Of a stretch of 64,000 nucleotides of DNA, positions 1-64,000 are shown piece by piece. A model generated the notes under the pieces. It was not told where the DNA came from and made no database searches. It was given only the letters and a program-made list of their open reading frames with translations. Location: NCBI GenBank assembly GCA_021083345.1, contig JAJGRE010000006.1:62001-126000 (forward strand). Direction: 5' to 3'. Source of the DNA: Calditrichales bacterium MX18-03 (GTDB lineage Bacteria > Bacillota > Clostridia > Lutisporales > Lutisporaceae). Each line of letters opens with the position of its first letter. The first letter of the stretch is position 1. Position numbers and translations under genes: made by a program.

Positions 1-972
1 TGCCGAGGGCATATTCTGCTCCAGGCTGTCGGCATCCAATGTGTTTTCCTCTGTCAGAACCGGGAATTCAAATTGCTGTGCCTTATTGATGCTCCAGTTT
101 TTTGTCTCCAGCTGGAACCTAACAGCTGTCATTCCCCCTGGCTTGGTATCGTTAACGCTTACGTTGCAGCTGACAACTTCATTCACAATATAGCCGTCAA
201 TATCGACAAAAGCATCGTATTGAAATTCTTCAATCCGGTAAGATTTCAGGTTATCCTTGATATCCGTAAAAAGTTTGTCATAGCTGACATCTTCCAGATC
301 CTTGACCTTATCCTTGAAACTATCCTCAAAAGCCGCTTTTAGTTTTTCATCCCCGGAAAGCGTATCCGTCCAAGCGCTGAGCAAAGCCTTGATCTGCTCA
401 TCCGACAGCTTCATGGTGTATTGCGTCGCCTTCACTTCACCGTCCGGCGTCGACTGAACGATCTGCTTTCCCTTCATCACGTTTTCCTGCTTCAGAAGAT
501 CCACCCAGGCCTTCCCCAGGGACTCCAGCGTTTCCTTGGAAATCAGCTCCTCTGCTTCCTGGGGCGCTTGCTGCTCCTTTGCCTGATTGATCATATCACT
601 CAGCTTGACATACTTTCCGATGATGGGCATCTTAACAAAGCTTTCTTCCCCGTTTTTATAGAAATCCATATCAAAACCCAGTCCGCCCAGATTCAAGTAG
701 TTTCTGGATAGGGTCTGACGGGCTTCTTCATCAAAGGTTACATTGAAGGAACACGCTACATCCTTGTAGTAGTTCATCTTCTTGACCTGCTCTTCCGTCA
801 TGCCGGTGGTATTGAAGTCCATCTCCACTTTTACTTCTCCGGATGACTGTCCTCTCATGATCCCGTCGGTTTTTTCAACCGCTTTTTTGTAGCTTTCCAG
901 GCTATTGGTGCTGCAGCCTGCCAGTAGTACGGCAAGTAATACGAAAACGGCTGCCAGCCTTATTTTTTTCAT
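1..972 (-). CDS. secreted lipoprotein of unknown function, C-terminus cut by window edge
   Basis: Reading leftwards from ATG 972 the frame stays open to base 1, so at least 324 codons are present and the C-terminus lies outside the window. The N-terminus is a lipoprotein signal: Lys-Lys, a hydrophobic run, and the lipobox LLAGC with the acylated Cys at residue 20. A good ribosome site (GGAGGGG) precedes the ATG. The mature part is acidic and hydrophilic with no motif I can name; it resembles general Firmicutes surface lipoproteins. It lies downstream of, and in the same direction as, the two-component genes, but a terminator separates them. Function is unknown; membrane-anchored extracytoplasmic location is inferred from the lipobox. 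Confidence 0.85.
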   Translation of the reverse strand, partial: MKKIRLAAVFVLLAVLLAGCSTNSLESYKKAVEKTDGIMRGQSSGEVKVEMDFNTTGMTEEQVKKMNYYKDVACSFNVTFDEEARQTLSRNYLNLGGLGFDMDFYKNGEESFVKMPIIGKYVKLSDMINQAKEQQAPQEAEELISKETLESLGKAWVDLLKQENVMKGKQIVQSTPDGEVKATQYTMKLSDEQIKALLSAWTDTLSGDEKLKAAFEDSFKDKVKDLEDVSYDKLFTDIKDNLKSYRIEEFQYDAFVDIDGYIVNEVVSCNVSVNDTKPGGMTAVRFQLETKNWSINKAQQFEFPVLTEENTLDADSLEQNMPSA

Positions 973-1077
973 GTTAACCCCTCCGATTTTTATTTTATGC
1001 TATTATTTTACCGCTTCAATTGCTCTTTATCTTGTATCTGGAAGCACATTTCCTGCGCCTTACCCATGACTTTTTGC

Positions 1078-1111
1078 ACTAAAAATAAAACTTGAGTAAG
1101 TACTCAAGTTT
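1078..1111 (-). terminator. Rho-independent terminator of the two-component operon
   Basis: An 11-bp perfect inverted repeat (88-98 paired with 101-111 of the second kilobase) ends, on the minus strand, in a T-rich tract. It begins 10 bases after the response regulator stop and separates it from the lipoprotein gene. Confidence 0.8.
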
Positions 1112-1120
1112 GTCAGCCGA

Positions 1121-1768
1121 TCATACCCCATTTTTGATCGTAAAAACCGCCAACTGTGTCCGATCCCGCAAATCCAGCTTGATCAGGATCCGCGTCAAAT
1201 GGTTCTTCACTGTCCCTTCACTGAGAAACAGCCTATCGGCAATCTCCTGGTTGTTCATGCCTTCAGCAATCAAGCGGCATATTTCCGCCTCCCGCTCCGT
1301 CAGCAGTGCCGTCCTGGGATCTTCTTGCCTCTTCGGCTTTGCCTTAGCCAGCTCCGAGAACTTATCCAACACTTTGACCGCAACCTCAGCCTGTATCAGG
1401 GCACCGCCATTATACACCGTCCGTATTGCCTTTGAGATCTCCTGAGGCGGGGCGTCCTTCAGCAAATACCCTGATGCGCCGTTTTTCAGCGCCTCATAAA
1501 TATATTCGTCGTCATTGAAGGTGGTCAGAACAATGATCTTGATCTCCGGAAAATCCTTTTTGATCAGCCCCGTCGCTTCGACACCGTTGACTTCCGGCAT
1601 TTTGATGTCCATCAGCACCACATCCGGCCTGTTCCACTTGCACTGCTCATAAGCCTTTTTCCCGTTGCTGGCTGTGCCGGTTATACAAAAATCCATTTCC
1701 TTCCCGAGGATCATCTTGAGTCCTTCCACCAGGATGTCCTGATCGTCAACCAAAAGCACCTTTATCAT
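1121..1768 (-). CDS. NarL/LuxR-family response regulator
   Basis: DNA-binding response regulator of 215 residues, the usual NarL/LiaR length. The receiver domain (about 1-120) has the acidic pair DD at 8-9, phospho-acceptor Asp54 in VLMDIKMPEVNG, Thr82 and Lys104. A LuxR-type helix-turn-helix follows (about 148-210: LTEREAEICRLIAEG, LSEGTVKNHL). The start ATG overlaps the stop of the upstream histidine kinase by four bases (ATGA), so the two are translationally coupled and form a cognate pair. It should be phosphorylated by that kinase and bind promoters as a dimer. The target genes and stimulus cannot be read from the sequence. Confidence 0.95.
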   Translation of the reverse strand: MIKVLLVDDQDILVEGLKMILGKEMDFCITGTASNGKKAYEQCKWNRPDVVLMDIKMPEVNGVEATGLIKKDFPEIKIIVLTTFNDDEYIYEALKNGASGYLLKDAPPQEISKAIRTVYNGGALIQAEVAVKVLDKFSELAKAKPKRQEDPRTALLTEREAEICRLIAEGMNNQEIADRLFLSEGTVKNHLTRILIKLDLRDRTQLAVFTIKNGV

Positions 1769-2931
1769 TTCATTCCCTCCAACCGCAAGTAACCTTTTAT
1801 ATGAAAGCCGCCTTGCGCTTCAAACGATACCTCACCTGACAGCGCCGCCACCCGCTCCTTGATGCCCTTGATGCCATAGCCCTCTGTAAATGACCCGCTT
1901 CCGGTTCCGTTGTCCTGGATCATAAAGCTGATTCGATCCTCAGAATGGTGTACTTCAACCATCACTTTGGTTGCTTTTCCGTGCCGCACCGAATTTGTCA
2001 GCGCTTCCTGCACGATCCGGTACAGCGTTGCATTGATTTCCGGCTTCAGCTTTTCGGCATTCTCCTCCACATGAAGCTCAACCTGTACCCCGGTTTTTTC
2101 CGTGAATGCACTTGTCAGCTCTTTCAGAGATTCCGCAGTCTTGCTTTGCTGTTCCTTGCCCCTCAAGGTCTCTACCACTTCCCTGATCCCTGACAGGCTG
2201 CCCCTGGCTGTTTTTTTGGCTTGCTCCAGAACAATCCTGGCGTCGCCGATATTTTCCCCCATCAAATGGTCTGCCATCTCCATCTGCATGATCAGCCCCG
2301 TCATGTTGTGCCCCAGAGTATCATGGATGTCCCGTGCGATCCGGTTCCTTTCGTCCACCACAGCCAGCCGGTTCACTTCCTCCACATACTGCCTCAGCTG
2401 CTTGTGGGTATCCAGAAGCTCCTTGTAGAGGATGTCCTTCTTTTCCCTTTCCTCCCGGTTATACTGGGCGAAATTGACGATAACCAGGATCAGAACGTTG
2501 GCCAGCAGAAAAAAGGCCATTTGAGACACGTTAGCCAGGTTGAATTTGTAATATATCAAGAGGGTGTACTTGATGAGTGATACCAGCACTGCTGCAGTAC
2601 CAATCATCAGCCCCTTGCTTCTCTTAAGCGTCAGCGCCGTCTCAAGCAATATGATGATGTAAAAGGAATGAAGAAAATAGTTGATCAGCAGCCTGGATTG
2701 GTGTTCCATGGTATAAACCAGGGCAATGTCCAATAGAAAGGAGCAGCTGTACAGAAACTCATTCCTTTTGAGCATTCCTCTGAGTAACCCCACGGCAATG
2801 TATGCAGCAAAAATACCTATGAGGATCATGAGTCTCTGCTGCTGGGCGTTCTCAAAGTAAACCGCGCCGCAGAACAAAACAGATAAAATAACGGTCTTTA
2901 GTGCCTGCATGGCAGGACTCCTTCTGAGCAT
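1765..2931 (-). CDS. NarL-type sensor histidine kinase
   Basis: Membrane sensor kinase of the HisKA_3 group, 388 residues from ATG 2931. That start has GGAGG at proper spacing, while an in-frame ATG at 2967 has none. About five hydrophobic segments fill the first 155 residues, with no sizeable extracytoplasmic loop, so the signal is probably sensed in the membrane, as in DesK- or LiaS-like kinases. A short coiled coil leads to the phospho-acceptor His203 (RIARDIHDTLGH). The C-terminal ATPase domain shows the N box (EALTNSVRHG) and the G box (DNGTGS, GYGIKGIKERV). It ends overlapping the response regulator start. Confidence 0.93.
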   Translation of the reverse strand: MLRRSPAMQALKTVILSVLFCGAVYFENAQQQRLMILIGIFAAYIAVGLLRGMLKRNEFLYSCSFLLDIALVYTMEHQSRLLINYFLHSFYIIILLETALTLKRSKGLMIGTAAVLVSLIKYTLLIYYKFNLANVSQMAFFLLANVLILVIVNFAQYNREEREKKDILYKELLDTHKQLRQYVEEVNRLAVVDERNRIARDIHDTLGHNMTGLIMQMEMADHLMGENIGDARIVLEQAKKTARGSLSGIREVVETLRGKEQQSKTAESLKELTSAFTEKTGVQVELHVEENAEKLKPEINATLYRIVQEALTNSVRHGKATKVMVEVHHSEDRISFMIQDNGTGSGSFTEGYGIKGIKERVAALSGEVSFEAQGGFHIKGYLRLEGMK

Positions 2932-3044
2932 GGCTTTCTCCTCCCTCGCCCGATCAATCGTTATCATACAAGTCCATTATATAACGATTGCCTGTCAATA
3001 GCCAGCAGCAGCTGGTTAAATCTGTATGATGGATAAATGGTATG

Positions 3045-3073
3045 AAAAAAGCACCGGCATAACCGGTACTTTT
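3045..3073 (-). terminator. terminator after the small protein gene at 3075
   Basis: Interrupted inverted repeat (AAAAGTACCGG pairing with CCGGTGCTTTT on the minus strand) followed by a T run, starting directly at the stop codon of the small protein. Confidence 0.75.
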
Positions 3074-3074
3074 G

Positions 3075-3224
3075 CTACTGCTTAATGGGAATATTTTTTG
3101 AGCCGTCTTCCGGATCAAGGATGATCCGCTTCTCCGTTGACTGGTTGTTGCGGTTGTCATTTTTCTGGAAACCATAGTCATTGGTCCGTATCCCTTTATC
3201 CTCCAGCTTCCTGCCATTTTTCAA
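3075..3224 (-). CDS. very small hydrophilic protein with an ILDPEDG motif
   Basis: A 49-codon frame from TTG 3224, or 51 codons from ATG 3230. The TTG start is preferred because AGGTGA lies at correct spacing before it. The product is charged and polar, with no membrane segment, and ends in STEKRIILDPEDG plus a short Lys-rich tail. A terminator follows at once, which supports a real small gene. A second protein at 13259-13393 has the same layout: an AGGTGA site, a TTG start followed by Lys, a polar middle and an EKxxxxDPExG tail. The two look like paralogs of one family. Function is unknown; small acid-soluble spore-type or RNA/DNA-associated roles would be guesses. Confidence 0.6.
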   Translation of the reverse strand: MKNGRKLEDKGIRTNDYGFQKNDNRNNQSTEKRIILDPEDGSKNIPIKQ

Positions 3225-3264
3225 GTTCATCACCTCATGAATATTTTGCACTTACTGTTTCATA

Positions 3265-3777
3265 TTATTCATGATTGCGCTCGCTGAATAGCTTTGCCAT
3301 ATAGTACTCATCTATATACTGCCCATCAACAATCAGGGAATTCGGTTTCTCCCCTTCGATTACAAAGCCCATTTTTTTATAGAGGCTGACCGCACTTTCA
3401 TTATGCTTCATGACCGTCAGCTCGAGCCTGGTAATGCCGCTGCTTTCTGCCCATTTATCCAGTGCGGCGAATAAGCTTTTTCCTATGCCTTTTCCCTGAT
3501 GTCCGCTCAATATACCGGCTACAATGTAGGCACTATGCTTGACCCTATTGGCAAAGCCTCTTTCAGCAGTGAGGAACCCTACAATCTCTTCCCCCACCAC
3601 AGCAGCCAGCAGCAGTGAATTTTCCTCATTAAAGCTTTTTATGCGATCCTGCATTTCACCGAGTGTGGTTTTCCTCTCTCCCGGCTCATACATCATGAAT
3701 TTCGTCTCTGTGTCCAGTTTCCTGAGCATATCCAGAAAACGTCCGGCATCGCTCACTTCCATCTTTCTTATGACCAT
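3265..3777 (-). CDS. GNAT family N-acetyltransferase
   Basis: A 170-residue single-domain acetyltransferase starting at ATG 3777 behind AAAGGGG. The acetyl-CoA binding motif is visible in the GHQGKGIGKSLFAALDKW region (motif A, Q/RxxGxG/A), followed by LTVMKHNESAVSLYKKMGF (motif B), typical of RimI/PhnO-like GNATs acting on small amines or protein N-termini. The substrate cannot be told. It lies 18 bases after the membrane protein gene on the same strand, so the two are probably co-transcribed. Confidence 0.9.
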   Translation of the reverse strand: MVIRKMEVSDAGRFLDMLRKLDTETKFMMYEPGERKTTLGEMQDRIKSFNEENSLLLAAVVGEEIVGFLTAERGFANRVKHSAYIVAGILSGHQGKGIGKSLFAALDKWAESSGITRLELTVMKHNESAVSLYKKMGFVIEGEKPNSLIVDGQYIDEYYMAKLFSERNHE

Positions 3778-3794
3778 ATTCCCACCCCTTTCTG

Positions 3795-4652
3795 CTAAAA
3801 ATACAAGCCTCTGCTCTCTGTCTGCTGGGGGCTGAATAAATAGGCTGTTACGGCTCCTGTAAGGAAATTCTGGAAGAAGATTTCAAATAAGCTGGCAACG
3901 ATGACCACCGTGGGCAGCACATTGATCTGTGAAATCAGGGGGACTAAACCGCCTGCAACAAATAATACGCCGCCTGCAAGCACGGCTTTTTCCTTCCACG
4001 ACCCATCAGCCACTAATATCAAGGGCAGAACAGACAATACCAGCATCAGTCCCCTGAAAGGCTCCACCGACAGCGTCTCCATGGCTGTAGGCACGCTTAG
4101 CCCGCCCATGTTTGCCTTATAAAACACGCCTGTGATCAGCCTATAGTTGATGTTGCCGAATATGTAGTAAAACACCACATAGCTCATCGCACTTGCTGCC
4201 AGACGCCAAGTCCATTGGAAAAAACTACCTTTGCAAATGATGCTGGTCCCGCTCTTCAGCCTCCGGCAGAATAGCCCTGCGATTGCCAATGCGGCCAGCA
4301 GCGATACGATAAATTGCTGCAGCAGTACCGCTGGCAATGTATCCTTGGGAATGATGCCATTCACAAAAAAAGCTGCTTCTATCACAACAGAGGCTGCATT
4401 CAAGAACAAAACGCCGAAAATCACCATAACGCTTTTGCGCATCGTCAGTTTCAGAGATCTGGCCAACGGACCCATCATAGCAGCCAGCAAAGCGCCGGAT
4501 ACAAAGAAAGATATCAACATCTGCTTCATATCGACGGTAGCTTCCGGCATTTTCAGCTGCATCGCCATCAGCGCCATTCCGCCAATCAGCCCTGCAAGGA
4601 TGTATACAATACCTGCAATGAGGCTCTTCCAAATGGTACCCAATACTACCAT
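3795..4652 (-). CDS. polytopic membrane protein of unknown function
   Basis: 285 residues from ATG 4652, chosen because AAAGGAGGGAG precedes it by the right distance; the in-frame ATG at 4673 has no site. About seven or eight hydrophobic segments cover nearly the whole length, with short loops and no recognisable catalytic or transport motif. It is followed closely by the GNAT gene. It could be a small permease or a bacteriocin/antibiotic self-protection membrane protein, but nothing in the sequence decides that. Confidence 0.75.
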   Translation of the reverse strand: MVVLGTIWKSLIAGIVYILAGLIGGMALMAMQLKMPEATVDMKQMLISFFVSGALLAAMMGPLARSLKLTMRKSVMVIFGVLFLNAASVVIEAAFFVNGIIPKDTLPAVLLQQFIVSLLAALAIAGLFCRRLKSGTSIICKGSFFQWTWRLAASAMSYVVFYYIFGNINYRLITGVFYKANMGGLSVPTAMETLSVEPFRGLMLVLSVLPLILVADGSWKEKAVLAGGVLFVAGGLVPLISQINVLPTVVIVASLFEIFFQNFLTGAVTAYLFSPQQTESRGLYF

Positions 4653-4958
4653 GCTACTCCCTCCTTTTGTCATCTGTTTATCTAATATGTCCTGTTTTCA
4701 ACATTATTCCTTCCTTTTCCTAAGTCCTATAATTAATTATGCCTTATTAAACTTTCATTTTCCACCTCACTTGCTAAATAATACTGGGATTTCCTCAACT
4801 TTTTCATTTATGACATAAGGAATCGACAAAAAAATGCAAAAATCTGTTTTGTCTCTACGCTTTTTGTGCTATGATAAGAATTAATATTTCCATATTCTGG
4901 ATTTTTGTATTATACTCACATCCACTTGTCATAACCAACATTTTAAGGAGGCGTATTG

Positions 4959-6119
4959 ATGAAAAAGCCGTTGTCTTTCTTTTTGGCAGCAGTGGTCTGC
5001 CTATTTACCATAGGAAGTGATGTCAATGCCGATAGCTCAGACTACAAAAAGCTGGCTGCGGAGAAATTCAAAGATATAAAGAGCACCGATTGGTATGCCG
5101 AGCGTGTTGGGAAGCTGAACCAGCTGCAGATCCTTGACGGGTATAACGGCAAATTCGAGCCTGCGGCATTAGTCACGCGGGCGCAGTTTGTCAAAATGCT
5201 GGTGCAGGCGATGGGCTACAAGAGGATTGACAGCATCAGCTTTGAGGACATCAAGCCCCTTGAGCATGGCAAAGCGCATTGGGCGGCTGTGTACATTGAG
5301 ACAGCGCTGCGGAATGGCGTCATCTCCCTGGACGAGTTGGGCGGCAAATTCTATCCTGAGGTACCGTTAATACGCAAGGATATGTTTATGATGATGTTCA
5401 AGGCGTTGAAGCTGCAGCTCTCTATAGGAGAAAACCCTTTCTTTGATGTAGAGTCCAACGGCGCATTTACAAAGCTCTATGAGGAATACCTCGTAAGGGG
5501 TGTACTGGACGGAGATAAGAGACTGTTCATGCCGTCAGCGCATACCACACGAGCGGAAGCTGCCGTTGTCATTTCCAGGATGCTGGAATATAAAGAGGAT
5601 TCGGTTGGATTTGTTGCCAGGATGGCCACAGAAGATAGTTACAAAGAGTTGGCTGCAAGAATCAAAGCGGGCAACTATACAGAAGAAGACTTAATCGCTA
5701 AGAGCAAAATTGAGCTTGAAAAGCAAAAGACAGATGAGACATATATCCCGGAGCCTATATTGAAGGTTGAACATGTAAGCGATGCAACTTTACATGTGAG
5801 AATGAGGCTATTAAATTATAGGGACTACAATAGTGACTTTATGATAAAAATGCATTGCACTAATTATCCCGATATAAATACAATTAGGACAAACTCAAAT
5901 ATTGGACTGCAAACTATAGCTCAAAATGAATGGAAAGAAGCACAAAGAGCGGGTAGAGCTGTGCTTTTTGATATTGTTGAATGGAACGGAAAGTTTACAG
6001 GTAAGACATGCGAATATTTTCAGTATAATTTTAAGTCAGGTACCGTATTCAATTTTATCGCAGCATATAAAGTTGACAACACAGAGAAATCGTTTGATTA
6101 CTCGGTTACGATAAAGTAA
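4959..6119 (+). CDS. S-layer homology (SLH) domain surface protein
   Basis: Exported protein of 386 residues. The start is ATG 4959, eight bases after AAGGAGG; a TTG just before it is less likely. A signal peptide (about 1-25) is followed by three SLH domains: FKDIKSTDWYAE to LVTRAQFVKMLVQAMGY, then FEDIKPLEHGKAHWA to about residue 150, then FFDVESNGAF to TTRAEAAVVISRML near 220. SLH triplets bind pyruvylated secondary cell-wall polymer and anchor proteins to the envelope. The remaining 160 residues are a charged linker plus a beta-rich C-terminal domain without known motif. It is the first gene of a surface operon; the next gene starts 14 bases downstream. Confidence 0.92.
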   Translation: MKKPLSFFLAAVVCLFTIGSDVNADSSDYKKLAAEKFKDIKSTDWYAERVGKLNQLQILDGYNGKFEPAALVTRAQFVKMLVQAMGYKRIDSISFEDIKPLEHGKAHWAAVYIETALRNGVISLDELGGKFYPEVPLIRKDMFMMMFKALKLQLSIGENPFFDVESNGAFTKLYEEYLVRGVLDGDKRLFMPSAHTTRAEAAVVISRMLEYKEDSVGFVARMATEDSYKELAARIKAGNYTEEDLIAKSKIELEKQKTDETYIPEPILKVEHVSDATLHVRMRLLNYRDYNSDFMIKMHCTNYPDINTIRTNSNIGLQTIAQNEWKEAQRAGRAVLFDIVEWNGKFTGKTCEYFQYNFKSGTVFNFIAAYKVDNTEKSFDYSVTIK

Positions 6120-6133
6120 CGGAGGTGGAGTAA

Positions 6134-8395
6134 ATGAGCTTAAGAAGAATAATTGCATTAGTGATATCAGTAATGATCATTTTGTCTATTAGCCCAATTC
6201 ATATTCTTATAGATGTTTTCGCCGGTTTATCCCCTTACCTTCCCATCTACGGTAATGGTACTTATTCGACCCCAGCAGATTACAAGCAAATACACCCAAA
6301 AGTATTTGAAGGCAAAGGTGCTGTTGCTCCAAATGCAAAATTCTCAGTTATAAACAATGCTGATAGCAGTATTATTGACACAAGTGCTGATGGTCCCGCT
6401 GTTACAAGAGTCGAAAAAATACCTCAATTCACTACCATTAGAATCAATAATCTCAGCTCTCCAGGCTCTGGAACGGCCATTGATATGTTGGACTTCCAGG
6501 TAACAAGGGACGGTAGCCAAATCAGTACAATACAAGGACTCCCTACAAATTTGAATGGTTATGAATTGAATATGAGCACCCCAGGAATATATCGATTCTA
6601 TATGTGTGTCCGTGATAACACGGATAGAAAGAAAACAGACTATTGGGGAAACTGGTCGTATAACGGCGCACAGCGCGCAAAAGGTTTGAACTATGGCATA
6701 AATGGAGCAAAGGAAACAACCGGTACTCCTGAAACGGCAGGAGGGGATGACTATTGGGGCTGGTGGTACTTCACAGTAGTTGAAATAGAGGTTGTAAAGA
6801 ATCCACCCACCGCAGACTTTAATATCTACTACAAAGGCGAGGATGTAACCGGCAATAGCGGAAGCCCCAGAGCCGTGGACCCTGGAAACAAGAGCCTTAT
6901 CCTCGAAGACAACAGCAACCCGTATTCACCTACTGAGCCCATAGTAAGCCGTAAATGGTCATATTGGGATGTTACAAATGGCTGGAAGGAAATACCCGGA
7001 AGTACAAACAAGACTACCGTTGATATTGCCGATATGGATACCAGTTTACCCGGTTCAGGACAAAACAAGGCTTTTAAAATAGAGTGTTCCACCTCTACAG
7101 GAGGGTCAGATTGTGAAGAGCATACGGCCTATTTCAACAAAGTTTTGGCCAGCGGTTACATCATTTATTACCGGGATCAGGCAACAGGCCGTGACCTCTA
7201 TCCGGAAAAGGTAATGTCGGGCTTAGGCTTTGGCTCTTACATTGAGCATGCTTTGCCGGCATCGGCAGACAGTGAACTGATAACACCCAGTCCTCAAACA
7301 ATTGTATTGGACTCAGCCACACCCTTTAAAAACTTTACATTCTATTACCGGATGGATAACCCGCCGCCACCACCACCACCGTCAAATGATCCACCGTCGG
7401 CGATACTCAATGCACCAGATACGGTTATGGCCGGAACCGTAGTAAGAGCAGACGGAGGCGATAGCTGGTCAAATAATCCAGACGGCTATATAGCAGATTA
7501 CTACTTTACGACAGAAGGCGCTAATCTCATAAGTGACAATGGAAGTTACGTGCGGGTATGGTATCCTACAACAGGCACATACACCATATACCTGGAAGTG
7601 GAGGATGAGAGAGGGGCTACAGATTGGGTAGACCATGAGATTACTGTAGCACCACCGATTCCAACAGCGGTGATGACGATCAGTGGCAATCTGAAGGAAA
7701 ACCGGAAAGTGACCCTGAATAGCATCGAAAGCACTTCACCGTACTATTATCCCCTGGACGTGACCAAAACCACATGGACCATCACCGCTATATCCGGAGG
7801 TGCTGCAACAGACATAAAATACTCCGGTTCCTTAACCGGTACCACAGCCAAGGACGTGCTTTTCAAAAAAGCCGGAACCTATAGGGTCAGGCTCACCGTG
7901 CAGAATACCTATGGCCGTTCCGCATCCGCAGAGCAGACCATCACCATTGTGCCTGACCTGCTACCGGTAGCCAAGCATTACTTGCCTACACCGGAAGGGG
8001 TTCCATACAAAGTGTACCGTGATCCCTCAGACGCAAGTCAAGCGACCTTCCAGCTTTTCAACGAGAGCTATTCCCCTGACGGCGACACCATCAACAAGGC
8101 GGTTGCCTTATACTGTTACGATTCGGACAACGACGTAAGTTTTGCCGACGAGCAATGGTACTACAGCAAGAACGGGACAACCTGGGTCACAACGGGGATG
8201 GATTTTGATACGACTGCGAGGTCATTCAATATTTTTAACATCGCAACATCCAATCCGACTGAATTTACGCTGAAAGCGAATCAGGTAGGTAAGTATTACT
8301 TTGCAATTCGAGTCATGGAAGCCATTCAGGCTTCGGAAACCATACCGGAGTTCATCATGGAAAGTGACTATAGACGGGCAGATACTTTTAACTAG
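6134..8395 (+). CDS. large secreted PKD-domain surface protein
   Basis: 753 residues with an N-terminal signal/anchor (IIALVISVMIILSISP) and an otherwise beta-rich extracellular sequence. PKD-like Ig folds are visible at about 225 (PPTADFNIYYKGEDVTG), 420-510 (PPSAILNAPDTV to GTYTIYLEVEDERGATDW), about 515-615 and 620 to the end. A proline stretch (NPPPPPPPSNDPPS) links the N- and C-terminal parts. Similar PKD proteins in Clostridia are adhesins or surface scaffold parts. It lies between the SLH gene and the giant protein gene, and its ribosome site GGAGGTGG overlaps the intergenic gap. It has no cell-wall sorting signal of its own, so attachment through the SLH partner is a reasonable inference. 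Confidence 0.82.
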   Translation: MSLRRIIALVISVMIILSISPIHILIDVFAGLSPYLPIYGNGTYSTPADYKQIHPKVFEGKGAVAPNAKFSVINNADSSIIDTSADGPAVTRVEKIPQFTTIRINNLSSPGSGTAIDMLDFQVTRDGSQISTIQGLPTNLNGYELNMSTPGIYRFYMCVRDNTDRKKTDYWGNWSYNGAQRAKGLNYGINGAKETTGTPETAGGDDYWGWWYFTVVEIEVVKNPPTADFNIYYKGEDVTGNSGSPRAVDPGNKSLILEDNSNPYSPTEPIVSRKWSYWDVTNGWKEIPGSTNKTTVDIADMDTSLPGSGQNKAFKIECSTSTGGSDCEEHTAYFNKVLASGYIIYYRDQATGRDLYPEKVMSGLGFGSYIEHALPASADSELITPSPQTIVLDSATPFKNFTFYYRMDNPPPPPPPSNDPPSAILNAPDTVMAGTVVRADGGDSWSNNPDGYIADYYFTTEGANLISDNGSYVRVWYPTTGTYTIYLEVEDERGATDWVDHEITVAPPIPTAVMTISGNLKENRKVTLNSIESTSPYYYPLDVTKTTWTITAISGGAATDIKYSGSLTGTTAKDVLFKKAGTYRVRLTVQNTYGRSASAEQTITIVPDLLPVAKHYLPTPEGVPYKVYRDPSDASQATFQLFNESYSPDGDTINKAVALYCYDSDNDVSFADEQWYYSKNGTTWVTTGMDFDTTARSFNIFNIATSNPTEFTLKANQVGKYYFAIRVMEAIQASETIPEFIMESDYRRADTFN

Positions 8396-8408
8396 GAAGC
8401 GGGAGAAT

Positions 8409-11400
8409 ATGCCGAATTGGATTAGGTTAAAACGATTGATATCCCTGTGGTGCATAAAAGGAACCGGATGCTTGAAGCGACTCCGGTTTATGATCCTGCC
8501 ATTGGCAGTGCTGTTTACTCTGAACAGTATTGCAGTGGATGCACACCCAGGCGCAGGAGAAATGGGGAATGTTGCTCCTACCATCAGCCTGTCTGTGACA
8601 CCGGCCAAAAAGCCGCTGGATATCGTCATATTGACGGACTACACCGGAACAAACCGGGCTGCCCTGGATGCTCAGATCAACGCCTTGAAAGCCAACTTCA
8701 ATGCGGTGAACGTTAATCCGGTGGTGCATGTGGTAAGCAGCATGAAAAAGGTGGGCACCCAAACCGACGAGCTGTACATGTATAGGCGGTATGCACGCTT
8801 AAAATATCAAATTCATAGATATGAAGTATATACCATGTCATCGTCTTGGAACTATTACAATAATTATGATATGGAAGTTTCGCTGCTCTGGGAGGAGCTA
8901 CCCTGGCTTATGAGTGAGTATGCCTCCATGCCAAAGCGGATTCCTACAAACGTAAGTTACTCCAAAAGCCCTCTTATTAATTATGTATCTTCTACTGGTA
9001 ACGTAAAACGTGATTATTGGAATGTAACAGTGACCTGTTCCAATGATGTAAGAACCTCGGGAACGGTTGAACAAGAGCTAAAATACGTAAGCAATACCAG
9101 CGAGAGAAGATGGGACTACCTGAACAGCGAGTCTTTCAAGATTGACAGCTCATTTACCCGGGAAGAAAAAATAGCCAATGTGATCTATGACGTTATGAGC
9201 TTTGATTTCAGCCAATTAAACACTTTACCTCTGAGGACCGGTTCGGACAGACACATGATATTTTTATCCGACAGCGCCGGTAAAAATTATGGTGCCGGTA
9301 TTGGCAACTACTTCAGCTTCGGGGATATGACCGCCACGGTTAAAGATTACATTGCTGCTAACAGCTTTTCGCTATATGGTGTTATGCCAAACGAAGCAAG
9401 GGATATGACGCTTCTGCCGGACAAGGTATCATCAATACTGCCCTTCGGTAATACGTCTTTGTTTTATATGCGAAACGGGGATGTTTTGCAGTTAGGTGAT
9501 CCTGCATTAGCTGCTACTGTGCCTTATGGAAGTAAGATGTATCCGAAAAAAGTATCAGACATAGGATCAGTGAAGGAAGTTATTAACACGACTGGCCTGA
9601 CATATTGGCTGATGAATGACGGAACCATTAAATACGTTCCGACTGGAACCAATACTATTACTACTTTGCTTAGCGGAATAACTAAAGTATTCACTACCAA
9701 TAGCAATAAGTTTTATGCAATTAATAGCAGTGGTCAAGCGTTTCAAATTTATGATTCAACCGTAGTACCTTTTAACAATCCATTTTTCTGTGATAAAGTC
9801 GTAGTTGCTGGATACAACGAGGTTCTTATAGCATCTGACGGAACTCCTTATGGGGAATATAGCGTCTATAATAGCCAATACAAAACAACAACATATGGTT
9901 GGGCACAAGTTATGACGTATAGCAGATCTAATGGTGCTGTAGGTTACTTGGGTGCCGTAAAAGATATAAAGTCTGTTAATCCGTCCGGAGGTAGCCTTTT
10001 CCCAATAGCTGTTCATTCCCAAGGAGATTGGGTGCGCCAATTTGAAGGTACGACAACCCATTCGGTAGTCTCAGGAAAAAATACATATAGGTATCTAGCC
10101 CTTATGTATGAACCTGCTTATTACATTGATACAACAGATGTCGACAGGATCGATAAAAACGGTAACACCGATATTCTAATATATTACAAAAATGGGGCTG
10201 TCAAATCCCTTGCTCCTAATCTCAGGTTGGTACACGACAGAGAGGAAGGGGACTACTATGTTGTTGATTTTCGAAATTACTTGGTTACTGTCCCGGTAAC
10301 AAATATACAAAAGACTGTTAATGCTTATCCTAATAAGGTTTTTATGACGGACAGCAACAATAACACATATATGTATGATGGCTATTCTACAACTAATATG
10401 GGCAATATTAAAAGCGTTAACTCGTGCCGGCGGGAATTTGCTAACAGTAAGATATATTTGTTAAAAACTGATGGGACAGTAAGAGAGTTGGTCCACTATA
10501 ACAATTCTTTGGTTAGCGATACAATTTTACCTTACAACGATATCGATAACGTTTATACATCAACTATTAATGCATATTTAGTGAATAAAAAAGGCTATGT
10601 TTATGGTACTGGAAACTCACAATTTGGACAGCTTGGCTATAGAGATCCATCTCAATATGCAACGACGTTTGTTAACCCTTTACCCTCTACAATCAGCCTT
10701 CTTGATACGACAAAGTCCTATGTATCTCTGCTTGACCTATTCAATGAGATAACGGAAGCCGAATTTTATCCCGTCGGAAGGTATACGGATGCCTTCAGCG
10801 ACATCTATGATGAGTATGACGATTTTTCCGGCTCCGGGAATAGGTATGTGCTGCTGGGTGAGGACATTGAATACCAAAGTGTCTACAGCGACTATGAGAG
10901 CGATCCGGAGCACAGCAGGCAATGGCGCATAGCCCATGACCCTTACTATTTTGACAACAGCATGGGCGTATCGCAATACCACAACCCAACCGGATTCACG
11001 ACTAATCCACCTGTTAAGCTGGATAAGGCGGGTAAGTATACCATCAATCTGAAAGCCAGAGATAACCCTAAAGCCGATGACCGGTTTGACGGCTACCGGA
11101 AGTGGAGCCTGGGAGACCAGAACCTGACTGTCTATATTCATCGGAAGCCAATAGCACTGCAAAAGCTGACCATTACTGATAACAGCAATGGGACATACCA
11201 TGTTCAGGCGTTTGATGCAGGCTCCTACGACCCGGACCACTGCATATCGAGGGCTGATAAGGGCATTACAGCAAGGGAATGGCGCTGGCGCGAAAAGACA
11301 GAAACAACCTGGCATTATGAGCAAATGAATAAGACGGATTGTGCACCAGATAAGGAGTATTTTTTGCAGCTGCGTGTCCAGGACATAGAGGGTGTATGGT

Positions 11401-13232
11401 CTGACTACAATACCATTCATATTGACGAGGCAAATCCTCCGATTGCTGTCTTCAGCGTTGAGAAGGATCTTATAAGCATCAGTGATACTCTCAAGGTACA
11501 AGACCAATCCTTCCCGCAAAGCTTATCCACGATAAACCAATGGCATTGGATAATAAAGAAAGTGAACAGTGATGGATCGCTTCAGGCCGGCTTTGTCCAG
11601 AACGCGCAGTTTGCAAACAGCAATGCAGGGACCGGTGCCCTGACCGGCTATGACTGTAATGTAAAAACAGACTACTCCAGCAACGGCGTAGGAACCTATC
11701 GGATATACCTCCGGGTGAGGGATAGTAATTTGCGTTGGAGTGACGGCGGCACGGACTCAACGTCAACACTGAATTATTTTTACTACCGCGACATCACAGT
11801 GGACCGGCCACCTACGGCTCAGTTTGCGATAACCAACAGCCCGATGAGATCAAACGATTTAATGAAACTACAGGATCAGTCTACATCAACCGGTTTGTCA
11901 CCAATTGTACGCTGGCACTGGATAGTGAAGAAGCTGAATCCGGACGGAAGCGTACCCAGTGCCAACCTTCAGAGTGAACAGTTTACTGACAGCAACAGTG
12001 GTACTGACGACTTAGCCGGCTACGACGGAAATGTCAAAACCGATTTTTCCAGTAACGGAACCGGCACCTACAGGGTATACCTCCGTGTAAAAAATGGCAA
12101 TGGGATGTGGTCGGATGGAGGAACAGATACAGCTTATACCTTGAACAGCTTCTGCACGAGGGACCTTGTGGTTGACACCCCGCCAACGGCTCAGTTTATC
12201 ATAACAAATAGTCCTATGAACCTGACGGATGTATTGAAGGTCAGGGACACATCCTATGTAACCGGGGGTTCTCCAATCAACCGTTGGCATTGGATTGTCA
12301 AGAAGCTAAGCAGTGGTGGGACGGTTCCTGAGGCAAACCTACAGGATACGCAGTTTGAAGACAGCAATAACGGCGCAGGAAACCTGGACGGCTACGACGG
12401 AAATGTGAAGGCGGATTACAATAGTGATGGAGCAGGAACCTACAGGATTTACCTGAGAGTTCGCAACAGCAGCGATATGTGGTCGGATGGAGGTACGGAC
12501 GCCTCGGTGAGTCTTGGGGGGTGCTGCTCACAGGATCTGATCGTTCAGGATAGCTTTAAGCTAGCCAATTTCCGGGTAACTATGGTGAGGGATTTCCACT
12601 TGGAGAGCTATTACAAGAATCCGGCAACCGGTACATATGAGGAAAAACCCATATCTGTCAGCCAGATGGCTTTGGATTCCCAGAATTATAACGGTTTAGT
12701 CAGTGCACTGACCAAGGGTTACCGCTTCGAATTCAAGATCGACTCGATGAATTTCAACGAGGCTGCCGACACCATCGTTTTAGAACCGCATTTTTATACT
12801 TGCAGCCTGTTTTCGAGAGATAGTGAAGAACGTGACCTGTATTGGGAAAACAGCCTGCATGAGGTGTTGAAGGCAGGAGAAGGGGGACATTCCCGCTGGG
12901 CTGAAGTCATATTGACACAACAAGACCGGCTTATAGCAGATGAGCAGCATGCAACATGGTCAGGCTCCTATCTGATACCTGCCACAGCCTGGGCAGTACC
13001 CCATGGCACTTCACCAGATCATGCCAAAGCCTTCAACCTCAAGCAGGATATCATTGTCAGCTTTGATATCAAAGGCTGCAAAAATGGTGAAGAAGCCTAC
13101 AATTACAACTTACAGCAGTGGCCCCTAGAGAGGACTGCAGCAAAGCATCCTTATGAGGTGGGTGACGTCATCCGGTATGCGTGGGACAAGGGCTGCCTGG
13201 ATGATATCCGGGTCTATATCAACCGGCCATAA
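8409..13232 (+). CDS. giant secreted protein: vWA-like, RCC1-like and PKD-like repeat regions
   Basis: 1607 residues from ATG 8409 (GGGAGA before it), 13 bases after the previous stop. A Lys/Arg-rich start and hydrophobic segment (FMILPLAVLFTLNSIAV) give a signal anchor. Next comes a vWA-like domain at about 70-330: DIVILTDYTGT resembles the DxSxS MIDAS motif with substitutions, and HMIFLSDSAG fits a later strand. From about 340 to 780 is an RCC1-type beta-propeller, best seen in VYGTGNSQFGQLGY. PKD-like regions follow, then three consecutive homologous units of about 124 residues (about 1007-1380), each with WHWIxKK, GYDxNVK, GTYRxYLRV and WSDGGTD. A distinct C-terminal domain of about 225 residues closes the protein. 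Likely an adhesive or sensing surface protein exported with its two upstream partners; the exact role is unknown. Confidence 0.82.
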   Translation: MPNWIRLKRLISLWCIKGTGCLKRLRFMILPLAVLFTLNSIAVDAHPGAGEMGNVAPTISLSVTPAKKPLDIVILTDYTGTNRAALDAQINALKANFNAVNVNPVVHVVSSMKKVGTQTDELYMYRRYARLKYQIHRYEVYTMSSSWNYYNNYDMEVSLLWEELPWLMSEYASMPKRIPTNVSYSKSPLINYVSSTGNVKRDYWNVTVTCSNDVRTSGTVEQELKYVSNTSERRWDYLNSESFKIDSSFTREEKIANVIYDVMSFDFSQLNTLPLRTGSDRHMIFLSDSAGKNYGAGIGNYFSFGDMTATVKDYIAANSFSLYGVMPNEARDMTLLPDKVSSILPFGNTSLFYMRNGDVLQLGDPALAATVPYGSKMYPKKVSDIGSVKEVINTTGLTYWLMNDGTIKYVPTGTNTITTLLSGITKVFTTNSNKFYAINSSGQAFQIYDSTVVPFNNPFFCDKVVVAGYNEVLIASDGTPYGEYSVYNSQYKTTTYGWAQVMTYSRSNGAVGYLGAVKDIKSVNPSGGSLFPIAVHSQGDWVRQFEGTTTHSVVSGKNTYRYLALMYEPAYYIDTTDVDRIDKNGNTDILIYYKNGAVKSLAPNLRLVHDREEGDYYVVDFRNYLVTVPVTNIQKTVNAYPNKVFMTDSNNNTYMYDGYSTTNMGNIKSVNSCRREFANSKIYLLKTDGTVRELVHYNNSLVSDTILPYNDIDNVYTSTINAYLVNKKGYVYGTGNSQFGQLGYRDPSQYATTFVNPLPSTISLLDTTKSYVSLLDLFNEITEAEFYPVGRYTDAFSDIYDEYDDFSGSGNRYVLLGEDIEYQSVYSDYESDPEHSRQWRIAHDPYYFDNSMGVSQYHNPTGFTTNPPVKLDKAGKYTINLKARDNPKADDRFDGYRKWSLGDQNLTVYIHRKPIALQKLTITDNSNGTYHVQAFDAGSYDPDHCISRADKGITAREWRWREKTETTWHYEQMNKTDCAPDKEYFLQLRVQDIEGVWSDYNTIHIDEANPPIAVFSVEKDLISISDTLKVQDQSFPQSLSTINQWHWIIKKVNSDGSLQAGFVQNAQFANSNAGTGALTGYDCNVKTDYSSNGVGTYRIYLRVRDSNLRWSDGGTDSTSTLNYFYYRDITVDRPPTAQFAITNSPMRSNDLMKLQDQSTSTGLSPIVRWHWIVKKLNPDGSVPSANLQSEQFTDSNSGTDDLAGYDGNVKTDFSSNGTGTYRVYLRVKNGNGMWSDGGTDTAYTLNSFCTRDLVVDTPPTAQFIITNSPMNLTDVLKVRDTSYVTGGSPINRWHWIVKKLSSGGTVPEANLQDTQFEDSNNGAGNLDGYDGNVKADYNSDGAGTYRIYLRVRNSSDMWSDGGTDASVSLGGCCSQDLIVQDSFKLANFRVTMVRDFHLESYYKNPATGTYEEKPISVSQMALDSQNYNGLVSALTKGYRFEFKIDSMNFNEAADTIVLEPHFYTCSLFSRDSEERDLYWENSLHEVLKAGEGGHSRWAEVILTQQDRLIADEQHATWSGSYLIPATAWAVPHGTSPDHAKAFNLKQDIIVSFDIKGCKNGEEAYNYNLQQWPLERTAAKHPYEVGDVIRYAWDKGCLDDIRVYINRP
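11430..12545 (+). repeat. three tandem ~372-bp coding repeats (PKD-like units)
   Basis: Units begin near 11430, 11804 and 12175 inside the giant surface gene. Each encodes PPxAxF, a D-L-K-V/L-Q-D-Q/T-S strand, WHWIxKK, an SNxGxGxLxGYDxNVK stretch and GTYRxYLRVRxxxxxWSDGGTD. They are similar but clearly diverged at DNA level, indicating an older intragenic duplication. Confidence 0.85.
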
Positions 13233-13260
13233 AAAAGTGCCGGGACTATCCGGCACTTTT
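13233..13260. terminator. terminator of the surface operon
   Basis: Eleven-base perfect arms (AAAAGTGCCGG / CCGGCACTTTT) around a 6-base loop, with T-rich sequence on both sides, directly after the giant gene stop. It also reaches the end of the convergent small gene, so it may work in both directions. Confidence 0.85.
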
Positions 13261-13393
13261 ATTTTTTCTTCTTATTTTTCTTTTCCGGTCCCATTTCGGG
13301 ATCGATGAACACCTGCTTTTCTTTCACTTTGTTTGCATCATGCTGCGTAGTTACAAACTGAGATCCTGTAGCTTTATCGTCTATGTCTTTCAA
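13259..13393 (-). CDS. very small Lys-rich protein, paralog of the one at 3075
   Basis: 44 codons from TTG 13393, five bases after GGAGGTG, ending in a lysine tail (EKKNKKKK). The centre is polar (TTQHDANKVKEKQ) and is followed by VFIDPEMG, matching the KRIILDPEDG of the small protein at 3075-3224. Both genes share the AGGTGA site and a TTG-AAA start, which argues that the short frame rather than a longer ATG version is translated. Its stop overlaps the bidirectional terminator of the surface operon. Function is unknown. Confidence 0.55.
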   Translation of the reverse strand: MKDIDDKATGSQFVTTQHDANKVKEKQVFIDPEMGPEKKNKKKK

Positions 13394-13473
13394 ATTGCTC
13401 ACCTCCACTTTATTTTCTGCTTTATACGTGAACTTATTCAGAAACAGAGTAAAAGTGGCTTGCAGCATGAGAA

Positions 13474-13503
13474 AAGGGTTTCACCTTTCTTGGTGAAACC
13501 CTT
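13474..13503. terminator. hairpin terminator between 13259 and 13514 genes
   Basis: Perfect 12-bp inverted repeat (AAGGGTTTCACC / GGTGAAACCCTT) with a 6-base loop, 10 bases beyond the stop of the minus-strand gene at 13514. The T tract is short on the minus strand and longer on the plus strand. Confidence 0.7.
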
Positions 13504-13513
13504 CAGTTTTTCA

Positions 13514-13951
13514 TTAATAGCTGTTTGCCAGGTCATCTAGCTCTTCCTTGATCAGCTTCAGCTCTTCAAGTGTCTTTTCAGCCAGCTTTTCCTGTGTATA
13601 TAGCTCTGGTGCGTTGTCGAGGATGTAATCCACCAGGCCATGTGCTTCCTGTGCAATCACCATAGATTCGAATTCCCTCAGCTGATCCTCGTTATTGACC
13701 ACCTGGATGGCAATAAACGTCTCCTTCTCGGTAATGGCAATCTTCTTGTTGTGGGAGTAATAGGTGGTCTTGTGATCCAGCTTGATCTTGCTTCTGTATT
13801 CATCGCAGCATCTTACTTCAATGTTCTTTATATCTTCAACAATGAACTCTGAATTAACATCCTTGATTAAGACGGTCTTAGGGTTGTTGAGCGCAATCTG
13901 CTGATTCTTGCATTTCCCTTCGCCATTGTAGAAATATAAATTCTTCTCCAT
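13514..13951 (-). CDS. hypothetical soluble protein, 145 residues
   Basis: Small cytosolic-looking protein with no signal peptide or membrane segment. The first two thirds read as beta-rich (KTVLIKDVNSEFIVEDIKN, TTYYSHNKKIAITE), with a Cys pair at RCCDE. The last third is a charged helix (LAEKTLEELKLIKEELDDL). A ribosome site (GGGGGGCT) precedes ATG 13951 and a terminator follows the stop, so it is probably a single-gene transcript. I do not recognise the family. Confidence 0.75.
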   Translation of the reverse strand: MEKNLYFYNGEGKCKNQQIALNNPKTVLIKDVNSEFIVEDIKNIEVRCCDEYRSKIKLDHKTTYYSHNKKIAITEKETFIAIQVVNNEDQLREFESMVIAQEAHGLVDYILDNAPELYTQEKLAEKTLEELKLIKEELDDLANSY

Positions 13952-14069
13952 AGGACAGCCCCCCTATATTAATGTCTTTTTCTAAATTTTACAACAATTC
14001 CGACACAATTTCAATGTTGTGAGCCGTCCTAACCCTTGTTGATAAAATAACGACAAAGGCCGGTGCCTT

Positions 14070-14825
14070 CTACGCAGCTTTGGACATCATGGCCACAATC
14101 AGCTTCTCTGCGGCCTTTGCAAAAAGGTTCTTGACCCAGCCGATGCGGACATCCAGGTAGTAGTCTTTCTTATCCTTGTAATAGGCATGGTCAGCAGGAA
14201 AATGTTCTCTGGAGCCCAAAGCATTCATACGCATAACCCTATATTGAAGAAGCATTCCTAAGCTAGGGGGAACGGACTTTCCAGACCGGATAGCACAATA
14301 AAAGTCTTTGCCGGCCTTTCGCATGCTTTTTTCAACCTTTGCTGTATTCTCAATTGCCGGATGGCGCATCAGACCCACCTTCCCATCAATGGAAAAGCCC
14401 CAGCTGCCAATAATGGTGCCCATGTATTTGAGCGTATCCGGTATACGGCTGCCGCAGGAGGTAACTACCAGCAGTGCGTGCTTTCCGAAGAAGCAGGGAC
14501 GGTGGCAAACATAAGAAAAGCGGTCAAACAGGTTCTTCAGCAGCGCTGTAATGCTGCCGGCATAAACCGGTGATGCAAAGATCACCCCATCACAGGAAAG
14601 CATTTTCTCAAAAATTTGCTGCTGCTCATCCCGGACCGGGCAAAAAGCTTCTCCCTTAGAGACGCATAGGAAACATCCCCGGCATGGCTCCAGCTTTACA
14701 TCCTTTAAGAGCAGGTACTCAAACTCAACGCTGTCATCAGATGCTCTCATTTCTTCTTCTATTTGTTGTACGGCTCTGTACGTGTTGCCTTTTCTCGGGC
14801 TGCCGATAACGGCCAATATTTTCAT
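14070..14825 (-). CDS. iron-sulfur flavoprotein / NADPH-dependent FMN reductase family
   Basis: 251 residues from ATG 14825 (GAGGTG six bases upstream; an in-frame GTG at 14834 lies inside that site). The flavodoxin-like fold starts with AVIGSPRKGNTYRAVQQIEEE, the FMN phosphate loop. Residues near 50-70 carry CRGCFLCVSKGEAFCPVRD, a compact cysteine cluster typical of Isf-type iron-sulfur flavoproteins, and FASPVYAGSITALLKNLFDR is the conserved flavin segment. The role is likely electron transfer or reduction of quinones or other small oxidants in an anaerobe. It is controlled by a strong promoter overlaid by two palindromes (see 14838-14893). Confidence 0.9.
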   Translation of the reverse strand: MKILAVIGSPRKGNTYRAVQQIEEEMRASDDSVEFEYLLLKDVKLEPCRGCFLCVSKGEAFCPVRDEQQQIFEKMLSCDGVIFASPVYAGSITALLKNLFDRFSYVCHRPCFFGKHALLVVTSCGSRIPDTLKYMGTIIGSWGFSIDGKVGLMRHPAIENTAKVEKSMRKAGKDFYCAIRSGKSVPPSLGMLLQYRVMRMNALGSREHFPADHAYYKDKKDYYLDVRIGWVKNLFAKAAEKLIVAMMSKAA

Positions 14826-14837
14826 AGAACTCACCTC

Positions 14838-14893
14838 ATAATTAAGCTAACTAAGTTAGCTTAATTATATACTAACTTAGTTAGCTTTGTCAA
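14838..14893 (-). promoter_or_regulatory. promoter with two overlapping palindromic operators
   Basis: On the minus strand TTGACA (14893-14888), a 17-base spacer and ATATAA (14870-14865) form a near-consensus SigA promoter for the flavoprotein. One perfect inverted repeat with 14-bp arms and a 3-bp spacer covers 14838-14868, from the -10 onward. A second copy of its core CTAACTTAGTTAG lies at 14872-14884, between -35 and -10. The two centres are 25 bp apart. This is the usual layout for repression by a MarR- or TetR-type dimer; no such regulator gene is present in the window. Confidence 0.85.
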
Positions 14894-14916
14894 TATGCAG
14901 TTTTACTTAAGAAAAA

Positions 14917-14948
14917 AAGCGGTCTCCCTTATTTAAAGGAGACCGCTT
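14917..14948 (-). terminator. terminator of the four-rhodanese gene
   Basis: Perfect arms AAGCGGTCTCC / GGAGACCGCTT with a short loop, followed on the minus strand by TTTTTTTC, 15 bases after the stop. Confidence 0.9.
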
Positions 14949-14962
14949 CCGTTCCAGTTTGA

Positions 14963-16795
14963 TTATTGTACGACCGGAAAGCCCTTATTGAGCCAGCCTG
15001 CTGGTACCGTTGCCGCTGTCCCCATGCCGGAATGCATGGATACCGCATCATACCCGAGAAGTCTCAACCCAGCCACAGTCTGGCCGGCTGTCTGGCCGGT
15101 ATAGCAATAAACGATGATCTTTTTATCCTTCGGAAGTTGTGTGAAGCTCATTTCCATTCCTTTGCCGAAGGGAATATTGATTGCGCCTTCGATATGACCT
15201 TTTGCAAAATCAGCTGCGCTTCTGACTGAGAGGAACATGACGCTCTGGAGCTTCATATCCAGAAGCTTTTTTGCATCATCTTCGCTGATCTTATAGTTTG
15301 CGAAGCTACCGCCTTTGAATACTTCCATTCCTTTGAAGTAAGCTTCTATAGCCGCTTTCATCTCAGCATTGACCACTGTTTTCACAGCGGAAGCAATAGG
15401 ATTCTCGGTTGTCTCAACCCATTTGTCATAGCCTTCAACCTTCGAAATTCCCAGGTTCCAGCCCAGGTTGACCGATTTGGCATCAAAGCCTGCCATCTTG
15501 AGGAGGGCTACCGTCTGACCAGCTGTCTGACCGGTATAACAGTAAACCATAACTTGTTTATCGGTGGGCAGGTTCTCAAGATTTTCTGCTATAGCCATGC
15601 CCCAGGGTGCATTCACTGCACCTTTGATGTGTCCCTTTGTATAGTCTGCAGCAGAACGGATGTCCAGTACCAGCATTTTCTCTCCGGCTGCAACCTTTGC
15701 GACAAAATCTTTTTCACCGATTTTGTTGATATCGGCAGGCAGATTGGCAAAATAGCTGTTTGCTTTTTCGGCAACCGTGCTGATAACAGGGAAGCCTTTA
15801 TTGACCCAGCCTGCTGGTACCGTTGCTGCTGTTCCCATGCCGGAATGCATGGATACCGCATCATACCCGAGAAGTCTCAACCCAGCCACAGTCTGGCCGG
15901 CTGTCTGGCCGGTATAGCAATAAACGATAATCTTTTTATCCTTCGGAAGCTGTGCAAAGCTCTTCTCCATTCCTTTACCGAAAGGAATATTGATTGCACC
16001 TTCGATGTGGCCTTTTCCATAGTCAGCTGCGTTTCTGACAGAAAGGAATAATACGCTCGGATCCTTGGCATCCAATAGCTTCTTTGCATCGTCTTCACTG
16101 ATCTTGTAGTTTGCAAAGGGTGTGCCTTTGACAGTGTCAAGTCCTTTAAAATACGCTTCTATGGCCGTCTTGACCGCTACACTGACAGCAACCGTTTTGA
16201 CCGCTGCAAATTTGTTTACCTTTGTCTCCACGAATTTTGCATAATCCGCAACCTTTGATATTCCGAGGTTCCAGCCCAGGTTGACTGATTTGGCATCAAA
16301 GCCTGCCATCTTAAGGAGTGCTACCGTCTGGCCTGCCGTCTGACCCGTATAGCAGTAAACCATAATGGGTCTGTCTGCAGGCAGGTTCTTGAGGTTGTCG
16401 GATATGGCTGTTCCCCAAGGTGCATTCAGGGCGCCTTTGATATGCCCTTTTGCATAGTCGGCAGCAGAACGGATATCCAGAATAAACATTTTCTCTCCGG
16501 CTGCCACTTTGTCCATGAACGCTTTTTCGCCGATTTTGTTAATATCGGCTGGCAGCTCTGCAAAATAAGCATTTGCAGCAGTGATGATGCTTGTTGTATT
16601 GCTGGCAGCTGCACTTTTCGCTGCACTTTTCGCTGCGCTTGATGTACCGCTGCTAGCTTCACCAGTCGCTGCGCTTACTACATTCGCTCCCACAGTAGTC
16701 GGAGCCGCATATGCCGGGGCTGCGAAGCCAACCAATCCGAATACCAATGCAAGAATAACCAAGATTGACAAAACTTTAACTCTTAATGGCCGCAT
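14963..16795 (-). CDS. exported protein with four active rhodanese domains
   Basis: 610 residues from ATG 16795 behind GGAGGTACGG. The signal peptide (about 1-30) ends in PAYAAP; an Ala/Ser linker follows, then four rhodanese domains. Each contains the six-residue active loop starting with Cys in CYTGQTAG, with the Cys at residues 148, 293, 419 and 563. Domains 1 and 3 (LDIRSAADYxKGHIKGA, NAPWG) resemble each other, as do 2 and 4 (LSVRxAAD, INIPFGKGM), so a two-domain module of about 270 residues was duplicated. Rhodaneses move sulfane sulfur from thiosulfate or persulfides to a thiol or cyanide acceptor; here the reaction would take place outside the membrane. It lies next to a second exported rhodanese, separated by that gene's terminator. 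Confidence 0.92.
   Translation of the reverse strand: MRPLRVKVLSILVILALVFGLVGFAAPAYAAPTTVGANVVSAATGEASSGTSSAAKSAAKSAAASNTTSIITAANAYFAELPADINKIGEKAFMDKVAAGEKMFILDIRSAADYAKGHIKGALNAPWGTAISDNLKNLPADRPIMVYCYTGQTAGQTVALLKMAGFDAKSVNLGWNLGISKVADYAKFVETKVNKFAAVKTVAVSVAVKTAIEAYFKGLDTVKGTPFANYKISEDDAKKLLDAKDPSVLFLSVRNAADYGKGHIEGAINIPFGKGMEKSFAQLPKDKKIIVYCYTGQTAGQTVAGLRLLGYDAVSMHSGMGTAATVPAGWVNKGFPVISTVAEKANSYFANLPADINKIGEKDFVAKVAAGEKMLVLDIRSAADYTKGHIKGAVNAPWGMAIAENLENLPTDKQVMVYCYTGQTAGQTVALLKMAGFDAKSVNLGWNLGISKVEGYDKWVETTENPIASAVKTVVNAEMKAAIEAYFKGMEVFKGGSFANYKISEDDAKKLLDMKLQSVMFLSVRSAADFAKGHIEGAINIPFGKGMEMSFTQLPKDKKIIVYCYTGQTAGQTVAGLRLLGYDAVSMHSGMGTAATVPAGWLNKGFPVVQ
14966..16582 (-). repeat. tandem duplication of an ~810-bp two-rhodanese module
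   Basis: The 270-residue offset between Cys293 and Cys563 equals 810 bp. The DNA is still almost identical over long stretches: the segments starting near 15022 and 15836 match for about 90 bases with few differences. This marks a recent intragenic duplication. Boundaries are approximate. Confidence 0.85.
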
Positions 16796-16908
16796 TTACC
16801 GTACCTCCTTAGATATCTATTAAGTTCATTATATCAGCACTGCTTATCCCCACATACATGGTTTTGTTTATGCAGTATAAGATAATGTTATATGGGGATG
16901 CATGAGAA

Positions 16909-16939
16909 AAGGCGCCACCATTTTGACAGATAGCGCCTT
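16909..16939 (-). terminator. terminator of the rhodanese lipoprotein gene
   Basis: Seven-base arms AAGGCGC / GCGCCTT around a 17-base loop, followed on the minus strand by TTTTCTC, about 45 bases after the stop. Confidence 0.6.
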
Positions 16940-16983
16940 GGTTATTTGTCTTTCCTGTCCTTATGCCGGATTCATCCGTATAG

Positions 16984-18123
16984 TTAGGAATTATCGTTGT
17001 TGTTGGATTCAACCGGAGGACTTGTCGGTTGAGGCTGTGGCTGGAGTGTCGGCTCTGGTTGTGGCTGCGGCTGAGGCTGTGGCGTAGGCTCCGGTGCTGC
17101 TGCTGGTTTGCTTTCTCCCTGCTTGGCAGGCTGTGCAGTAGCTTTTGCCGGTGTCGCCGAGGGCTGTTCCGCCGGGGCAGTCTGCTGTGCAGGCTGCGCT
17201 ACTGTCGGCTGTGCTTCTGCAGCAGGCTGTGCAGCTGCCGGTTGCGCCTCTGCGGCAGGGGCAGCCGGCTTCATGCTTGCTTCCCACTCAAGCCATGCAC
17301 CGTCATATACCTTCAGATTCCTATAGCCTGCATTATACAGTGCAAGGAAAGTCTGTGCTGCCCGCACTGAAGTTTTGCAGTACATCACAATTTCCTGCTC
17401 CGGCTTGATCTTGGCTTCATAATACTGAATCTTTATGTGCTGAACGGGCTTATAAGTCCCATCCTTAAAATTATTTTCCTCAAAGTTATACAGTATGGCA
17501 CCCGGTATCGTCCCAGCATCAAACTCTTCCTTGGATCTGGTATCCAGCAGGATGGTCCCGCCTCCCGGATTGGCCGAAAGCTGCTTGACCGCGTCCAAAT
17601 CAGCAAGCCATCGCGTATCGGCTTCCTTTGCTGTATAACTGACCGCTGAAACTGAAGGCTTGTCGGCTGTCAGCTGCAGCTTCGCAGCCCGGATTGCCTC
17701 CAGTCCGCCACTGACGACCTTTGCATTGTCATGGCCGTATATCTTCAGGGTCCACCATAAGCGTGCCGCTTCCATGTTCTTGTTATTGTCATATATGATG
17801 ATGGCCGTATCATTGCTTATGCCGTTGTCGCCCAGAACCTTTTCGATCTGTGCCTTAGGGGCCAGCATATTGGGAACGGGCTCATTGATGACAATAGCCT
17901 GAAGCGGTATGTTGACAGCCCCCGTAAGGTGCGCTTTGCCGTATTCTTCCGGCTTCTGCATATCCACAATGACTGTGCCCGGCTTGCCCAAGCTGCTTGC
18001 CAGGGCTTCGGCGTCCAGGATATAAAGACCCTCGTCCGCTGCACTTGCAGGGCTGCAGCCTCCTGCAAACACCAAGGCTGACAGAATTATCAAGAGCGGT
18101 ATGATTTTTAGCATTCCTTTCAT
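16984..18123 (-). CDS. two-domain rhodanese lipoprotein with Pro/Ala/Gln-rich tail
   Basis: 379 residues. The lipobox FAGGC near residue 22 anchors it outside the membrane. Two rhodanese domains follow in SseA-like arrangement. In the first (about 30-160) the active loop reads IIYDNNKNM and has lost the catalytic Cys. In the second (about 165-290) it is YCKTSVRAAQ and keeps it, so only the C-terminal domain should be catalytic, as in classical two-domain thiosulfate sulfurtransferases. The last 90 residues are a low-complexity stretch of alternating AQPAAEAQP and PQPQPQP, probably a wall-spanning spacer. It lies just upstream, on the same strand, of the four-domain rhodanese, and its own terminator separates the two. 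Confidence 0.92.
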   Translation of the reverse strand: MKGMLKIIPLLIILSALVFAGGCSPASAADEGLYILDAEALASSLGKPGTVIVDMQKPEEYGKAHLTGAVNIPLQAIVINEPVPNMLAPKAQIEKVLGDNGISNDTAIIIYDNNKNMEAARLWWTLKIYGHDNAKVVSGGLEAIRAAKLQLTADKPSVSAVSYTAKEADTRWLADLDAVKQLSANPGGGTILLDTRSKEEFDAGTIPGAILYNFEENNFKDGTYKPVQHIKIQYYEAKIKPEQEIVMYCKTSVRAAQTFLALYNAGYRNLKVYDGAWLEWEASMKPAAPAAEAQPAAAQPAAEAQPTVAQPAQQTAPAEQPSATPAKATAQPAKQGESKPAAAPEPTPQPQPQPQPEPTLQPQPQPTSPPVESNNNDNS

Positions 18124-18320
18124 CCTTTTTCCCCCTTATCGCAAAATGGAATTTGTTAAGAACTAAACAATTATCAATTTCATTATAATCGAAGGCGCTT
18201 TCCTGGAGGTATAAGAGTTTTATATGCAGCATCAAATAATTTGATGGGCTGGCCAGGCCTTTCGCGGTATAATGATAAGGGACGCACCTTATTAAAAAAC
18301 CGCTGAAAAGAGGTTTCCAA

Positions 18321-19883
18321 ATGACTCAGCACAGTAGAAGCAAGCATACGAAATATTTATGGGCGCTGCTCCTTGCCCTATATATCAGCCTGCATTTCTT
18401 TACCCTTGACAGGTTCCCCTTTGTTCACTCCGACGAGTCGTGGCTCAGCGGACTAACAAGGAATATTGCAGAGAAAGGTGATTTCTCTGTGACCGAAACC
18501 TTCTTTGATCTGAAGGAGCGCCACCCCCACGCCATCAAGCTGCTTTTCCATGCCGTGCAAATCCTGTTTTACAAGCTGATGGGTTACAGTGTACTCACCT
18601 TCAGGCTTATCTCCCTGTGCTTCGGTTTTCTGTCCCTGATTGCCATGTACAAGCTCTGCCGCCTGGTCTTTTCATCAAAAGACAGTGCCCTCCTGGCAAC
18701 TGCCCTGCTGGCTGTGGATGTCCAATTCATCTATGCTTCCCATTTTGCGAGGCAGGAGGTCATTTTGCTTTTTTTACTTCTTTCAGCCTTGTGGCTTAAG
18801 CTGGCAGCAAAACCGGAACAAGGCATATGGGGGGATATTGCGCCGGGAATCCTCATCGGCCTGAGCATCGGCTTCCATCCCAACAGCTTTATAATCGCTT
18901 TGCCCATCGGGACCATCTACCTTTATGAAATACTGACGCATAAAAAACCCAAGCTAAGGGGCCTAGCGGTCTATGTTCTCACGATCGCCTGCTTTGCAGC
19001 CTTATTTGTCCTTATCAGCCTATCCTTCAATACGAATTTTTTCAGGGATTATGCTGCATACGGCAGCGAATTTGATGTCCTGGACCCGCTCACCTCCAAG
19101 ATAACCCAGATCAAGGATTTCTACCTGAAGCTGTACTATGGCGTCAGCGGCACCTATTATACCCCCGGTATCCGGTTCCAGTTTTTTGTCTTTGGAGCGG
19201 CTCTGGTGCTTGCAGTTCTTAAGCTGATCTCGAAAAAAGGCTCGCCCGGAAATACACATCAGCTTATGCCCATCCTCCTCTCCCTTGCTGCGCTCAATGC
19301 AGGAATCATACTGGTGGGAAGGTTCAACCAGACCAGCATTTTGTTTGTGTTCCCGCTTTTCCATATTCTGACCGTTCTTGTTGTGGAGAGCCTGCGCAAT
19401 CCATACAGGTATGCTCTGGTAACTGTCCTATTGATAGGACTGCTCTGCCTGACTGCTGCCAATTATTTAACCTATGCCGAAAATAGCTATGACCGGTACA
19501 TAAGCGAAATATCTAAAGGTGTGAGCCCCGACTCCAATACACTGGGCAATTTGAATGCCGAATTCTATTTTGAAAACAGCAGGCTATACGATTACCGCAA
19601 CCTGGCTTATTTAAAAGAAAACGACATGACCTTTGAGGCTTATATCCGAAAAAACCGGATCCGATACATCCTTTACTCGGAAGAACTGGAGCTGATTCAC
19701 GCACTCCGTCCGAAGTGGGACGGCATATATGGTCCGCTGGATTATTACGACGAAATGCAGGCTTTTCTGCGGGATCACTGCAAGCAGGTGCACGCCTTCA
19801 CCGATCGCTTCTACGGTGTCCGGATTGTTCGGTATATCAATACGAAAGACTGGCAAATACGGATTTATGAAGTAGCGGATTAA
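18321..19883 (+). CDS. GT39/ArnT-like membrane glycosyltransferase
   Basis: 520 residues with about ten membrane segments and a soluble C-terminal domain of about 120 residues. The first external loop has the acidic motif FPFVHSDESWLSGLTRNIA, matching the catalytic Asp-Glu region of PMT_2/ArnT family enzymes that move sugars from polyprenyl-phosphate donors. LKERHPHAIKLLFH is the second conserved loop. It transcribes towards the minus-strand glycan operon and its TAA stop overlaps the stop of the ABC ATPase (shared TTAA). Given the GT2, rfbB and aminotransferase genes nearby, it may glycosylate an envelope lipid or surface protein; the acceptor is unknown. Confidence 0.85.
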   Translation: MTQHSRSKHTKYLWALLLALYISLHFFTLDRFPFVHSDESWLSGLTRNIAEKGDFSVTETFFDLKERHPHAIKLLFHAVQILFYKLMGYSVLTFRLISLCFGFLSLIAMYKLCRLVFSSKDSALLATALLAVDVQFIYASHFARQEVILLFLLLSALWLKLAAKPEQGIWGDIAPGILIGLSIGFHPNSFIIALPIGTIYLYEILTHKKPKLRGLAVYVLTIACFAALFVLISLSFNTNFFRDYAAYGSEFDVLDPLTSKITQIKDFYLKLYYGVSGTYYTPGIRFQFFVFGAALVLAVLKLISKKGSPGNTHQLMPILLSLAALNAGIILVGRFNQTSILFVFPLFHILTVLVVESLRNPYRYALVTVLLIGLLCLTAANYLTYAENSYDRYISEISKGVSPDSNTLGNLNAEFYFENSRLYDYRNLAYLKENDMTFEAYIRKNRIRYILYSEELELIHALRPKWDGIYGPLDYYDEMQAFLRDHCKQVHAFTDRFYGVRIVRYINTKDWQIRIYEVAD

Positions 19884-20638
19884 ACCGTTCCAAGTAAATT
19901 GTGAATCACATCATATAATGCCGATTTTTCCTGATTGGAACGCTTTCCTGTCTTTTTCACGCTATTCTCTAAAACCTTCAGGATCCTTCCCGGTTCCTTT
20001 CCCATCACCAGGATCCTGTCCCCCAATGTCAAGGCCTCCTGAATATCATGGGTTACAAACAGAATGGTGCTGCCCGTTTCCTCCCTGATCTGAAGCAGCA
20101 GGCGCTGGAGACCTTCCCTTGTCAGGGCATCCAAGCTGCCAAAGGGCTCATCCATCAATAGAAGGGATGGCTCAAGGGCCAGTGCCCTTGCCAATGCAGC
20201 CTTTTGCTTCATCCCGCCAGAGAGCGTGTGGGGAAAGACATGGAAAAACCCCTCCAAGCCCACTCTTACAAGCCATGTCTCGGCAGTCTGCTTTCTCTCC
20301 GCCTCAGACCTGCCTATCCCGTTGACCCGCATTGGGTAAATGACATTATCCAGTACCGTTCTCCATGGAAATAGCTGCCCAAACTCCTGAAAAATCATGA
20401 CAGCAGCAGGAGATGGACAGGACACTGCCTTTCCATCCAACCGGACCAGTCCGTCCTCCGGCTCATCCAAACCGCAGATCAGCCGCAGCAGCGTTGATTT
20501 ACCGCAGCCTGACGGTCCCAATAGGCAGAGAACCTCCCCGCTGCCTGCCGTAAAGCTGATGCTGTCCAGTACCTTAAAGCGCTCGCCGTTTTTATAGTAA
20601 TATTTATTTATACCGGATACCCTCAGCTTCTCACTCAT
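19880..20638 (-). CDS. ABC transporter ATPase, nitrate/sulfonate/taurine (SsuB/TauB) type
   Basis: 252 residues from ATG 20638, which overlaps the permease stop by four bases. Walker A is GPSGCGKST, the Q loop is MIFQEFGQLFPWRTVLDNV, the signature is LSGGMKQKAALARAL, Walker B is LLLMDEPFGSLD and the switch His is in FVTHDIQEAL. These are diagnostic of the SsuB/TauB/ThiZ group that energises uptake of sulfonates, nitrate, or pyrimidine precursors. It is the last gene of a transporter operon with the permease and lipoprotein upstream. Confidence 0.93.
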   Translation of the reverse strand: MSEKLRVSGINKYYYKNGERFKVLDSISFTAGSGEVLCLLGPSGCGKSTLLRLICGLDEPEDGLVRLDGKAVSCPSPAAVMIFQEFGQLFPWRTVLDNVIYPMRVNGIGRSEAERKQTAETWLVRVGLEGFFHVFPHTLSGGMKQKAALARALALEPSLLLMDEPFGSLDALTREGLQRLLLQIREETGSTILFVTHDIQEALTLGDRILVMGKEPGRILKVLENSVKKTGKRSNQEKSALYDVIHNLLGTV

Positions 20639-21402
20639 TGGTCCGTCATTCCCCATTTCCTGATGGTTGCCGCTTCAACCCGTTCAAATATGACCTCTTC
20701 GACCAGTATCCCAATCAGTATAATGACAATCAGTGCCGAAAACATACCTGCCGTATCCATGAAAACACGCTGCTTGAATATATACCAGCCTAATCCGCCC
20801 TTGCCGCCCACAGCACCAAAGATCATCTCAGCGCTGATCAAAGCACGCCAGGCTCTTGCCCAGGCGATCCTCAAACCGGCAAGGAGGTATGGCAGGGAGG
20901 CAGGAACATATACCTCCAGAAACAAACGGGCACCTCTGACACCGAAGTTCCTGCCCGTCTCCGCCAGCACCTTGGGAACCGCTCTGAAGCCTGTCATGAC
21001 ATTCAAGAGCATCGGCCAAAGGACGGAATGGATGATGATAAAAAGTATGGACGCCCTGCCGGTTCCCAGCCACAGGATGATGACCGGCAGCAGCGCAATC
21101 CCCGGCAAGGGATGAGCCAGCGCTGCCAATGCCTCTGTAAAGCTTCTGAGCAGCGGAGACAAGCTGGAGGCCATACCCAGGAGCAGCGCCAGCACGGCGC
21201 CGACGAGGAGGCCTTCCAGGATCAACAGGATTGAAAAACCTGTCTCCTGCAGAAGCTCACCGCTTGCAAGGGCATGGAAAAGCGCTTTGAAGACTGCAGC
21301 CAGAGGCGGGAAGACCAAGGGTGAAAAGCGGCCGCTCCGCGCCAGCAGCTCCCAGAGGGACAAAAACAGGACAAACCAAATGGACTTATGGATTCTCATC
21401 AT
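20635..21402 (-). CDS. ABC transporter permease, SsuC/TauC type
   Basis: About 255 residues, five or six membrane segments, with the BPD_transp_1 EAA-like loop (GRNFGVRGARLFLEVYVPASLPYLLAGLR region, near 150-180). ATG 21402 is chosen because GGGAAG sits at usable distance and it gives the normal family length. Longer versions would run far into the binding-protein gene; ATGs at 21399 and 21408 are alternatives. The start overlaps the tail of the substrate-binding gene and the end overlaps the ATPase start, so translation is coupled. Confidence 0.9.
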   Translation of the reverse strand: MMRIHKSIWFVLFLSLWELLARSGRFSPLVFPPLAAVFKALFHALASGELLQETGFSILLILEGLLVGAVLALLLGMASSLSPLLRSFTEALAALAHPLPGIALLPVIILWLGTGRASILFIIIHSVLWPMLLNVMTGFRAVPKVLAETGRNFGVRGARLFLEVYVPASLPYLLAGLRIAWARAWRALISAEMIFGAVGGKGGLGWYIFKQRVFMDTAGMFSALIVIILIGILVEEVIFERVEAATIRKWGMTDQ

Positions 21403-22363
21403 GCACATCTTCCCATACAATTTCGTTGAGTTCCCCGGGTACCTTTGAAATATAACCGTTCCTCTCCATAAACTGCGCAAAAGGCTCGATGCCTTCGACG
21501 ACAGTGGTATACGCTGCATCCTCCATCAGCAGATAGCTCAGCAGCTCCGCTTCCGGCATCTTGTAGGCCTCGGCAAGTATTGCCGCTGCCTTTTCCCTGT
21601 TGTTATTAATATAATCAATAGCCTCTTGTATCGATCGTACAAATGCTTTATATGCTCTTGGATCCTTATCATGAAAGGCAGCGGTGGTCACACCGGCAAT
21701 AAAGGTGAAATCACCGCCCATTGCCTGCCTGCCGTTCAGCACTTCATGCATGCCGGGTTCTGCAAGCTCCTTCATCAGATAAGGCGGAGCTGTGAAATGG
21801 GCCGTTATATCCCTTCCGGACAGCAACGCGCTCATCCCCTCCGGATGCGCCAAGGTTACCAGCTGGTTGTCCAGCTTATGGGGATCACCCAGCTCCTTCT
21901 CACATGCCATGGAGAGCAAAATATGCTGGACGCTGCCCGGCTGGGGAACAGCGATCCTGTCCTTGTCGCCAAAGTCCCTGAGGCTGCGGATCTCTTCCCG
22001 GTTGGTCACCAACCCTACAGGGCTTTTGGAGAGCCCGCAGGCGATTTTCCACGGCATGCCCTTGTCCCAGCCGATCAAAAATGGCGGTATGGCCATGAAG
22101 CCCGCATCCACCTCTCCGGCCAGCATGGCCTCCCGTATGGCTGCCGTGTTGCCCAACTGCTTCCATTCCACCACAGTGCCCGGTAGGTTCTTTTCCAGCA
22201 GCTTCAGCTCCTTCACGATCTGGAGCGGTGCATAAGCCAGTCCATACTGCTCAGCAATAGCGATCCTGCTGCCCGAGCCGCTTGTTTCCTTTGGCGTACA
22301 TCCTGCTGCCGTCAGTGATGCAGCTATGATCAAAGCAATAAGCTTCAATAGTCCCCTCTTCAT
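21386..22363 (-). CDS. ABC transporter substrate-binding lipoprotein (NMT1/TauA/SsuA-like)
   Basis: 325 residues with lipobox TAAGC at 19-23. The SBP type 2 fold is recognisable from IAEQYGLAYAPLQIVKELKLLEK, WKQLGNTAAIREAMLAGEVDAGFM and AVPQPGSVQHILLSMA. This family binds sulfonates, taurine, nitrate or thiamine-precursor pyrimidines. The genome context (sulfur genes nearby, but on the other side of a glycan operon) mildly favours an organosulfur ligand, which is inference only. It begins 25 bases after the ATP-grasp gene, so it may belong to the same long transcript. Confidence 0.9.
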   Translation of the reverse strand: MKRGLLKLIALIIAASLTAAGCTPKETSGSGSRIAIAEQYGLAYAPLQIVKELKLLEKNLPGTVVEWKQLGNTAAIREAMLAGEVDAGFMAIPPFLIGWDKGMPWKIACGLSKSPVGLVTNREEIRSLRDFGDKDRIAVPQPGSVQHILLSMACEKELGDPHKLDNQLVTLAHPEGMSALLSGRDITAHFTAPPYLMKELAEPGMHEVLNGRQAMGGDFTFIAGVTTAAFHDKDPRAYKAFVRSIQEAIDYINNNREKAAAILAEAYKMPEAELLSYLLMEDAAYTTVVEGIEPFAQFMERNGYISKVPGELNEIVWEDVHDENP

Positions 22364-22388
22364 CCCAGACTCCCTTTCTTATTTCATC

Positions 22389-23657
22389 TCAAACAGGCAT
22401 GAGCTTCTTCCTATCGTCAGAATGACAAGTGAAATCAATAACCAGATTGTTATTGTCCTCATCAAGAATATACAAGGCATCATAAGCCCGCTTGACATTC
22501 CTTTCCAGTGCGGCCTCATCCTCCCCCGTTATGATCATATACCCTGCTCTGGCGGTTGCATTGGCAATCTCCGGAACCGCATAGCCGGCTGCAAAGTTGT
22601 ACCGGGCTTGCAAGACACCCGGCAACGCTTTAACTGCCTTCATATCGTTCATAGCCCTGATGATACCAGGCCTGGCAAAAACCATCCGAACAGAAAGAAA
22701 ATGCGGGTTGTCCATCAGATTGTGGCTTTGCAAGGCTGCAATATCAATAGGGTTCCCTATGCACGCTTCCATCAGCATATCCAGTATATCCACGCCTGTA
22801 ACCACTGAAATAAACTCATCCTCGTAAGCCCCGCCGATCCGGCAGGCAATCTCGTTGACCTTGATGCCGTCAGCTCCCAGAAGCATCTGAAAATAAATAG
22901 GACCGTTCCGGATGCCGAAAGCCGCCACGATCTCTTCTGCCAGCTTGACAAGCGCGTCTCCGGCCTTATGAAGATAGAAGGATGGAAACCGGTGGGCCGT
23001 GCAGATCCCGATGTGGGGACCGTTTTGGCAGCATATCCTGTCGGTTATGGTCAATACAAAAGTCATCCCCTCATGAACCCAGCCGCTTAAAGTAATCTCG
23101 TCGCTTTCGTAGTATTCCTCCACCAGGATTTCCTTCTCCCTGGAAAAGCTCAGCACATCCTGGAATACGGCACGGACCGCGCCAATATCCTCCAGCTTGT
23201 TAACCCCCCGCTGACCCTGGCTGTCCAGAGGCTTTACCACCACCGGGAATTTCACGCCTTCCAGCTCAGCATCAGCGAAATTCTCCCCCACAACCCGGTA
23301 TGCAGCGGTGGGGATGCCGTATTCCTTGAACATCGCTTTCATGACCTTCTTATTGGTAACTGCCTTTGCCGTTTTTGAGTCGATCATTGTTGGAAGCTGC
23401 AAGGCCTCTGCTACATAAGCAGCCGTATACACAGGCTGGTCGGTACCCAGGGTCATGACGCCATCCACACCGTATTTTCGCGCCACTTCAAGGTTTCCTT
23501 CCACATCAAAGGTGCTGACCGTCTCTCCATAATCCGCAATTTTTTTTGCCGGTGCGTTGGGGAAATAATCTCCCACAACAACGGTATGCCCTTTTTCCTT
23601 CAGCCGCTTCACCGCATTCAGCTGCCCGTTGCTGCCCCCCAGAACCAAAAGCTTCAT
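22389..23657 (-). CDS. ATP-grasp carboxylate-amine ligase-like protein
   Basis: 422 residues. A Rossmann-type N-terminal domain (MKLLVLGGSNGQLNAVKRLKE) is followed by an ATP-grasp core: NKKVMKAMFKEYGIPTAAY, FPVVVKPLDSQGQRGVNK (ATP lysine), ILVEEYYESDEITLSGW and KVNEIACRIGGAYEDEF with the Mg-binding Glu/Asn type residues. The family joins a carboxylate to an amine through an acyl-phosphate (PurK, carbamoyl-phosphate synthase and peptide ligase relatives). It lies 10 bases after the GT2 gene in a nucleotide-sugar operon, so it could decorate a sugar or nucleotide-linked intermediate with an amino acid. The substrate is unknown. Confidence 0.85.
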   Translation of the reverse strand: MKLLVLGGSNGQLNAVKRLKEKGHTVVVGDYFPNAPAKKIADYGETVSTFDVEGNLEVARKYGVDGVMTLGTDQPVYTAAYVAEALQLPTMIDSKTAKAVTNKKVMKAMFKEYGIPTAAYRVVGENFADAELEGVKFPVVVKPLDSQGQRGVNKLEDIGAVRAVFQDVLSFSREKEILVEEYYESDEITLSGWVHEGMTFVLTITDRICCQNGPHIGICTAHRFPSFYLHKAGDALVKLAEEIVAAFGIRNGPIYFQMLLGADGIKVNEIACRIGGAYEDEFISVVTGVDILDMLMEACIGNPIDIAALQSHNLMDNPHFLSVRMVFARPGIIRAMNDMKAVKALPGVLQARYNFAAGYAVPEIANATARAGYMIITGEDEAALERNVKRAYDALYILDEDNNNLVIDFTCHSDDRKKLMPV

Positions 23658-23667
23658 GGCTTTTCTC

Positions 23668-24402
23668 CTATCTCTGCATTTCTTTGATCACATACTGCGG
23701 TCCATATTCCTTCCTGATCTCCCAAGGCAGGCACCCATAATTCACGATCAATTTTAAAAACAGCTTCATCAGTTTCATCAAGCTGTAATTGGATCTTCCG
23801 TATTTTCTGTTGTTGTGTGCTGTCGTTATATTTCCAATATTCCTGGTATGCTTCATGATGATGGCTGAAATATAGACGAAGGAAGTCCTATCCGCTGCGA
23901 TTTTTTCCGCCAGCCACCGCTTCATCACGCGAAAGCTGCTGACCTTTACACCCTCCGGCTTGCCGCAGATCCTTTCGAACACAAGATCCGTCAGCACCGT
24001 ACCCAGGCGCCTTATGGCAGTATGCTGCCTGTCTGCCGGGATGCCGTAGACTACATCAAAGCCTTCATCCAATTTATTGATAAGCCGGATCACTTCTGAA
24101 GGCGGGTGCTGCAGATCGTCATCCATGGTAATCACATAATCGCCTGACGCTTGACGTATCCCGCAGAGGATGGCATTTTGCTGACCGAAGTTTCCATCAA
24201 GCCGCACCACCTTTACATCGGGATCGCTGCTTCGGAGTCTGCACATGACCTTGAAGCTTCCATCCTTGCTGCCGTCGTCAACCAAAATGATTTCGAAGCG
24301 ATTGTATTTTTGCTTAAGAGCCTCTGACAGCCCTTCATACAGCTCCGCCAAAGATTTTTCACTGTTATATACCGGGATGACAATGGAAATGCTGCCCTCC
24401 AT
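23668..24402 (-). CDS. glycosyltransferase family 2 (DPM1/undecaprenyl-P-sugar type)
   Basis: 244 residues, GT-A fold: VIPVYNSEKSLAELYEGL, ILVDDGSKDGS, and the DXD motif in YVITMDDDLQHPPSEV, which matches polyprenyl-phosphate glycosyltransferases. Unlike ArnC/GtrB it lacks the two C-terminal membrane helices, ending in a basic helix region, so it may attach peripherally. ATG 24402 directly follows the aminotransferase stop, with GGAGG inside that gene's end. It could make the polyprenyl-phosphate sugar used by the GT39 enzyme at 18321. Confidence 0.88.
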   Translation of the reverse strand: MEGSISIVIPVYNSEKSLAELYEGLSEALKQKYNRFEIILVDDGSKDGSFKVMCRLRSSDPDVKVVRLDGNFGQQNAILCGIRQASGDYVITMDDDLQHPPSEVIRLINKLDEGFDVVYGIPADRQHTAIRRLGTVLTDLVFERICGKPEGVKVSSFRVMKRWLAEKIAADRTSFVYISAIIMKHTRNIGNITTAHNNRKYGRSNYSLMKLMKLFLKLIVNYGCLPWEIRKEYGPQYVIKEMQR

Positions 24403-25545
24403 CTATATCGCCTCCATTATTTCCACCAGCTGCTTCCCAATATAAGCCAGCTCCTCTTGTGTCAAGCCGGGGTAAATCGGCAGCCTCAAAATACACTTGC
24501 TGACCCCTTCCGTTACAGGCAGATCCTCTGCGTGAAATCCCAGTCTGACACCCATGGGCGCACTATGCAGCGGCATATAGTGGAAGGATGCTGCAATGCC
24601 TCTTCTGTTCAGTTCATGCATCACCATGTTTCTTACCTCAGGTGACCGGAACAGCAAGTAATAGATATGGTAGTTGGATTCACATGCCGGTGGAATGGTT
24701 ACCGTTTTTACCAGTTTTCCGCCGGCAAACCGATTCAAGATGCCGTCATAATGCAGATGCACCTGCCTTCGCTTCTCCGTGATGGTTTTCAGCTCCTCAA
24801 GCTGCGCCAGAAGCATCGCCATCAGTACCTCAGACGGGCTGTAGCTTGAACCGGCATCCACCCAGCTATAGCTTCCTGCTTCTCCCCGCAGGAAGCGGCT
24901 CCGGTCTGTCCCTTTCTGTCTGATGCAGTCAGCCCTGTCAATCAGTGCGGTATTGTCAGGGTCTATGATGATAGCCCCGCCCTCACCGCAAGTAACATTC
25001 TTGGTCCCATGAAAGCTGTAGCAGCCAAGCTGTCCGATGCTTCCCAAAGCTCTCCCCTTATACCGGGAGCCTACAGCCTGAGCCGCATCTTCCACCACAT
25101 AAAGGCCATGCTTTGCTGCCAGCGCCATAATGACGTCCATATCACACCCGATGCCTGCATAATGCACCGTTATGATAGCCTTCGTACGGGAAGTGATCTT
25201 CCTTTCAATATCTGCTGGGTCTATATTGAGCGTTGCTTCATCAATTTCGGCAAAAACAGGACGGGCACCTCTCAGGATAACGGCATTGGCCGTTGAACTG
25301 AAGGTAAAGGAAGGCATGATGACCTCATCTCCCGGTACCAAGCCGATGAGCAGCATAGCCATTTCCAAGGCGTGGGTGGCCGAAGTCGTCATAAAGACCC
25401 TTTCCCCTTGCAGCAGCTGCTTTTCCAGCCATTTTTCCACCCGCTCTGTATAATATCCGTCACCGCTGACTTGTCCTCTTGCTATGGCATCGCTGACATA
25501 CTTCAATTCATTGGCAGCATGATGCATCTTCGTCAATGGGATCAT
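24403..25545 (-). CDS. DegT/DnrJ/EryC1/StrS sugar aminotransferase
   Basis: 380 residues, PLP-dependent. The internal aldimine Lys lies in YSFHGTKNVTCGEGGAI; AAQAVGSRYKGRALGS and the earlier TTSATHALEMAM bind the cofactor. This matches WecE/RffA-like dTDP-4-keto-6-deoxyhexose transaminases, which install a 4-amino group. The upstream rfbB makes just such a 4-keto sugar, and the two genes overlap by four bases, so dTDP-4-amino-4,6-dideoxyhexose is the expected product. WecE versus VioA/DesI specificity cannot be settled by eye. Confidence 0.92.
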   Translation of the reverse strand: MIPLTKMHHAANELKYVSDAIARGQVSGDGYYTERVEKWLEKQLLQGERVFMTTSATHALEMAMLLIGLVPGDEVIMPSFTFSSTANAVILRGARPVFAEIDEATLNIDPADIERKITSRTKAIITVHYAGIGCDMDVIMALAAKHGLYVVEDAAQAVGSRYKGRALGSIGQLGCYSFHGTKNVTCGEGGAIIIDPDNTALIDRADCIRQKGTDRSRFLRGEAGSYSWVDAGSSYSPSEVLMAMLLAQLEELKTITEKRRQVHLHYDGILNRFAGGKLVKTVTIPPACESNYHIYYLLFRSPEVRNMVMHELNRRGIAASFHYMPLHSAPMGVRLGFHAEDLPVTEGVSKCILRLPIYPGLTQEELAYIGKQLVEIMEAI

Positions 25546-26546
25546 ATGCCATCACATCCTGACGCCAGACGTTGGACATACCAGCGTACCGTATCCCTCA
25601 AGCCGTCTTCAAAACGCACTTTAGGACTCCAGCCAAGCTCCTGCCTTATCCTCTCAGAGCTGATGCTATAACCCCTATCATGTCCTTTTCTATCCTCCAC
25701 AAATTCCATCAAATGTTTACCGAGTCTGCCGTCTTTTGCAGCGCCCTCTGAAATCACCACATCCATCGTATCAATGACCTTTTCTATCAAATTGATATTC
25801 ACCAGTCTGTTATTGGCGCTGATATTATAAATATTGCCTGGCACACCTCTTTGCAGGACCTCATACACCCCTCGGCAATGGTCGTCTACATGCATCCAGT
25901 CCCGTTCCTGCTGCCCATCCCCGTATACCGGGATCCTTGCCCCCTTCAAACAGTTGCTGATAACCATTGGGATCAGCTTTTCAAGGTGCTGGCAGGGTCC
26001 ATAGTTGTTGCAGCTTCGTGTGATCAGGATGGGCAGGCCAAAGGTGTGATGATAGGAAAGTGCCAATAAGTCAGCTGAAGCCTTGCTGGCTGCGTATGGA
26101 TTTCCCGGCTTAAGCGGAGAGGCCTCTGTAAAGGCGTCTAAATCAACAAATGCGCCGTAAACTTCATCTGTAGAAACCTGGAGGAACCTTTTGACCCCGT
26201 ATTGTAACGCCGCCTGAAGCAGCGCCTGTGTTCCCATTACATTCGTCCTGATAAAGGGCTCATCGTCCCGTATGCTCCTATCTACGTGAGATTCCGCAGC
26301 AAAATTAATGACATAATCCGGTTTGAACTGCTCAAACAGGGCATTTACACTGCTTTTACAGCAGATGTCCCCTTGTATGAAACGGTAATAGCTGCTCAGG
26401 CTTGCCTTCTCCAGATAGGACCGGCTTCCCGCATAGGTCAGCTTGTCATAATTGATAACTGTAACCCCGGGATGATCCTGCAGCAGCATATTGATGAAGT
26501 TGGAACCGATAAAGCCAGCACCGCCGGTTATCAAATAAATATCCAT
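25542..26546 (-). CDS. rfbB: dTDP-glucose 4,6-dehydratase
   Basis: 334 residues from ATG 26546, with GGAGGAACG before it. Short-chain dehydrogenase of the extended type: NAD loop ITGGAGFIGSNFIN, AAESHVDRSIRD, STDEVYG (catalytic Thr-Asp-Glu) and YAASKASADLL (Tyr-Lys pair). It oxidises, dehydrates and reduces dTDP-glucose to dTDP-4-keto-6-deoxyglucose. It heads the glycan run that continues with the aminotransferase. The matching rmlA is not in the window. A MITE-like element sits immediately upstream of its ribosome site and must lie in its 5' leader if transcription starts beyond it. Confidence 0.95.
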   Translation of the reverse strand: MDIYLITGGAGFIGSNFINMLLQDHPGVTVINYDKLTYAGSRSYLEKASLSSYYRFIQGDICCKSSVNALFEQFKPDYVINFAAESHVDRSIRDDEPFIRTNVMGTQALLQAALQYGVKRFLQVSTDEVYGAFVDLDAFTEASPLKPGNPYAASKASADLLALSYHHTFGLPILITRSCNNYGPCQHLEKLIPMVISNCLKGARIPVYGDGQQERDWMHVDDHCRGVYEVLQRGVPGNIYNISANNRLVNINLIEKVIDTMDVVISEGAAKDGRLGKHLMEFVEDRKGHDRGYSISSERIRQELGWSPKVRFEDGLRDTVRWYVQRLASGCDGI

Positions 26547-26559
26547 CGTTCCTCCGTTA

Positions 26560-26775
26560 AGGAACAACTAAATAATAAAACCCGATTCTTAAGCGAGATA
26601 GTTTTCGTCAAGATGCCTGCAAAACCAAGGCGGAGGAAGGCGCAATAGTGGTGCTATTGCAACTGAGGCCAAATGGTTGCCAACTATATTCCCTATATAG
26701 TGGCAACGCATTTCCAACGCAGTATTGGCGGAAAATAGCCGCTTCAGAATGGGAATTTATTATTTAATTGTTCCT
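26560..26775. mobile_element. MITE-like hairpin element, copy A (216 bp)
   Basis: Terminal inverted repeats start AGGAACAACTAAATAATAAA on the left and end with its near-complement on the right (one mismatch in 20). Imperfect pairing continues to about 45 bases inward. Inside are two more hairpins (around GCAATAGTGGTGCTATTGC and GTTGCCAACTATAT...), and no coding frame. Copy B at 57543 shares the ends and most of the core; copy C at 40218 shares core motifs. It lies 14 bases upstream of the rfbB start codon. No transposase is present here, so it would be non-autonomous. No clear target duplication was seen. Confidence 0.75.
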
Positions 26776-26964
26776 AAGTCTTATCACGCCATGGTTTTAT
26801 TGTTATAATATATAGACAACGCGTTTAATAGTTTACATGCATGATGTAGAACTATTAAAGGCTCTTTATCGATAGATGTTGGCTAAGTTATAAATCACGC
26901 ATCCTTTTCAATGTAAGATCATTAGCGTGATTTATATAACAAAGGGGCTAAGGGTGGGTTGCAA
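26776..26964 (+). promoter_or_regulatory. structured leader/promoter region before the lone tusA-like gene
   Basis: The gene-free stretch between rfbB and the tusA-like gene is about 418 bases; the left half is the MITE-like copy A and this is the rest. A candidate promoter is TTATCA (26781) - 17 bases - TATAAT (26804-26809). Downstream are two inverted repeats: 26824-26833 / 26850-26859 (10-bp arms, with a nested ACAT/ATGT stem) and 26889-26900 / 26925-26936 (12-bp arms TATAAATCACGC / GCGTGATTTATA). They could be regulator sites or leader RNA stems. No known riboswitch was recognised. Confidence 0.5.
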
Positions 26965-27183
26965 ATGAAAAAGATCGACTGTTTGGGTGAGTTTTGTCCT
27001 GTACCGGTTCTAAAAATAAAAGCCGAATTAAAACGGATTGGGGCGGGTGATGCCTTCATGGTCATTACCGACCATAGCTGCGTGCTGCAATCCATTCATG
27101 ACCATTTCAAAAAAACCAATATCTCCGTTTCTTCCGATGAGGTTATGAATGGCATTTGGGAGATCATCATAACTAAACTGTAG
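26965..27183 (+). CDS. TusA/SirA/YedF-family sulfur carrier protein
   Basis: 72 residues from ATG 26965. The family signature Cys-Pro is present: DCLGEFCPVPVLKIKAEL, with the sulfur-carrying Cys followed by Pro-Val-Pro, then the beta-alpha-beta fold ending in EIIITKL. TusA-like proteins carry a persulfide between rhodanese or transporter donors and biosynthetic or redox acceptors. A second paralog is at 29049. This copy stands alone behind its own leader and is convergent with the LysR gene (20-base gap between stops). Confidence 0.92.
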   Translation: MKKIDCLGEFCPVPVLKIKAELKRIGAGDAFMVITDHSCVLQSIHDHFKKTNISVSSDEVMNGIWEIIITKL

Positions 27184-27202
27184 CTTGCCAGGGAAAGGCC
27201 TG

Positions 27203-28099
27203 TCAGCAGAAACTTCTTTCACCGATCTTTTTGAGGTATTGGATGAATTCCAGGGTACTTTTACTCATGTCCTTACTCTTTTTATATATGATGAAAATAT
27301 CGTAATAGAGCTCAAAGTCACTTAGCCTGATTTCCTTCAGCTGCTTGGTGTACAGCTCTTTTTTTATGGATATGTAAGGAAGGAAGGAAAGACCGTGGCC
27401 CTTCAATACACTTGATTTTACCGACTCGGTTGAATCCAGGCTGAACAGAATATTGTATTCCCCTATCTCGAAACCCTGTTCCCTGAAGCTTTCATTGATC
27501 TGCTTGCTGCATCTGTATTTGTCCTGCAGCATGATAAGGGGGTAGCGCTTCAAATCCTTAAGAGTCATTTCATCCTTGATGCTGAAATCTGCAGAGGACA
27601 CAAGCACCAGCCGGTCCGTCCCCACCTTGGCGCTGACCAGCTCCGGGTCGTGGGGTTTGCCCTGTATGAAGCCTACCTCACACATATCATTCAGCACATT
27701 ATGCTCCACTGCATCCGACAAATTGGATGTCAAGCTGTAATTATACCCCGGATACTGTTCCTTAATGGAGTAGATGGTGCAGGGCAGAGCATAGGTTGCT
27801 ACCGTGGGACATGCTTCTATCCGGATGGTTCCATTTTTTTTACTTATGGCACCCAGATCTTCTACCATATTGTCATAGGCCTTGATCAGATTCTTGGCAT
27901 ATTTCTCCACAATACGGCCTGCCTCAGTCAATTCCACGCCCTTGTTGCTCCTTTCCAGCAGCTTGAAGCCCAGGCTGTCTTCCAGACGCTGTATTTGCTG
28001 GCTCAGCGCCGGCTGGGATATGTGGGACTGGTTGGCAACCTTGGAAATGCTTCTGGCTGAGGCAACCTCATAAAAATACTTCAAATATTCGATGTGCAT
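27203..28099 (-). CDS. LysR-family transcriptional regulator (CysB/CysL/YeiE-like)
   Basis: 298 residues from ATG 28099, with GGGAGG six bases before it; in-frame starts further upstream have no site. The N-terminal winged helix (MHIEYLKYFYEVASARSISK, HISQPALSQQIQRLEDSLGFKLL) is standard. The effector domain covers about 90-298. It is divergent from the yeeE-tusA-yeeE-trxR operon, with an LTTR-type palindrome between them, so it most likely activates that operon in response to sulfur supply and represses itself. The inducer is unknown. Confidence 0.93.
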   Translation of the reverse strand: MHIEYLKYFYEVASARSISKVANQSHISQPALSQQIQRLEDSLGFKLLERSNKGVELTEAGRIVEKYAKNLIKAYDNMVEDLGAISKKNGTIRIEACPTVATYALPCTIYSIKEQYPGYNYSLTSNLSDAVEHNVLNDMCEVGFIQGKPHDPELVSAKVGTDRLVLVSSADFSIKDEMTLKDLKRYPLIMLQDKYRCSKQINESFREQGFEIGEYNILFSLDSTESVKSSVLKGHGLSFLPYISIKKELYTKQLKEIRLSDFELYYDIFIIYKKSKDMSKSTLEFIQYLKKIGERSFC

Positions 28100-28178
28100 A
28101 ACCATCCTCCCGCTCCGATGAACTGTACCAATTATAGGCACTTGTTAATATTTTATCACCTTATCTGCCATAAAAAAA

Positions 28179-28262
28179 GCTTATAGCAAAATTTATATCA
28201 TAACATCCTGTTATATAGCATAAGCACATCTAATAATTGCCGCCCCCATCCTATGATATAAT
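28179..28262 (+). promoter_or_regulatory. LysR-type operator and promoter of the sulfur transport operon
   Basis: ATAACA-TCC-TGTTAT at 28200-28214 is a perfect 15-bp palindrome of T-N11-A type, flanked by an outer pair GCTTAT (28179) / ATAAGC (28220). A TATAAT -10 box is at 28257-28262; the -35 is poor, as expected for an activated promoter. Position between the LysR gene and yeeE supports the assignment. Confidence 0.65.
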
Positions 28263-28322
28263 CAGGTTAGCGGGTTTCCATAATCCCGATTGTTAAATAT
28301 CTATCTAAAAGGAGGGAAATCG

Positions 28323-29024
28323 ATGTCTGAACCCACCGTAAGTGTACGGTCCTCATCCAGAGCCAGGACTGATACAAAGAAAAAAGCCAAAAAGAACCAG
28401 CTTCCTATCGGTATCGCGGTGCTGGCTGCAATGGTTGCTTTCGGCATTTACCTGTCGACTGTTACACCAAAGCTTGCTTTGTTCTGGATCCTTGGCTGCT
28501 GCTTCGGATTTATTCTTCAGAAATCCCGGTTCTGCTTTACGGCATCCATGAGAGATCCATCGCTGACAGGCAGTACATCCGTTACAAGGGCCGTGCTGAT
28601 TGCATTTGCCTTTACTTCTATTGCATTTGCCGCCATTAAGTATGGTGCCATGGTGAAAGGGCTGCCCATCCCCGGACAAAGCTATATCGTTCCCATCAGC
28701 CTTGCCACGGCAGTAGGTGCTTTCCTTTTCGGCATCGGCATGGTCATCGCCGGTGGATGCGCCTCCGGAACGCTGATGCGTGTCGGGGAAGGCTTCGGTA
28801 TGCAGATCCTGTCATTATTCTTCTTTGTTGTCGGATCCTTATGGGGCGCCCATGACTTCGGCTGGTGGAAGCTCAATTTCATGCTGAAAGCGCCCAAGAT
28901 ATTCATGCCCGATATATTCGGCTGGGCCGGCGCCATCATCATTCAGCTTCTGGTTATCGCCGCCCTTTACATAGCAGCAGACAAATGGGAAAACAGAAAA
29001 CTTGACACAGATCAGAACCACTAA
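28323..29024 (+). CDS. YeeE/YedE-family sulfur transporter, N-terminal half
   Basis: 233 residues from ATG 28323 (GGAGGGAAATCG upstream). Six or so membrane helices. Conserved cysteines appear in QKSRFCFTASMRD and in IAGGCASGTLMRVGEG, which match the first two Cys sites of TsuA, the thiosulfate channel of the YeeE family that passes its substrate between cysteines by S-S-H-S contacts. The third site is found in the separate protein at 29298. The gene is the first of four in a tight operon and is divergent from LysR. Thiosulfate as substrate is inferred from family and neighbours. Confidence 0.88.
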   Translation: MSEPTVSVRSSSRARTDTKKKAKKNQLPIGIAVLAAMVAFGIYLSTVTPKLALFWILGCCFGFILQKSRFCFTASMRDPSLTGSTSVTRAVLIAFAFTSIAFAAIKYGAMVKGLPIPGQSYIVPISLATAVGAFLFGIGMVIAGGCASGTLMRVGEGFGMQILSLFFFVVGSLWGAHDFGWWKLNFMLKAPKIFMPDIFGWAGAIIIQLLVIAALYIAADKWENRKLDTDQNH

Positions 29025-29048
29025 AAGAAATTTGAGGAGGAGTTCATT

Positions 29049-29279
29049 ATGGCGAAAGAAGTTACCTTGGACTGTATGGGAGAAGCTTGTCCGGTGCCCC
29101 TGATCAAAACGGAAAACGCATTAAAAAAGCTGACTGTCGGAGATATGCTGATTGTGCAGATAGATCACAGCTGTGCCATGAAAAACGTACCGGAGTGGGC
29201 CAGAAAAGAAGGCCATAACGTTGAAATCGAAGAAGTGGACGACGGCGAGTGGGAAATTTTCATTGAAAAAACGAAATAA
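29049..29279 (+). CDS. TusA-family sulfur carrier (TsuB-like)
   Basis: 76 residues with DCMGEACPVPLIKTENALKK, the Cys-Pro carrier motif, and the IDHSCAMKNVPEW second strand. In TsuA/TsuB systems a TusA-like partner takes sulfur from the YeeE transporter at the cytosolic face. Here it is encoded between the two transporter halves, which makes that role very likely. AGGAGG precedes the ATG; the next gene starts 18 bases on. Confidence 0.93.
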   Translation: MAKEVTLDCMGEACPVPLIKTENALKKLTVGDMLIVQIDHSCAMKNVPEWARKEGHNVEIEEVDDGEWEIFIEKTK

Positions 29280-29297
29280 CCTTACGGGGGTGTAAGC

Positions 29298-29831
29298 TTG
29301 GATATTAAGAACAATAAGTTCTACCAGATGTGGTTCAAAAACGCATGGACCTATGTCACCGGTGCCATCCTGCTTTCCTTGTTCCAGATCGTGACCTTGG
29401 CCACCACCAACGACCCCTGGGGCGTATCAGGTCCTTTCGCAAACTGGGGCGCGTGGCTTTACCAGGCAGTGGGCGGCAGTGTGGATAAATGGTATTATTT
29501 CAGCAGCAAGGGTGCTCAAGCAACCTTGTCCGGCGGTTTTATGAACGATCCGGGCTCCATCCGGAACCTGGGGATCATCGTGGGTGCACTGTTTGCCACA
29601 CTGATGGCATCACAGTTCAAGTTCAAAAAAATCAAATCACTGAAGCAGGTTATAGCCGCCATTCTGGGCGGACTGCTGATGGGCTACGGCGCCAGAATCG
29701 GCTTCGGCTGCAACATCGGTGCGCTATACAGCGGCATCGCTTCCCTGTCTGTTTCGGGCTGGGTATTTGCATTGTTCCTGTTCCTAGGGGCCACGGTTGG
29801 AAGCAAGCTACTGGTCAAATACTTTATGTGA
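29298..29831 (+). CDS. YeeE/YedE-family sulfur transporter, C-terminal half
   Basis: 177 residues from TTG 29298; GGGGGTG stands five bases before it. Four or five membrane helices, with the conserved GYGARIGFGCNIGALYSG motif that carries the third cysteine of TsuA-like transporters. Alone it is too short for a complete channel, so it should pair with the 28323 product. Split YeeE pairs are known in bacteria; having the carrier gene between the halves is the notable point. Confidence 0.88.
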   Translation: MDIKNNKFYQMWFKNAWTYVTGAILLSLFQIVTLATTNDPWGVSGPFANWGAWLYQAVGGSVDKWYYFSSKGAQATLSGGFMNDPGSIRNLGIIVGALFATLMASQFKFKKIKSLKQVIAAILGGLLMGYGARIGFGCNIGALYSGIASLSVSGWVFALFLFLGATVGSKLLVKYFM

Positions 29832-29846
29832 TTTAGGAGGACTGGC

Positions 29847-31070
29847 ATGGAAAAGAAGGTAGAAAAGTATGATGTCGTCATTATCGGCGGCGGCGCTGCC
29901 GGTTTGACGGCCGGCATATACTGCGGCAGAGCCCGGCTCAAAACACTACTGATTGAAAAGTCACTTGTCGGGGGACTGGCCACCTATACCAACGAAATCG
30001 AGAACTATCCCGGCTTTCCCGAAGGTGCCACAGGCCTGGGCCTGATGGAGCTTTTCCACAAGCAGGCTAAAAAATTCGGCGTCACCTTCAAGCTGACAGA
30101 TGTCAAATCGGTCAACCTGGAGGGTGAGACCAAGATCGTCGAAACCTTCCGGACGACTTACGAGGCCAAAGCCGTTATCGTTGCCTCGGGCGGAAAGCCC
30201 CGGCTAACCGGCGCCAAAGGTGAGGACGGCTTCCTCTATGACAAAGGCATATCCTTCTGTGCTACCTGTGATGCAGCAGCCAATACCGGCAAGACCGTCC
30301 TTGTGGTGGGCAGCGGCGATGCGGCTATCGAAGAGGGTATGTTCCTGACCAAGTTTGCAGACAAGGTCATCGTATCGGTGCTCCATGATACCGGCAAAAT
30401 GGATTGCAATGAAATTGCAAAGGCACAAGCCATGTCCAACCCGAAGATGGAGTTCATCTGGAATACCGTGGTACATGAATTTGCAGGTGAAGAGCGCCTG
30501 AATGCCGTGATCCTGAAAAACCTGAAAACAGAAGAGCTGATCCCGGTCAAGGTGGATTCTTGCTTCCTGTTTATCGGCTATCTGCCCAATACCGACATTT
30601 TCAAAGGTATGCTGGATATGAACAGAGGCGGCTACCTGATCACCAACGAGAAAATGGAAACAAACATTGAAGGTGTATTTGCTGCCGGCGATGTCCGGGA
30701 TAAGTTCCTGAAGCAGGTGGCCACAGCAGTGGGAGACGGTGCCATAGCAGGTTACTCCGTGGAAAAATACATAGCGGAAAGCGAAACCTTCCACAGCCAG
30801 ATCATGCGGTCGGATATGCCCGGTATGGTCTATGTGTGGAACGCCGTCGATCCCAAATGCCGCGAGCTACTGCCGCTGATAGAGAAGTATGAAGCAGCCC
30901 TGGTCGGTAAAGTACGGGTGACAAGGGTGGATGTCTACAAATCTGCAGGCATAGCAACCCGGCTTGGGGTGACTCAGGTTCCCTGTATCGTCACCATCAA
31001 AGACGGCAAAATTGACCGGGTCATCACAGACAATATCTGCGACGAAGAGATCGCCGCAGCTGTCGAATAA
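29847..31070 (+). CDS. thioredoxin reductase-like flavoprotein fused to a degenerate thioredoxin domain
   Basis: 407 residues. The first 310 are a TrxB-type reductase: FAD loop VVIIGGGAAGLTAGIYCGRA, redox pair Cys138-Ala-Thr-Cys141, NAD(P) loop VVGSGDAAIEEG and FAD-binding AAGDVRDKFLKQVATAVGDG. The last 85 or so look like a thioredoxin fold (VYVWNAVDPKCRELLPL, VTRVDVYKSAGIATRLGVTQVPCIV). Where thioredoxin has CGPC this one keeps only the second Cys, though a cis-Pro followed by Cys (VPC) is present. It is the last gene of the YeeE/TusA operon and probably reduces a persulfide on the carrier, or the sulfur it delivers. Confidence 0.9.
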   Translation: MEKKVEKYDVVIIGGGAAGLTAGIYCGRARLKTLLIEKSLVGGLATYTNEIENYPGFPEGATGLGLMELFHKQAKKFGVTFKLTDVKSVNLEGETKIVETFRTTYEAKAVIVASGGKPRLTGAKGEDGFLYDKGISFCATCDAAANTGKTVLVVGSGDAAIEEGMFLTKFADKVIVSVLHDTGKMDCNEIAKAQAMSNPKMEFIWNTVVHEFAGEERLNAVILKNLKTEELIPVKVDSCFLFIGYLPNTDIFKGMLDMNRGGYLITNEKMETNIEGVFAAGDVRDKFLKQVATAVGDGAIAGYSVEKYIAESETFHSQIMRSDMPGMVYVWNAVDPKCRELLPLIEKYEAALVGKVRVTRVDVYKSAGIATRLGVTQVPCIVTIKDGKIDRVITDNICDEEIAAAVE

Positions 31071-31097
31071 CGATATCCTGCCTCCAAAGTGTTAAAC

Positions 31098-31133
31098 CTC
31101 CTTCTAAGGCTGAACCTTAAAAGGAGTCTTTTT
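31098..31133 (+). terminator. terminator of the sulfur transport operon
   Basis: CTCCTT...TAAGG pairs with CCTTA...AAGGAG, then a run of seven T; starts 28 bases after the stop of the flavoprotein fusion. Confidence 0.88.
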
Positions 31134-31138
31134 TTCTC

Positions 31139-32707
31139 TTAAAATATATTCGGATCTATCCGGTTCAGTTCTCCGCCATTGTGGCTCAGCGGATTGATGG
31201 CCGGCCCCTCCACGATTTTCCCTTCGTGGCTGAACCTGGACCCGTGGCATGGGCAGTCCCAGGTCCGCTCCGCATCATTCCACCGGAGCTCACACCCCAT
31301 ATGGGTGCAGGTGGTGTCCACCACATGCAGCACGCCTGCCTCATCCCGGTAAGCGCCCAGCCGCTGGCTGTTGCTTGCCACCACTTTCGCCTCCCCTTTT
31401 TCCAGGTCGGCATTTCCCGGCGGCATTTCCAGCTTCCCGGAAATCAGGCTGACCGCCACATCGGCATTCTCTTTGATAAATTTGGCAGCCGAGGCTGCTA
31501 CATCGGTCCGTGAGGGATTGTAGACATCAGCCCATGCGCTTTTGCCGCTTACGATCAAATCCCGGATCAGCATGGCAGAAGCAGTGGTATTGGTCATGCC
31601 CCATTTGTCAAAGCCTGTTGCCACATAAATATTGGGTGTCTTTGAAGTCAGATGTCCGGTATAAGGTGCACCGTCCATCGTTGCATAATCCTGTGTGGAC
31701 CATCTGTACTGAACATCCTCCAAGGTATAAAAGTCACTGACAAAATGCATCAGATTCTCATAATGGCTCCTCAGATTCTCTCCATGACCGGTTTTATGAT
31801 GCTCCCCGCCTGCTATAACCAGCTTCCCGTCTTTAAAAGGCTGAAAGCGCAGCGACCGGGCAGGCGTTTCTGCGTTGATATACATGCCGCCGGGGAAGTG
31901 CTCTTTTATCCTGGCCCCAATGGCATAAGACCGGGTAGGATAAATACGAGCGAAATACATACCTTTCCCGTCAAAGAATGGAAAGTGTGAGGCAATCACT
32001 ACCTGCCTGGCAGTGATTTTTTTTCCATTTTCGGTAATAACGGTGCAATGCTGGCCTTCCTTCAGGTCAACCGCCCGCGTGTTTTCGAAGATATGGCTGC
32101 CGTCACCCTCAATCTCTTCGGCCAAGGCCAGTAAGTACTTTCTGGGATGAAACTGCGCCTGACCGTTGTACTGCATGGCCGCCTTTACCTTAAATGGCAG
32201 CGGTATTTCATCCAGGTAGACTGCGTCAATACCCAGATCGGACGCTGTATTTACCTCATCCTGGATCTGCTGCACATAGGCATCCTGCTGGGTATAAACA
32301 TAAGCAGGCTGCCAGGAAAAATCACAGGCGATGTTTTTCTCCTCAATCAGCTTGGCAATAAAGTGTATGGCAGATTCGTTGGCTTCCGCATATTGCTGTG
32401 CCAGTTCTACTCCGAGCTTTGTCTTAAGCTTGTCATAGATTAAAGCATGCTGTGATGTGATCTTTGCTGTTGTATGGGCTGAAGTTCCCTGAATGATTCG
32501 TCCTGCATCAAGAACGGCAACCTTAAGTCCTTCCCTTTTCAAAAGTAGTGCGGTCGTGATCCCTGCCATGCCTCCGCCTACCACAACCGCATCAACCGAA
32601 ATATCCTGCTCCAGTGACGAATAATCGGTCTGGGGTGTAGAAGCGATCCAAAAAGGCAGCGGCGGCCTTGCCAAACTGTCAGCAAAAACCTTGTTATTTC
32701 CGTTCAT
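31139..32707 (-). CDS. FAD-dependent oxidoreductase with C-terminal Rieske [2Fe-2S] domain
   Basis: About 522 residues from ATG 32707 (GAGAGG nine bases upstream; ATG 32713 is possible). The DAO-type FAD fold opens with AVVVGGGMAGITTALLLKREG. Residues about 425-522 form a Rieske domain: CTHMGCELRWN and CPCHGSRF supply the two Cys and two His ligands. This glycine-oxidase-like plus Rieske architecture is common in Firmicutes as a putative amine or amino-acid dehydrogenase that passes electrons through the cluster; the substrate is unknown. It is convergent with the sulfur operon, the operon's terminator lying between. Confidence 0.93.
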   Translation of the reverse strand: MNGNNKVFADSLARPPLPFWIASTPQTDYSSLEQDISVDAVVVGGGMAGITTALLLKREGLKVAVLDAGRIIQGTSAHTTAKITSQHALIYDKLKTKLGVELAQQYAEANESAIHFIAKLIEEKNIACDFSWQPAYVYTQQDAYVQQIQDEVNTASDLGIDAVYLDEIPLPFKVKAAMQYNGQAQFHPRKYLLALAEEIEGDGSHIFENTRAVDLKEGQHCTVITENGKKITARQVVIASHFPFFDGKGMYFARIYPTRSYAIGARIKEHFPGGMYINAETPARSLRFQPFKDGKLVIAGGEHHKTGHGENLRSHYENLMHFVSDFYTLEDVQYRWSTQDYATMDGAPYTGHLTSKTPNIYVATGFDKWGMTNTTASAMLIRDLIVSGKSAWADVYNPSRTDVAASAAKFIKENADVAVSLISGKLEMPPGNADLEKGEAKVVASNSQRLGAYRDEAGVLHVVDTTCTHMGCELRWNDAERTWDCPCHGSRFSHEGKIVEGPAINPLSHNGGELNRIDPNIF

Positions 32708-32822
32708 TGACATCATCCTCTCAATAATACTTCATGACTAGGATTTGCCAACCTCTTAAAACTATTCGTGAAACTGCCGATAATATAAATAACGAGGTTA
32801 TTCTCTCAGAGGAGTTGATATT

Positions 32823-32999
32823 ATGGATATAGCCGCTCTCTCAACCGTGATGAAACAGGGAGCAGTCATGCAGAAGGTTGACCTTGCCGTAGCAAGAAAA
32901 ATCATGGATACAGCCAAAGTAAACGGCGACGCTCTGACCAAGATGATGGAGCAAAGCGTCAACCCAAACCTCGGAAAGGCAATAGACGTCAAGGTCTGA
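32823..32999 (+). CDS. YjfB-family small protein
   Basis: 58 residues from ATG 32823, with AGAGGAG upstream and a strong terminator two bases after the stop. The sequence (MDIAALSTVMKQGAVMQKV to ALTKMMEQSVNPNLGKAIDV) matches the YjfB family, annotated as putative motility proteins because several are SigD-controlled in Bacillus; biochemical function is unknown. It is divergent from the Rieske gene, with about 115 bases for both promoters. Confidence 0.85.
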   Translation: MDIAALSTVMKQGAVMQKVDLAVARKIMDTAKVNGDALTKMMEQSVNPNLGKAIDVKV

Positions 33000-33001
33000 A
33001 T

Positions 33002-33037
33002 AAGAAAACGGCCGGATTCATTTCCGGCCGTTTTCTT
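33002..33037. terminator. bidirectional terminator between yjfB-like and racemase genes
   Basis: Perfect 14-bp arms AAGAAAACGGCCGG / CCGGCCGTTTTCTT with an 8-base loop, serving the converging genes on both sides. Confidence 0.92.
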
Positions 33038-33041
33038 ATTC

Positions 33042-33734
33042 TTATGCCAAAGCCAGCTCTACTGCGCTTACGGCATGCAGTGTCATAGTGTCAAAAATCG
33101 GAATGCTTACATCCTCCTGCTTGATCAGCAGCGGGATTTCAGTACAGCCCAGAATGATGCCCTCTGCACCTTCTTCAATCAGCTTGTCGATTATCGTCAG
33201 GAAAATCTCTTTTGATGCTGGATTGATAACCCCTGCACATAACTCGTCAAAAATGATACGGTTGATGGTACAACGGTCCCCTTCATCGGGGATAATGGCC
33301 TCCAGACCGAACTTATCCATCAGCCTTTTCCTGTAGAACTCACCCTCCATAGCATACTTTGTACCCAACAAGCCCACTTTCTTCAGGTCTTTTTTCAGGA
33401 TGGACTGAGCTGCCGCATCGGCTATATGATGGACCGGGATGCCTACGTTCTTCTCAATATCCGGTACTGCCCGGTGCATGGTATTGGAGCAGATCACCAC
33501 AAAGTCCGACCCTGCAGCCTTCAATAGCGCAGCAGCCTCCTGCAGCAAAAAGGATATTCTCTCCCAGTCTCCTGCCTGCATCAGTTCAACCATCACCTGA
33601 AAGTCAACGGAATACATCAGGCATTTGGAGGAATGGAGCCCTCCCAGCCTTTCCTTTACCGTTTCGTTGATCAGGCGGTAGTACTCTATGGATGATTCCC
33701 AGCTCATCCCGCCGATTAATCCCATGGTCTTCAT
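33042..33734 (-). CDS. aspartate/glutamate racemase family protein
   Basis: 230 residues from ATG 33734 behind AAAGGAGG. Two catalytic cysteines lie in VICSNTMH and IILGCTEIPLL, with the N-terminal GLIGGMSWESS typical of the aspartate/amino-acid racemase subgroup (RacD, YgeA) rather than MurI. Cofactor-independent racemisation through the two Cys residues is expected, giving D-amino acids for peptidoglycan or biofilm-related use. Probably a single-gene transcript, ending in the shared terminator. Confidence 0.93.
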   Translation of the reverse strand: MKTMGLIGGMSWESSIEYYRLINETVKERLGGLHSSKCLMYSVDFQVMVELMQAGDWERISFLLQEAAALLKAAGSDFVVICSNTMHRAVPDIEKNVGIPVHHIADAAAQSILKKDLKKVGLLGTKYAMEGEFYRKRLMDKFGLEAIIPDEGDRCTINRIIFDELCAGVINPASKEIFLTIIDKLIEEGAEGIILGCTEIPLLIKQEDVSIPIFDTMTLHAVSAVELALA

Positions 33735-33823
33735 CGACCAACCTCCTTTCATTCTGTCCATAATTATCCATCTATTATTATAATTGATCCGCCATTAAGA
33801 AAAATCCACCAATCGGAAAATTC

Positions 33824-34990
33824 TTACGGCATCCAATTTTCATTCTTATTCTTACCGGTGAAATATAATGCCACTGCTTCAAGCAAGAGCAGCAAAGCAA
33901 AGAACCAATAGCCACTCCCTCGACCGCCTGCTGCTCCTGCTTGGCTTAATAATGCAGGCCCGAAGAAAAAACCGATTCCCCAGAATAAATAATAAGAACC
34001 GGATATCGTCCCTTTGAGTGAATCTGGAACGATTTCATTCAGAAAAGCCATAGAAGCCAGATAGAAAACACCTAGCCCCAGGCTCGCGATTGACAAGAAA
34101 ATGAAAAGCCATACACCATGCAGGAAGATAAATGCCGCAATCCCCAGGGATGCAGCCAATAGTCCCATCCTCATGAAGATTTCCCTGCCTGTTTTGTCAG
34201 ACAAGTATCCAGTCAGGACCTGTGAAAGGCTTATTGCGATATAGAACAATGAAAAAAATATCCCGATGAAGGTTTGGCTGTACCCCCTTGCGCTGATCAA
34301 AAAAGCGGGAATGGTCGTCAGGAAAATCCCGTATCCTGCCCCATAAAGCATAATACCCAGCAGTACAGTTAAAGTCTTTTTATTTGAAAAAAGGTCGATG
34401 AAGCTTCTCAGACTAAAAGACGCCTTTGCCTGATCCCCTCTTATATTTTTATCAACGCAGAATACCAGTATGACCGCACCGATCAAGCAAACCGCAGCAT
34501 AAAAAACGAACACCAGGCTTCCATAAATGACGCTGGCAAGGACGATGCCTATAATCGGTCCAAAGGTGAGTCCTAAATGAATTGATGCATTATAGATTCC
34601 CATCACCTTTCCTTTTGATTGGGGATATTCAATGGACAGCAAAGCCGGGGCCAAGGCCCAGACAGGTGCCTCTCCCATCCCTTGCAGCACCCTTCCCAGG
34701 AATATGAGGTAGGCGTGGTCAGAAACATAGTAAAGTACGCCGGTTATGCAGCAAATAAGATAACCCAGTATAAGAAACCGCTTAAACCCATAAATATCGG
34801 ATAACTTTCCGATGGGTACCTGCAACAGAATATAGGAAAAAGCAAATGCTGAAGCCAGATACCCTACTTGAGCAGTGGAACCGCTTAAATCAATAATCTT
34901 CTGAGGCAGCAAGGCAACTATCATCCCGACACCGAGCATCATGAGGAACACTGCGGCATTAAGCCCCACCAACGTTTTTCTCCCTGCCAT
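33824..34990 (-). CDS. MFS transporter
   Basis: 388 residues from ATG 34990 (GAGAGG eight bases upstream; GTG 34999 is less likely). Twelve membrane helices. The A-motif-like loop GKLSDIYGFKRFLILGY lies between helices 2 and 3, and GYLSDKTGREIFMRMG in the second half. The closest resemblance is to drug:H+ antiporter type MFS efflux proteins such as YitG/BacE; substrate unknown. It is followed by the racemase gene on the same strand but about 90 bases apart. Confidence 0.9.
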   Translation of the reverse strand: MAGRKTLVGLNAAVFLMMLGVGMIVALLPQKIIDLSGSTAQVGYLASAFAFSYILLQVPIGKLSDIYGFKRFLILGYLICCITGVLYYVSDHAYLIFLGRVLQGMGEAPVWALAPALLSIEYPQSKGKVMGIYNASIHLGLTFGPIIGIVLASVIYGSLVFVFYAAVCLIGAVILVFCVDKNIRGDQAKASFSLRSFIDLFSNKKTLTVLLGIMLYGAGYGIFLTTIPAFLISARGYSQTFIGIFFSLFYIAISLSQVLTGYLSDKTGREIFMRMGLLAASLGIAAFIFLHGVWLFIFLSIASLGLGVFYLASMAFLNEIVPDSLKGTISGSYYLFWGIGFFFGPALLSQAGAAGGRGSGYWFFALLLLLEAVALYFTGKNKNENWMP

Positions 34991-35070
34991 TTCCAACACC
35001 TCTCATCATCTATCTAATGCAATTGTACCTTAAGATTAAGCGGAATAATAGAAATTTGTGGAAAAAGAAT

Positions 35071-35109
35071 TTTATTGTGTAGGAATGTTATACTTTCCTA
35101 CACAATAAA
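35071..35109. repeat. perfect 14-bp inverted repeat
   Basis: TTTATTGTGTAGGA (35071-35084) is exactly complementary to 35096-35109, with an 11-base AT-rich loop, upstream of the MFS gene and just beyond the tRNA terminator. It could be an operator for the MFS gene or a second stop signal; there is no associated coding sequence. Confidence 0.7.
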
Positions 35110-35130
35110 AAAACCTGGATTTCTCCAGGT
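35105..35130 (-). terminator. terminator of tRNA-Lys
   Basis: ACCTGGA-GAAA-TCCAGGT stem-loop followed by TTTTTTT on the minus strand, 11 bases after the tRNA 3' end. Confidence 0.9.
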
Positions 35131-35141
35131 TAACATTCGTA

Positions 35142-35218
35142 TGGTGCGCCATCGGGGACTCGAACCCAGGACCCATTGATTAAGAGTCAATTGCTCTACC
35201 AACTGAGCTAATGGCGCA
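35142..35218 (-). tRNA. tRNA-Lys, anticodon CTT
   Basis: The minus strand folds as a complete cloverleaf. Acceptor stem TGCGCCA pairs with TGGCGCA, and CCA is encoded. The D arm is AGCTCAGTTGGTAGAGC and the anticodon arm ATTGA / TCAAT has loop CTCTTAA. The anticodon is CTT, reading AAG. The T arm contains GTTCGAGT. A terminator follows; no other tRNA or integrase is adjacent. Confidence 0.96.
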
Positions 35219-35304
35219 TTTTTTATTGTTTTTTGTCAGCTATGTCATTGTACAATAATTTGAATCCGATGTCAACACGGTTTTTTTGCCTTTTCTGACA
35301 GCAC

Positions 35305-36267
35305 TTATTTCAGCAAAAGCATCAGATCCATGAAGCCGTTCTCGTCTGCTATGAACCTGCAGCTGTACTCACTGATGCCTTCAAACTCAAAATAAACAAC
35401 ACTATGATCCGTATCATGCACATCCTTATAGTGCTTGATAGTGACCGCAGTTATATTTGCTTCGCTTTCCAGCAGCTTAAGCTGCTTTTCCGCTTCCGGG
35501 GACACCACCGCTGCTTCAAAATCAATATAGACCGTCCTTGATTCCGCCTCCGTCATTTTCCTGCCGATCCGGATTGCAGGGCAGAAATTGCCGCCTGCCA
35601 TGATCATTCCGTCAGTCTGCGAAAAATCGAATATCATGGTTTTATCCTTTTCCGTCACTTTTTCCAGACTGATTTTATTAACGGCATTGCCAAGCTTTGT
35701 TTCAACCTCGCCATAGGGCAATGTGTGCCAGACATATTCCTTTATCATCTCATTTTTTTCCAAATTATATCTGAAGAAATGGGGAAAATCCCTGAAGCCG
35801 TTGAACACATTCCGCCCTTCACAGTAGAAGGAAATGGTGCTCTGGTCATAGGATACATCGCTGATAAGATCACCGGTATCCGGATTAATCCTCACACAAG
35901 TACTTTTTTCCAGATCCGCCAGCGCATACCAATAATTTGTTGCCGGTAGAACGGGTGCAGGCGCATAAGTAACAAGGAAAAACCTGTCCGAGATCCTGTC
36001 CAGCCTGACTACCTGCAAAACATCAGGCTCATGAACCTCCGAAGGCTGACGGTTGTCTGCCAGGTAATCGTCAAACAGCCGCATAGCGCTTGCAAACTCC
36101 TCCGATTTGTACCAGGCTGACTGCTGATACCGCTGTGTCTCCAACTCAGTTACCTTTTGTGCCAGCACCTCCTTCTCTGTCCTTAGCACCTCAAGCTCGC
36201 CCCCGGAGCAGCCGGAAGCCCATAAGCATACATATAGAACCAATAAGAAAACCCAGTATTTTTTCAC
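35305..36267 (-). CDS. lipoprotein of unknown function with short coiled coil
   Basis: About 320 residues from GTG 36267, chosen because GGAGG lies eight bases upstream; the GTG at 36282 sits before that site. Lipobox ASGC is near residue 20, followed by a heptad-like stretch (LRTEKEVLAQKVTELETQ) and a globular domain that begins around WYKSEEFASAMRLF. No family was recognised. It stands alone between the tRNA and the germination operon, on the other strand from the latter; a role in envelope or spore-related function is possible but unproven. Confidence 0.8.
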   Translation of the reverse strand: MKKYWVFLLVLYVCLWASGCSGGELEVLRTEKEVLAQKVTELETQRYQQSAWYKSEEFASAMRLFDDYLADNRQPSEVHEPDVLQVVRLDRISDRFFLVTYAPAPVLPATNYWYALADLEKSTCVRINPDTGDLISDVSYDQSTISFYCEGRNVFNGFRDFPHFFRYNLEKNEMIKEYVWHTLPYGEVETKLGNAVNKISLEKVTEKDKTMIFDFSQTDGMIMAGGNFCPAIRIGRKMTEAESRTVYIDFEAAVVSPEAEKQLKLLESEANITAVTIKHYKDVHDTDHSVVYFEFEGISEYSCRFIADENGFMDLMLLLK

Positions 36268-36473
36268 ACATCCATCCTCCACTCACAAAAATCAAAACGG
36301 CTGTATCATTATTCCCTTTACCGATATCTTCATTATAACTGGTCTGTATTTCTAGCGCCACTTTTTTCCGTCGTTGGCCAGGAATAAGGGTATGGATAAC
36401 CGTGTTTCAGGTATGGAATAAGTCTGACAACATTTGAAATAATATCTATTAAGAAAAAATAATGGGTGATGAT

Positions 36474-37943
36474 ATGGAATTTGAAAACCTGGACACCGTC
36501 TTGCAATCCCTTGCCAAAGCTGTGGGAGACCACTTGCCGTTGAAAGTTAAAAGGATCCAAATCGGACAAGTGGTACCGCTTCAGGCTGCCGTGATCTATA
36601 TGGACGGACTGGTTAAAAACGATGTCATCAGCAGGGATATCCTGGCTCCCTTGATGCTTCATGTCAAGGAACAGGTCATGCCGGGTGAAAACACTGCGAC
36701 ATACTTGAGTGATAGGTATATTGCCATAAGCGGTACCCTGTTGAAGCATGACATCGAGAAAACAGCAGATGGGTTGAAAGCGGGAAAAAGCGCTGTTCTG
36801 CTGGAGGGGTCAGCGGAAATTATCCTGTTGGACACCGAGGGCGGCGAATTCCGGAGCATCACGGAGCCTCTGAGCGAAACCTCATTGAGGGGCTCACGGG
36901 AAGGTTTCGTCGAGAATCTGGATACCAATCTGGCCATGCTGAAACGGGAGATCAAGGACAGTGCTTTAGCCATAGAGCATTTTACATTGGGCAGGCGCTC
37001 CAGGACAGACCTGGCGCTGGTATATATCTCTAATATCGTTGATCCCGACATTGTGAACAGTGTCAGGGAGAAGATCAATGCCATTGATGTTGATTCCGTT
37101 ATGGGAACGGGGACGGTAGAGCAGTATATTGAGGACAGCACCTATACCATCTTTCCACAGGTCATCTACTCCGAAAGGCCCGACCGGGTGGCTTCCCGCC
37201 TTTTGGAGGGCAAAATCGCCGTACTGCTTCAGGGTACCCCCTTTGCATTCACTATACCGGCTTTGTTCGTTGAATTTTTCCATACCATAGAGGATTATTA
37301 CGAGCGGACTGTCACCGCCAATGCAATCCGTCTCTTAAGGTTGCTTTCGCTTTTTTTCGTTACCTCCCTGCCCTCTATCTACCTAACGTTTATCAAATAT
37401 AATGCCGAGCTTATCCCGATTGATTTTGTCGTTCCCATCGTGCAGTCAAGGACAGGTATCCCTCTGACCCCCTTCCTGGAGATTCTGGTGGTAGAAATAC
37501 TGGTTGAAATTCTCCGGGAGGGCGGATTAAGGCTGCCCTCCAAGATCGCACAGACCATCAGTATCGTGGGCGGCATCATCATCAGTGATGCTGCCGTCCA
37601 GGCAAAGGTGGTAAGCCCTTCCACGCTTCTGATCGTCGGGATCACAACCATCTCCTCCTTTGTCATTCCAGGACAGGAAATGTCCTTTACCATCCGGATT
37701 CTGCGGTTTCCGATGCTTGTGCTTTCCAACATGATGGGCATTTTCGGGATTGCTACAGGCTACATTCTTTTGATGGTACACCTTCTGTCGCTGAGAAGCT
37801 TTGGCGTGCCCTACCTGACCTTCTACAGAGGCGATCTCAAGGACACTCTTTTCCGTGCGCCACTCTGGCAAATGAACCGGAGACCAGAGGCTGTACCCAA
37901 TGAAAACGCTGTAAGACAGAAGAAAACAAAAAAGCAGCCTTAG
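36474..37943 (+). CDS. spore germination receptor subunit A (GerA/GerKA family)
   Basis: 489 residues from ATG 36474 (GGGTGAT close by; ATG 36462 is an alternative). The long N-terminal cytosolic domain (LYISNIVDPDIVNSVREKI, GTVEQYIEDS, QVIYSERPDRVASRLLEGK) is followed by about five membrane segments with the conserved LPSIYLTFIKYNAELIP and GLRLPSKIAQTISIVGG stretches. GerA-type subunits sit in the spore inner membrane and, with B and C, form nutrient-gated channels that start germination. It is the first gene of an A-B-C operon. The ligand cannot be predicted. Confidence 0.95.
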   Translation: MEFENLDTVLQSLAKAVGDHLPLKVKRIQIGQVVPLQAAVIYMDGLVKNDVISRDILAPLMLHVKEQVMPGENTATYLSDRYIAISGTLLKHDIEKTADGLKAGKSAVLLEGSAEIILLDTEGGEFRSITEPLSETSLRGSREGFVENLDTNLAMLKREIKDSALAIEHFTLGRRSRTDLALVYISNIVDPDIVNSVREKINAIDVDSVMGTGTVEQYIEDSTYTIFPQVIYSERPDRVASRLLEGKIAVLLQGTPFAFTIPALFVEFFHTIEDYYERTVTANAIRLLRLLSLFFVTSLPSIYLTFIKYNAELIPIDFVVPIVQSRTGIPLTPFLEILVVEILVEILREGGLRLPSKIAQTISIVGGIIISDAAVQAKVVSPSTLLIVGITTISSFVIPGQEMSFTIRILRFPMLVLSNMMGIFGIATGYILLMVHLLSLRSFGVPYLTFYRGDLKDTLFRAPLWQMNRRPEAVPNENAVRQKKTKKQP

Positions 37944-37973
37944 CAAATATGAAGAATGCAGGGTGACTTGACT

Positions 37974-39077
37974 ATGGACAAAAGAAAGAATGAGCTTCTA
38001 ACAACAAACGAGCTGTTATTCACCCTCATCGGCTGCATAATCGGAGCTGGAATCCTCAGTCTCCCCAACAGCATTGTGGCTGAAGCGAAACAGGACGGCT
38101 GGATCTCAACCGTTATCGGAAGCCTATATCCGCTTTATGTGGTGATGGTAGGCAGCATCATCATCAAAAGGTACCCTGACCAGAACATCATGGAGGTTAG
38201 CAAGCAGTGTCTCGGCAAGGTTTTCGGAGGTTTCCTGAACCTGATGTTCCTGGCTCAGTTTCTGGTTTATGTAGTCGGTGTCATCGGTGCTGCAAACAGC
38301 ATCTTGCGGGTCTATGCCGTATGGTTCATGCCACGTTACAAAATCACGCTGGTGCTTGTCATGCTTATTGTCTATGGCTGCATGCAGGGGCTTAAGGTCA
38401 TTGCAAAAATCAATATCCTGATGTTCTTCTTCATTGCCTTGATAACCTTATCATCAACCATGTCGATACGATACGGCAGTATTCTAAACTTGAGGCCCTT
38501 TCTTGGCGCCGGACTGGACAAAATCATCAAGGGCAGCATTGAGTCGGCGTTCTCTTATGGAAATATGGAGCTGCTGCTGGTCATCTACCCTTACATCAAC
38601 AATAGGAAGGCTATTATCAGAACAGCTTTGTATGCCACTGCCATTATTACGTTTATTTACACCTGGACAGTATTCGCTACCACGCTATACTTAGGTCCCG
38701 ACATCGTCCCTCAAAGCCTGTGGCCCTTTTTCTTTGTCAGTGAAAGCGTCAAGATACCTGCCATAACCAGCTTCAGGTTCGTTTATATGGCATTCTGGAC
38801 GCTCATCATTTTCAAGACTGCTACGACGCAGTACTATGCTTCTACTGCTGTCTTCAATAATCTTTTTAACAGGATCGACCGGAAATATGCCTGTCTCCTT
38901 TTGGCACCACTGATCCTTTTCATCCCCCTATTGTTTGAAAACGAAGTAGCCCGGCGGGACCTGTTTTCCAAGCTGATGCCTTGGGTGACGCTTTTCAATC
39001 TTTTTTATATCACGCTGCTTGCTGTGCTTGCCGCAATCAAACGAAAAACAGCACCGGGCGGCACCACGAAGGGATGA
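37974..39077 (+). CDS. spore germination receptor subunit B (GerB/GerKB, AAAP family)
   Basis: 367 residues from ATG 37974 with AGGGTGA upstream. About ten membrane helices. The amino-acid/polyamine transporter-like N-terminus (TTNELLFTLIGCIIGAGIL) and the WISTVIGSLYPLYVV region are diagnostic for the germinant-binding B subunit. It lies between the A and C subunits; the C gene starts three bases after its stop. Confidence 0.95.
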   Translation: MDKRKNELLTTNELLFTLIGCIIGAGILSLPNSIVAEAKQDGWISTVIGSLYPLYVVMVGSIIIKRYPDQNIMEVSKQCLGKVFGGFLNLMFLAQFLVYVVGVIGAANSILRVYAVWFMPRYKITLVLVMLIVYGCMQGLKVIAKINILMFFFIALITLSSTMSIRYGSILNLRPFLGAGLDKIIKGSIESAFSYGNMELLLVIYPYINNRKAIIRTALYATAIITFIYTWTVFATTLYLGPDIVPQSLWPFFFVSESVKIPAITSFRFVYMAFWTLIIFKTATTQYYASTAVFNNLFNRIDRKYACLLLAPLILFIPLLFENEVARRDLFSKLMPWVTLFNLFYITLLAVLAAIKRKTAPGGTTKG

Positions 39078-39080
39078 CAT

Positions 39081-40217
39081 ATGCTCAAGAAGAATAAAGT
39101 GCTCTTTACCCTGCTCTTCACCTTCCTGCTCTACATCATCTTAAGTCCCGGAACGACACTGCCCGTGCCGGCTGAAAACCTGGACATCCCTGCCGGATTT
39201 GCTTTGGACCTGGTCACTGACCAAGAGGGCAACAAGAGCTATATTTCCAGTGTAGATGTCTATACCTTCAATAAACAGGATGAAATCGGTCATTATGTAC
39301 TGAGCGGAAAGGGGACCTTCCTGCCGGAGACAAGAGAAAACAGGCAGTTGAAGGGCAACCATAAGTTCATTTACGGTTTGGAAAAAGTCATGCTTGTCAG
39401 TGAAGCTGTCGCAAGGAACGGAATCGGAAATCTGCTTGACATACTGTTCTCAAACCAGTACATGCATGATATGGGCTGGCTGATCGTGTGCAAGGGTAAA
39501 GCGGCAGATTATCTGTCTCTTAAAGTGGGTGATTATCCTTCCTCTTCCGATTATATCGAAGGGATGATCAATAACAGCAAAGAACAGAATTTCTTCTCGG
39601 ACAATTATAAAATCATGGATGCATATGTAAGAGTGGGGGCAGAAGGCAGGTCTCTGGTGCTTCCATATTTGGAGATCAGGAATGGCTTGCTCCAAATCAG
39701 CGGCTCTGCCATTTTCAAGAAGGACCGTATGCTGGAAATACATGACATGGAAGACACAAAGATTATGAATTTCCTTCGGGAAGACAAGGCAAGAGGAATC
39801 TTGATACTGGGGAAGGAATTTGACAAACAGGTAGCCTTGTTTGGCACCGTCAGAAGGAAGGTGCGCAGCCAAAGAGACGAAGACGGCAAGTTTATTTTTG
39901 AAATCGACCTCACCTATACCGGCGAGGTCATCAGCAATACGCTCTACCCCGACTATCTCGGCAAAGTCGACGCCGTCCATGATTTGGAGGTAGCTCTGGC
40001 AAAGGATACGGAAAGAAAAGCCAAAGCTTTCATTGAGAAAATGCAGAAGGAATATAAGATAGACTGCCTGGATCTTGGCCGCGAAGCAGCGGCAAAATAC
40101 GGGCGGGGCAAGGTCAAGGATTGGAACGTGGCGGTATCGGAGTCTGAAATAAAAGTCAAGGTGACAGTGAAGGCTGCCGCCTTTGGAAGAGGGCAGTATA
40201 CCGCCAAGCCTAAATAG
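39081..40217 (+). CDS. spore germination receptor subunit C (Ger(x)C family), no lipobox Cys
   Basis: 378 residues. The Ger(x)C fold is recognisable from DIPAGFALDLVTDQ, LGNLLD-like helices (GIGNLLDILFSNQYMHDMG), GSAIFKKDRMLEI, and the C-terminal AxxIEKMQKEYKIDCLDLG. C subunits are normally lipoproteins acylated at a Cys after the signal. Here the N-terminal hydrophobic segment (VLFTLLFTFLLYIIL) is followed by SPGTTLPV with no Cys, so the protein is probably held by an uncleaved helix or released. It completes the operon; a MITE-like element follows directly. Confidence 0.92.
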   Translation: MLKKNKVLFTLLFTFLLYIILSPGTTLPVPAENLDIPAGFALDLVTDQEGNKSYISSVDVYTFNKQDEIGHYVLSGKGTFLPETRENRQLKGNHKFIYGLEKVMLVSEAVARNGIGNLLDILFSNQYMHDMGWLIVCKGKAADYLSLKVGDYPSSSDYIEGMINNSKEQNFFSDNYKIMDAYVRVGAEGRSLVLPYLEIRNGLLQISGSAIFKKDRMLEIHDMEDTKIMNFLREDKARGILILGKEFDKQVALFGTVRRKVRSQRDEDGKFIFEIDLTYTGEVISNTLYPDYLGKVDAVHDLEVALAKDTERKAKAFIEKMQKEYKIDCLDLGREAAAKYGRGKVKDWNVAVSESEIKVKVTVKAAAFGRGQYTAKPK

Positions 40218-40427
40218 TTAGTACTCTGTTAACCCTAATTCTATATATTATCGCAGGTTAAATTTCCGTAGTACTGCGTTGGCACATAAAATGCCAACAA
40301 AGTTGGAATTTTTTGTGATCACTCGCAATACATAGAGTATTACTCACTCCTCCGCCTTGGTTTGCGGGTATCCTACGAAAATTTTCCTCGCCGAGTAATA
40401 CATAGTTTAGAGTTAACAGAGTACTAA
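40218..40427. mobile_element. MITE-like element, copy C (divergent subfamily, 210 bp)
   Basis: Perfect 16-bp terminal inverted repeats TTAGTACTCTGTTAAC / GTTAACAGAGTACTAA bound this gap, with weaker pairing further in. On the minus strand the interior carries GCAAACCAAGGCGGAGGA and CCAACGCAGTACT, shared with copy A (GCAAAACCAAGGCGGAGGA, CCAACGCAGTATT), though the ends differ. No coding frame. It begins at the gerC stop codon and ends at the bidirectional terminator of the nucleoside transporter operon. Confidence 0.65.
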
Positions 40428-40471
40428 AAAGGGGATGCGCCTTCAGTGCAAGCTGAGACACATCCCCTTTT
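40427..40471. terminator. terminator of the nucleoside transporter operon
   Basis: AAAAGGGGATG (40427-40437) pairs with CATCCCCTTTT (40461-40471); T tract on the minus strand. The loop is 23 bases with some internal pairing. Confidence 0.8.
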
Positions 40472-40473
40472 CA

Positions 40474-41409
40474 TTATCTCTCTTCTCTATAATATGGCAG
40501 TCCCAAGTGCTTGGGCGGTGCCATCTCCTTCGATTTCTTCATGGAGACCGCCACCAGTACCACAATGGTGACCACGTAAGGCAGCATATCGATAATATAC
40601 TGTGAAATGTGGATGGCGGAGCCCTGTATCCGGAAGCCGATGATATCAAGTCCTCCGAAAAGGTATGCCCCCATAAGGGCCTTAAAGGGATTCCAGGCCG
40701 CAAAGATGACCAGTGCAACGGCGATCCAGCCTCTTCCTGCCGTCACGTTATCCTGCCACGCCGGCACATAGACCAGTGAGAGATACGCGCCACCCAGCCC
40801 GCATAATGCACCGCCGGCCAGTATATGCGCATACCGGTAAAGCGTTACGTTGACTCCGGCAGCATCTGCTGCCCCTGGGTTCTCACCGATGGCCCGGATA
40901 TGCCTTCCAGGGCGGGTGTAATACAGATAAAAGCCTGCACCCAACGCCATTAGATACCCAAAGTAAACAAAAGCATCCTGCCTGAAAAAGACCTGCCCGA
41001 TAAAGGGGATCTGTCCCAAGCCCGGCAGCACCATAGGCTTGAAAAATGTCTTGATGGCCTCTGGTGCAACCTGTCCCACCAGCTTCTGACCCAGAAAGCT
41101 TGCCAGACCGGTACCAAATATGGTAAGGGCAAGTCCGGTGACAACCTGGTTGGCCCTAAGGGATATGGTCAGAAAAGCGTAGATCAGGGAACCCGTCGCT
41201 CCGGCAGCCATAGCCGCCAGCATGGCTGCGGCAGGACTGCCCGTGGATAGTCCCACCGAAAAGCCCATAACAGCCCCCATCATCATCAAGCCTTCCACAC
41301 CAAGGTTCAGATGTCCGCTTTTTTCCGTTATGATCTCACCGACCGTAGCAAATAGAATGGGTGTGCCAGCCACGATGGCTGCCGTTAAAAAGGATATCAA
41401 ACCGTCCAT
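40474..41409 (-). CDS. nucleoside ABC transporter permease (NupQ/BmpD type)
   Basis: 311 residues, about eight to ten membrane helices, BPD_transp_2 family (LGVEGLMMMGAVMGF, GENPGAADAAGVNV, GGALCGLGGAYLS). The ATG follows the stop of the partner permease directly, with AAAGGGGG inside that gene. With the ATPase and BmpA-type binding protein it forms a purine-nucleoside importer. Confidence 0.93.
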   Translation of the reverse strand: MDGLISFLTAAIVAGTPILFATVGEIITEKSGHLNLGVEGLMMMGAVMGFSVGLSTGSPAAAMLAAMAAGATGSLIYAFLTISLRANQVVTGLALTIFGTGLASFLGQKLVGQVAPEAIKTFFKPMVLPGLGQIPFIGQVFFRQDAFVYFGYLMALGAGFYLYYTRPGRHIRAIGENPGAADAAGVNVTLYRYAHILAGGALCGLGGAYLSLVYVPAWQDNVTAGRGWIAVALVIFAAWNPFKALMGAYLFGGLDIIGFRIQGSAIHISQYIIDMLPYVVTIVVLVAVSMKKSKEMAPPKHLGLPYYREER

Positions 41410-42468
41410 CTAGCTTTCCCCCTTTCTGACTACCAGCCGGTATCGGGTAAAGAATTCGCTTCCCAGCACAAAAAACAGGATAATGCCCTGGATGATCTGG
41501 GCAGCTGATTGGGGGATCCCAAAGCTGGTCTGTATGAAGGATCCGCCCTGGATCAATATCGAAAACAAAAAGGATGTCAATATGATGAAGGGTGCGCTCA
41601 GTCCCGACAGCCAGGTGGTGATGATAGCCGTATAACCGATGCCGCCGGACACCTCATAGGACAGCGTATTGGCAACAGCCGAAGCCTGTATCATGCCGGT
41701 GAGCCCGCAAAGTCCGCCGCTGATCAACAGGCTGACGATAATGGTATTGCGGATGTTGATACCGGCGTACCGGGCAGTATGCTCACTTTCTCCCAGAACG
41801 GCAATCTCATACCCTTTCTTGCTGTGGTTCATGAATATAAACATAGCTGCTGTCAGGATCAGTGCAAAGACCCAGCCGATGTGAACCCCGAACAGGTTCG
41901 GCAGAATGGCATTATCACTGAAATTGGGAATCTTGGGAAAGCCCAAAGCCTTGGGGTCCCGCCAGGGACCGTACTGCAGATAAGTGACATATTTCAAGGC
42001 AATATAGTTCATCATCAGGGTCACAATGGTTTCATTGGTTCCCCATCTTGCTTTGAAGAAGGCCGGCAGCAGTGCCCAGAGCCCGCCTCCAACCATTCCT
42101 GCTGCTATCATCAGTGCAAGCAGCAAGGGCTTTGGCAGCTCCGGCATTCTCAGTGCAACAAAGCTGGCCATAAAGGCACCCATGGCGATCTGGCCTTCCC
42201 CTCCGATATTCCAGAATTGCATTTTGAAGGCAACGGCAATACCCAGAGAAGTTATGACCAAGGGAACGGTCTTTATAATGGTCTCCTTTACGCGGTAGGC
42301 CGAGCCAAAGGAGCCGTCCAGCATGGAGATATAGACCGACAAAGGGTTCAGCTTCAGGAATGCGATAAAAAGAGTGGTGGCAAGCAATGCCAGCAGGATG
42401 GCTGTCCCGCGGATGGCCAGGCCGGATTTTTTATTGATCTCGCTGCGTTTTACAAATCTCAGCCTCAT
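41410..42468 (-). CDS. nucleoside ABC transporter permease (NupP/BmpC type)
   Basis: 352 residues from ATG 42468, behind GGAGGGG and overlapping the ATPase stop by four bases; longer in-frame starts would run into the ATPase gene. BPD_transp_2 family with about nine helices and the conserved NIGGEGQIAMGAFMA and GINIRNTIIVSLLISGGLCG stretches. It forms the heterodimeric channel with the 40474 product. Confidence 0.93.
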   Translation of the reverse strand: MRLRFVKRSEINKKSGLAIRGTAILLALLATTLFIAFLKLNPLSVYISMLDGSFGSAYRVKETIIKTVPLVITSLGIAVAFKMQFWNIGGEGQIAMGAFMASFVALRMPELPKPLLLALMIAAGMVGGGLWALLPAFFKARWGTNETIVTLMMNYIALKYVTYLQYGPWRDPKALGFPKIPNFSDNAILPNLFGVHIGWVFALILTAAMFIFMNHSKKGYEIAVLGESEHTARYAGINIRNTIIVSLLISGGLCGLTGMIQASAVANTLSYEVSGGIGYTAIITTWLSGLSAPFIILTSFLFSILIQGGSFIQTSFGIPQSAAQIIQGIILFFVLGSEFFTRYRLVVRKGES

Positions 42469-43985
42469 TGCAACCCCTCCGTTCCCTCTAGCTTGTTGCC
42501 GGTCATGAGCAGCCCCAGCATTTCCTTGGTGCACTTTTCCGCATCGTAAATACCTGCGATCTCACCGTTATACATGACCATGATCCGGTCGCTGAGCTCG
42601 ATCAATACGTCTAGATCCTCCGCAACAAAAAGGACGCCGACACCTTTTTCCTTTTCCCGGTTCAAAAGGTCGTAGATGGTATAACAGGTATTGATATCCA
42701 GTCCTCTGACAGGATATGCAGTAATAAGCAGATGTGGATTGGAGTCCAGCTCCCGTCCCAGCAAGACTTTTTGTATATTGCCGCCGGAAAGCTGCCTGAC
42801 AGGGTGGTGAATCCCCGGTGTATTGATGTCCAGGCTTTCAATGATCTGTCTGGACTTTTCCACGGCAGGCCGCCGGTCGATAAAAAGACCCCGTTGGCTT
42901 TGATATTGCTTCAGGACGATATTGTCCACCATGCCCATGGAAGCCACCAGGCCCATCCCCAAACGGTCTTCGGGAACAAAGCTGAAGCTGACGCCTTTCT
43001 TGATAATGGCGGAAGGTGACAAGCCGATCAAACTCTCATTCTCAAATAAAACCTCACCCTGCTTGATGGGGTACAGTCCGGCAATGGACTCGCAAAGCTC
43101 CTTTTGCCCGCTTCCCGCAACCCCGGCCACACCCAGTATTTCACCTGCAAATAGCTCGAAGGAAACCGACTTCAGCACCGGTCCGCCATACTGGTTAACG
43201 GCATTTACCGACTTTACCTCCAGGAGCTTGCGCCCTTTCGGCACTTTTACCCGTCGGATACTCAGGTCCACCGGCCTGCCCACCATCATTTCGGTCAGCA
43301 GCTTGGGATTGGTCTCCGCCTTATCCACCGTCCCCACGGTTTCCCCCTTGCGGAGCACGGTGATCCTGTCGGATACCTCCATGACCTCATTCATCTTGTG
43401 CGTAATAAAAATAACCGCGTGGCCCTCTTCCTTCATTCGCCGCATGATGTCAAAAAGCTTCGACGTTTCCTGGGGTGTCAGTACGGCTGTGGGCTCATCC
43501 AATATCAGGATATCCGCCCCACGGTACAGCACCTTCAGGATCTCCAGTGTCTGACGCTCGCCCACAGACATGTCGTAGACCTTCTTGCCCGGATCGATGT
43601 CCAAGCCGAAGCGGCGGCTGATCTCCCCGATCTCACGGTTCAGGGCCTTCCTGCCCGCAAACAGCCCTGTCCTTCTGCCCAAAACGATATTCTCGGCAGC
43701 CGTCATGTTCTCTACCAGCTTGAAATGCTGATAGATCATACCGATGCCTTGATCTATGGCATCCTTGGGCGATGCAAACCGGACTTCTTTTTCCTTCACA
43801 AAAATAGAACCGCTGTCTGGGGTATAAACCCCGGACAGCATGTTCATCAAAGTGCTTTTCCCTGCGCCGTTTTCTCCCAATAGGGCATGGATTTCTCCCT
43901 TTTTGACGGTCAGGTTGATATTTCGGTTTGCAACTACTTTCCCAAAGGACTTGCTTATGTTCCTCATCGAAATATAGTTTTCCAT
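42465..43985 (-). CDS. nucleoside ABC transporter ATPase with two ATP-binding domains (NupO type)
   Basis: 506 residues holding two ABC domains. The first has Walker A GENGAGKSTLM, signature MSVGERQTLEILK and Walker B LILDEPTAVLTP. The second is of the family's degenerate type: GVAGSGQKEL, LSGGNIQKVLLGREL, and LLITAYPVRGLD in place of a standard Walker B. This asymmetric double ATPase is typical of BMP-linked nucleoside transporters and of ribose/galactose importers. The upstream site is weak (AGGGT). Confidence 0.95.
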   Translation of the reverse strand: MENYISMRNISKSFGKVVANRNINLTVKKGEIHALLGENGAGKSTLMNMLSGVYTPDSGSIFVKEKEVRFASPKDAIDQGIGMIYQHFKLVENMTAAENIVLGRRTGLFAGRKALNREIGEISRRFGLDIDPGKKVYDMSVGERQTLEILKVLYRGADILILDEPTAVLTPQETSKLFDIMRRMKEEGHAVIFITHKMNEVMEVSDRITVLRKGETVGTVDKAETNPKLLTEMMVGRPVDLSIRRVKVPKGRKLLEVKSVNAVNQYGGPVLKSVSFELFAGEILGVAGVAGSGQKELCESIAGLYPIKQGEVLFENESLIGLSPSAIIKKGVSFSFVPEDRLGMGLVASMGMVDNIVLKQYQSQRGLFIDRRPAVEKSRQIIESLDINTPGIHHPVRQLSGGNIQKVLLGRELDSNPHLLITAYPVRGLDINTCYTIYDLLNREKEKGVGVLFVAEDLDVLIELSDRIMVMYNGEIAGIYDAEKCTKEMLGLLMTGNKLEGTEGLQ

Positions 43986-44016
43986 AAATTTACCCTATCC
44001 TGATTATTTTACTTGA

Positions 44017-45141
44017 TTACTTTATCTTGCCTTCTACGCCCTGTACGAACCAGTCGAAGCTGAGCTGCTGATCCAATGTCATGGTTGTTCCTGCCGGAAC
44101 CTTTTCAGCACCGGACTGATCCTTGATCGGACCTGTGAAGAGCTTGAAGGAGCCGTCTATGATGCTGGCTTTAACCTTATCCACTGCTGCCTGTGCTTCT
44201 GCCGGTGCATTGGCTGTCAGCGGAGCCAGCTCGACGATGCCGTCCTTTGTGTTTCCATAGTAGTTCTCAGCCTTGAAGCTGCCGTCCAGTATGGACTTAA
44301 CCTGTGCGATATAATAAGGACCCCAGTTCCATACGGGTGCTGTCATGTAAGCCTTGGGTGCTGCAGCATGTGAATCGGTGTTGTAGCCGATTGCGAAAGC
44401 GCCTTTTTCTTCAGCTGCCTGCTGCGGACCTGCTGTATCCTGATGCTGTGCGATTACATCGCAGCCTTCATCCAGGAGGGCTTTTGCAGCTTCTTTTTCC
44501 TTGGCCGGATCGTACCAGGTGTGTGTCCACTTTACCTTGACTTCTACATTGGGGTTGACGGACTGTGCGCCCAGTGCGTAGGCGTTGATGCCTCTGACAA
44601 CTTCAGGAATCTCGAAAGCTGCGACATAGCCCAGCTTGTTGGACTTTGTCTTGAGCGCTGCAACGATACCGGAAAGGTACCTGGGCTCTTCCATCGCACC
44701 GAAGTAATTGACGAAGTTGGGACCGCTCTTGTAGCCGGAGCAGTGGTAGAAGTATACTTCTGGGTTTGCCTTGGCTACTTTTTCAACATAATCCATGAAA
44801 CCGAAGGAGGTTGCGAAGATAATCTTGCAGCCTTGGTCGATCATGTCGTTCAGAACCTTTTCACATTCCTGGGATTCCGGAACGGATTCCTTATAAATGG
44901 TCTGGATCTGACCGCCCAGCTCTTTCTCCAATGCCAATCTGGCCTGGTCATGGGCAAAAGTCCAGCCGCCGTCGCCGATAGGTCCGACGTAGATAAAACC
45001 AACCTTCACGGGCTCTGCCTTAGGTGCCTCCGTAGCTGCAGGCGCCGGTGCCGGTGTTTCTGCCGGCTTCGGAGCGCAGCCGGTAAGTGCTGCTGAGATG
45101 ACCAGCATGGTGATCAGTGCAAATGCCAATACTTTTTTCAT
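44017..45141 (-). CDS. BMP-family nucleoside-binding lipoprotein
   Basis: 374 residues, lipobox ALTGC near 18-22, followed by a Pro/Ala linker (PAETPAPAPAATEAPK). The PBP1-type fold of the basic membrane protein family is clear from VGFIYVGPIGDGGWTFAHDQ, FATSFGFMDYVEKVA and GCDVIAQHQDTAGPQQAAEE. BmpA/PnrA-type proteins bind purine nucleosides. It lies between xpt and the ATPase gene, all on the same strand, consistent with purine salvage. Confidence 0.93.
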   Translation of the reverse strand: MKKVLAFALITMLVISAALTGCAPKPAETPAPAPAATEAPKAEPVKVGFIYVGPIGDGGWTFAHDQARLALEKELGGQIQTIYKESVPESQECEKVLNDMIDQGCKIIFATSFGFMDYVEKVAKANPEVYFYHCSGYKSGPNFVNYFGAMEEPRYLSGIVAALKTKSNKLGYVAAFEIPEVVRGINAYALGAQSVNPNVEVKVKWTHTWYDPAKEKEAAKALLDEGCDVIAQHQDTAGPQQAAEEKGAFAIGYNTDSHAAAPKAYMTAPVWNWGPYYIAQVKSILDGSFKAENYYGNTKDGIVELAPLTANAPAEAQAAVDKVKASIIDGSFKLFTGPIKDQSGAEKVPAGTTMTLDQQLSFDWFVQGVEGKIK

Positions 45142-45185
45142 TCTTTTTTCCCTCTCCCTTTCATTTGTTGATTTTTATATAGTAT

Positions 45186-45767
45186 TTATTCACGGAATAC
45201 GATTCCGTTTTCCCCCATGGAATCCACAATAGCCAGGGACTCGATCCTGTAGCCCAGTGTCTCGACGGTCTGCCGGCCGTTCTGAAAGCCCTTTTCAATG
45301 ACAATGCCGATGCCTGCCACCTCTGCCCCTGCCTGATGGACAATATCCGCCAGTCCTGCTGCTGCCTTGCCGTTTGCAAGGAAGTCATCAATAATTAGTA
45401 TTTTATCCCCCGGTCTGATATATTCCTTTGTCACGCGAATATTGTAGCTTGCCTGCTTGGTAAAGGAATAAACCTCGCTCTGGTACAAATGCTCCGCGCT
45501 CTCGTCCTTTACGGCGTTGGGAAACTTTTTCGCATAGACCATGGGCACGCCGAAAAAACGGGCGGCAGCAAAAGCCACGGGTATACCCGACGCCTCAATG
45601 GTCAGGATACGTGTCACCCCGGCATCCTTGAAAAGCTCATAGAATGCCTTGCCGATTTCATCGATAAATGGAACATCCACCTGATGATTGAGAAAATTGT
45701 CGACCTTCAGTATTTCTGTGCCGATGACCTTCCCGTCCTTGACAATCCGTTCTTTCAAACGCTTCAT
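45186..45767 (-). CDS. xpt: xanthine phosphoribosyltransferase
   Basis: 193 residues, the family length. The PRPP-binding loop is KILIIDDFLANGKAAAGLAD; the N-terminal DVPFIDEIGKAFYELF and the VYAKKFPNA segment are typical of Xpt. It converts xanthine and PRPP to XMP. It is the first gene before the BMP transporter (44-base gap), which makes a purine salvage operon. In Bacillus this gene is under a purine riboswitch; here the short upstream stretch shows no such aptamer. A TTGGCG-17-TACTAT promoter is possible around 45790-45820. Confidence 0.93.
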   Translation of the reverse strand: MKRLKERIVKDGKVIGTEILKVDNFLNHQVDVPFIDEIGKAFYELFKDAGVTRILTIEASGIPVAFAAARFFGVPMVYAKKFPNAVKDESAEHLYQSEVYSFTKQASYNIRVTKEYIRPGDKILIIDDFLANGKAAAGLADIVHQAGAEVAGIGIVIEKGFQNGRQTVETLGYRIESLAIVDSMGENGIVFRE

Positions 45768-45991
45768 AAATACCTCATAAAAATGTCAATATAGTATTAC
45801 TACAAAAAATCTTCGCCAATGCTGTTATTATATCTAAAAATTTGTTATATGTAAACAGAGTTTCGACAAAATGGATGGCTAAAACAGGAGGGTTTTACAT
45901 TCAGGAAGTTTATGGTAGAATAGATGTGATGAGAGGGGGAACGCTGCATCCTCCCTAAAGCGGTCATATCAAAACAAAGGAGAAATAAACG

Positions 45992-46768
45992 ATGGATATT
46001 GTTAACGATCTAAGGCTTGCCGTACTGATCGATGCCGACAACATTCCTTACAGCAACGTCAAGGGGATGATGGAAGAGCTGGCACGATACGGTACCCCGA
46101 CCTTCAAAAGAATATACGGGGATTGGACCAAGCCGACACTGGCCGGTTGGAAGACCGTCCTCCTGGAGAATGCCATCACTCCGATCCAGCAATACGGTTA
46201 TACAACAGGAAAAAATTCTACAGACTCCGCCATGATCATTGATGCCATGGACATCCTTTACTCCGGTAAGGTCGACGGCTTCTGCATCGTATCCAGCGAC
46301 AGCGATTTTACCCGGCTTGCAATCCGGCTGCGGGAAGCGGGAATGAAGGTCATCGGCATCGGAGAGAAAAAGACACCCAATCCCTTTATCGTGGCATGTG
46401 ATAAATTCATCTACATAGAGATTATCAACTCCTCGGCATTAAAGCCGGAGCCTGCCCCTGCGGCCGGAAAGGTCAAAGGAAGGGCGCCGGTGAAAAAGCA
46501 GAAGAGCGAAGCCAGCAGTGTGGAAAAGATCGGCAAGGAGGTCATCAACCTGATAGCCGCCTCCATTACCGACCTGGCTGATGAGAACGGCTGGGCGTTC
46601 CTGGGAGAGGTAGGAAGCCTGATCCTCAAGAAACAGCCGGATTTTGACCCCCGCAACTACGGCTATCAGAAGTTGACTCCCCTTATCAAGGCCATGGGCA
46701 TGTTTGAGATCGACATCCGTGAGTCAGGCCAGTTCCACATCAAGCATATCTATATCAAGAATAAATAA
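45992..46768 (+). CDS. NYN-domain (LabA/PIN-like) protein with C-terminal OST-HTH/LOTUS-type domain
   Basis: 258 residues from ATG 45992 (AAAGGAG). Residues about 8-145 are a NYN nuclease-like domain: AVLIDADNIPYSNV, KNSTDSAMIIDAMDILYSG and FCIVSSDSDFTRLA provide the acidic active-site residues. A basic linker (APVKKQKSEA) leads to a winged-helix-like C-terminus (about 180-255: GWAFLGEVGSLILKKQPDFD, YGYQKLTPLIKAMGMFEI) that matches the OST-HTH/LOTUS pattern linked with RNA binding. The protein probably cuts or processes RNA; its target is unknown. The long hairpin at 46767 overlaps its stop codon. Confidence 0.9.
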   Translation: MDIVNDLRLAVLIDADNIPYSNVKGMMEELARYGTPTFKRIYGDWTKPTLAGWKTVLLENAITPIQQYGYTTGKNSTDSAMIIDAMDILYSGKVDGFCIVSSDSDFTRLAIRLREAGMKVIGIGEKKTPNPFIVACDKFIYIEIINSSALKPEPAPAAGKVKGRAPVKKQKSEASSVEKIGKEVINLIAASITDLADENGWAFLGEVGSLILKKQPDFDPRNYGYQKLTPLIKAMGMFEIDIRESGQFHIKHIYIKNK

Positions 46769-46841
46769 GTAGGTGCCAGGCACGCCTGTTAGCCGGTTAT
46801 TTTGCCAATAACCGGCTAACAGGCGTGCCTGGCACCTACTT
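46767..46841. repeat. 75-bp perfect hairpin (35-bp arms, 5-base loop)
   Basis: Bases 46767-46801 are exactly complementary to 46807-46841; the loop is TTGCC. The outer part contains GTGCCAGGCAC, itself a palindrome, with AGTAGGTGCC at the end. There is no T tract, so it is not a classical terminator, although RNA from it would fold very stably. It lies between the NYN gene and glgB, 23 bases before the glgB start. It resembles REP/RAYT-type or other dispersed palindromic units rather than a gene part. Confidence 0.95.
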
Positions 46842-46864
46842 TAAAACCGAAAGGGGATTATTAA

Positions 46865-48895
46865 ATGGATCTGTCATCAGAGGATAAAAAGAAAATTAGG
46901 ATTTTGGAAATCGATCCATGGCTGAAGCCCTATGAAAAAGATATACACCTGCGCATGGAGCGCTTCAGTGCAGTGAAGAAAGCGCTGTTGGGCAGCCTTC
47001 CCAGCCTCTCCGCCTTTGCAAACGGCTATATGTATTTCGGATTCCACAGGACGGAGAACGGCTGGTACTACCGTGAATGGGCGCCTGCCGCAGAAGCGTT
47101 GTACCTGTTGGGCGACTTCAACGGGTGGAATCCCCATTCACATCCCCTGCAAAGGCTTGAGCACGGCTGCTGGGAGATATTCCTGCCGGTTGCCGACACG
47201 CTGCCGCATCTTTCTCGAGTCAAGGTGCGGGTGAAGGCTCATGGGCTGGAGCGGGACAGGATTCCCGCCTATATCCGCCGCATCGTGCAGGATCCGGTGA
47301 CCCATGGCTTTGACGGCCAGATCTGGCAGCCGGATACCCCCTACCGCTGGACGGACAGCAGCTTCCGTGTCAATACGGCACAGCCGCCGCTTATCTATGA
47401 GTCCCATATCGGCATGGCTCAGGAAAAGGAAGCCATGGGCACCTATACGGAATTCACCCGCAACATCCTCCCAAGGGTCAAGGAAGGCGGCTACAATGCC
47501 ATCCAGCTGATGGCCATCATGGAGCATCCGTACTACGCCTCCTTCGGCTACCAGGTATCCAGTTTTTTTGCCGCTTCCGCCTGGTTCGGCACACCGGAGG
47601 AGCTGAAGGAGCTGATCGACACGGCTCATGCCATGGGCATCGCCGTGCTGCTGGACATCGTCCATTCTCACGCCGTCAAGAACGTGACCGAAGGGCTCAA
47701 CTACTTTGACGGAACGGATTACCAATACTTCCACACCGGTCCCAAGGGCGACCATCCGGCCTGGGATTCCAAGCTCTTCAACTATGGGAAGCCTGAGGTG
47801 CTGCATTTCCTGCTGTCCAACGTCAAGTACTGGCTGGAGGAATACCACTTCGACGGCTTCCGCTTCGACGGCGTCACCTCCATGCTGTACCACCATCACG
47901 GCCTGGGCGTTGATTTCTGTGACTACGGCAAATACTTCAGCATGGATACCGACCTGGACGCCGTCACCTACCTTCAGCTGGCCAACCGGCTAATCCGCGA
48001 AGTGCGTCCCGATGCGGTCACGGTAGCGGAGGACATGAGCGGCATGCCCGGCATGTGCCTGCCTGTAGAGGATGGAGGCATCGGCTTTGACTACCGGCTG
48101 TCCATGGGGGTGCCGGATTTCTGGATCCGGATGCTGAAGGACCGCGCCGACGAAAACTGGCACATGGGGCAGCTGTGGCATGAGCTGACCACCCGCCGTC
48201 CGCAGGAAAGGAACATCGGCTATGCCGAGTCCCATGACCAGGCGCTGGTTGGGGACAAGACGCTGATGTTCCGGCTTGCCGACCAGGAAATGTACTGGAG
48301 CATGGCCAAGGACCGCTCCAGCCTGATCATCCAGCGGGCCGTCGAGCTGCACAAGCTGATCCGCTTCATTACCCTGACTCTGGCCGGTGAAGGCTATCTG
48401 AACTTCATGGGCAATGAGTTCGGACATCCGGAGTGGATCGACTTCCCCCGGGAGGGCAACGGCTGGAGCTTCAAATATGCAAGGCGGCAATGGAGCCTGG
48501 CGGACAACGGCTTCCTGCGCTACGAGCAGCTTTACCGCTTCGACCGTGAGATGCTGGCTTTTGTCAAAGATCACAGCGTATTAGGCGCGGCCGACCTGCA
48601 GAACCTGTGGCTGGATGAGGAGTATAAGCTGCTGGCTTACCGCAAGGGCGGGCTGATTTTCCTGTTCAATTTCCATCCCGTTCGATCTTTTCCGCAGTTT
48701 GCGCTGCCTACCGGTGCGGCGGGCAAATACCGTGTGGTTTTCAGCTCCGACGACGGTTGCTTCGGCGGGCTGTCCCGCATCTCAAAGGAGGTCATCTACC
48801 AGACCCAGCGTCTGCCCAGGCATGCCGATATGGAAGGCATTCTGGTTTATTCGCCTTCACGTACCGCAATGGTACTGGAGAAAGTTGGCGAATAA
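46865..48895 (+). CDS. glgB: 1,4-alpha-glucan branching enzyme, eukaryotic-type (GH13_8-like)
   Basis: 676 residues. A CBM48 domain (about 55-150: YYREWAPAAEALYLLGDFNGWN) precedes the GH13 barrel. Catalytic residues are the Asp in FDGFRFDGVTSM (about 335), the Glu in VTVAEDMSG (about 388) and the Asp in YAESHDQ. Hallmarks of eukaryotic branching enzymes are present: an N-terminus like IDPWLKPYEKDI, MAIMEHPYYASFGYQVSSFF, and FDGTDYQYFHTGPKGDHPAWD. The enzyme transfers alpha-1,4 chains to make alpha-1,6 branches in glycogen. The third codon positions are much richer in G/C than in neighbours, which hints at transfer or strong codon selection. No other glycogen gene is in the window. Confidence 0.94.
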   Translation: MDLSSEDKKKIRILEIDPWLKPYEKDIHLRMERFSAVKKALLGSLPSLSAFANGYMYFGFHRTENGWYYREWAPAAEALYLLGDFNGWNPHSHPLQRLEHGCWEIFLPVADTLPHLSRVKVRVKAHGLERDRIPAYIRRIVQDPVTHGFDGQIWQPDTPYRWTDSSFRVNTAQPPLIYESHIGMAQEKEAMGTYTEFTRNILPRVKEGGYNAIQLMAIMEHPYYASFGYQVSSFFAASAWFGTPEELKELIDTAHAMGIAVLLDIVHSHAVKNVTEGLNYFDGTDYQYFHTGPKGDHPAWDSKLFNYGKPEVLHFLLSNVKYWLEEYHFDGFRFDGVTSMLYHHHGLGVDFCDYGKYFSMDTDLDAVTYLQLANRLIREVRPDAVTVAEDMSGMPGMCLPVEDGGIGFDYRLSMGVPDFWIRMLKDRADENWHMGQLWHELTTRRPQERNIGYAESHDQALVGDKTLMFRLADQEMYWSMAKDRSSLIIQRAVELHKLIRFITLTLAGEGYLNFMGNEFGHPEWIDFPREGNGWSFKYARRQWSLADNGFLRYEQLYRFDREMLAFVKDHSVLGAADLQNLWLDEEYKLLAYRKGGLIFLFNFHPVRSFPQFALPTGAAGKYRVVFSSDDGCFGGLSRISKEVIYQTQRLPRHADMEGILVYSPSRTAMVLEKVGE

Positions 48896-49014
48896 TGCTT
48901 GCTGGCAAGGACATATAATGTTAGAATATGGTGTATGGGCATTCTTGAACTTTTCCATAACTTTTGTCTAAAACGGCATGATTCAAATTTATATTATTTG
49001 GGGAGATATGAACG

Positions 49015-50718
49015 ATGAAAAAACTGCCAAAACGTTCAAGCACATTTTCTGGTCTCAGACTGAAGCTGACCCTCGTATTCCTGGTCATCATAATAGCTTT
49101 GGGATCATCCAACGTCCTATCCTATTTCAGCGTGAGGGACTCACTCTCAAAAATGAACCAGATGGTGGAAACCACTCTTACAATCAATCAGATCATCAGT
49201 GCAGCAAGCAACCTTTCCAAATCTGTTTCGGACTATTATGTGAACCGCAGCGCAGAAGATGAGAAGGCTGTAACCGATGAAGTAAATCGTATCAATGAAA
49301 CGATAGCACAGCTGAAGCAGCTCATAACGGATGAAGCGGGTGTCTCTTCACTTAATTCTGTTGCCAGATATAACGATACTCTGAATGAAAGTGTGAGTAC
49401 GATTTTTGATTTGATAAAAAACAAAAACGGTACCCACGCATTTGAGACCGCAGACAATATCAAAAAGGTTGCGGACTACATGTCTGAGGAAGCTCAAAAG
49501 CTGATTCAGATCGAGCTTGATTATAACAATCCCATCATGGAGAAGCTTGTTAAGGAAGCGGATATGACTGGTCAAGTGATTATTGCGTCCATACTGGTTA
49601 TCAGTGTATTGAGCCTTGCATTTGCATTTATCTTTTCCAGTAGGATCGGCAGCTCGGTTTCCAGGATGGCGGAGTATGCATCCAGTATCGCCGGCGGCAA
49701 CCTGAAGCTGGAGGCGTTGACGGTTAAGCGTAAGGATGAGATCGGCGTTCTGGCTCAGTCCTTCAATGCCATGATTGAAAAGCTCAGTACACTGATCGGC
49801 GGCATCTATAAAACCAGCGGAGAGGTTTCAAGCTCTGCAGAGTACCTGCGGACAGGAGCAGAGCAAAGCGCAAGGGCCATTGAGCAGATCGCTGCAGCCA
49901 TAGAGGAAGTGACCGCCGGGGCAACCCAGCAATCACAAGCTACCGACAGTACGGCGTCCATCTTCACCGGCCTCAAGCAAAAAAATGAAAAGATCAAATC
50001 CGGGTCGGATGAAGTATTGAAGGCTTCCATTGCAGCAAATGAAGCTGCCATGTCGGGTAATGAAAGGCTCATTATGCTGCTTGGCCAGATCGATGTCATT
50101 GAGAAAAAGATGCTGGCAACCCAGGAGGTCACTGAGACACTGAATGAGAGCTCCACTGAAATGAAAAAAATATTGGAAACCATTACCCAGATAGCATCCC
50201 AGACCAACCTGCTTGCGCTGAATGCCGCCATCGAGGCGGCCAGGGCCGGGGAGCACGGCAGGGGCTTCGCAGTAGTTGCCGATGAGATCAGGAAGCTGGC
50301 CGAAGTATCCTCCAACTCTGCCAATGAGATAACCGTTATGCTGACAGACATGCAGAAGCAGGTTTCCGATGTTGCCGGCAGCATGTTGGCGGGCGTAGGC
50401 GAAATCAAGGCAGGCACCCGTATCGCAAAGGAAGCGCAGCAGGCCTTTGATGCGATTGTAAACACCAGCGGCGCTGTTTCGGACGAGATCAGGGAAATCA
50501 ATGAGGAAATCGTCCACATGACCGGTGACTTCGACCAGGTGGAGGAAATGAGCCGTACCATACAGACTATCGCAGGTCAGACCATGTGCGGCACTGAAGA
50601 AGTGGCTGCAGCGGTGGAGGAGGAATCCGCCAACCAGGAAACCATCGCATCGGAGTCTCAGTCTCTTTCCAGCATGGCCCTGGAGCTGAAGAACCTTGTT
50701 CAGAAGTTCAGCATCTAG
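49015..50718 (+). CDS. methyl-accepting chemotaxis protein
   Basis: 567 residues. The first membrane helix (about 15-37) is followed by a 4-helix-bundle-type periplasmic domain, a second helix near 180-205 ([20 protein letters not shown]), HAMP (about 205-260) and a long cytoplasmic coiled coil. The signalling tip is [20 protein letters not shown] followed by [15 protein letters not shown]. It relays an external signal to CheA/CheW. The ATG has GGGGAGA eight bases upstream. The ligand is not predictable; there is no double-Cache signature. Confidence 0.95.
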
Positions 50719-50734
50719 TTCTGTGAGACAAATC

Positions 50735-50771
50735 AAAGGCAGGCCGGGAGCTAATACTCCTGCCTGCCTTT
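50735..50771. terminator. bidirectional terminator between chemoreceptor and ftsH
   Basis: AAAGGCAGGC / GCCTGCCTTT arms plus an inner GGAG/CTCC stem, T tract on the plus strand; serves the converging genes. Confidence 0.88.
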
Positions 50772-50782
50772 TTGCTTGCTGC

Positions 50783-52603
50783 CTAAGCTGCCGGTGCATC
50801 CAGCAGCGCCATCAGCTCTTTTCCGGTAATCGTCTCTTTCTCTATCAAGTATTCAGCAATGCGGCCCATGGCAGCCCGGTTGTCTTCCAGAAGCTTTTTC
50901 GCTTTTTCATAGCATGTATTGATGATCCTTAAAACCTCCGTGTCGATTTCTGCAGCCGTCTCGTTTCCGCAGGTTTGTACCGGCCTCCCGTCCAAATACC
51001 GGTTCTGTACCGATTCAAGCCCCATCATGCCGAACCGCTCAGACATACCGTACTGCGTCACCATTTGCCTTGCAAGCTGCGTCGCCCTTTCAATATCGTT
51101 GGAGGCACCGGTGGTGGCCAGCTTGAGCTCCACCTCTTCTGCAACCCTGCCGGCCAGAAGGACGGTTATCTGCTCCAGCATTTCATCCTTGGTCATCAAA
51201 TACTTCTCTTCCCCCGGCATTTGCATGGTGTATCCCAATGCGCCCATCGTTCTGGGTACAATGGTTATCTTATGCACCGGCTGGGACTGCTTTTGCAGAG
51301 CTGCTGCCAGGGCATGGCCCACTTCATGGAAGGCCACGATCCTTTTTTCCGGCGCTGTCATGATCCTGTCCTTTTTTTCCTTGCCTGCAATGATCACTTC
51401 CACCGCTTCCAACAGGTCCTCATGCAGCACTCTTTCCCTGCCTGCCTTTACCGCACTCAAGGCTGCTTCATTGATAATGTTGGCGAGATCAGCACCCGCC
51501 GCACCGGGAGTCGCCATAGCGACGGCTGCCAAATCCACCTCTGCATCCAGCGCCACATTCCGCGCATGGACCTTCAAGATTGCTTCTCTCCCCTTGACAT
51601 CCGGCCGGTCCACAATCACGCGGCGGTCGAACCTGCCGGGCCTCAGAAGCGCTTTGTCCAGAACCTCCGGCCGGTTGGTGGCTGCTAGGATGACCACCCC
51701 TTTGGAGGAATCAAAGCCGTCCATCTCAGCCAGAAGCTGGTTCAGTGTCTGCTCCCGCTCATCATTGCCCCCAAGATGTCCTTCCCTGCTTTTTCCGATG
51801 GCGTCGATCTCATCGATAAAGACAATGCAGGGAGCATACTGTACGGCTTGCTTGAACAGATCCCTAACCCTCGAAGCACCGACGCCGACAAACATCTCAA
51901 CGAAATCCGAACCGGACAAGGAGAAAAAGGGTACCTTGGCTTCTCCGGCTACCGCTTTGGCCAGCAAGGTTTTTCCTGTTCCCGGAGGTCCTACCAGCAG
52001 CGCCCCCTTGGGCAGCTTCGCTCCGATCCGGGTGTACTTTGACGGGTTGTGGAGAAAATCCACCATCTCATTAAGAGATTCCTTCGCTTCCTCCTGTCCG
52101 GCTACATCAGCAAAAGTAATGCCGGTTTTCTTTTCCACATAAACCTTTGCCGTACTTTTTCCAAAGGTCATGGCACCGCCGCCCAGCCGCTTGCTCATGG
52201 ACTTCATCAGCATGCTGCTGATAAAATAGAATATCCCGATGGGCAAGATCCAGCTGAGGATAAAGCTTAATACCGGTGACTGCCTGTTCCGCACCGGTGC
52301 AGAAAATTTCACTCCGGCCTCGTAGAGCATGTCTACAAGATCCGGATCATTCAGATTGCCGGTATAGTATATTTTTTTCTCAGGTGCAGGCGCACCCGGA
52401 GCCGTTATGGGAACAATCAGCAGCTTGTCCTCTTCAATCTGCACCGTATCGATTTCTTTCCTTTGAATCATATTCAGGAACTGCCCATAGTCGATTTCCT
52501 GTATCGAAGACTTGCTGATCTCCACCAAAGCCATATTGGCAATAAAAGTGATGACCAGCGCCAAGCCCAGGTACTGCAATAAGCTTCCTTTTATAAACTT
52601 CAT
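50783..52603 (-). CDS. ftsH: ATP-dependent zinc metalloprotease FtsH
   Basis: 606 residues. Two membrane helices (about 8-27 and 110-132) flank a small extracytoplasmic domain. The AAA module has Walker A GPPGTGKT (205-212), Walker B VFIDEID (261-267) and the SRH around RPGRFDRR. The zinc site is HEVGH (426-430), with Ala of the usual HEAGH replaced by Val. It degrades membrane and regulatory proteins. A single-gene transcript is likely, with a perfect SigA promoter and a 170-base leader containing a riboswitch-like structure and attenuator (52651-52775). The ribosome site is AGAGGAG. Confidence 0.96.
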
Positions 52604-52650
52604 ACCTTCTCCTCTTTCTTTTTGAGTTGTCTTGCTGAGTGCTTAAATAA

Positions 52651-52775
52651 AATAAAAAAGACCTCTACGATGATCCTTATCGGAACATGTAAAAGTCTTG
52701 CTTCCCATCGGGCTATATAGCCAGGCGCACTGCCGGTTGTTGGCTGTATAGATATAAGCTACTCCCTTTTCTGAA
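52651..52775 (-). promoter_or_regulatory. candidate yybP-ykoY (Mn2+) riboswitch with intrinsic terminator, leader of ftsH
   Basis: The minus-strand RNA begins AGAAAAGGGAGUAGC (52772-52758) and later has AAGCAAGACUUUUAC (about 52704-52690). These match the two conserved strands of the yybP-ykoY aptamer (GGGGAGUAGC and AGCAAGACC), and AAAAG pairs with CUUUU as P1. Between them are a long stem (CUAUAxAGCCA / UGGCUxUAUAG), an inner GGC/GCC stem and a CCC-GAU-GGG hairpin. The 3' strand of P1 also pairs with 52658-52672 to form a terminator followed by a T-rich run at 52651-52659. Ligand-stabilised P1 would prevent the terminator, giving an ON switch. The family sequence is recalled from memory, not searched. 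Confidence 0.62.
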
Positions 52776-52778
52776 CTT

Positions 52779-52807
52779 ATTATACTGCATTTCAGTATTT
52801 ATGTCAA
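52779..52807 (-). promoter_or_regulatory. consensus SigA promoter of ftsH
   Basis: TTGACA (52807-52802), exactly 17 bases, TATAAT (52784-52779) on the minus strand. Transcription would start near 52772, at the first base of the predicted aptamer. Confidence 0.92.
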
Positions 52808-53221
52808 TCAACTACGCAGCTCCCCAATCTCTTTGTCAATCAAAAAGTCATGGAGCTTTTCAAATAATAATCCGCCGGCGAACCAAACAGGTATGAAGCT
52901 TAAGGTTATGATTCCATTTATCGAAAAAGATCCCGCGTACTGCCACGGGCATCTCCCGATGAAAGTCCTCAAGGCGGATCCGGTTGCATACTCCACCGCA
53001 AAAAACAGCAGCATGTAAACACCTCCCCTGAGTGCGGCTGGATAATGCCTGAGCCTGTCATGAACAAGCTCCAGAAAAATCAGAGATCCGTAAATGGGAA
53101 ACATCCAGATGTAAGTCCACGCATACATGGTCAAGTCCCCCTTCACCAGTGAACCCAACCCTGTCCAGACCGTTTCGGTGCACCAGCCGATCAAACCGTA
53201 TATTAAGAATCTTGTTTTCAT
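52808..53221 (-). CDS. small membrane protein, putative ABC_trans_CmpB family
   Basis: About 137 residues from ATG 53221, four hydrophobic segments. WCTETVWTGLGSLVKGDLTM and FAVEYATGSALRTFIGRCPW match the CmpB-type putative transporter membrane proteins of Firmicutes; their function is not established. The ribosome site is poor and the gene's upstream region lies against the end of the 53256 gene, so translation may be coupled. Its C-terminus is next to the -35 box of the ftsH promoter. Confidence 0.75.
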   Translation of the reverse strand: MKTRFLIYGLIGWCTETVWTGLGSLVKGDLTMYAWTYIWMFPIYGSLIFLELVHDRLRHYPAALRGGVYMLLFFAVEYATGSALRTFIGRCPWQYAGSFSINGIITLSFIPVWFAGGLLFEKLHDFLIDKEIGELRS

Positions 53222-53255
53222 AGAATTATTTTTGCAACAGGCAGGGGAAAATATG

Positions 53256-53603
53256 CTAAGCAAAAATATACATCCCGGTCCAGATTATATGCGATATGTT
53301 AAGCGTGAAATACCCGATCATGCAAATGTTAATTAAAAAATTAGCCTTCACCAACTGCTTAAAGGTGGCTTTATTTAGCCTAAAAGATAGCAAGCCTAAT
53401 AGAAAAAGCGGCAGCACCACCTTGCAAAGGATCGAAAAAAAACTGCTGCTAATAATGCCCTGCATAAAAACGTTGGCTTCGACAAAGCAGCCTGTCTTCA
53501 ACAAAAACCATGTAAAAAGCAAATCAGTCACATTAAGCGCATAGATGCACAACAGCTTCGCTTTTATAGCCTTCAAATCAGAAACATTTAAAATACCCAT
53601 CAT
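53256..53603 (-). CDS. DUF5658-like small membrane protein
   Basis: 115 residues, ATG 53603 with GAGGGGTGAG upstream. About three membrane helices with the pattern LNVTDLLFTWFLLKTGCFVEANVFM, an asparagine- and glycine-containing helix pair seen in DUF5658 proteins of unknown role. It lies upstream of, and on the same strand as, the CmpB-like gene; both might be one operon. Confidence 0.75.
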   Translation of the reverse strand: MMGILNVSDLKAIKAKLLCIYALNVTDLLFTWFLLKTGCFVEANVFMQGIISSSFFSILCKVVLPLFLLGLLSFRLNKATFKQLVKANFLINICMIGYFTLNISHIIWTGMYIFA

Positions 53604-53802
53604 ATACTCACCCCTCTGTCAAGAGATTCTTGACATATCCGCCCGGCTTTATTCGTCTTTGCTTACATGGCTGCAAGAGACAATCAGTAAATCATATGCC
53701 GGAACCACGCCCTCAATAACGGAAAGGGACAAGAAAAATAAAAAGCATACCCCTTTCATGAGGTATGCATCATTGTGATATAATACTACTGAGGTGAACA
53801 AA

Positions 53803-53979
53803 ATGGGTAAACCAAGCAAACCGATAGCCAAGAACTCCAATACGAGAATGCAGGTAAGAAATAAAAAAAATAAAGGGTATCTGGAAATTTTGAATACCGC
53901 TCGCCCAAAGAAGCTTGTCAAGGCTGAAGACAGCGCAGCTGATGAATCAGCAGACAACGCTCCTGAAAAATCTGAGTAA
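53803..53979 (+). CDS. small basic/acidic protein, 58 residues
   Basis: ATG 53803 has GAGGTGA five bases upstream, a TATAAT box about 25 bases earlier and a terminator right after the stop. The first 45 residues are basic (KPSKPIAKNSNTRMQVRNKK), and the tail is acidic (EDSAADESADNAPEKSE). There is no membrane segment. It may bind nucleic acid or spore components; no family was recognised. A longer open frame on the opposite strand is judged a shadow. Confidence 0.65.
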   Translation: MGKPSKPIAKNSNTRMQVRNKKNKGYLEILNTARPKKLVKAEDSAADESADNAPEKSE

Positions 53980-53986
53980 ACCGGAG

Positions 53987-54020
53987 AAAGGCATCCTTCC
54001 TTAAAGTCGGATGCTTTTTT
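53987..54020 (+). terminator. terminator of the small protein gene
   Basis: GCATCC (53991-53996) pairs with GGATGC (54009-54014), followed by six T, directly after the 58-residue gene. Confidence 0.82.
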
Positions 54021-54033
54021 ACATCCGCAGCAT

Positions 54034-54843
54034 CTATGTCTGCCAATCCAGTTTTTTCAGATCCTGAACCAATTCCAACCAGGATTCAAAGGATTGAGCC
54101 AACGTGTCAGGACAAGCGCCCCACTTAACAATATGCAGTAAGCGTGCGCTGCAATCCTGAGGCTTAAGCTCAAAACCCGTCAGTTTCTCCAAGCTTCGCT
54201 TCCTGCTCGGAAAATACGTCTTGTTGATCGCGAAAGCCGCCTGCAGGAAATGATCCAGCGCCAGGTCCAGCGCAAAATGATAAAAGAGCACATCTTTCCG
54301 CCTTACTGCACGCTCTAGATCCTCCGTATCCTCCAGGTTATCCAGATGATACTCAAAACTTGACCTGGCTAATGTATCGGGATAATCACTGACCCGATCC
54401 TTCAACGCTTGCAAGGCACCGTCCTTATCGTGGAGCACAGTCATTTCCATCAGCGTCGCGCATCTTCCAATGGGATAAAAATACCCTCTTTTGGCCAGGT
54501 TCCCGGCGCTCAGGGTGCGTTCTATCTCAGACACCATCGCCTCCAGCGTGAAATACATAAACCAAGTATCGGTATTGCATAATGAAGCATAGTCCCCTAT
54601 CCCCCAATCCGCATTATCAAAAACCGTACACGCCAGCTTTTCGTGCAGTGCTGCCCTATTGTAAAGCTCCATACGCCCCTGCTCAACCGGCACCTTTCTA
54701 CAGAACACAAAGATGTCAATGTCACTTCCATCAAGGTTTTCCAGCCTATGCATGTCCCCGCATAAGCCGATAGCGCTTACATCCTGGTTTTCCTTCAACA
54801 CATCCAGGACCTGCAAAAGCCGTGAACCTACATTTTCGCTCAT
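54034..54843 (-). CDS. nucleotidyltransferase-domain protein
   Basis: 269 residues. The nucleotidyltransferase core is GLCGDMHRLENLDGSDIDIFVF: a Gly-containing turn and the Asp-x-Asp metal pair, as in minimal nucleotidyltransferases and aminoglycoside adenylyltransferase relatives. The rest is mostly helical, including RRKDVLFYHFALDLALDHFL, which suits a substrate-binding helical domain. The substrate is unknown (antibiotic, tRNA end or protein AMPylation are all possible). Single gene between a terminator and a divergent aldo/keto reductase. Confidence 0.82.
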   Translation of the reverse strand: MSENVGSRLLQVLDVLKENQDVSAIGLCGDMHRLENLDGSDIDIFVFCRKVPVEQGRMELYNRAALHEKLACTVFDNADWGIGDYASLCNTDTWFMYFTLEAMVSEIERTLSAGNLAKRGYFYPIGRCATLMEMTVLHDKDGALQALKDRVSDYPDTLARSSFEYHLDNLEDTEDLERAVRRKDVLFYHFALDLALDHFLQAAFAINKTYFPSRKRSLEKLTGFELKPQDCSARLLHIVKWGACPDTLAQSFESWLELVQDLKKLDWQT

Positions 54844-55005
54844 ATGACCTTACCCCCAATACGCATTTACTTATCCACAATATTTTTTTACCAGACACTT
54901 GTCGGATTATATACATAATATAGCACAACTATTCCCATTAATGCATTGAAATAGGTTATAGAATTTGTTATATTCATTTTATCAATAAAGAACAGGGGTG
55001 GGGTC

Positions 55006-56163
55006 ATGGAATACAGGAGAATGAAAAGAAGCGGGTTTGATGTCAGTGTTGTGGGTCTCGGCGGAGAGCACCTGACAAACAAATCCTCGCAAGAGGTGGA
55101 GGCCGTCGTTAAGACAGCTCTGGAAAGCGGCATCAATATATTTGACTTGTTCATGCCGCAGCACCAGGTGCGCGACTATATCGGCAAAGCCCTGTCCGGT
55201 GTCCGGCAGCAGGTCTACCTGCAGGGCCATATCGGTTCAACCCTGGAAGACGGGCAGTATAAGCGCTCCAGAGATCCGGAAAAATGCAGGCTGGCTTTTG
55301 AGGATTTTCTCACGCGGTATAAAACGGACTATGTGGATATCGGCATGCTTCACTATATCGATACGGCAGAAGACTTCAAAACGGTTTTTGAAGGGGATAT
55401 GCTGGAATACGCCTTGAAGCTTAAGGCGCAGGGAACCATACGAGCCATCGGTGTCAGCTCCCATGAGCCTTTCACTGCACTGACAGCCATCGAAAGCGGA
55501 TACGTTGACGTGCTGATGTTCAGTGTCAACCCTGCTTATGATCTGCTTCCTGCAAATACGGATGTCTATGACTTTTTCGAAAACCACACCTATGAGAACG
55601 GAAGCCTGCTGGGGATGGACAAGGATCGGGCTAAGCTCTATGCTGCATGTGAAGCACGTGGTGTCGGCATAACCGTCATGAAAACCCTGGGCGCCGGGCA
55701 GCTGCTGGATGAAAAAAGCTCACCCTTCGGCCGCGCCATGACCATTTCCCAGTGCATTCACTATTCGCTTTCTCAGCCCGGTGTGTGCAGCGCACTGATT
55801 GGATGTACTACCCCGGAACAGGTTCTGGAGGCTGTAAAATACACATCCGCCTCAGAAACGGAAAAGGACTATTCCAATGTGCTTTCAAGCTCGCCCAAGT
55901 ATGCCATGACCGGACGGTGCATGTACTGCAATCACTGCCTGCCCTGCCCATCGAATATTGATATTGCAGCCGTTACGAAGTACCTGTATCTGGCCAAAGC
56001 CGCTCTGGAGGGCAACATTCCCGAGACAGTAAGGTCACATTACAGCTTACTGAAAAGTACTGCACAGGATTGCATTCAATGCGGCAGCTGCGAGCCCAAC
56101 TGTCCTTTCGGTGTAAAAATCATCGACAACATGCAGGAGGCTTTACAGGTATTTGGCAGGTAG
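55006..56163 (+). CDS. aldo/keto reductase-fold protein with C-terminal 2x[4Fe-4S] ferredoxin domain
   Basis: 385 residues. The TIM-barrel half starts MEYRRMKRSGFDVSVVGLGG and contains TDYVDIGMLHYIDTAEDF. Residues about 300-385 hold two cluster motifs: CMYCNHCLPCP and CIQCGSCEPNCP. The usual AKR catalytic Tyr and Lys are not evident: the Asp-x4-Tyr stretch reads FDLFMPQHQV, and the Lys strand reads VYLQGHIGS. That suggests a redox role through the clusters rather than ordinary carbonyl reduction. Many anaerobes carry this AKR-ferredoxin type. It converges on the radical SAM cluster, stop against stop. Confidence 0.9.
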   Translation: MEYRRMKRSGFDVSVVGLGGEHLTNKSSQEVEAVVKTALESGINIFDLFMPQHQVRDYIGKALSGVRQQVYLQGHIGSTLEDGQYKRSRDPEKCRLAFEDFLTRYKTDYVDIGMLHYIDTAEDFKTVFEGDMLEYALKLKAQGTIRAIGVSSHEPFTALTAIESGYVDVLMFSVNPAYDLLPANTDVYDFFENHTYENGSLLGMDKDRAKLYAACEARGVGITVMKTLGAGQLLDEKSSPFGRAMTISQCIHYSLSQPGVCSALIGCTTPEQVLEAVKYTSASETEKDYSNVLSSSPKYAMTGRCMYCNHCLPCPSNIDIAAVTKYLYLAKAALEGNIPETVRSHYSLLKSTAQDCIQCGSCEPNCPFGVKIIDNMQEALQVFGR

Positions 56164-57528
56164 CTATGCCTTCATCATCAACCTCAGATAGACAGGCAAT
56201 ACCTTTACAGACCCTATGAAGAGCCTGAAAAGGGTGGAAAACCCAAACCGCTTGATCATATAGGCGGTGCTATTCATGAAGAGATTGACATAAAGAATGG
56301 TCTTTACCATTTCATAATAGTACCGCCGCAAAGACAGCTTCGATGGTCTTATGGATACTTTTCCGAAGCTCCACTGCTCATAGGCTTCAATGTCAAAAAT
56401 CAGCCTGTCCTTGTACTGCTGGTACAAAGGCAGATTGGGGAAGGGCGTCAGCGGGCTGAAGGTGGATATCTCCGGCTTCAGCTTCCGGATAAAGCGCCTG
56501 AAGCGCTTAAAGTCCTTTGCATCCCAATCGGGATGCAGCATGAAGGATGCCCAGCAGTCTATACCTGCTTCCTTCAGAAGCGCGCTGGCCTTATAGCTAT
56601 CCTCTACGGTGGATTTCTTTTTGTAGGCCGCCAGTTCCTCCGGGTTGAAGGTTTCGTACCCCACCAGCACGGCTCTCAGTCCGCTCCCGGCCAGCCGTTT
56701 GACAGTTTCAGGATGGGAAAGGATGCTTTTGACACTGGCATAGCAGATGAAATTTTTTCGGATGCCGTTTTTATCCAACAAATCGCAAAAAGCTTCAAGA
56801 CGGTCCCTGTTATTCATAAAATCGTTGTCATAGATCATGATACTGGGTTCACTTATCTCTTTTATCTGCTCCATGACGATATCCAGATCGATATCCTGCT
56901 CTGCTGCCCCCTCCAGCCGCCATCTCAAGCAAAAATCGCAGTTCTTGCTGCAGCCCAGAGATGTCTGCATGATGGCACAGGGTTTGTAGCCCAGGTAGCT
57001 GTAGTGCTGCCGGTACCTTTCAGTTGCGCTTCTGTCCGGAACGATGTATTCATTTCTCCCCGCTTTTCCTGTGGATTGATACTGATGCGCCTCGCTGAGG
57101 ACACCGTCTATCAGCGGAATCTCCTGCTTTGCTGCCAATACATCATACAACCGGTTCAGATTGTCACTTGTGGTATACTTCATCACGTGATCGATGCTGT
57201 CGCAGAAAAAAGCACCGGGATTCAAAAACGCCTGGGTTCCCCCGACAACAGTCACAACCGTCGGGTTCATGGCCTTTACCTTTTGTGCAATTGCCTTAAC
57301 CGCATTTACATCAATGCAGAGGGAGGTAATCCCAACCACATCCGGTTCAAAGTTTTGAAGCTCTGCTTCCAGCCGGTCTTCTTCCACCATCAGGTCCAGT
57401 ATCCTTATCTCATACCGGTCCTTCAGTACGGCATAGACGATCTCAAGCCCTATGGGCTCACAAAACATAAACTCCCCCAGGGTCACAGCTTGCTTGATCC
57501 GCGGGGGGCGTACCAGCAGTATTTTCAT
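56164..57528 (-). CDS. B12-binding-type radical SAM protein (cluster member 1)
   Basis: 454 residues from ATG 57528 behind AAGGAGGG; longer starts run into the MITE-like copy. The N-terminal cobalamin-binding-like Rossmann domain (KILLVRPPRIKQAV, EPDVVGITSLCIDV, VTVVGGTQAF) is followed by the radical SAM motif CSKNCDFC near 205. The C-terminal tail (LTPFPNLPLYQQYKDRLIF, KPSKLS-like RPSKLSLRRYYY) is shared with the proteins at 59043 and 61026, so these are paralogs. Such enzymes do methylations, ring or C-C bond chemistry with SAM and often cobalamin. No substrate is evident. It is the last gene of the cluster. Confidence 0.9.
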   Translation of the reverse strand: MKILLVRPPRIKQAVTLGEFMFCEPIGLEIVYAVLKDRYEIRILDLMVEEDRLEAELQNFEPDVVGITSLCIDVNAVKAIAQKVKAMNPTVVTVVGGTQAFLNPGAFFCDSIDHVMKYTTSDNLNRLYDVLAAKQEIPLIDGVLSEAHQYQSTGKAGRNEYIVPDRSATERYRQHYSYLGYKPCAIMQTSLGCSKNCDFCLRWRLEGAAEQDIDLDIVMEQIKEISEPSIMIYDNDFMNNRDRLEAFCDLLDKNGIRKNFICYASVKSILSHPETVKRLAGSGLRAVLVGYETFNPEELAAYKKKSTVEDSYKASALLKEAGIDCWASFMLHPDWDAKDFKRFRRFIRKLKPEISTFSPLTPFPNLPLYQQYKDRLIFDIEAYEQWSFGKVSIRPSKLSLRRYYYEMVKTILYVNLFMNSTAYMIKRFGFSTLFRLFIGSVKVLPVYLRLMMKA

Positions 57529-57542
57529 ATTAGCCCTCCTTA

Positions 57543-57702
57543 AGGAACGATGAAATAATAAAGCTCGATTTTCAAACGAGATAGTTTTCGTCAAGACGAG
57601 GCGGAGGAAGGCGCAATAATGGTGTTATTGCAACTGACGACAACGATGTATTGGCGGAAAATAGCCGTTTCAAAATTGGGAATTTATAATTTTATCGTTC
57701 CT
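57543..57702. mobile_element. MITE-like hairpin element, copy B (160 bp)
   Basis: Ends AGGAACGATGAAATAATAAA (left) and its approximate complement (right) match copy A. The core CGAGATAGTTTTCGTCAAGA, GGCGGAGGAAGGCGCAATA and TATTGGCGGAAAATAGCCG is shared almost base for base, and two inner segments present in copy A (about 12 and 50 bases) are missing. It fills the gap between two radical SAM genes: its right end overlaps the stop codon of the 57701 gene, and its left end touches the ribosome site of the 56164 gene. Confidence 0.78.
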
Positions 57703-59020
57703 ATATGATATTAGGTGTTATCCGGTTCTTTATCTGATGCCTGTAATACAGATTGACGGCCAGATAGAACAGGTGCTTCCCCGGCTTCTTCAAGAAACCC
57801 TGCTGTAAAACCGTCCGCTTCAGAATGCTTCTGAAGCCAAACACATCATTGTATAGCTTCCAATAAACTGCCGTCAGTTCTTCCGGCGTCATGTTCCTGG
57901 GAATGTGCACCGCTTCCGACCCATTGTAGGAATAAATTTCATCGTTACAGATCCTGTTTTGCTGCTTCATTTCATCAAAAAACTGCGTCCCCGGTATGGG
58001 CGTCAGGATGTAAAACCGTGGGACCACCACCTTATTGTCTTCTATGAATTTCGCCGTTGCCGTGATAGACTCCAGTGTATCCCCGTCGGCGCCCACCACC
58101 ATCTCTGTAGAGACATCAATGCCGGCCTCTCTGATTTTCCTGAGAAGCCCACTGTATTCATCCGTTCTGGCCCAGCTTTTGTTCATATTGTCCAGGCTTT
58201 CCTGGGAGATGCTCTCGATCCCAAAGCTCAAGGCAATGCAGCCGCTTTCCGAAACCAGCTTCAGGATTTCCTCGTCTTTCCCTATCTCGATGGCGCATTG
58301 GGACAGCCAGGTCATTTCCAGCTTCTTTATTTCATGGCATAATTCTTTCAGGTAAGCCCTATCCGCCAGTATATTGTCATCCAGCAAAAGGAACTTTTTG
58401 AACCCGAGCCTTTTCACTTCTTGAATATCCCTTACAACATCCGCCACCGGCCTCTTGTAATACTTGCCCTTGTACAGGCAGTAGACGGAGCAGAAGCTGC
58501 ATACATTGGGGCAGCCCCTCCCCGCCTGAACGGGCAGGAAATCACCGATGGGCTTGTTCAGCAGCAGGTCATATCGCGGCACCGGATACGCCAGCTTGCC
58601 CAACTCCTTGCGGTAAAAGGGCTTCAAAGTGCCTGCCTCAACATCCTTTATCACCTCATGCCATACTTCCTCTGCGTCTCCAATGATGACACTGTCGCAG
58701 TACTTCTTAGCTTCCTCCGGCATGAGGCTGACCATGTATCCACCCAGCAGCACCGTTTTGCCCATTTTCTTAAAAGCTTTGGCAATGTCAATGGTCCGGA
58801 TGACGGCATGCCCCATGCTGCTGATAGCGATCACATCTGCATCGGTTGTGAAAGGCACCGCCTCGATGGTCTCAAGGCACAGCTCCGCCTCCCAGCCATC
58901 GGGGGTCAGAGCCGCCAGAAGCGGCAGCGCCAGTCCCACAAAATACAGCTTCTTCTTTTTGATCAGCCTTTTCTCATGGTCATAGGGTGTGGGCTGTATA
59001 AAAAGGATTTTTTTCTTCAT
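57701..59020 (-). CDS. B12-binding-type radical SAM protein (cluster member 2, more distant)
   Basis: 439 residues. The N-terminal domain has ITTDADVIAISSMGHAV-like strands and LLGGYMVSLMPEEAKKYCDSV, as in cobalamin-binding domains. The radical SAM motif is CPNVCSFCSVYCLY near 175. GVEMVVGADGDTLES-like helices follow, and YILTPIPGTQFFDEM marks the barrel end. It is less like the other three than they are like each other. ATG 59020 has AGGTAGGAT before it. The stop codon lies in the end of MITE-like copy B. Confidence 0.88.
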   Translation of the reverse strand: MKKKILFIQPTPYDHEKRLIKKKKLYFVGLALPLLAALTPDGWEAELCLETIEAVPFTTDADVIAISSMGHAVIRTIDIAKAFKKMGKTVLLGGYMVSLMPEEAKKYCDSVIIGDAEEVWHEVIKDVEAGTLKPFYRKELGKLAYPVPRYDLLLNKPIGDFLPVQAGRGCPNVCSFCSVYCLYKGKYYKRPVADVVRDIQEVKRLGFKKFLLLDDNILADRAYLKELCHEIKKLEMTWLSQCAIEIGKDEEILKLVSESGCIALSFGIESISQESLDNMNKSWARTDEYSGLLRKIREAGIDVSTEMVVGADGDTLESITATAKFIEDNKVVVPRFYILTPIPGTQFFDEMKQQNRICNDEIYSYNGSEAVHIPRNMTPEELTAVYWKLYNDVFGFRSILKRTVLQQGFLKKPGKHLFYLAVNLYYRHQIKNRITPNII

Positions 59021-59042
59021 ATCCTACCTGTCTTCCCGGAAT

Positions 59043-60404
59043 CTATCTCCCTTTAATGATTTTCTTCATATATTGGCAGGTTATGGTCGAGGCGCCCATG
59101 GACAGCTTCAGGCTCTCCCATACCCCGTATTGCCGGATCATATCCAAAATGTTTTTTGGATGCATAGTGACCTTGTAATAAAGCTTGAGTATATTTAAGT
59201 AATAGGCTCTTACGCTCAGCTTTGACGGTTTCACCACCAAATGGGCCAAATCCCATTTCTCATAGTCACGCCGCGGGATCAGCAGCTCATCCTTGTAAGC
59301 ATCGTAAGGCTCAGTCCCGGGCAAGGGTGTAAAGGGCTGGAGGTTGATGAATTTGATGCCCAGCTTGCAGATCCATCTGTAAAGACTGTCAAAATCCTCT
59401 TTGCCCCAATCCACGCCCAGAATAAAAGTGCCGTAGCACTCCACGCCATACTTTCTCAACACCGAGACGGCGGCTTCATTGATCCGGACCGAGCTTTTCT
59501 TGTTGTATTTCACAAGCTCCGCTTCATTGCCAGATTCCAGCCCTACAATGACCGCCCTGAGCCCCCTTGCGGCAAACGCCCGGATGACGTCTTCATTGGC
59601 TGCTACGAAGTCTGCTCTCCCGTAGATGAGAAACTTCTTCCTGATGTCCTGCTCCTCAAGCTGCCTGCAAAATTCCAGCAGCCGGGTGCGGTCCACCAGA
59701 AAGTCGTCGTCTACAATATAGACTTCCTCCTCCGGTATGCCTTTCAGCTCATTCAGGATATCCTGCAGTTCCCGGCAAAAGTACTTGCCGTCAGTGATCT
59801 GCCTGCAGAAGCAGAACTTGCAGCTGTAGGGACACCCATAGGAGGTCTTTATCAGGGCGCAGGGGTTATGGAACATGTAGTAGTACTTGCTGCGGTAGAC
59901 CGCCGTGAGAGTCCTGTCGGGATGGGGATAGGGAAAGGCTGTCTCTTTGACATAGTCCAGGCGGTTTGCCCATACCCCTCTGATATCCTTGGTAGGCAGG
60001 CCCTTTTCCAGTGCCGTCAGGATCTCGCCGAAGGTTTTCAACCCGTTTGCCTTCAGAACATAGTCGATGAATGGCGAGTCAAAATCCTCCGGTATGACCT
60101 CCGCATGAACCCCGCCTACGATGACCTTGCAGCCTTTGCTTGCCTTTTTGATTTCCTCCGAGTAGGCCTTTATGATGTTGACATGGGCGATATAACCGGT
60201 GATCCCCACCACTTTCGGGTTGTATTTCTTAATAAAATACGCCAGAGGCTTTTTCTCCAGGATCATATCAATGATGGCAACCTGATGGCCCAAGCTTTTC
60301 ACATAGGCGCCCACATATTCCAGTTCAAGCGGTTCGCAGACCATGACCTTTTGGAGTCCGATGGTCTCTTTATGAGGCCGTGGTCTTATCAGCAGGATTC
60401 TCAT
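59043..60404 (-). CDS. B12-binding-type radical SAM protein (cluster member 3)
   Basis: 453 residues from ATG 60404 (AAAGGGTGG), overlapping the methyltransferase stop by four bases. N-terminal domain: RILLIRPRPHKETIGLQKVM, CEPLELEYVGAYV, VVGITGYIAHVNI, VIVGGVHAEVIPEDF. The cluster motif is CPYSCKFCFCR near 208. The tail FTPLPGTEPYDAYKDELL and KPSKLSVRAYYLNI matches its paralogs. A cobalamin-dependent radical methylase or cyclase is likely; the substrate is unknown. Confidence 0.9.
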   Translation of the reverse strand: MRILLIRPRPHKETIGLQKVMVCEPLELEYVGAYVKSLGHQVAIIDMILEKKPLAYFIKKYNPKVVGITGYIAHVNIIKAYSEEIKKASKGCKVIVGGVHAEVIPEDFDSPFIDYVLKANGLKTFGEILTALEKGLPTKDIRGVWANRLDYVKETAFPYPHPDRTLTAVYRSKYYYMFHNPCALIKTSYGCPYSCKFCFCRQITDGKYFCRELQDILNELKGIPEEEVYIVDDDFLVDRTRLLEFCRQLEEQDIRKKFLIYGRADFVAANEDVIRAFAARGLRAVIVGLESGNEAELVKYNKKSSVRINEAAVSVLRKYGVECYGTFILGVDWGKEDFDSLYRWICKLGIKFINLQPFTPLPGTEPYDAYKDELLIPRRDYEKWDLAHLVVKPSKLSVRAYYLNILKLYYKVTMHPKNILDMIRQYGVWESLKLSMGASTITCQYMKKIIKGR

Positions 60405-61036
60405 AGGCCGCCACCCTTTCTGAACAAAAACAGGCAGATGGTGGGCATATAAAACCGCTCCCTGATCTTTACGATATTGATTTTGTCGAACCTGCACCTT
60501 GCCAGTTCCATGATGCCCTTGATCGAAAGGTATCGGGCTTTTCCGGTGGTAAATTTGACCAAGAACATGGCGATACTGTCATAAAGAGAATTGGCTGAGG
60601 CCTGTACCATCAATAGGATGCCGTCTTTTTTCAGCATATGGTGAAATTTCTCCATTGCCGCCTGCTTATCCGGATAATAGGGGAAGGAATGGGAGCAAAT
60701 GATAAAATCATAGGCTTCCTCAGCTGGTTCAAAAGCGCTGATATCCGCTACGAAATAAATGCTTTCAGAATCCTGCCGCCTGCACTGCTCTATCATTTTT
60801 GCGGAAATATCTACGCCTGTATACTCAATATTATCTGATGCAAAAGCCCGTTGAAGCTCCCTCAGCAGTTGGCCGGTGCCGCAGCCCATATCCAAAAGCC
60901 TGTAGCTTCTGCCGGCTTCCAACATAGGCGCCAGAGCATTGATCACAGCCCTTCTGCTTGGTCCCAGGGAGTACTTCTGGACCCATAAGCGGTCGTATTT
61001 GTCAGCCCAAAAATCCCAGATCAGACTATTCGGCAT
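60401..61036 (-). CDS. SAM-dependent methyltransferase (class I)
   Basis: 211 residues from ATG 61036 with GGAGGTGG upstream. Rossmann-fold motif I is LLDMGCGTGQLL; YTGVDISAKMIEQC follows, and YDFIICSHSFPYYPDK is motif IV. The last part is hydrophobic and basic (FLVKFTTGKARYLS), which suits a lipid- or polyprenyl-type substrate. It is embedded in the radical SAM cluster with overlaps at both ends, so it very probably acts in the same pathway. Confidence 0.9.
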   Translation of the reverse strand: MPNSLIWDFWADKYDRLWVQKYSLGPSRRAVINALAPMLEAGRSYRLLDMGCGTGQLLRELQRAFASDNIEYTGVDISAKMIEQCRRQDSESIYFVADISAFEPAEEAYDFIICSHSFPYYPDKQAAMEKFHHMLKKDGILLMVQASANSLYDSIAMFLVKFTTGKARYLSIKGIMELARCRFDKINIVKIRERFYMPTICLFLFRKGGGL

Positions 61037-62312
61037 TCCGCCACCTCCGTTTCAACCATCGCCGGATATATGGGATATATACCTTTGCAAACTCCAGGTA
61101 ATAGGTTTTTCTTCCCAAATGGGACGGTTCCACCTGCAGATGCAGGAAATCATAGCGGCTGTATTCCCCTGAGATCAGCCGGTCCTTGTATACTTCATAG
61201 CTTTCAGTGCCAGGCAGCGGTGTGAACACGGACAACGTGTAAATCCGAAGTCCCGAGTCCCAGATCCATTTCCGCAATCTCCTGAAGTCCTGCTTGCGGT
61301 AGTCGATGCCTGTTATGAAGAGGCCTGTACACTCGATGCCGTTCTGCTGAAGCAACTGGATGCAGTCCCGGTTCATATCACCGTTGGTGTGTTTGTTATA
61401 GCTTTCCAAGCTTTCGTTATCCGCTGCTTCAAGGCCTACTATCACCATCTCAAGACCAATCTCTTTAAGTCCAGCCAGCAGGTCCGCATGATCCACTATA
61501 AAATCCGCTCTTGAATATACAATGAACTGCTTTTTGATATTCTCTGCTTTGATACGCTCGATAAAAGCAGCCACCCGCTGCCGGTCGAATAGGAAGATAT
61601 CGTCTACGATCCATATGTTTTCACATTGTATCGATTTGATCTCGGTGATAATCTGGTCCAGCTCCATGAAGACATAGCTGCCGCCGTTCAGCTTCCTGCA
61701 ATAGCAGAAGTTGCACCCATAAGGGCAGGAGTAAGACGTCTTCAGGATGGCAACCGGCTTGAAATGCAGATAGCGGAACCGGTGGCTACTGGTATAAAAA
61801 TGCGTCCTGTCCGGTGTCGGAAGGGCTTTAATATCAAAAACCTCCCGCTCATTCCTGATCCATCGCTCCCCTTCCCGGTAGCAGATGCCCCTGAGACCGG
61901 AGCAGCTGTCGAGGCTCATGCCTCCTTGAAGCAGCTTCCGGAAGGGCTCAAAGCCGCCGGAATGGATGATGATATCAATATCGGACGAATACAATAGCTC
62001 CGGAACAACCTCGGCCACGACCCCTCCTACGATGACTTTGGCACCTGCGCTCTTCTGCTTGATGTAAGCCGCATCGCTTTTTATTGTATCGATACTATTA
62101 ATGTAGCCGGATATCACGACGGCATCGTAGTCAAACCGGGCATATTTTCTTTGGAAATTCTGGCGGTCAATGCTGCCGTCATATATTTCATAGTCTGCTG
62201 TTTCCTCGTTACAGACCGCCGCCAGGTATTCCAGCTCAAGGGGTTCTACATTGACAAAGCTCAGCACCCCCAAGCTGAGCCGGTTCTTGGGACGTACCAG
62301 CAGAAGCTTCAA
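61026..62312 (-). CDS. B12-binding-type radical SAM protein (cluster member 4)
   Basis: 428 residues from TTG 62312, which has AGAGGTGAG in front and overlaps the previous stop (TTGA). N-terminal strands KLLLVRPKNRLSLG, NVEPLELEYLAAV and VIVGGVVAEVVPELL fit the same cobalamin-binding-like domain. The cluster motif is CPYGCNFCYCRK near 205; tail FTPLPGTESYEVYKDRLI and VEPSHLGRKTYYLEF. It is a close paralog of the 59043 product. It extends 11 bases into the methyltransferase gene. Confidence 0.9.
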   Translation of the reverse strand: MKLLLVRPKNRLSLGVLSFVNVEPLELEYLAAVCNEETADYEIYDGSIDRQNFQRKYARFDYDAVVISGYINSIDTIKSDAAYIKQKSAGAKVIVGGVVAEVVPELLYSSDIDIIIHSGGFEPFRKLLQGGMSLDSCSGLRGICYREGERWIRNEREVFDIKALPTPDRTHFYTSSHRFRYLHFKPVAILKTSYSCPYGCNFCYCRKLNGGSYVFMELDQIITEIKSIQCENIWIVDDIFLFDRQRVAAFIERIKAENIKKQFIVYSRADFIVDHADLLAGLKEIGLEMVIVGLEAADNESLESYNKHTNGDMNRDCIQLLQQNGIECTGLFITGIDYRKQDFRRLRKWIWDSGLRIYTLSVFTPLPGTESYEVYKDRLISGEYSRYDFLHLQVEPSHLGRKTYYLEFAKVYIPYIRRWLKRRWRNAE

Positions 62313-63298
62313 TTTCTCACCTCTTTGCAAACCTTAAATACGGCTTGGGGCATTTTATATGAAAAGAGTCTGCTGAACTTTTTTACAAGCCAGTTGATGA
62401 CGCCATTGTCATGGTGTATATACAGATACTTCTTTTCCAGCCTGGCGCCCAGCCTGCACTTCATTTCCTCTGCTGTCTGCCCTAGATCCAGAGAGGTACA
62501 ATTGTTTTCTATCGCAGTTCTTACCAGATAAAGCAGCATGTTCTGGTACAGATCGAATTCCTTATTCAGCCGGTAATCCAGACCGCCGAACAGGAAGGTC
62601 ATTTTTCTACCCTCAATGACATACTGTACAAAAGCTACCGGTTCCTTATCCTTTTCGAACATGGTGACAGCCGCTTTTGCCTCCCTGAAAAAATCGATAG
62701 GCAGCTTTTCCAGCTTATATTCGGACCTGTCATAGACTTGCTCATATAGGCGGTAAAGCCTTTGGTCAAATTCTCCCTCAAGGGCTTCTATGGAAAGCGC
62801 CTCAGCTTTTTTAAGTGCCTTCCTGTAGCGATAGCGGTAGTGACTTCTGAGGCCAAGCAAGTAGTCCTCGAAGGAATGCCACCGGATATCCAGAACACAG
62901 CCCGGCAGAGTATAGCCCTTTGTGAAGCCCAGGAATTCCAGGTTCTCCGCTGCATTTAATATCAGCTTTGCACCCTTCAAACCGGATAAATATCCCTTTA
63001 CCTCTGCGCTTGCGCTCCCGCTGATGCAATAGCCCGGCTCATCCACTGAGCATGGTATCCCCACCACTGTGACCGGCAGATAAAAATGAATCCGGCTGTA
63101 GCAGAAAATATCCAGCTTCAGGACATATTTCACCAGAATGGCATAAACCTCATCTTCTCTGAAAACAACATACTCCTGGCGGCAGGGGTTTACACGCTCC
63201 AGCAGAGCGAGATTATCCCTGTGCAGCGCGGCGTTGCTTCCTGCCGCCTTGTCCCATTCATCGGGAAGTGCGCTTGCATGCTTGAATACTTCTATCAT
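62309..63298 (-). CDS. GNAT-fold/FemAB-like acyltransferase
   Basis: 329 residues. Two halves resemble the tandem GNAT folds of FemAB and COG3146-type proteins. LRSHYRYRYRKALKKAE is the basic helix also found there, and EPVAFVQYVIEGRKMTFLFGGLDY with the later NCTSLDLGQTAEEMKCRLGA is the acceptor-site region. Such enzymes move an aminoacyl or acyl group to an amine. Start and stop overlap neighbours by four bases, so it belongs to the cluster. Its position suggests acylation of a product or intermediate of the radical SAM enzymes. Confidence 0.78.
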   Translation of the reverse strand: MIEVFKHASALPDEWDKAAGSNAALHRDNLALLERVNPCRQEYVVFREDEVYAILVKYVLKLDIFCYSRIHFYLPVTVVGIPCSVDEPGYCISGSASAEVKGYLSGLKGAKLILNAAENLEFLGFTKGYTLPGCVLDIRWHSFEDYLLGLRSHYRYRYRKALKKAEALSIEALEGEFDQRLYRLYEQVYDRSEYKLEKLPIDFFREAKAAVTMFEKDKEPVAFVQYVIEGRKMTFLFGGLDYRLNKEFDLYQNMLLYLVRTAIENNCTSLDLGQTAEEMKCRLGARLEKKYLYIHHDNGVINWLVKKFSRLFSYKMPQAVFKVCKEVRN

Positions 63299-64000
63299 AG
63301 TGCCTCCAGGGGGATCTCATAGGCCACATAGTGCTTGTACTCCTTCTCCAGAAGCTTAATTCCGAAATTTCTGGACTTGTAGTTTTCTTCAAAAATCCAG
63401 CTGGTCTCGAGGGTCTCATACCTGCGGGCATTTCTCAGGTAGCACTCATGAAGCAGACCCAATATGGCGCCGCTATTCTGATACTCCGGCAGTATGGCGA
63501 TTTCAACCAGCTTCAGCTTTTTGATCCTATGGGAGAAAAGTTTGTTCTTGATAAAGGTACTGAGGCCGATGGTCTGCCCATAGCCTAAGAGTTCATTGAA
63601 ATCCGGGTACCAGAGCAGGTATCCGATGGGCTTGCCGCCGTCTTCTATGAAAATGATATTATCTTCGGTGATAAAATAGCTTAACTCCTTAAAAAGCTCA
63701 TAATCCTCTTCATGGGTTCTCTCAAAGTAAAAGGGATGGTCTTTGAAGCAGATATTGTTGATATCGGTATAGGTCTGCATTTCCTCCCGGAAACGCCTGA
63801 AATCCATGCTCCGGCAGCTGAATTTGGGCTTGATCCGCGCCAATAGCCTGCCATACTTTTTAAAGTCCAGCGTATCTGTACTGCCGCTATAAGAAACCAG
63901 CTTGTGCTGCTTCGGATTGAATTTATGAAAATAGCCGGCATAATAGGGTGGTGTAAAGCTGTTGCCGAAGCACACATCCGCATCATGCCTGTCGCACAAA
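63295..64000 (-). CDS. GNAT-like acyltransferase, N-terminus cut by window edge
   Basis: At least 235 residues; the frame is open to the right edge so the start lies outside. A GNAT core is visible in KLVEIAILPEYQNSGAILGLLHECYLRNAR, and LETSWIFEENYKSRNFGIKLLEKE is the second half. The latter resembles lysine- or amino-acyl-type transferases next to lipid pathways, but the family is not certain. Its stop overlaps the start of the 62309 gene by four bases. It is the most upstream visible member of the radical SAM cluster. Confidence 0.78.
   Translation of the reverse strand, partial: LCDRHDADVCFGNSFTPPYYAGYFHKFNPKQHKLVSYSGSTDTLDFKKYGRLLARIKPKFSCRSMDFRRFREEMQTYTDINNICFKDHPFYFERTHEEDYELFKELSYFITEDNIIFIEDGGKPIGYLLWYPDFNELLGYGQTIGLSTFIKNKLFSHRIKKLKLVEIAILPEYQNSGAILGLLHECYLRNARRYETLETSWIFEENYKSRNFGIKLLEKEYKHYVAYEIPLEAL

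Follow-up and report, generated by a model that had tools for sequence, protein, structure and literature searches.

The window, i.e. the whole stretch of 64,000 nucleotides that was analysed, carries on its minus strand an ftsH gene preceded by a structured leader. The encoded protein has FtsH_ext, AAA and peptidase M41 domains, and its HEXXH motif takes the form HEVGH. The gene upstream encodes a small membrane protein (PF06541). Its end precedes the promoter on the minus strand, and the -35 box starts right after its stop codon. No ORF of at least 80 aa was found between the leader and ftsH. The features, in the order of transcription, are the following.

52807 to 52779, minus strand: promoter TTGACA-17-TATAAT, score 12/12 (-35 box TTGACA at 52807-52802, 17-bp spacer, -10 box TATAAT at 52784-52779)
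52770 to 52691, minus strand: predicted yybP-ykoY-type aptamer from P1 to P1', 80 nt (covariance models R2 and R3; model match 52773-52688)
52770 to 52766, minus strand: 5' strand of P1.1, AAAAG, with the partner CUUUU at 52695-52691
52759 to 52756, minus strand: 5' strand of P1.2, GCUU, with the partner AAGC at 52703-52700; this helix covaries in relatives
52750 to 52714, minus strand: P3 hairpin, with P3.1 formed by 52750-52743 and 52721-52714
52742 to 52738, minus strand: L3, CAACA, within the P3 hairpin
52734 to 52732, minus strand: P3.2, GGC, with the partner GCC at 52726-52724
52712 to 52704, minus strand: P4, CCC-GAU-GGG
52699 to 52654, minus strand: intrinsic terminator (5' arm 52699-52689, 3' arm 52668-52658, then a U run)
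52620 to 52604, minus strand: ribosome binding region AGAGGAGAAGG, purine-rich, recognized by eye
52603 to 50783, minus strand: ftsH, start codon 52603-52601, a second FtsH paralogue of 606 aa (TIGR01241, 775 bits; PF01434; tree)

The first-pass annotation had described a perfect promoter in the range 52651-52807, both half-motifs of the yybP-ykoY aptamer, and a P1 partner strand shared with a terminator just before the ftsH ribosome site. This arrangement of promoter, leader and terminator is confirmed. The range is right (the ribosome site and the start codon fall outside it), the half-motifs GGGAGUAGC and AGCAAGAC are both located where they had been placed, and CUUUU lies inside the 5' arm of the terminator. 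Since that arm includes the 3' strand of P1.1, the P1 and terminator pairings are mutually exclusive. A scan for promoters found three promoter-like sites overall, compared with 3.7 in shuffled sequences; thus the promoter of the ftsH leader is notable by its perfect score and position alone. The terminator folds with -18.3 kcal/mol (z -5.4), and none of 200 shuffles was as good; for the whole leader the fold has z -2.6, with 3 of 200 shuffles as good. A pattern scan listed four other terminators (3.8 expected) and missed this one, probably because its stem is interrupted. P3.1 has one C-A mismatch. A second exact copy of AGCAAGAC occurs at 52629-52636, between the terminator and the ribosome site, and could pair with the 3' arm of the terminator.

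Relatives of the leader were collected with BLASTN in 61 genomes, including its own. Besides itself, the leader gave three matches, which precede one P-type ATPase gene and two UPF0016 genes. In the genome as a whole, Rfam model RF00080 has a single sub-threshold match (25.7 bits), located on a different contig and upstream of a cation P-type ATPase gene (Pfam). These four leaders and the ftsH leader make up the alignment of model R1, in which 9 of 22 pairs vary on both sides. Counting its own genome, R1 has matches in 16 of the 22 genomes of the family (E 0.01) and in 78 of 291 genomes of the class (E 0.001). Model R2 was built from 46 R1 matches with the ftsH leader left out. In its alignment, which was fitted to the structure so that the covariation figures are subject to that fit, 94.8% of cells pair, 19 of 22 pairs vary on both sides, and none of 500 shuffles was equal. 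The single R2 match in the window is the ftsH leader (71.7 bits, E 2.1e-14). In the whole-genome search of the phylum, which gave matches in 171 of 398 genomes, the leader was found with E 1.6e-12.

R1 had contained the ftsH leader and the loci of R2 came from R1. Therefore, we built model R3 from six leaders scored by RF00080 at E 0.004 or better and the mntP leader of E. coli. Most of the bias is removed in this way, and a residue is left because the sequences, mntP apart, come from R1 matches and the alignment was made with R2. R3 finds the ftsH leader in the window with 53.9 bits (E 5e-12). On E. coli, R2 matches the leaders of mntP (47.5 bits) and alx (21.9 bits, E 0.002); alx is not recovered by R3 at E 1.

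RF00080 itself gives no match to the ftsH leader, even at E 10. Across the window, only a tRNA reaches the gathering score of an Rfam family. The leader gives no meaningful match to any family, its one hit being a chance match to a snoRNA family (E 4.9) on the other strand. This leaves room for the view that a plain attenuator, or a leader of some other class, resembles yybP-ykoY by chance. We consider such a coincidence extremely improbable given the E-values of R2 in the whole-genome search and of R3 in the window. The RF00080 search had been proposed as a check, with the lack of a hit counting as a refutation, but it proved insensitive for this clade. Of 20 R1 loci used for calibration, several of which precede TerC and UPF0016 genes, seven have an RF00080 match at E 0.1, and not one reaches the Rfam cut-off. 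The E. coli mntP leader scores 41.6 against a cut-off of 45, and mntP is reported to be Mn-responsive; alx has no RF00080 match at E 0.01. Since comparable leaders are missed as well, Rfam was set aside as the deciding test. It follows that lists of genes under Mn riboswitches built on RF00080 may be incomplete. By homology and anatomy, as far as these can be read from sequence, the ftsH leader is a riboswitch of the yybP-ykoY family.

Among 74 relatives, 28 positions show a conservation of at least 90%. The ftsH leader keeps 27 of them, and the sole exception flanks P1. The conserved L1 (GGGAGUAG / AGAC) and L3 (CAxCA with the discriminator A) are both present. According to the available text of PMC6754395, the N7 of an adenosine touches Mn2+, namely A41 in L. 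lactis and A48 in X. oryzae. The A at 52738, the last of CAACA, aligns with A41 and A48 in an alignment of the short L3 sequences quoted in that paper.

Crystal structures of yybP-ykoY riboswitches show a four-way junction with P2, which is a variable feature. The ftsH leader has no P2 hairpin: only 6 nt separate the modelled P1.2 and P3.1. The link between these helices is 8 nt or shorter in 52 of 77 aligned leaders, E. coli alx included. In addition, a Streptococcus member with a three-way junction is reported to bind Ca2+ tighter than Mn2+ (PMC9495176). These short links and the reported three-way-junction member indicate that P2 is probably optional in the class. The Streptococcus member, together with the expectation of Breaker's group that yybP variants have other metal ligands (PMC7266159, as far as its text was available), also raises the possibility that the same fold in the ftsH leader, which likewise lacks P2, is tuned to another divalent ion, e.g. 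Ca2+ or another transition metal, and that ftsH answers to that metal. We regard this as quite unlikely, because the leader retains the discriminator adenosine and the L1 and L3 positions that never vary among the 74 relatives, a similarly short link replaces P2 in most aligned leaders, and the genes behind most of the surveyed leaders (see below) belong to known families of Mn or cation exporters.

The 3' strand of P1.1 doubles as a terminator arm in 74 of the 77 aligned leaders, compared with 9.0 after shuffling of the downstream 100 nt. The three leaders without a shared terminator are those of E. coli mntP and alx and one MntP leader. The yybP-ykoY class and the attenuator logic proposed in the first-pass annotation are thus supported by R2 and R3, by the conserved positions and by the terminator sharing. 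For the L. lactis member, competition between P1.1 and the terminator is reported to give a Mn2+-dependent ON switch (PMC11087558, in part). One review labels these riboswitches OFF switches (PMC11477304, in part), at odds with the L. lactis work. We took the ON direction for the ftsH leader, preferring the primary paper over the review. On these grounds we infer that the leader is very likely Mn2+-responsive and ON.

The manganese-sensing yybP-ykoY riboswitch is normally found before manganese exporters. We surveyed the genes behind 270 such leaders, the window's own included; the loci were drawn from the R1 and R2 search results and, for the phylum, from among the matches listed. No two of them are copies of one place; the stretches around two leaders of genome G418 overlap, since 1.1 kb separates these leaders. 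Downstream genes were classified by BLAST to seed proteins, except that DedA was named by eye; examples of GDT1, TerC, MntP, Na_Ca_ex, OAD_beta, P-type ATPase, FtsH, HtpX (M48) and YugP-type proteins were confirmed with Pfam. The downstream gene is a cation transporter at 233 of the 270 loci: P-type ATPase at 87, UPF0016/GDT1 at 68, TerC at 57, a sodium/calcium-exchanger type at 15 and MntP at 6. As the first-pass annotation had noted, ftsH is not a standard member. The remaining loci have HtpX (7), OadB-like (5), FtsH (1), YugP-type (1) and DedA (1) genes, and 22 are unassigned, among them a transposase, ABC transporters, a pyrophosphatase, an apparent broken ATPase gene and loci too short to read. 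Sampling was deliberate in the family of genome G100, in the genus that has HtpX behind such leaders and in the order to which this genus belongs. Without these loci there are 234 in total, with 210 transporters, two HtpX, three OadB, one each of FtsH, YugP-type and DedA, and 16 unassigned. No new kind of gene was found behind R2 leaders in seven genomes of the order of G100.

Several single loci of the survey may be described here. OadB-like subunits of sodium-pump decarboxylases stand behind R2 leaders at L018, L202, L355, L356 and L407 (PF03977 confirmed for L018). At G127:C199:16059-16579 (L351, L353), tandem R2 leaders about 300 bases apart lie upstream of a UPF0016 gene. An inorganic pyrophosphatase gene (PF00719) is close behind an R2 leader at L415, and at L048 a leader and a terminator lie upstream of an apparently broken P-type ATPase gene.

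HtpX, a membrane zinc protease, is found behind the same type of leader in seven of nine searched genomes of one genus. The loci are L090, L133 and L333-L337, and one of the proteins was assigned to M48 by Pfam. All seven genomes have TerC behind another such leader. A zinc peptidase of the YugP type (PF04298) occurs behind such a leader once (L054; L250:5154-6022). R3 matches 7 of 7 HtpX leaders and the YugP-type leader, and downstream of each of these eight a hairpin formed in part by the P1.1 strand was recognized by eye. The recurrence of HtpX behind the same leader type raises the interest of the ftsH case.

The genome has seven FtsH-like matches, three of them strong. We took the copy on contig C13, which lies behind a gene resembling hpt by eye, as the housekeeping one. 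In a tree of 24 FtsH proteins of the family (orthologues L216 and L221 left out), the FtsH of the window falls into a second clade with local support 1.000, apart from the hpt-linked copy. Its orthologues in 11 other genomes of the family have 58-73% identity; two more, G012 and G020, have ftsH in pieces and are outside the count of upstream leaders. The genome also keeps two short GDT1 genes, with no R2 match near them; the idea that the leader was left behind by a UPF0016 gene that has since been lost was considered and is not supported.

Matching leaders before ftsH in relatives had been proposed as further support for the first-pass annotation, and their absence as a refutation; none was found. 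No R2 leader lies upstream of the orthologous ftsH in any of the 11 family genomes. None was found at E 1 at 80 distant FtsH loci, which are the best 80 of 161 relatives of the FtsH N-terminus in a named collection, all with at most 42% identity and some with little upstream sequence (fewer than 310 bases at L263 and L305). Among 30 FtsH loci of the family and of the genome itself, the single convincing leader (L220) stands after ftsH and before a P-type ATPase gene. We attribute to chance the weak R2 scores of 18.0 bits (E 0.15) at L225 and 12.2 bits (E 3.3) at L212. Since leaders of the same type precede Mn exporter genes in the relatives, their absence before other ftsH genes points to lineage-specific recruitment of the leader to ftsH and not to another leader class.

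The pairing of leader and ftsH is thus known from one genome only among those examined, and as no second genome with it was found, conservation cannot show selection for it. This restriction to a single genome fits a rearrangement or gene loss that left ftsH behind a working Mn switch with no adaptive value. So does the neighbourhood of ftsH in the family: eight of the 11 orthologues directly follow a MarR (5) or TetR (3) gene (Pfam) instead, and in three relatives (G007, G002, G011) a riboswitch and a P-type ATPase gene are on the same strand as ftsH, with the riboswitch about 5 kb or 13 kb before ftsH or, in one case directly after it, 140 bases past the stop codon. We nevertheless find an accidental placement rather unlikely. 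No decay is seen at the locus, where aptamer, terminator, promoter and ribosome site are all intact, and the association with a protease is kept for HtpX across seven genomes of another lineage.

Our preferred reading, with a probability of about 80%, is that the leader is a Mn2+-responsive transcriptional ON switch of the yybP-ykoY class for a second ftsH, and that the FtsH made under its control would clear harmful membrane proteins. The promoter, the aptamer fold, the conserved residues, the exclusive pairings and the gene are read directly from the DNA; ligand, direction and physiology would follow from the likeness to known members of the class and from what is reported on FtsH. Without Mn2+, the CUUUU strand would pair downstream and form the terminator upstream of ftsH. 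Binding of Mn2+ at the L1-L3 interface would close P1.1 and keep the terminator from forming, and ftsH would be transcribed. Membrane proteins that do harm in Mn excess would then be removed by the additional FtsH. Candidate substrates may be metal importers such as MgtE, or stalled or mismetalated proteins at the translocon.

The known systems agree with parts of this picture. The ftsH leader has in common with the L. lactis yoaB member (RF00080) the L1 and L3 motifs, the discriminator adenosine and the sharing of P1.1 with the terminator; it differs in preceding ftsH and not a transporter gene, in lacking P2 and in having no RF00080 match. The E. coli mntP and alx leaders are likewise matched by R2, but, unlike in the ftsH leader, a shared terminator was not found in them. 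In B. subtilis, YqgP is reported to present MgtE to FtsH, with MgtE cleavage going up with Mn2+ excess at low Mg2+ (PMC7231995, in part). FtsH is also reported to co-purify with the TerC proteins MeeF and MeeY and to be essential in their absence, and HtpX to co-purify with MeeF (PMC10550928, in part). Thus FtsH of B. subtilis is likewise tied to Mn toxicity and TerC, as far as these sources go, but there the link is one of activity and interaction, whereas here it would be riboswitch control. In Synechocystis, FtsH1/2 transcripts are reported among those raised in Mn excess (PMC11649195, in part). Induction of FtsH by Mn2+ would fit the B. subtilis and Synechocystis reports. In the open-licence literature we found no report of Mn2+ riboswitch control of proteases of the FtsH/HtpX type.

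These observations suggest that some bacteria switch on a membrane quality-control protease as Mn builds up. A broader proposal, on which we see the balance as close but tilted slightly to the negative, is that Mn homeostasis in these bacteria may include an arm of membrane proteolysis run by Mn2+ riboswitches. FtsH, HtpX and YugP-type proteases would have been recruited in separate lineages to the switch that drives TerC and Mn exporters elsewhere, and the induction of exporters would be coupled to the clearing of metal importers or of membrane proteins that are damaged or mismetalated. If this is true, there would be a regulated proteolytic answer to Mn toxicity, besides export.
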